The position numbers were made by a program, and so were the translations under genes. This document shows positions 1-25,991 of a DNA stretch of 25,991 nucleotides, in pieces (positions within the stretch are counted from its first letter, which is position 1; every line of letters begins with the position of its first letter). Source of the DNA: Saccoglossus kowalevskii (Eukaryota > Hemichordata > Enteropneusta > Harrimaniidae). Location: contig NW_003139398.1 in assembly GCF_000003605.2 (NCBI RefSeq), positions 2,147 to 28,137 of the forward strand, given 5' to 3'. The notes beneath the pieces were generated by a model. It was given only the letters and a program-made list of their open reading frames with translations. It had not been told where the DNA came from and did not search any database.

Positions 1-1080
1 AAATAACGTCTTTGTTTAAAAAAGATCTGTCAACCAAGATACATGCGCAAGCAAGATTTATGAAACGAAACAGAAAATAATCATGTCATTGTCAGTGCAA
101 TGCAGACAGCTGACCTGTTTTGATTAGTTCGCCCGTTTCTCGTTTGCTGGCCATTTTTTCTGGAGTGTGACACAAATGGTGAACATGATACTGCCAAATC
201 AATCAAGAACCAGGATACGGCTTGGATACGCTGAAACTTTGTAAATCGTCCTCTTTTCAATTGTAAACTTTATTCCAGTGTTACGCTAAATACATGTACT
301 AAATACTAAACAAGCGCGCATATCGTATTCATTTACAGCATCGGATTTTAAAACAATGACTCGTGGAATCACAAAGAAACTATTAAGTACATATTTCACA
401 CATTACCGAGGACCGCGGTAGAGACCGGTACAGCGGTAGAGACCCCTAATTATAAGCAGTCCGCGGCTCTCCCCGGCGTTCTGCGGTACACCGCGGTAAT
501 GACCGCGGTGCACCGCCCGTTTGATTTCCTACTCTTCCCTAAACATAATAGGACCTTGATGCACGTAATTTTTTTTTTCGGATCAAGTTCGAAATGGCCG
601 ACTGGCGGTCATTTTGTTTTGAAGAATTCAGTGAAAGTGGTCTGAGATTTCGGTCATGATCTGCTTTGAATGTATATGTCACTCAAATATGAACGGAACG
701 GGGATGTGTCATTGACAATGACTTGTTTTATTGCAAGAATGTCTGCCTCACAATTTGAGAGCAATATGTCCATTGAAGAGTTTTTTGTAATTATTTGAGT
801 TCAGGGAAATCAGTTTTATTATTTTCGCAAAGTAGCTATGAATCACAAATATATCATGCTTGATGCAACTTTCCCTGATATGATAGTGATTGAAAGAATA
901 ATTATCGACAAAAAAAGAAAAATTACATGAAATATTTGAAAATACATAATATTGAGATATGTCATTTCGTCAAATATTAAAGAAAAGATTTATATTTAGG
1001 TCCCAGTCACCTCAGAAGTTCTTTCTAGAAATGAGAATATTTTTTTTGCCAGACTAAGTATCATTTTTTTTTTTTTTTAG
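1..1080 (+). other. 3' part of an IPMK intron
   Basis: This stretch has no coding exon I can recognise. I searched it for the preceding IPMK segment (the GMRVY-type and PxxxDxKxG regions) and did not find it. It ends in a T-rich tract and AG at 1079-1080, the acceptor of the last IPMK exon, with a plausible branch-point ACTAA near 1053. It contains a GC-rich island at 411-520 with repeated ACCGCGGT palindromes. The rest is AT-rich and featureless. Confidence 0.65.
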
Positions 1081-1922
1081 GACTGGCTCGATTTTTGAAC
1101 AGCGATGAAGATTTCCGTATGGATGTCATCCCAACGTTTATCAAAAAGTTAGAGGAAATTCAGAACTGGTTTGAGAACCAAACAAAGATGCATTTCTTCT
1201 CTAGTTCATTACTTTTAGTTTACGAAGGAGACGTCCAGATTTCATCCGACGAAGAGAATGAGTTTGTCCAATTGAATCCAAACATTGTTAGTTTCGCTGA
1301 ACTCGAAATGACAAATTCAGATGCAAAGCAGTCTAATTCAGACAAGGATTATTTGTCTTTTCCTCCCCCTTCTCTGCTTCATAAAGATAAAGCTGGGGAG
1401 CATGTTTCCATGGCAACAGCACCAAATAATGTAGGAGATAAAGTTGATGACCAAAAATCTTTGGTAAATGGACTTGATGGACCAAAGGCTTCTCTACAGG
1501 AGGATGCCACAGTTGAACAATCATTTACCGAGACTTTGCATATAAAAGAGAGTGATGATGATGACGATGAAGTTATTGGAGCATTAACCGTGGCAGAGAT
1601 GAGAGCCAGACAAAAAAAGAAACTTGCCCCTCCATCCACTGTAACCCCCTTGGCTTCCTTATCTCAAGATCCTGATTGGTCGAGCAGGGACACATGTGAC
1701 CTAAAACCACCAATCGCTGAAGCTGGTTTACCTATGCAAGCTTGTGCCTCTGAGCCGATCAATCTAGTTACTTCTACTATTGATGATAGGCTAGCTGACG
1801 TGAAAATGATTGATTTCACTCATGTTATACCATCTAATTCAGTAGATGAAAATTACTTGTATGGACTTAGGCGACTGATACAACATTTTAAAACTTTAAA
1901 TGTGTGTGGATTTGAATACTAA
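1081..1922 (+). CDS. IPMK: Inositol polyphosphate multikinase, last coding exon (partial gene)
   Basis: IPMK is a nuclear/cytosolic kinase of the inositol-phosphate kinase family that phosphorylates Ins(1,4,5)P3 to InsP4/InsP5 and can act on PIP2. The exon follows a poly-T/AG acceptor at 1080 and opens with two bases completing a split codon (probably Gly), giving GLARFL, like DGVSRFF in human IPMK. Counting from the Asn codon at 1098 as residue 2, an amphipathic helix with NWFENQ leads to SSSLLLVYEGD (residues 36-46). MIDFTHVIPSNSVDENYLYG follows near 238-257. The Asp of IDF (codon 1812-1814) is the metal-binding residue of the family. Between these blocks lies a ~190-residue polar, probably disordered insert with a DDDDDE tract and a basic RARQKKK run, where human IPMK also has a disordered NLS-bearing loop. 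The N-terminal half of the kinase, including PxxxDxKxG, lies before the window. The C-terminus ends CGFEY-stop instead of the family's short tail, because the stop lies in satellite-like sequence. IP6K is less likely because VIPSN..DE.Y.YGL matches IPMK better. Confidence 0.88.
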
Positions 1923-1952
1923 GGCATGTCTCGTGTGCATGAAAGGTAGGTT

Positions 1953-1990
1953 GGGTAGGATCGGGTCGGGTCGGGTCGAGTCTGGTCGGG
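1953..1990 (+). other. Putative G-quadruplex, GGGTC tract
   Basis: GGG runs start at 1953, 1963, 1968 and 1973, with a further GGG at 1988. They are separated by loops of 7, 2, 2 and 12 bases. The first four fit the G3N1-7 quadruplex rule. The tract begins about 30 bases after the IPMK stop on the mRNA-sense strand. Confidence 0.6.
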
Positions 1991-2611
1991 TCTGGTTAGG
2001 TGTTAAGGCTGCAACCAATACAATATTTTACTTGGTAAACTGGCTGTTTGGGTTGAGTTGGGATTTGAATACTAATGCATGTGTCACTAGTATAATCCTG
2101 TGGGTATGTTGGGTTGAGTTGGGTGACATGGCTGCATCCAATACAATATTTTATTTCAATGGTAAACTGGTTGTTTGGGTTGAGTTGGGATTTGAATACT
2201 AACGCATGTGTCACTTGTATAATCCTGTGGGTAGGTTGGGTTGAGTTGGGTGACATGGCTGCATTCAATACAATATTTTACTTGGTAAACTGGCTGTTTG
2301 GGTTGAGTTGGGATTTGAATACTAATGCATGTGTCACTAGTATAATCCTGTGGGTATGTTGGGTTGAGTTGGGTGACATGGCTGCATCCAATACAATATT
2401 TTATTTCAATGGTAAACTGGTTGTTTGGGTTGAGTTGGGATTTGAATACTAACGCATGTGTCACTTGTATAATCCTGTGGGTAGGTTGGGTTGAGTTGGG
2501 TGACATGGCTGCATTCAATACAATATTTTATTTCAATGGTAAACTGGTTGTTTGGGTTGAGTTGGGTTGTGAATACTAACGCATGTGTCACTTGTGTTCT
2601 GTTGGTAGGTT

Positions 2612-2634
2612 GGGTTGGGTTGGGTTGGGTTGGG
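2612..2634 (+). other. Telomere-like (GGGTT)n tract, putative G-quadruplex
   Basis: Five GGG runs separated by TT occur in the sixth satellite unit, which is lengthened to 134 bp by this expansion. It has the form of a perfect quadruplex motif on the mRNA-sense strand. It is too short and interrupted to be telomeric. Confidence 0.65.
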
Positions 2635-2802
2635 TGACATGGCTGCAACCAATACAATATTTTATTTTAATGGTAAACTGATTGTTTGGGTTGAGTTGGG
2701 TTGTGAATACTAACGTACCTGTCACTTGTATAATCCTGTAGGGAGGTTGTGTAGTGTGACATGCATGTGAAGTACTTTTTGACTTCTGTGTTTTGCAGTT
2801 AC

Positions 2803-2860
2803 CTGTCTGTCTGTCTGTGTATGTACGAGTGTATTTGTGTGTATGCGTGTCTGGCTGTTC
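2803..2860 (+). repeat. CTGT / GT-rich microsatellite
   Basis: Several CTGT tetranucleotides are followed by GTGTATG-type alternating purine-pyrimidine sequence. It is a simple repeat joining the satellite to the next repeat block. Confidence 0.7.
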
Positions 2861-3590
2861 CACCGATATCTCAAGAATCGTATGTTTGTTTTTAATGAAA
2901 CTTGGTGCATAGACGCTCTAGGCTAATGCGCAAATTTAATTAGGTTTAGGTTGAAATCCATGCATATTATTTACCTAATTTGCATGCTAATCAACTAATT
3001 TTTAGCTGTTCCATGACTGTTCCACTGATATCTAAAGTGCCATTCTTTGGATTTTGGTGAAACTTGGTACATAGATGCTCTGGACTAATGCATAGATTTG
3101 AGTAGTTTTGGATAAAAATCCATGGTTATTAATTACCTAATTTGCATAATGATTAGTCTCTTTTCAGGTTTTCCACTAATATCTTGAGTACTACCAGTAA
3201 TCATCACATTTCAATAAAACTTAGTACATAGATGTCATAGGTTAATATCCATGAATATTAATTAGATAATTTGCATAATTAATAAATTTACAGCTTTTTA
3301 GTACATACATGTAGATGCTCTAGGACAATGCACAGACCTAATTAGTTTTGGGTTAAAATCAGTGCATATCAATTACCTAATTTGTATAATTAACCAATTT
3401 TCAGCTTTTATACTGATATCACAATCAGTCCTTGGCTGAATTTTTTCTTAACTTTAGAACATACTGGACCCTAGAGGCTGTCTAAAGCATTCGCCATGCA
3501 GTGGAGTTGAATTAAACGAAGAAATTTTGCATATTAATTACTAATTTGCGTAATTTGAAACCTGATTTGCTTGGCAATAAATTAGATCAA
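2851..3590 (+). repeat. Decayed tandem repeat, about 5 units of 110-165 bp
   Basis: The block ACCTAATTTGCAT (or a variant) recurs at 2973, 3135, 3264, 3375 and 3540. In most units it is preceded by a shared order of motifs: TTCCACTGATATC, GAAACTTGGTACATAGATG, CTCTAGGCTAATGC and GTTTTGGGTTAAAATC. Later units have internal deletions. No open frame runs through. The family is not identified. Confidence 0.75.
3576..3581 (+). promoter_or_regulatory. Candidate IPMK polyadenylation signal
   Basis: An AATAAA hexamer lies about 1.65 kb after the IPMK stop. Further AATAAA copies are at 3732 and 4022. None can be chosen from sequence alone, and the true 3' end of IPMK is unknown. Confidence 0.25.
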
Positions 3591-6318
3591 AGTTTCCTGA
3601 CATTCTGCAGGGTATTTTATTTAAATATCCAACCTCAAATTACCCGATGGGTTTAATTTTCATTAGAGTATTATTGGAATGGAATTGTGTAAAATATTCC
3701 CACAGAAATTTGTAGGCTGGCGAGAGGGAGCAATAAACATGTTCAGTATTCTAAATAAAAATCATATTGTTTGTTCAGGTTGAATCACAGGGAGCCCAGA
3801 AACTATAATGAACTGTACGCAGTCTTCATGAGCAAGGGGGCGGGGTTATCTAGTGTAAAAAATAGACAAGGGATGAAGGCTCTAGGCAGCCCATATTTTT
3901 TAAACTGGAGAAAACAGACGAATAGAATGAAAAATAAAATCCATAAAAAATATAAGCTTGAATATTAGCTGCTCTTTCAAATTTTGCCAAAGCCTTACCT
4001 ATATTTTACCAATATCTGCTGAATAAATCAAGAAAACTACAAAAATTTACTCCACAGGCTCACTGGAACTTCATCCCTTGTCTGTTTCTTACACTAGATA
4101 CCAGCCGATACCCCCCCCCCCCCATAGAGACTGTTTGAATTGAAAACTTAGTGTAGAAGCTAATGTACTAAATGTGTAATAACCTTCCACATTTCGGCCT
4201 TTTGATGCAAGTTCATTAGACTAAAGCCACTGAAAAAAGGGCAATCACTGGTCACATTAATTGAATGGCCTCGGTATAATAACTGAATGCCTATCTATTC
4301 TTCATACACTTTATTTGAACAAACCTTTGTAAACTCAACGCATTTCTCAGTTTTTCTTTTATGATTAGTACGTGATTGTCATTGTAATGTCATCCTAAAC
4401 TGCTCAAAATCATTGCCGTTATGTCATCATTTCTTCTTCATCTCATAAAACCATTTTATATTCAGGGGTGAATATGGAAATTTGTTGGGGGGGGGCTTGA
4501 AATTCTTGCCCTCCATCTCCACCCAATTTCAAATGCCCTACCCCTAGCTTTGTATCTACATTATTATTTCATTACTTAATAATCTTTTTACTGCAAAGTT
4601 AAGTCAGTAGATTTTTTTTTGCCATATTTTCTTAATTTTTTTTTTTATTTTTACTACATTATTAAATGTTGTCCATTTAATACTTTTTGTATTATAAGTT
4701 TCATACTTTCATATTTATTTATGATGTATTATTTGTTGCATATTTTAATTTCTGTATTATCCTTATTGCTTGCCATAAACATAATTCAAAAACATCACAA
4801 ACATAACAAACTTGCTTCGGTATCTATATTTTTGTGGTTAATATCTTATTTCTTATGAACCCACTGCACATTGTTACTGATTTACCTTGGGAAAATTATT
4901 ATGTCCATTGCACAAGTAGCATGATGTTGTCAATATGGCTGTCTTCCTACCTATGGTTAATGTCAGCATCTTATTGAATTTACCCCTGCTAACTTCTGGG
5001 AGAGTCTTGTGTATTCAATCACATTTTGAGATCCCACATTACTCCAGTAATGTTGGAACTAACCATTGATTTGTTCATTAATGTTTGCATTTTGTGTTAT
5101 AAAAAGTTTTAAAAAAGTCTGTTAGGTTATGGTTGAGATAAAAAGTTTCTTATATTTATACTAAATATTGTTTGACAATCTAATTGATGAATTTTGGGTA
5201 GAGAGTGATTCATACATTCATCATGACAAAACATTTGCATTTATGTAAATATGAATAAGTAATGAACAATTGTGCATACCCAGCACCTGATTAACTAGTA
5301 CAGGAAGTGTCGTGCACTTGATAGTCCTGTTTAAAACATTGCTGATGTTGTTGTTTTTTGGCAAGCAATGTATTAAAGGGACGAAGATGTCGTGCCACAT
5401 TATGTTTAATTTATGTCCCATTTCATGTTGCAGGTGTAAAATACTTTGTTTGGTATATGGGAAATGTGCATCTAATGGACCTGAGCTGCGAATGGCAGCT
5501 AAGATCGTGAGAGAGAGACAGGGAAGGGAAGGGAGAGAGAGCAACCATGACTTGGGTTTTGCCCCTCAAATATTATTCCATTCTGTCTCGTCATTATGTC
5601 TATTGTCCCACCGTGGGAGAGAATGCAACATATTCTAAGGGCCAAGTTTTGTGACTCTCGATCTCATTAATTTTGGTCTTCATTTATATCTACACTTTAT
5701 TAGAATATTTTGTATAGCTTACTTAACATGTAACCATAGCAATGTAGACATTTTCAGTAAGATGTAATACAGGAGAATAGAATATGATTATCATGTACTT
5801 GTATCACAGATTTTATTTAAATTCACTCAATCGTAGCTCGTCAAAGTGTTCAGAATTAATTACTGCATCTTGTTGTCGTCATAATTTAAAGACATGTTTT
5901 GTTAATTCCTTATCTTGAAAACCCCAATACGGGGTGCCAGTCATATAGTATTGACTGTTTGTTTTTGAAACAAATTATTTTCCCCAGTCCGAAGACTTTA
6001 ATCAAATATCAAACAAATTGTAAATGAATTAACTGTATTTCTGTCTTCCTGAATTAATATGCCAAGAATTTTTTTCACTTTAATGCTATTTACAAACTCA
6101 TGAATATGTAATAAATTTTTTTATGTAATATGGTAGGAATTTTGTGAAAATTTTAAATAAATGCCTAATGGGTAATAAAATGTGGGTTTGTTCATCACTT
6201 CCTGTATGTTTCAGAATGAGTGGTTGGGCCTAATGTTGCTACAATCACTTCATTAGTTACCAATAGCAAATTAAATATTGATTGATTTAGTAAATGCTGC
6301 CACTTTCACTGCCAAAAG
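3591..6318. other. Intergenic AT-rich region, no supported gene
   Basis: I see no coding exon with recognisable protein similarity. Short open frames at 3771-3968, 4619-4858 and 5312-5638 lack homology and codon structure. The only notable structures are the inverted repeat at 3847-4100, homopolymer C and G runs (4111-4123 and about 4487-4495), and a GA-rich stretch near 5505-5540. Confidence 0.6.
3847..4100. repeat. Fold-back inverted repeat with 32-bp arms
   Basis: The left arm is 3847-3878 and the right arm is 4069-4100. They are reverse complements at 30 of 32 positions and enclose about 190 bases. The left arm is preceded by GGGGGCGGGG and the right arm is followed by a C13 run, so partial complementarity extends outward. 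It may be a decayed inverted-repeat transposon or an inverted duplication. Confidence 0.75.
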
Positions 6319-6626
6319 TTTAAAGAACGGCAGTCGTCGCACCACATATGTGCGACATTTGTGTTAATAAACATTGATTTTCCCACAATCCAATGCGCTC
6401 TGCTAATGGAAATCACAAGTATGAGGTTTGACCGGGCCCGACTTTCACTAATTACTGTCGGTGACTCCTTTGACACCTTCCAATCACCTACAAAATACCT
6501 AATTAAAGCTTGGTAACGTCTCAGTTTGTACTTGTTGATCTGCGCAACAGCCAAAGTTGCCATCTTTGTTTATATGAAACCCATATATCTTGCGCATACT
6601 TGGCGTGACGACTACCGCCCTTTAAA
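6319..6626. mobile_element. MITE-like element with TTTAAAG..CGG..AGTCGTC inverted ends
   Basis: The left end reads TTTAAAGAACGGCAGTCGTC. The reverse complement of the right end reads TTTAAAGGGCGGTAGTCGTC, so 17 of the first 20 bases agree. The element is 308 bp with no transposase frame, which fits a non-autonomous DNA transposon. TTTAAA/TTAA at both ends may include the target duplication, as in piggyBac-like elements, but the boundary is ambiguous. Confidence 0.7.
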
Positions 6627-6867
6627 CGAATATCAAACCACGAATTATTCTGAGAAAATGCATCGCCCACAGAATTGTAAATTAAGATTTGGAAAACATT
6701 AGGTAGGTCAAAGGTGATTTCTGTTCACAAAAATCATATTGTTCATACAATTTTTGTTCACACTTTCCAATTTTACCGGAAGTGAATGATTGATGAAAAG
6801 ATTACATTTTCTGTGCACAGGTTTGCTAAGTGCAAGAAAAATTCATTAAAGCAGGGGAGTAATCCAT

Positions 6868-6960
6868 GCGCATGTGGCAGATGGCCATAGCGTGTCATTG
6901 TTTACAAACAATTGTTCACCCATGAGCCTTTGCATTTTTAGCATGGTTTATCTTCGCTTA
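6868..6960 (+). repeat. Dispersed repeat, copy 1
   Basis: Positions 6878-6911 are identical over 34 bases to 23856-23889. Similarity continues downstream through ACCCATGA..CCTTTGC and TTTTT. The family is not identified. Confidence 0.75.
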
Positions 6961-7314
6961 GAACTTAATTTCCATGCATTCATACTCTGGATATTTTATT
7001 TTACCTGTCAACAAATATCACTATGAGCAAGGTACAGAGATTGGATAAAAGGTGACAAAAATATCAGATAAGAAATCCTTGATGCACATTTTAACAGTTT
7101 TACCTCTGGGTGCCAGATATTTTGAAAAAATTCAGTGCGAATATTTTCAAATTTTGGAAAATCATTTTGGACCGTGTAAACAGTTCCAGATATTGCTTTT
7201 AGTTTTTCATCACACGGTTTGTCAATTTATATCAACATTATCATATATACATATACATATCAATTTATTAACAAGTAAACGAGTACTAGTTTATAAGTAT
7301 CGGTATATGTGTAA

Positions 7315-7517
7315 TACTGTAGAATACTTTATTTTCACTTGGAATTTATTTTCGCTGAAGGGATGATTCCGTGAAAATAAAATCCAGCGAATGTACTTTT
7401 TTTCCTATATTTCACATTAAACTCATGAAAAATCAGTGAAAATAAATTCCAAGCAAAACGCCCAAAAAGCCTTTTCAGCGAAAATTAATTCCAGCAAAAA
7501 TAAAGTATTCCACAGTA
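7315..7517 (+). mobile_element. MITE family A, copy 1 (complete)
   Basis: The element is 203 bp with imperfect inverted ends about 45 bp long. The left end reads TACTGTAGAATACTTTATTT and the reverse complement of the right end reads TACTGTGGAATACTTTATTT. The interior repeats GTGAAAATAAAATCCAGCG and its complement. TA at both ends suggests a TA target duplication, as in Tc1/mariner-derived MITEs. There is no coding capacity. Related copies lie in helicase introns 7 and 8, in the same orientation. Confidence 0.85.
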
Positions 7518-7520
7518 ATA

Positions 7521-8114
7521 GAATCTCCAACAATTAAATCCAGGTTGGAGGAACTGTATGATGCATCTCCAGTAGTTATCAATAAAATTTTCAGTCTACC
7601 TTACACTACTACAATTTCAACAGAATTTAGAGCCTTTCAGTTTCAAATTATTCATAGATATATTCCAACGTTTTCAAAATTTTTGGAATGGAAGTTAGTT
7701 GACTGCCCTCTATGTACTATGTGTTTCACAGAAATTGGAACCATGGAGCACTTGTTCGTAGAATGCAATTGTGTACAGTCGTGGAAAAAAAATACAGCAA
7801 ATCTAATTTAATTTCAAATATAGTTAGTAATAAACAAAATATTATACTTGGCATCTATGAGGTGGAAAATATCATGTTGAATCATTTTATTTTATTGTTT
7901 AAAAAATACATACACAAATGTAGGGAGGAGCCAAAATCTTGTCTTTTTTTTGGTTTCAAGGCATACATGAATTGGCCTAAAACAAAATGTTATATCATCA
8001 GAAATGGGAGCCACTTAGGATATAGAGAAATGGGTAGCCACTCATTCAATGACAGCAGTCAACAAGGCTCAATTTTATAAAGATCAAGGTAGTAAACTGG
8101 TTAAAAATGTTTGA
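7521..8114 (+). pseudogene. Dead 3' end of an L1/Tx1-type LINE reverse transcriptase ORF
   Basis: The frame containing 7545 encodes FRAFQFQIIHRYIP..., then CPLCTMC and GTMEHLFVEC. This is the Cys-Cys-His-Cys arrangement of the zf-RVT region at the C-terminus of L1-like retrotransposon polyproteins. A shift at the A8 run (7785-7792) moves the reading to a second frame: NIILGIYE.., LNHFILLFKKYIHKCR, FFGFKAYMNW. These match the usual LINE tail (LGI..., ILLAKYYIYKC, FK.YL). A second shift near 8030 leads to KWVATHSMTAVNKAQFYKD and a stop at 8112-8114. The element is 5'-truncated and doubly frameshifted, so inactive. Its left edge lies four bases from MITE A copy 1, which may have inserted into it. 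Confidence 0.82.
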
Positions 8115-8650
8115 ATTTATTTTTTATTAAAATAGTACAAACAAAACATGATAGTTGCCATTGAAGGGTACAAAATAGAAAACTCCACAAACTTTTCTTT
8201 TCTATTCAGTTTTTCAGTGTGTGTATGTTTTTGTTACTGTAAACTTTTATGTTAATATTGTGTGAAAAAAAAATTATATCATGTGGAAAGAAACAGACTA
8301 CGAAATCATTTTGTAGATGATGCAAAAAGTTGACAATGGTGGAAAAGATAATTTCTGACCATGTGCACCAAGATTCCTGATATGGTGAGCAAAATTTCAT
8401 GTAAATTTGTTTTTCTGAAATCTATTAAGACAATTGATACAGATCGTTGTGTTTCTAGTGCAATTGGTTTTAATAGAAAGAATAGTTGCAAAAAAAAGGC
8501 AGTGAATAAAAAGTTTATTTTTAAAATGAAGAAAATGTGAAAAAATATGGTGTATTAATGGTGCCATATTTTATTGAAAAACACCAAATGATAAAAAAGA
8601 GACTGTACAGAAGTCTAAATATAAAGGTTGAAAAATAGTATGTTGTGGAA
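8115..8650. other. Intergenic AT-rich stretch
   Basis: I see no gene, repeat or RNA. Minus-strand open frames (8206-8491, 8521-8887) have no recognisable similarity, and one overlaps the helicase first exon in antisense. Confidence 0.6.
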
Positions 8651-8659
8651 CACTGATTA

Positions 8660-8863
8660 AGAAGTTGCGCCATCTGTCGGGCAAATGTCGATAGTCGTGT
8701 AAAGGTCAAGGGTTGAAGGTAAAATGTTGCCATCCGTGTCACGTGATCGTTCCTTTCCATGTGCTATTTCGTTTGACACGTTTTGTGTCGAGATCCTTCC
8801 TCGTTTTTTTGCTACTTTACGCTTCCCCTTCGTTATCTCATGCCTGTCCAGTTGATTGATACC
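8660..8863 (+). promoter_or_regulatory. Probable promoter and 5' UTR of the DDX21-like gene
   Basis: This is less AT-rich than the DNA upstream and has no TATA box near the start. It contains a palindromic E-box TCACGTGA (8739-8746) of the Myc/Max-USF type. A pyrimidine string CCTTTCC (8752-8758) fits the TCT initiator of ribosome-biogenesis genes. A GCGCCATCTG element lies near 8667 and a pyrimidine-rich leader at 8796-8838. The start of transcription is inferred, not seen. Confidence 0.45.
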
Positions 8864-8956
8864 ATGGAGGAAGAAGTCAAGAATCAATCGAGCGGTTCAG
8901 AGACTGAAGTCAAACACAAAAAGTCCAAAAAATCGAAGAAAGATGCGAAGGAAAAG
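8864..8956 (+). CDS. DDX21: DDX21-like exon 1
   Basis: 31 codons, beginning [13 protein letters not shown] and then Lys-rich. It ends GAAAAG before GTACGT (phase 0). It encodes the start of the charged N-terminal tail. Confidence 0.9.
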
Positions 8957-11900
8957 GTACGTCGAATCGCCAAATGCGTCATGGCGTTCTCATGTATAGT
9001 AAATATTGTTGTGCAATGTTCGTATGTTTTGTGTTTCTTTTTTTTTCCTGCAGCAGTTTTTATGTGGGATTGTCGCTGTTTTCGTGTTGATCGTGTGTAG
9101 TATTGTATAAATCAAATTATTGCCTCGATCCACATGGAAACCCATTTCCGGTTAAACGTAGTTAAAATTTTCAACACTAAAATCACTATGCGATACGCAG
9201 GTGGTGTAAAAACGTTATATATTTTTGTATGGAGAGTCTCAGACTGTCTGATTTGTTTCGATTAATATGATTCTAGTTTCTGCTGACTATTTTTTTTAAT
9301 GTTTACTAACGTTAGCATAGTACCGGTATACTAGTACTGTAGTCCATATGCGTGACCCGTAACGGTCATACATCCTGGTACTTTGTGAAAACATTGCTAC
9401 ACTATAAGGCCAAAAAAACAACAACTTTTGTTGCCCTCAAGTCGGAAAGTTGAATAATTGGGTCGGTCAGTCAGATTTTTATTTTTTTTAAACTCATGAA
9501 AACTAAGGGTATCATAAATAGCCGAGGTATATGGGGGGGAACGCGACCCGATATTTCATATTTTTTGGTCGGTGGGCAACAAAACAATTTTTATTTTGGC
9601 CTAACAATCAACTGCAATAATTTCCAATATTATTCATTCAGTATTTTCTATGTTTTACTGTTTTTGATATTCAATAGCAATGTTCCATTATGGGGGGGGG
9701 GTCTGAGAAATTCCCTCCACCAGATATTACCAGGATGTGTTACTATTTGGAGGTTGACATTAAACTTTATACCGTGGCTTCAGGTATATAAAAAGAAAGA
9801 TGCGAATTATACCAAGTAACGATCATCAATAAATTTGGACGAGCGGGTGACTTTTTAAACATTGTAATGGCACTTCCCAAAATAATGCATGCACAGATAC
9901 ACTATCAATTCAGTGGACAAGTGTCAAAGTTTACTGACAAAATAAGTAGAACCAACTCAAGAAGAATGTATTCCCAAGAATCATGTCCAGTAAATCCTGA
10001 AATTGATTACGCAAATTTCAACAAAGCTCTGACTCAAGGTTTGAAATGCAGTAAAACCTGTCAAAACCAACCTACTGTTAGAACCGATCAATTTATGTAG
10101 CCCCGAAATTTTCCCTAGACGCCTGTGTTAAAACAACCTGTGAATGTAACGATGCTTTTGATTAGCCAAAGCCATGCATTGACGCGAAAAACACAAGTAA
10201 ATTTATTTCCTCCACTACTGGGGTTTGTAAATCGTGATTTAAAGAAAATTCAACTTTAAATCGTGACATTCGTCAAAATATAAACATTTACATGTTTAAG
10301 CAAACATTCAGGTGGACTTCTTGGTGATCAGCGATGTCTGTGATGGTACGTCGGCTGCGCTGCTTGTTTACTGATCATGCAAAGGGCTGCCTTTGTTCTG
10401 CTCGACGGTGACGTTGTTGCTGCTACAAGTCACAGCGTGAACTTGATTTTAACTATAGACCTTATGTTTTAACGAATCGTTTTTATATATTTGACGTCAG
10501 TAAAAATATGGGTACGGTAATGCACTTTTCTAGGCCACATGTTCATTTTTAATCATGATGAAAAAACGTGCAACTTTTTGTTCGGTGGTGTTATCACCTC
10601 ACGGTGACCTGCTGTGATGACAAGCCAAGATTTTCACAGGTGCACCTTAAAACAATGATCCAGTTACCCTGAGTACGATGAATATCTTCGGAAGACCTGT
10701 TTTGTAAACAATTCTTTGTCTGGGACCAGGGCACACAGGAAATATAATGATTTCAGATAACAGGGCGCGGCGCCCTGTTAAAACCCCTCGTAGAGAACCC
10801 TGCACGGAAATGCTTGATGGAATTATTGACCCATCGGGTCAATGGACACATGCCTCTCAACTAATATGTCACAAACATCATGGCGGGCTGTGTTTTTGAT
10901 CGAAGCGATCGAGTGATCAAAAATATCTACTCTTGATAAAACTAAGTCAAATTTTACTTTTATTTCATATCAAAAAAACAAAGTAACATTTTTTGCTTGG
11001 CATCATGACTGAGTAACCGGTAAGAGGAATTATTGGTATAATCGGTGTATAACATCGCGAAGTAAGTTATGTCACATCGTAACTTTGTAAGTTCAAAAGT
11101 TTTATTTGTTCGCTTATTACTGTGAATATATACGTTTTAGAAATTGATTGTACGAATAATAAATTACAACAATACTCCAAATAATTATGTGTTCGATTTT
11201 TTGAAGGAGAATGTATTTGGAGTAAATAACATCGTGAAATTTTCCTGGTTTCAAATGTGTTTTATTTAACTTTTTACAATAGACATTAATATTAAACAAT
11301 AATATATTTGTTTCTGTTTTTTAGTCTGCAGCATTCGCATTTCGAATAAATTTAATTTTTTAATTCAAACTCTTCTAAATTGTGAAACATAATGTCTTAA
11401 TGTCCAAAAATATTTGCACTGCGACCGAACTCATTAATATTCATTGATGATTAATATTCATATAGCTCATTAATATTCATGACCGTCCGGCACTCGTGTT
11501 GGGCTGGTGAGATCCCTGTACGATAGTTAATAAAAAAAATGGCTGTCAAACGAGTATAGTGGCACCATTGTATATTTTAGTTGTTGTTTACAGGGTAATA
11601 TTGATCACTGGATATTCAAATTGTTGGTTAAAATTGATTAATGCCAAACAGATCATCATTATCATTCTGTCAACTTTTAGTGGCGTATCCTCAAATTTTC
11701 CCAACTCAAGTATAGTAATTATTATTATTATTATCCCATAGAAGATCAAAAAAGATAAGAAAAATAAGAAACGAAAGCACGAAGATGAAGCAGAAGCTGA
11801 AGCTGAAAGTTCTGAAGTGAAAATTAAAAAGAGCAAAAAACACAAGAAAGAGAAAAAAGATGATAGTGGTAGTGAGAGTAGTAACACAGAGAAGCCGACA

Positions 11901-14900
11901 AAGAAAGAAGTAGTAGATGTGACCAGTAGTAACCATAGTAACAATGACAAGACTGAAGTTACAGAGGAACCAAAGGTATGTAATTGAGACTGATCAGAAA
12001 AATTATAATTATGTGAAAATTCTGTTTTTCATTTATCGTCATGACAACTATATTGTTTTTAATCGTAGGAATTAACAAAGGAAGAGAAAGCAGGAGCATT
12101 TAGTAATTTTCGACTTTCACCACAGACGATAGCTTCATTGAAAGGCGAGTATATCATCAGTGATCGCTTCAATGTGTATTCTGAATTGTTATTTCTTCAA
12201 ATCATTGTGTTTGGAATAGATCCAGCGTTCAAAATGAATCAATATAATAACGTCGGGTTGTAGCTAATTCAATAAATAACCGACTTGTTTTGTGCAGAAC
12301 TACCAAATTTTTACATTCTGTAGCAAAGTGTCATGTGCAAAGGGATCTCCTCGTTTGTTGACCCAGAATGCATTTTGAGTTGGCTGCAACACTGCTACTT
12401 TTTTTGCTCTTGTGCGCTATATGTTTACTGAGAATTTAAATGGTGGCCATCAGAAATCCAATATGTATTTGTGATCTTAAACCAAAGAATCACTGCAGTT
12501 TTCATGTTGGATCATATTTTGCTGTGAAATGTATTAGTTGAAATGCAACAGAGATGATTCAAAACAGGTTTTTCACAGGTTATTCTCTGTCGTAGCTTTG
12601 CCTTCATCAATCAATTACATGTGCACTGATTTTGAAAAAAACAAATTGACTAAATATTTTTAATATTCAAGTTGACAAAATCATACAAAGGCAATTGCCG
12701 CATTTGTGGATTTTATTCTTCTAAATTTGTATGTTTTCAACTTTCAGCTCGTAGCATCACTCACTTGTTTCCAATTCAAGCTAAAACATTCGACTACGTT
12801 TATGACGGACATGACGTGATTGCCCAAGCAAGTAAGTATAGACATGATTTTCTCATCTATTGTAAACGTTGTGTGACTTAGCAAAAATTCAATGCTTAGT
12901 TATTAATATTTTAAAGGTTTAATATACTACGAAGAATGTATGCGATGAATATCTCAATATAAAATCGCATTAATAGGCCACTTTCATGACCTCTGCAAGC
13001 CTGTGTGCTACACAGTGAATGTTAATCTTCTTGGTATGTGTTCATAAATAAAATTATCACCCTAGTTTTTTCGCCGACCATCACAGCAGTACCATGAGAC
13101 CAAGTGTCTAAAATCCAACTGTTTGGTTTCAAAAAACTGTGTTGTGCTATTTGAAGAGTGCCTTTAAATAAAGCATCAATATTCATTAAGAAATCTTCAC
13201 CTGCACACATATTGCTGTGAGTAGCAGAATTGAATAAAACAGATAAATAAACTGTGAAGTAAATTATCTAATTATGAACATTCTGTTACTTACAATACAT
13301 TGGTTGACGGTTGTCTATATATATCAAATACAAGTAATTAGTTGTTTGAGAATTGCAGCATCTGTTGTTTCATCCACTACAGAATAAGCTGAACCTGATC
13401 AAATGTCTTGCAAACTATCACTGATGACACTTGTCATGCTGATTTAAAAGCTTCTGGGACTCAAATATTAACTCGCATAAACTACAAAACCAGACTTTAA
13501 AATTTGATTATAAATTTGATTGAGTATTTGACCTCAAAGTTGAAATATACACATGCCCAAGACAAAAGATCGCAATTTTTTATTGAACATGCAATGGGTC
13601 TGGTCATTTTATATTTCAACCAGCAAAAAAATGTTTGTGGATGCGAACTGAAAATCACAAAAAAAAAGATTTAAATTAAGTTTAACCTTAGTGTCGACCA
13701 CCATGATTCATCACTTGCACAAAATGAGACCTAACGAGAAAGAACAATTTTCACTTTTAAAATATGGTCTGCATTTCCACAGTTCAATCGTCTCACCTTG
13801 GCCATCTTGACCTTACCCTCAACCTCTTTGGATCTTTGTGATTCACATGCTGTCAGCGTTCTTGCGTTTTTTAGGCATCTGCTCGGGCTAGCGACTGGAA
13901 AGGAATCAACTGCGGTCAGGGTGGTAGTGAGCGATGATGACTTTTTAGTGAGCCAGAATAAAAACAACAAAGATGAACTTTTTGACAAAGTGCTAGCATA
14001 GTGTAGTGCTAACGAAGCAAAGTGGCATGAACTTACTGTTCTTGCGAAATTAATCTTTTTTTATGCTTTTTAGCACGAACTAATAAATCTGTTTTGTTTC
14101 TAGGGACCGGTACTGGCAAGACATTAGCGTTTGCGTTACCATTGGTTGAAAAATTGAAAAACACAGAATTCAAAGCTGGGCGTCCACCTCAAGTGTTAGT
14201 GATGGCACCAACCAGAGAATTGGCCAAGCAAGTAAGTTGTCTTGTAGTAATTTAGTATTTCATGAAGCTTAACTCTCTTCTACTTCAATTCAACTTTTAG
14301 TCCAGTTTCACAAAATATTTATGTTTAACTCTCCGAGCAACCTAAAGTCAACTTCAGGTACCATCCACAAAATAGTTTCATTTATATTCTGCTCTTTCCA
14401 CATGAAATGTTACGAAAATTTCAAATTTCTATCAAAATCTAGAAAATTAAGACTGAATTCAACGAAAATTACAGAAAAATTTAAACAAGAAAAAAAATTG
14501 CCTTTAAGCCACCTTTTTATTTCAGATTTTTTAAACCATTGAAATTTCCCTATTTCTCCGAGAAGCTTCCAATAGGTAAAACAAAAAGTTGATTGAATGA
14601 TGAATTAAATTTGTAATTTGGAAGTCTATTTGTAATGTATAGTCATCTCGTGTTTGGAAGAAACTGTCCAAGCCAACCCTGCAAATATTAATCCAGTATT
14701 GTGTGTATATACCATACATGTGTACAATGAAAAACTAAATGGCCACATGTCTGCCATATTGGATTGGATCACACCCAATAAGTATTATTAATTGTAAACA
14801 CACTCATGGTATTAGAGTTGAAAAATTGTCATGACAAAAATAGTCGCCTGGTGGCCATATTGGATTGAATGAAAAAAAAATATTTCATATCTTGTTGGTG

Positions 14901-17900
14901 GTATGGTCAGCTTTGAATAGAATTGGTTAATTTATGTGAGGTATTGATACAAACAACAACAAAACCCTTTTTTTGATTAATTAAAATGCAAACTGATGTG
15001 ATGACCTTGTGTGGAATATTTGTACTAAATTTGAAAGAAAACATTTAAGCAATGATTGGCAGAGAAATGCAGAACCCAAATTATAAGTTTCAGACTTCAT
15101 TTCATCAAGGACTTAAAATGTGGTACGACTTGAATATTCCATTGATAATCAATAATAAAACTGAGAATTCCTCTTATATGGGATATTAAACTTACCACTT
15201 TATTTTCAAAGGTTTCTGAAGATTTTCAGGCATCGAACCCAAGACTTTCAACTTTGTGTGTTTACGGCGGTACCGCGTACTGGCCACAGGAGTCTGCAAT
15301 CCGGCGTGGTGTCGACGTCTTAGTTGGAACACCGGGAAGAATTCTTGATTACGTCCAAAAAAACACTCTTAACTTAAGTCAACTGAAACATGTGATTTTG
15401 GATGAAGTGGATAGAATGCTGGATATGGGTTTTGCAGACACTGTTGAAGAGATTCTATCAGCATCGTACAAGATGGGTAAATATCTCTCTTGTGGTTCAT
15501 GATCAGTAAATGTCTCCCTCTAGTGGTACAAGATCAGTAAATGTCTCCCTCTAGTGGTACAAGATCAGTAAATGCCTCCCTCTAGTGGTACAAGATCAGT
15601 AAATGTCTCCCTCTATTGGTACAAGATCAATAAATATCCCCCCCCTTTTGTGGTACAAGATCACTAAATGTCTCCCTCTACTGGTACAAGATCACTAAAT
15701 GTCTCCCTCTACTGGTACAAGATCACTAAATGTCTCCCTCTATTGGTACAAGATCAGTAAATGTCTCCCTCTATTGGTACAAGTTCAGTAAACGTCTCCC
15801 TCTATTGGTACAAGATCAGTAAATGCCCCACTCCCCCCCTTGTGGTACATGATCAGTAAATGTCCCCCTCTTGTGGTACAAGATCAGTAAATGTCTCCCT
15901 CTTATGATACAAGATCAGTAAATGTCTCCCTCTTGTGGTACAAAAAAAGTAAATATCTCTCTTTAGTAGTATAAGATCAGTAAATGTCTGGTGATTCATG
16001 ATCAGTAAAAATCTCCCTCTGGTGGTACAGGAAAAGTAAATGCATCTTTCTGGTAGTACAAGATAGGTAAATGCTGGTTGGAATTCTTTCTAAGCTTTCT
16101 TTGATTACATACTTACAGATAACCCTGGTGAAAACCCCCAGACGCTGTTGTTCTCAGCAACCCTACCAGAGTGGGTTTATAGGACTGCGAAAAAATACAT
16201 GAAAAGCGAGATTAAAAGAGTTGATTTAATTGGACAACAGAAGTTGAAAACTGCTACCACAGTTGAAGTAAGTACAAATTGATTAATTAAAAAGGCATTT
16301 TTTTGGTTCAAATAGTCTAATTTATCGTAAAATAAAAGTATTGTTTTGACAGTAATTATTTATTCAAGAAATGATGTAAAACTCAAAAGCATGTTATCCT
16401 GGTTTACGTATGTTAACATGCGCACTGAAGTTTACATTGCTGTATTTATTTTTGCTGAAAAAGTGAATCGAAGAAAATAAAATCCAGCCAAAATACCTTT
16501 TTTTCCTGTTTTCACTCTTCATTCAACTCGCCAAAAAACAGTGAAAATAAATTCCACACAAAGAAGTCAAAATGTCTTTTCAGTGAAAATTAATTCCAGC
16601 TAAAATAAAGTATTTTACAGTATTGTATCAAACAATACTTTATTATTTACCATCAAAACATTATTTTACAAGCTACGCTGTCGAATTTGTCGAGCGGAGC
16701 TTATCATATGAGTGATTGTCCGTCGTCGTCCGTGTCAATGTTTTACTTTTTCAACTTCTTCTTAAAAACTATAAGCCTGAATGCTTTTATATTTGGTGTA
16801 TATGTACCTTGGGTAGACCTCTCTCAGATTTGTTCATTTCATGATATCTTCAATTCTCTAATTTTGGTGAATATTTTTGTCATTTTTGGTAAAAAGTGAT
16901 ATTTTCGACTTCTTGCTAAAAACTGCAAATCCAATTGCTTTGATATTACATATATAGGTACTAAATGTGGACCTCTCTCAGATTTGTTCATTTTGTAATG
17001 ATATCTTTAATTCTCTAATTCTGATGAATATTTTTGTCATTTTTAGTAAAAAGTGATATTTTCGATTTCTTGTTAAAAACCTCAATTCTGATTGCTTTGA
17101 TATTACATATATAGGTACTACATGTGGATCTCTCTCAGATTTGTTCATTTCATGATGATATCTTCAATTTTCTAATTTTGATGAATATTTTTGTTATTTT
17201 TGGTGAAAAGTGATATTTTCGACTTCTTGTTAAAAACAGCTAGTCCGATTGCTTTGATACTATACATATTGTTCATTTTCTAATGATATCTTCTGTTCTT
17301 AATTGAAATGTGCATTGCTAACAGCGGAGCTATCTCAGCCGAGAGGCTGCTTGTTTTATTTATCAAGATGCATTTTTGAAAAAAAAACCTACGGTAGTTA
17401 TTCACATTTCTTCTTTAACATTTTTTTTTTCGTGTTTAATTCTACAAACATTTAATGTTATATAAAAGCAGCTAATGGGAAATTCCTAACTTAAACAATC
17501 TTTTGTTTGATGTCTGTCTGTCACCATGGTGACACCATTCATTGTTCATGTGTCATACATCATCAGATTGTTAAAAATTAAAATCTGTAATTCTTTTCAA
17601 AATAATACTCATTTGCATTAAAACGAAGTTGTCAATTTGTAAATCATTATAATTTCAAAAACCAAATTCCAAGAATTTTGGAAAATTTTTGAAAATCTTA
17701 AAATTTAGTAGCAGTGATAAATAGCAGATAAATAAAAACTGAGTTGCTGCCACCAGTCATCACCCTTTTGACACTGTTGGGGTCAGAGGTCAGATACCTT
17801 GGTTAGTATAAAGGTCAAAATGACAGAAGATAATTGCATGTTTAACCATTTTCAGTTTAATCGAGACAAACAAGTTTTATTTATTCTTAGTCAAATATCT

Positions 17901-20900
17901 GTTCATAAGTTTCTCCTTGAGTTAAAAATTAATTTTTATAATTTTATTAAAAAATTAATCAACCTCCATATAAAAACCTTGTCTATAAAGGACCATTTTA
18001 TAAGTACCTTGGGTGGCTGCTTTTCTTTGGTGTGGTACGTCACAAAAAGTTCTAAGATAGCACCACTGTACATGTATTTATATGGGCTTTGCGTGAAGCA
18101 CCTGTCGAAGAGTCATTAAAGACAACTAAATTTGACAAAACTGCACAAACTCAACTATGAGACAATCCTGAACAACCAAATTTATATATGTAGGGGTAAT
18201 CTTGTTACACTGTTCAGGAGTCTCAACTTCTAGCCCAAAATACAGTTTATCGTGAGTTTTCAACCGCTGTGGTTGCCAGGCAGTAAAATACCAATATGCT
18301 CACTGCCGCCAATACAAAGGTTCGTCTATTATTAAAAATTATTGCAATGAACCTTCTGTTTTCACTAGCATTTAGCAATCAGATGCCATTATCGGCAGCG
18401 AGCAGCGACTATCAGTGATGTCGTACAAGTATACAGCGGTAAGCACGGCCGGTGTATGATATTTACAGAAACGAAGAAAGACGCGAATGAAATGGGATTG
18501 AGTTCAAGTATACGACAAGACGTTCAAGTGTTGCACGGTGACATTGCCCAGAACCAGCGAGAGATCACATTAAAGGTAATAATGAAATGCATTCTGGGAG
18601 TTGTGGCTCACTGCTCTAATTTTGCCAATAGAGCCAAGTTAGTTAAATCCCTAGTCGCTTCTACACATAAAAAAACCCAACTACTGTAGAATGCTTTATT
18701 TTCGCTTGGAATAATTTTCGCTATTTTTGCTGAAGGAATGATTCAGTGAAAATAAAATCCAGCGAATATACATTTTTTCTTCTATTTTACATTTAACTCG
18801 TCAAAAATCAGTGAAAATAAATTCCACAGAAAACACCGAAAAAGTCTTTTCAGCGAAAATTAATTCCAGCTAAAATAAATTATTTTACAGTATTTTTATA
18901 TGTATATCTCGTTGTGCGAAACGCAGTGTCATGACGGTGGCGTTTTTAAGGTGTTAAATATGTGTATGGTTGTGAATGTCAGTTTAAACGTAATTTATAA
19001 TTAATTTAGACACAAGTTTGTTCACATTTTCATCTTTAATTTCATTAATTAAAATTGACCAAATAGACATAATTTCTCACTACCCACAGGGCTTGATCAA
19101 AATCATAGAAAAAATCTGTCAAAAATTAAACAAGTTTATTTTGTGAACGGCAACCAAAGTTGACTGTTGACATGCAAATTGCTAAAATGCTTATGTTAAC
19201 TTATAAATATATTTTTGAAAAATAGGCTGTGCCATCTCTGCTGTAGTTTTTTCAGCCCATTCATTATGTTTTAGTATTTCCGAAACCGGTATAATTTTTT
19301 AATAATCAATCCATGAATTGAAATTGTGATTTGATTTATCGCAGGGTTTTCGTGATGGTAAATTCCGTTGTCTCGTGGCTACTGATGTTGCTGCCAGAGG
19401 TCTAGACATTCCTGAAGTTGATCTGATTGTAATGTGTGAACCTCCTAAGGTAAGATAATTTATGCTGTTTCTGTAGCAGTAGACAGCTAGCTAGAAACTA
19501 ATCGCTTTGAGAATATGTTTGCTGTATTGTGGGTAATGTAATGTAAATCTTTTATTTTTAAGATTTGAAAATTTGAAGGTACTCAGAGCAAAATAACGTG
19601 CAACTCACTGACTCCCTAGAACCCCAATGAAAGTCACTGTGACTCCCTAGAACCCCAATGAAAGTCACTGTGACTCCCTAGTACCAACTTGAAAGTATTT
19701 GACTCCCTTGAGTCCCAGTGAAAGTTACTGTGACTCCCTGGAACCCCAATGAAAGTCAGTGTGACTCCCTAGTACCACATTAAAGTCACTGATTTTCTGG
19801 AACCTCAGTGAAAGTCACTGTGATCCCCTACTACCATATTGAAAGTATCTGACTTCCGAGAGTCCCAGTTACTGCAACTCCTTAGAACCCTAATGAAAAT
19901 TACTGTGGCTCCTTAGAACCCCACTGAAAGTCAGAAACTCACTGTCTTTAGATCCCAAATGAACTGTTTTCTGCTACAAAGTTTCCAGACACAAAATTTG
20001 CAAACATTTGCAAAACAAATGTCTCGTGATTTACAGTATATTCTATGGTTTGTTTCATTTTGACAGGATGCTGAAAACTATATTCACCGATCTGGCCGTA
20101 CTGGTAGAGCCGGCAGAACCGGTGTGTCTGTGTGTTTTTATAAACCAAATGAGGAACATGTTTTAAAGCTTATAGAAAGAAGAGCGGTAAGTATATTGTG
20201 ATTACATTTACAACAATAACACTAAAAACATGCAAAACATTACATCCATGTGCATGTGTTAACCACTTCACAGCCATCAAATTTGTAACCTTTCACAACC
20301 TCTTCACAACCATCAACATTTGTAATCTTCCACAACCTCTTCACAGCCATCAACATTTGTATCCTTCCACTAAGTAGTGAAATTATTGAAATTTCTTTGT
20401 TTTGTTTCTAAATTGAGATCCTTGAAACTTTCATCTAGTCTAAAAGTCTCAATTAAAAATGACTATCAGGAATTACTTTCCGGTGCTTCTATTCAGTCAT
20501 TGGGTATTAATATACATGTTTGACCTTTGACCGCCATTATTTTTCACAGCAGCAGTTTTTTATGTGCATCTTTTTATGTATTTTTCTGTAATTTCGCTAT
20601 TTTGAACCAAATTGACATAATTTCTGATTGGATACAGGTCTTGATCGAAATTTCAGAAACACAAAAGAAACTGCGTTAATTTGTGAAATATGAGAAAAGT
20701 GGACTTTGGAATTCAGAGCTCTTAACCTGTACCATTCAATAGAACAAAATTTGTACTTCTGTGTTGGTTTCTTTTTCATTGATAGTTTTCTTTCTTTCAG
20801 GGCATAAAATTTAGAAGAGTTGGTGCCCCTCAACCTGAAGATATTATAAAAACATCTGCAGACGATGCACTCAAGTAAGTAGTTTTATTAATTCGTATGT

Positions 20901-23192
20901 AATATTCCCTTTCTGAATTTTTCGTAATTTCTTTTTGTATTTTTTTTGTGAGATTTGATCAAATAAACACAATTTACTATTGGCTTGAGGTCTTGATCGC
21001 AATTTTGAAAAAAATTACATGGTAAATTTGACAAAAGTTGACTTTGCCGCTTTTAGGATTATCCTATCTGCTCTTGAGTAGCGTATGCACTTCCTAAAAT
21101 GATGAGGGTGTATTATTGTTAAAATGAGTTTGTAAATGAGTATTTAAAATTCATCGTGCATATTTAAATCCAGCATGCAATTCTAATGCAACTTTTGGTT
21201 TAAAAATGGCCGGAATGATTCATAATGTATTCACATTTCAGATCTTTAGATGCTGTACCCGAATCTGCCATTAAACTTTTCCATGAAGCTGCAGAAAAAC
21301 TGATAGAAGAAAAAGGGCCAGTTGAGGCCCTGGCAGCAGCTCTAGCACTTGTATCAGGAGCTACTGATGTCACATCAAGATCACTGCTCAATTCTGATGA
21401 GGTTTGTTTTGTTTTTTGTCATTTTTGTACATCTACAATCCAATTCAAGATGGCTGACATGCAGCCGTAATTGATGGAAATTGTTGCATGTTTATTTAGA
21501 CTACTGTCCCAGATTTGAGGTAATATACGACATATATACCCAAATGTAGTTCTGGTTTAGTGCCATTTTATTATACCAACTTCATTTCAAATGTAATTCT
21601 GAGACGAGGTATTAAAAATGCAATTAACTTTAATGCACTAAAAATCCTGTACAATAGGGATACAGCATCCGAAAAGTACTATTTGCAACCGTGATTAAAT
21701 GGCTCTGGAACTAGCATACAATGATTAGATACAGTAGGTAGTAACACAAATTCTCACACATATTTTGGCATTGCTTGGTTTATTTATGTACATTCTTTTT
21801 AGCAGCAACTATATTATTTGTTAAATTGTCCTAATCGATAGAATAAAAATAAAATACCGGTGCCATTATTACTATCCGCCACGTTTTGAGAAACAACAAA
21901 ACTGTCAGGTTCACCAGTAAAAGCCCTTATAGAAAGTATAAAAGTATCTTTTTTATTTTTGACATCATTTTTATAATTTGGAAAAAATATTATTTTTTTT
22001 CTCTTTTATACACAAAATATTGTAATGTTCTTCTTACACTCTATGTCAGAATTACAAAATAATATTTTTGGCGATTTCATTCGACAGCAGCATTTATTCC
22101 TACATTTGTACTATCCACAATCGGGTCTACTTTTAGACATGAATGCAAAACAGTGGTACCTTATAATCACGTATGTTATAATAGTTTGCCTGCCGTGGTT
22201 GTCTAAGTGTAAACCTCTGCTTGAGTATAAATTTAAAGCATTTTACAACAAGTCATTTATTCGATTATAAGCAGTTGTGTTAGTTTTTATTTGAAACTTC
22301 GTTTAGAATATACTTTCGTTCTTCCAAAATGTGCAGACCAATATTCATGTGAAATGCAGGGTTGAATGCTGTTCCACTTAGTAAACGCACCCAAGAGTGA
22401 TTAGTGACCCCGGGGCGTAACGGCTGATCCTCAAGTTAATTTGAACGATGCTAGGCGATGAAGACACTCGTGGCGATTTGTTATGAATAAATTAGCATAA
22501 ATTATCGCTCAGGAGAAGTTATAAATTTTATCCCAGAGGGGTTGACACTCGAACAACTACAGTAATTAAAAACAAAATCAAAACAATGTTTTGAGGCAAT
22601 CAAAATGCTGGGAGAATAAAATAACATTTTGTTTTCATGTTTAGGGTTATACAACTTATATATTCAGTTGCCAGACAGAAATGAGAGCGCTTTCCTACGT
22701 CTGGAGAGCCCTTGGTAACCAGATACCGGAAGATGTCAAGGAAAAGTTCAGAGGAATGAGAATGTGTACGAATACAAAGAGCGCCGTGTTCGATGTACCC
22801 AACGATGTGATTCCCAAACTTGAGGTGAGTGACTGTCTTCAACTCTAATAATTCATAATAATTAAAAAAAATGTGTTCATATGCAAATGAGACATTGATG
22901 CTTAACCAATCACTTGTGTTCTTTGGCACCAATGAAAACAACCAATTCTTGTCTGTATTTGCAGTCACACTGGGTTAACAGATGGGGATGTACTCTGGAA
23001 CAAGCTCAGCATCTACCAGATATTATCGAGACAAGCACTCAGGGAAGAAATGGATTTGGACGAGGTGGATTCGGACGAGGAGGATTTGGTGGGCGTGGCG
23101 GACGTGGTCGAAAGTTTGGTGGGATCAGTCGGCGAGATAAACCTTCTGCTGGAAATAGAGGCTTTAAAAATAACTCATTTTTTTCGAACTAG
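8864..23192 (+). CDS. DDX21: DDX21/DDX50-family DEAD-box RNA helicase, complete gene (14 coding exons, 700 aa)
   Basis: This is an ATP-dependent RNA helicase, orthologous to the ancestor of vertebrate nucleolar helicases DDX21 and DDX50, which act in rRNA transcription and pre-rRNA processing. Exons join in frame to 2103 coding bases. Domains: a Lys/Glu-rich tail (1-115); Q motif with Gln145; motif I ARTGTGKT (162-169); Ia APTRELA (197-203); TPGR (245-248); motif II DEVD (269-272), the variant typical of DDX21/50 in place of DEAD; SAT (306-308); IV MIFTETK (373-379); LHGDI (398-402); [11 protein letters not shown] (424-433); [12 protein letters not shown] (454-463); a GUCT domain (about 515-620); and a Gly/Arg/Phe tail (about 652-678). 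Human DDX21 is somewhat longer (783 aa), mainly in its N-terminal repeats and FRGQR tail. All catalytic residues are present. The start at 8864 has a strong Kozak context (ACCATGG). An in-frame ATG at 8840 (8 codons earlier) has a poor one. Intron phases are 0,0,1,1,0,1,0,0,0,0,2,0,0. Confidence 0.95.
9407..9603. mobile_element. MITE-like element, AGGCCAAAA inverted ends
   Basis: The left end has AGGCCAAAA followed by a T/A-rich tract and TTGTTGCCC. The reverse complement of the right end repeats AGGCCAAAA..TTGTTGCCC and GACC/GTCGG. It is about 197 bp with GGGTCGG motifs inside and has no coding capacity. Confidence 0.65.
10758..10923. repeat. Cluster of three perfect short hairpins
   Basis: Stem 1: TAACAGGGCG / CGCCCTGTTA (10758-10767 and 10771-10780, 3-base loop). 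Stem 2: ATTGACCC / GGGTCAAT (about 10825-10843, loop ATC). Stem 3: TTTTTGATC / GATCAAAAA (10893-10901 and 10915-10923, 13-base loop). All are exact inverted repeats in intron 1. Confidence 0.75.
11742..11975 (+). CDS. DDX21: DDX21-like exon 2
   Basis: 78 codons (residues 32-109). It is a Lys/Glu/Ser-rich tail with [18 protein letters not shown] and SGSESSN, a probable nuclear/nucleolar targeting region. The acceptor is CCCATAG and the donor is AAG|GTATGT. Long minus-strand frames here are shadows of the biased composition. Confidence 0.9.
12069..12144 (+). CDS. DDX21: DDX21-like exon 3
   Basis: 25 codons plus one base (residues 110-135). It encodes [19 protein letters not shown], the lead-in to the Q motif (human: GAFSNFPISEETIKLLK). 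It ends AAAG before GCGAGT, a GC donor. The nearby GT (after GGCGA) would run into a stop in exon 4, so the GC donor is the consistent reading. Confidence 0.9.
12145..12747 (+). other. DDX21-like intron 3, GC-AG type (603 bp)
   Basis: The donor AAG|GCGAGT matches the strong non-GT consensus of GC-AG introns (AG|GCAAGT). The acceptor is CAACTTTCAG. No repeat or RNA gene was seen inside. Confidence 0.85.
12748..12831 (+). CDS. DDX21: DDX21-like exon 4
   Basis: Residues 135-163. It encodes [15 protein letters not shown] (Q motif) and GHDVIAQA, leading to motif I, which is split by intron 4 (A|GG). The donor is GTAAGT. Confidence 0.94.
12832..14103 (+). other. DDX21-like intron 4 (1272 bp)
   Basis: GT-AG intron. 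I looked for box C/D snoRNA structure around TGATGA at about 13422 and 13933 and found no convincing D box or terminal stem. The short open frames at 13731-14001 have no similarity. Confidence 0.85.
14104..14231 (+). CDS. DDX21: DDX21-like exon 5
   Basis: Residues 163-205. It encodes TGTGKT (Walker A, Lys168) and [11 protein letters not shown] (motif Ia). The donor is CAA|GTAAGT. Confidence 0.95.
14232..15211 (+). other. DDX21-like intron 5 (980 bp)
   Basis: GT-AG intron, AT-rich. The phrase GGCCA(C/T)AT..GCCATATTGGATTG occurs twice (about 14740-14770 and 14850-14870), a hint of a small decayed repeat. Otherwise I see nothing. Confidence 0.8.
15212..15476 (+). CDS. DDX21: DDX21-like exon 6
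   Basis: Residues 206-294. It encodes [20 protein letters not shown] and [20 protein letters not shown] (motif II). It ends ATGG|GTAAAT (phase 1). The last bases of the exon are part of the first unit of the following minisatellite. Confidence 0.95.
15467..16079 (+). repeat. 31-bp minisatellite, about 19-20 units, starting in exon 6
   Basis: The consensus unit is ATCAGTAAATGTCTCCCTCT plus AGTGGTACAAG, 31 bp. Units 6 and 12 are lengthened by C-runs and unit 17 is shortened. The first unit, TACAAGATGGGTAAATATCT..., covers the exon 6 end and its 5' splice site. About 15 units keep GTAAAT or a close variant. One has AATAAAT and three have ACTAAAT. The array fills most of intron 6. Confidence 0.93.
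16119..16267 (+). CDS. DDX21: DDX21-like exon 7
   Basis: Residues 294-343. It encodes [13 protein letters not shown] (motif III SAT) and [15 protein letters not shown], matching the human sequence closely. The acceptor is ACTTACAG and the donor is GAA|GTAAGT. Confidence 0.95.
16440..16622 (+). mobile_element. MITE family A, copy 2 (left end degraded)
   Basis: It shares AAAATAAAATCCAGC, CAGTGAAAATAAATTCCA and TTTTCAGTGAAAATTAATTC with copies 1 and 3, in the same order and orientation. The outer left end is missing or mutated. Confidence 0.8.
16680..17370 (+). repeat. Tandem repeat of about 155 bp, 3.5 units, in intron 7
   Basis: CTCTCTCAGATTTGTTCATT-like blocks begin near 16827, 16981 and 17138 (GATTTGTTCA positions; spacings 154 and 157). 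Shared segments are GTGATATTTTCGACTTCTTG, AATTGCTTTGATATTACATA and GAATATTTTTGTCATTTTT. A partial fourth unit follows at about 17274. The array is bracketed by GCGGAGCTTATCATATGAG and GCGGAGCTATCTCAGCCGAG, probably ends of a larger dispersed element. Confidence 0.85.
18369..18575 (+). CDS. DDX21: DDX21-like exon 8
   Basis: 69 codons (344-412). It encodes [31 protein letters not shown] and [15 protein letters not shown], the start of the second RecA domain. The donor is AAG|GTAATA. Confidence 0.95.
18682..18892 (+). mobile_element. MITE family A, copy 3 (complete)
   Basis: 211 bp flanked by TA. It starts CTGTAGAATGCTTTATTTTC and ends with AAATTATTTTACAG. It has the same inner motifs and orientation as copy 1. 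Confidence 0.85.
19051..19165 (+). repeat. Dispersed intronic repeat B, copy 1
   Basis: ATTGACCAAATAGACATAAT, then GGGCTTGATCAAAATC, a gap, then TTTGTGAACGG and AAAGTTGACT. The same series recurs in introns 10 and 11. Confidence 0.55.
19345..19449 (+). CDS. DDX21: DDX21-like exon 9
   Basis: 35 codons (413-447). It encodes [20 protein letters not shown] and DIPEVDLIV (motif V). The donor is AAG|GTAAGA. Confidence 0.95.
19602..19962 (+). repeat. 31-bp minisatellite, about 12 units, in intron 9
   Basis: The consensus unit is GACTCCCTAGAACCCCAATG plus AAAGTCACTGT, 31 bp, with shorter variants of 23-30 bp. Variant units recur in order (a 'TACCA..TTGAAAGTAT' unit, then a 'GAGTCCCAGT' unit, then 'ACTGT/CAACTCC'), so higher-order duplication is likely. 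Confidence 0.9.
20067..20186 (+). CDS. DDX21: DDX21-like exon 10
   Basis: 40 codons (448-487). It encodes [17 protein letters not shown] (motif VI with arginine fingers) and [19 protein letters not shown]. The donor is GCG|GTAAGT. Confidence 0.95.
20266..20372 (+). repeat. 36-37-bp minisatellite, 3 units
   Basis: CTTCACAGCCATCAA..ATTTGTAA.CTT(T/C)CACAACCT repeats with starts at 20266, 20302 and 20339. Confidence 0.85.
20601..20709 (+). repeat. Dispersed intronic repeat B, copy 2
   Basis: TTTGAACCAAATTGACATAA, AGGTCTTGATCGAAATTTC, AATTTGTGAAAT and AGTGGACTTTG occur in the same order as copies 1 and 3. Confidence 0.6.
20801..20874 (+). CDS. DDX21: DDX21-like exon 11
   Basis: Residues 488-512. 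It encodes [20 protein letters not shown], the end of helicase core and linker (human: [20 protein letters not shown]). It ends CTCAA|GTAAGT, phase 2. Confidence 0.94.
20951..21047 (+). repeat. Dispersed intronic repeat B, copy 3
   Basis: AGATTTGATCAAATAAACAC, GAGGTCTTGATCGCAATTTT and AAAAGTTGACTTTG lie in intron 11 (20875-21241, 367 bp). Nothing else was seen in this intron. Confidence 0.6.
21242..21401 (+). CDS. DDX21: DDX21-like exon 12
   Basis: Residues 512-565. It encodes [20 protein letters not shown] and [17 protein letters not shown], almost identical to the human DDX21 segment before the GUCT fold. The donor is GAG|GTTTGT. Confidence 0.95.
21402..22644 (+). other. DDX21-like intron 12 (1243 bp)
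   Basis: GT-AG intron. An 81-codon frame at 22025-22270 has hydrophobic stretches but no recognisable relative. No RNA gene or clear repeat was seen. Confidence 0.8.
22645..22824 (+). CDS. DDX21: DDX21-like exon 13 (GUCT domain)
   Basis: 60 codons (566-625). It encodes [43 protein letters not shown], matching the GUCT domain of DDX21/DDX50 (human: GFVTMILQCS, AWKELKEQLG, VKGMVFLKGKLGVCFDVP). The donor is GAG|GTGAGT. Confidence 0.93.
22965..23192 (+). CDS. DDX21: DDX21-like exon 14 (RGG tail and stop)
   Basis: 75 codons plus TAG. It starts SHWVNRWG (human: KWHDSRRWQ) and continues to a tail of [20 protein letters not shown], then a basic end, FKNNSFFSN. The tail is a compact RGG/FGRGG box in place of human FRGQR repeats, a likely RNA-binding and methylation region. 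The preceding 140-bp intron 13 (22825-22964) carries an octamer ATGCAAAT by chance or design. Confidence 0.93.
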   Translation, partial: SHWVNRWGCTLEQAQHLPDIIETSTQGRNGFGRGGFGRGGFGGRGGRGRKFGGISRRDKPSAGNRGFKNNSFFSN

Positions 23193-23530
23193 TACCATTA
23201 AAATCAATGAAAAGAATGTTTCCAATTAATTTATTTGCAATTTTGTGTCTTTCTGTCATCAAAGGTGAACTTGATGGATTGCGTTTAATACTAGATTGTA
23301 ATAATGGAAATATAAGGTCATCTCTTTATTTACTGTCGTCATTACAAATTTGTGAATAACCTCATTTGAAAACATTTTCATTTTTGAATTCTGTGATTTA
23401 TTTTTAAAGTTATATTTTTAGTTGGTCTCGCTATTCATCTGTACGATAACATCAAATATATTGCCCCTTCTCACAATTTTAATGTGTTTTTCTGTTGGAC
23501 ATTATACCAATAAATTATTCCTCAGTCTCC
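23193..23530 (+). other. 3' UTR of the DDX21-like gene
   Basis: AT-rich and non-coding, from the TAG to about 16 bases after the AATAAA hexamer. The end position is an estimate. Confidence 0.65.
23509..23514 (+). terminator. Polyadenylation signal AATAAA
   Basis: A canonical hexamer 317 bases after the stop. A T/GT-rich element (CTGTTTTTGTCGTC) follows about 25 bases later, as expected of a cleavage site. Confidence 0.75.
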
Positions 23531-23849
23531 AAACAAAACTGTTTTTGTCGTCTTCTCTAAATTTTGGATAGAGTATAAATGATTTTTGTCAATTTTTGGT
23601 TCTCAATGGGGAAAGTAAACACATAATTCAGGTGAGCTTTTATTGAACGGCAAAGTAAATGCTGCAATCGTTTGAACTCAAATTAAAAGCAGAGAATGAT
23701 GTAATCATGAAAGCTTCTATTGGAAGAAGCATGAACTCTGCAATCTTGTGTGCTGGACGTTAATGCTGCAATTGTGCAAAATCAACTTGAATGGAAGTGA
23801 ACACTACAATGTTGGTTCAAATTTGAAAGGGGGATTCAACGCTTCATGC

Positions 23850-23940
23850 ATGCGTCAGATGGCCATAGCGTGTCATTGTTTACAAACAAGCATCTACCCA
23901 TGATCCTTTGCGTTTTTTGCGCATGTTATAGTTTACAATA
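23850..23940 (+). repeat. Dispersed repeat, copy 2
   Basis: Identical over 34 bases (23856-23889) to 6878-6911, with continued similarity through ACCCATGATCCTTTGCGTTT. Same orientation as copy 1. Confidence 0.75.
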
Positions 23941-24732
23941 GTGTGGTGCACCATGGGAATCTCGGAGGTCACTTATACGAGGCTCCAACTTTTGGTCACG
24001 GCCCAGAAGACTAAATTCTCAAAACAAATTTTCAAGGAACACCCACCTCCAGTTGCATAAATATTTGTTAAGCTGCATCAGGAATTCTGGTAAAATGGAT
24101 CCATTTATACCACATGTTACTCATTTTATGGCGTATATCATCACTGTTTTGATTCCAGAAAATGTCAAAAACCGTCCCTTACCCATTTCAAAATATAATG
24201 TACAGACCACTTTGGTGCATACTCGTTGGTAGGGTTCTAATTGTGACCCCCCCCCCCCCCGATGCGGATATAACTGATGATGATGATCCTCGTAATAGCT
24301 TCAAATGTGTTTGTCGCCCTCTATAATGTGCTTTGAATGTGTACGTCTCCCTCTATAGTTAGATATCTCTCGGTTGTTGATTTACGAAGAGGAGAGTGAT
24401 TGCAATTAATAATGTCAATACATAATGCAATGTTAGGACAGACTCAGTTTTCCATACATTAGGAATAATTATAATTCCATGCAGCAAACATCTCTGTTTT
24501 ATGCAAAAATCCATTCTGAAATATTAATGCTGTTTTAATTTTATTCGGAATCGAGCGCGATATATTTGGATCATAGAAGCGCTGACGCTTGTAATGAGAA
24601 AATGTTTATACGTAGCCCTGTATGTTAATTATTTTATGGATGTCTAATTCGTGGTAGAGGAGGAATTCAACATGTTTAAAAGCACACATCTTAAGAGAGA
24701 AAAAAATTCAGTTTATCGGGTAAAAAAAAAGT

Positions 24733-24841
24733 AGAAAGGTGGCGGTAGTTGTCGCATAGCGTTCGAGTTTCGCGTAAAAACAACTCCAATGAGTTGTGTT
24801 CGTCGCACGGGAATACGTCGGGTACGACGACCACCCTTTAG
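24733..24841. mobile_element. Short MITE-like element related to 6319-6626
   Basis: The left end reads AGAAAGGTGGCGGTAGTTGT and the reverse complement of the right end reads CTAAAGGGTGGTCGTCG. Both resemble the TTTAAAGGGCGGTAGTCGTC ends of the 6319 element. It is about 109 bp with a short palindrome CAACTCCAATGAGTTG in the middle. Confidence 0.5.
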
Positions 24842-25991
24842 AACTACATGGAAAAATTCAACTTTCATCGACATCGGAGAATAGTCTGGCAGACATTGTT
24901 CCCTGCAGTAATGGTGCAAAGTCCGAAATCGCTATAAAAAAAAAAAGGCAATTAAAACTAGACTGCACCATTTATAGTGTGTAGCGTCTGGGTGTACAGG
25001 ATAGAACTGAGACTCGTAATATAATGTAATGTATCACTAGTCTGAGGATGAAATCATAGCCCACTGTAGTAGTGAGGCGATGACCGAATAAATGCTGATG
25101 ATGATTAGTCCATCGTAGAATGTGTGGTCTGATTTTTAGCAAGATTAATGCCAACCATACTCAAAGTTGACAATTTGCATTGGAAAATCATAATCAAATA
25201 AAGTTTGCAGTATATAAGAAAAATGCAACAGAAATCATACAATATCTGATCACTTTGAGAACAAAAATTAAAATAATTCGAGAACAGGACAGAAAGAGAC
25301 AGCAACCAAAAAAAATATAAATATGCATTGTCATAATTAATTTTGAATACTAACAAGTGTTGGGGTTGAACCAACAGTGAGGAATCAGTCTACCGAATGT
25401 CCTTAAAAGATGTAAATATCTTACAAAAACATTGGTGCCTTATTTGTTTAATTATTTTAAGGGACATAATTTCCAGCTTTATTCAAAGTAATTCAGATAT
25501 TTTAGTATAAAAACAAATGCCTCATCGCAAAAAAAAGAAAGTGCTGCATTTAGACGTGAATAGATTCATAAAACATGCAGAATAACGGAAAATCTTAGCT
25601 GGCTTTTATCCAAGTATTTTGTACAGGTGTCTGTCAAAAATTAATGATTTACTGAGACAAATATGAACTGCCTCATTGTGTGACTACTACTGTATTATAT
25701 GAAAAGTAAAAAAAACACCCTTTATGAATCATGTTGCAAGCTCTGCTTTGTATGCAAATCAACTTAAATAGTTAGTTGGTGTCCAGTGGAGGGAGAAGTC
25801 AACAATACTGTTGCCTCCTGAAAATCTACATCTTCAAACACTGCAATCTTTGAAGTGCATTTTTAAACCAGTATTATAAAAACTCTATCATTTTGTTCTA
25901 ATAGCTGAAACATATTCCTGTGAGTTTTCATTTGTCGAATGAACTGTTTGTCAAATACAGAATACATGTATTTTAGAACAATTTTCTTTTT

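Follow-up and report, generated by a model that had tools for sequence, protein, structure and literature searches.

The plus strand of the window (the whole stretch of DNA analyzed, 25,991 nt) carries a 14-exon gene model at positions 8864 to 23192, which forms one open frame of 690 residues plus a terminal stop and encodes DEAD, Helicase_C, and GUCT domains (Pfam). When exons 6 to 10 were joined, their best PDB match was Nucleolar RNA helicase 2 (6l5m/6l5n, E = 3.5e-119), which we take to be the human protein. Based on these domains and this best PDB match, in a comparison that left the paralog DDX50 aside, the gene looks like DDX21 (nucleolar RNA helicase 2), and the source of the DNA is most likely an animal. 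Upstream of the gene lie an inositol-polyphosphate-kinase-like reading frame (positions 1035 to 1922, Pfam IPK) and a reading frame with a zf-RVT match (positions 7446 to 7811, Pfam PF13966, E = 2.4e-07) that is probably the remnant of a non-LTR retrotransposon.

Exon 6 of the DDX21 model (positions 15212 to 15476, plus strand) is 265 nt long and ends in phase 1 (...TCG TAC AAG ATG G) at residue 293; the DEAD match extends to residue 313 (Pfam). It is followed by intron 6 (positions 15477 to 16118, plus strand, 642 nt) and by exon 7 (positions 16119 to 16267, plus strand), with both exons placed by the gene model and the 6l5m alignment. The true 5' splice site of the intron reads TGG/GTAAAT (positions 15477 to 15482, plus strand), i.e., it has a G at position -1 and an A at position +5, and the unique 3' end of the intron, which contains the acceptor (cttacag), occupies positions 16080 to 16118 of the plus strand in the gene model. 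Splicing at 15477 preserves the full DDX21 frame in this model. Elsewhere in the gene, intron 3 (positions 12145 to 12747) is apparently of the GC-AG type (AAG/GCGAGT ... CAG), and the one GT alternative that we tried by hand for its donor, at 12149, breaks the frame.

Most of intron 6 is a minisatellite. TRF identified a 31-bp unit present in 19.6 copies at positions 15466 to 16073, and wrap-around alignment of positions 15466 to 16079, limits that were preset by the stretch handed to the alignment, resolved 20 plus-strand units of ~31 bp with the consensus GTACAAGATCAGTAAATGTCTCCCTCTAGTG. Fifteen of these units are 31 nt long, while the others measure 29, 34, 37, 25, and 24 nt. The array accounts for ~94% of the intron, which would be only ~57 nt long if units 2 to 20 were removed. 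Unit 1 takes in the terminal 11 nt of exon 6 (GTACAAGATGG) together with the GTAAAT donor at 15477, and a GT is retained at the donor-equivalent place in 15 of the 19 later units (units 2 to 20), as GTAAAT in 13 of them, GTAAAC in one, and GTAAAA in one. The G of this GT has been lost in units 6 to 9 (positions 15619 to 15745, plus strand), where unit 6 reads ATAAAT and units 7 to 9 read CTAAAT; two separate changes account for this loss (column mean, 1.45).

A previous sequence-only reading of this DNA had proposed a ~31-bp minisatellite at the junction of exon 6 and intron 6, with the exon end and the real donor in its first unit, a donor-like GTAAAT in most later units, and three CTAAAT units plus one ATAAAT unit. 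TRF and the unit alignment agree on this array, and the unit counts given above bear out the remaining details. The same reading had described the copied donors (decoys) as a ladder with 31-nt steps. This description holds approximately, in that the units are about 31 nt long, but unit 1 measures 29 nt and the decoys lie 29, 60, 91, 122, 153, 187 ... 590 nt from the true donor, so that the first is at +29, not +31, and the steps are not all 31 nt. In unit 6, the mutated donor core also creates AATAAA, the poly(A)-signal hexamer, at positions 15629 to 15634 within intron 6.

The repetition is far beyond chance. At up to 2 mismatches, the 13-nt tail of the unit had 15 matches in the window, 13 of them inside the array, compared to 0.20 expected. 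We compared the last 11 bases of exon 6, the exonic part of unit 1 (positions 15466 to 15476, plus strand), with the unit consensus, the register being fixed by the donor GT. Nine of the 11 bases were identical, making GTACAAGATGG the likely source of the array's TACAAGAT. The same 11-base comparison yielded 1 to 6 identities for the gene's other 12 donors, and none of the 2,829 GTs located elsewhere in the window (plus strand, 1,545; minus strand, 1,284; array excluded) reached 9 of 11, the best having 8. Over the aligned columns, unit 1 is 86% identical to the consensus, and the homology starts at 15466 with no upstream continuation by eye.

The exonic TAC AAG encode Tyr-Lys, which is present at the same place in solved DDX21 (LSVAYKKDSE versus LSASYKMDNPGE). 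Since these codons are common to solved DDX21, we infer that the coding sequence is the source and the array the copy, and the end of exon 6 is most likely where the array came from. The birth at an exon-intron junction that the sequence-only reading had suggested is supported by the 9-of-11 exonic homology, the 0 of 2,829 other GTs that match it, and the agreement of the source codons with solved DDX21. One may regard unit 20 (GTACAAGATAGGTAAATG-CTGGTTG) as a complete unit that, like unit 17, has lost an internal segment. Under this deletion reading, inspection weakly suggests that the array ends in phase with its start, as a plain tandem duplication predicts.

An alternative is that the array came from elsewhere, with a mobile element or satellite landing or recombining where its sequence happened to match the exon end. 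In favor of this, many other arrays occur in the window, and no source for the tail TCTCCCTCTAGTG was seen elsewhere in the gene. The match to the exon, however, takes in coding bases common to solved DDX21, in register, and within the window the tail is confined to the array except for two matches at 2 mismatches. The search of the window with the 13-nt tail provided no support for a mobile-element or satellite origin, which we consider quite improbable. An exact 23-nt piece of the unit had 0 matches in a viral contig collection, a resource that is of little use for an animal.

Returning to a local origin, the array would have been seeded by tandem duplication of the DDX21 junction between exon 6 and intron 6 and would then have grown by turnover of repeat units, through slippage or unequal exchange, until it filled most of intron 6. 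Neighboring units are more alike than units in shuffled order, with only 55 of 20,000 shuffles of the 20 units reaching the observed value (76 of 20,000 when units 2 to 15 were analyzed alone). This likeness fits local duplication and turnover after the birth of the array. The locus appears to be a clear example of a minisatellite with a seed still legible in the adjoining exon and source codons that match those of a distant DDX21.

We scored the copied donors in three ways: by pairing with U1 in a fixed register; with a human donor matrix; and with a matrix derived from the 11 other GT donors of the DDX21 gene, a small set in which positions were treated as independent. U1 pairing gave -6.5 kcal/mol for the true donor and -6.7 kcal/mol for unit 20, whereas the 14 GT-containing units among units 2 to 19 reached only -1.8 kcal/mol. 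The human matrix gave 4.4 for the true donor, 0.5 for the commonest decoy, and 5.9 for unit 20; on this scale, 229 of the gene's 691 other intronic GTs reach the score of the commonest decoy. The gene-trained matrix dissented. It scored the true donor at 0.7, the commonest decoy at 1.2, units 16 and 19 at 6.1, and unit 20 at 4.8, such that, with a matrix of 11 sites, 13 of the 15 in-register decoys ranked above the true donor; real donors, in contrast to the independence assumed by this matrix, are strongly dependent in their use of -1G and +5G. The true donor was the lowest of the gene's 13 donors by this matrix, whereas by U1 pairing the donors of exons 1, 5, and 12 were weaker.

The bases flanking the copied GTs differ from those at the true donor. 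GG precedes the GT of the true donor, but CA precedes the equivalent place in 16 of the 18 interior units (units 2 to 19) and AA in the other 2, and none of these units has a G at -1. Given that CA or AA has replaced GG, the decoys should compete poorly. The first of them (unit 2, TCA/GTAAAT, positions 15506 to 15511, plus strand) is of the commonest form and carries neither -1G nor +5G, with a U1 pairing of -1.8 kcal/mol. In all, 14 of the 15 in-register decoys lack both guanines, whereas all 13 donors of the gene, including the GC donor of intron 3, carry at least one of them. One published human sample had 6 of 1,990 introns (0.3%) lacking both guanines, and the exon-end G is almost invariant where +5G is absent (PMC8283771). 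Two major donor classes, AG//GU and //GURAG, are described for Arabidopsis and four animals in another study (PMC9803359). The decoys (TCA//GUAAA) belong to neither of these classes as given there, unit 20 (AG//GUAAA) belongs to the first, and the true donor (GG//GUAAA), taken strictly, also falls outside both.

The last unit (unit 20, positions 16056 to 16079, plus strand) contains TAG/GTAAAT at 16067, which alone among the array's GTs scores at least as well as the true donor by all three measures. An off-register site, CTG/GTGATT (positions 15991 to 15996, plus strand), which spans the end of unit 17 and the start of unit 18, passes both matrices (6.8 by the human matrix and 3.3 by the gene-trained matrix, compared to 4.4 and 0.7 for the true donor) but pairs less well with U1 (-5.2 versus -6.5 kcal/mol). 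Judging from these scores, 15991 is the other plausible candidate donor besides 16067. A second GT occurs at the start of the units (TG/GTACA.), where 14 sites between 15526 and 16025 have a -1G and a U1 pairing of -4.1 kcal/mol, which is stronger than that of the in-register copies.

Whether the array is enriched in donor-like sites depends on the yardstick. Using the true donor's score as the cutoff, we compared all 58 GTs at positions 15480 to 16079 with those of the other introns per 600 nt. By the human matrix, 2 array GTs (15991 and 16067) passed compared to 2.13 per 600 nt elsewhere; by U1 pairing, 1 passed compared to 0.83; and when all three scores had to agree, 1 passed compared to 0.52. 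In contrast, 21 array GTs passed by the gene-trained matrix, compared to 7.69 per 600 nt. A coarse rule (-1G or +5G, with a purine at +3) selected 18 sites compared to 4.99; 14 of these 18 were the unit-start TG/GTACA. sites. Enrichment is absent by U1 pairing, by the human matrix, or when all scores must agree.

By U1 pairing and by their lack of -1G and +5G, most of the copied donors look too weak to be used. The explanation that we consider quite likely is that a minisatellite born by duplication of the junction is spliced out whole, from the donor at 15477 to the acceptor at 16118, so that the first donor would be the one used in the RNA. The donor-like motifs within the units would then be relics of their source, mostly too weak to function, and the array is probably passive. 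It follows as a caution that a copied GTAAAT is not automatically a working decoy; copies that have neither -1G nor +5G are predicted to be largely inert. We also considered the invariant TAAA core of the units as a sign of selection and rejected it, since the longest invariant run spans 4 columns, has a permutation P value of ~0.057 to 0.058, was picked post hoc, and excludes the G of the GT.

If a decoy were used, the outcome would be the same for every in-register copy. Any transcript that bypasses the true donor would run into an in-frame TGA at positions 15500 to 15502 (plus strand), and the first in-register decoy, at 15506, already lies behind this stop. Because the stop precedes them all, use of any in-register decoy would yield an identical truncated product that breaks off before the DEAD domain is complete and lacks all that follows. 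With intron junctions lying downstream of the stop, established rules lead us to expect that such a product would be subject to nonsense-mediated decay (NMD). The sequence-only reading had held that decoy use would shift the frame and meet early stops. The early stop is indeed present, but the frame shift is irrelevant, as the TGA comes before every in-register decoy.

The same reading had counted ~15 decoy 5' splice sites and proposed that they could act as a tunable splicing or NMD control. In its strongest form, this proposal would have the decoys compete with the true donor, lead to the same truncated frame at the 15500 stop, and thereby lower DDX21 output according to the length of the array. 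The stop ahead of all in-register decoys suits such a switch, as do the gene-trained ranking, in which the true donor ranks last among the 13 donors and lies below 13 of the 15 decoys, and unit 20, which is no weaker than the true donor by any of the three scores. In addition, where two sites more than 40 nt apart are both occupied by U1, preference is said to go to the downstream one (PMC5933811). These points are countered by the decoys themselves: 14 of the 15 lack both guanines, a state reported for 0.3% of 1,990 human introns, and pair with U1 at only -1.8 kcal/mol, while the only decoy that is strong on all scores lies 590 nt from the true donor. Furthermore, the loss of the GT from 4 of the 19 later units implies that the GT is not being kept. 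The 15 GTs exist as described, but a ladder of usable donors is mostly unsupported by the sequence, and we regard the switch as improbable.

Minisatellites that span a donor are a known kind, with ABCA7 and IFI6 in humans as close precedents for the DDX21 array, which starts in the end of an exon, includes the true donor, and keeps a donor-like GT in 15 of the 19 later units. In ABCA7, there is an intron 18 VNTR with a 25-bp unit and 23.7 copies (592 bp) in the reference, alleles range from ~12 to ~427 units, and both exon 19 skipping and retention of one unit, which gives an out-of-frame transcript, were observed (PMC5954066). As in the DDX21 array, the first GT of the ABCA7 array is described as the true donor (of exon 18), the donor region is repeated, and the unit length is not divisible by 3. 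The ABCA7 array reportedly starts at the GT itself, whereas the homology of the DDX21 array reaches 11 nt into the exon; moreover, the allele range and splicing effects reported for ABCA7 were observed there, whereas the DDX21 array is known from one sequence. The one-unit retention seen in ABCA7 counts in favor of a switch, and with this precedent, some decoy use in DDX21 is conceivable at the level of RNA.

In IFI6 (6-16/G1P3), two downstream units of a minisatellite are reported to be used as donors, with three mRNAs as the result (Turri et al. 1995, cited in PMC4526556). The IFI6 repeat resembles the DDX21 array in that repeat units supply several splice donors, which in DDX21 are candidates. 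The IFI6 unit is reportedly 12 bp long and keeps the frame; in contrast, the ~31-bp units of the DDX21 array break the frame, and a stop precedes the in-register decoys.

Two further classes of repeat bear a likeness to the DDX21 array. Internal tandem repeats at exon-intron boundaries of human duplicated genes have units of ~30 bp and ~4 units on average (PMC2812944). They share with the DDX21 array their minisatellite-scale units, their position at an exon-intron boundary, and a change in intron structure, but they were found, as reported there, through variation between human paralogs, whereas the DDX21 case is one 20-unit array viewed apart from any paralog. Intron gain by tandem duplication of AGGT segments, as outlined in PMC4974935, likewise involves duplication of a segment that bears a splice site. 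In that process, however, the duplication supplies the acceptor too and a new intron is made, whereas the DDX21 acceptor at 16117 to 16118 lies beyond the end of the array (16073 by TRF, or 16079). Among the matches listed in our searches, which covered mainly open-access literature and seldom queried DDX21 by name, none described an array of this sort in DDX21.

The absence of -1G from interior units 2 to 19, four of which also lack the GT, permits one more reading. In this case, the array would record selection against competing donors, with only a donor-crippled copy being amplifiable, and its length would tune the splicing of exon 6 as in ABCA7. We consider this combination unlikely. Together with ABCA7, the array nevertheless suggests a question, namely, whether, across genomes, donor-spanning arrays persist mainly if the amplified unit carries a crippled donor.

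A structural role for the RNA of intron 6 was also considered and rejected. The intron 6 RNA (positions 15477 to 16118) folds less stably than shuffled versions of itself (z = +3.5), with 20 of 20 dinucleotide shuffles being at least as stable, perhaps because the repeats limit pairing. No inverted repeats of at least 12 nt were found at positions 15200 to 16400 with a 9-base seed, and nothing in the window matched Rfam at the gathering score. A minus-strand gene was likewise set aside, since the 78-amino-acid frame at positions 15853 to 16089 looks repeat derived by inspection.

It is very improbable that the units serve as binding sites for DNA- or RNA-binding factors, rather than as splice sites, through a CTCF-like core on the minus strand or the pyrimidine-rich UCUCCCUCU in the RNA. 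The motif CCASYAGRKGG, which we take to be the CTCF core motif, occurs 6 times in the window compared to 0.03 expected, and all 6 occurrences are in the array (positions 15516 to 16025, minus strand). This excess has to be read against the fact that tandem copies are not independent, that the motif was picked after the sequence had been viewed, and that only 6 of the 20 units match. By eye, the flanks also misfit the longer consensus. The CTCF-like sites are thus a weak lead.

Other tandem arrays were detected in the window with TRF. A second array with a 31-bp period lies in intron 9 of the gene model (positions 19609 to 19933), away from an exon edge, and its sequence is different by eye. 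Intron 7 contains a 157-bp unit present in 2.9 copies (positions 16816 to 17269), beside which lies GTCGTC-rich sequence that has the look of a dispersed repeat by eye. Finally, an array with periods of 127 and 250 bp (5.9 and 2.9 copies, respectively) occupies positions 2007 to 2749, between the IPK-like frame and DDX21.
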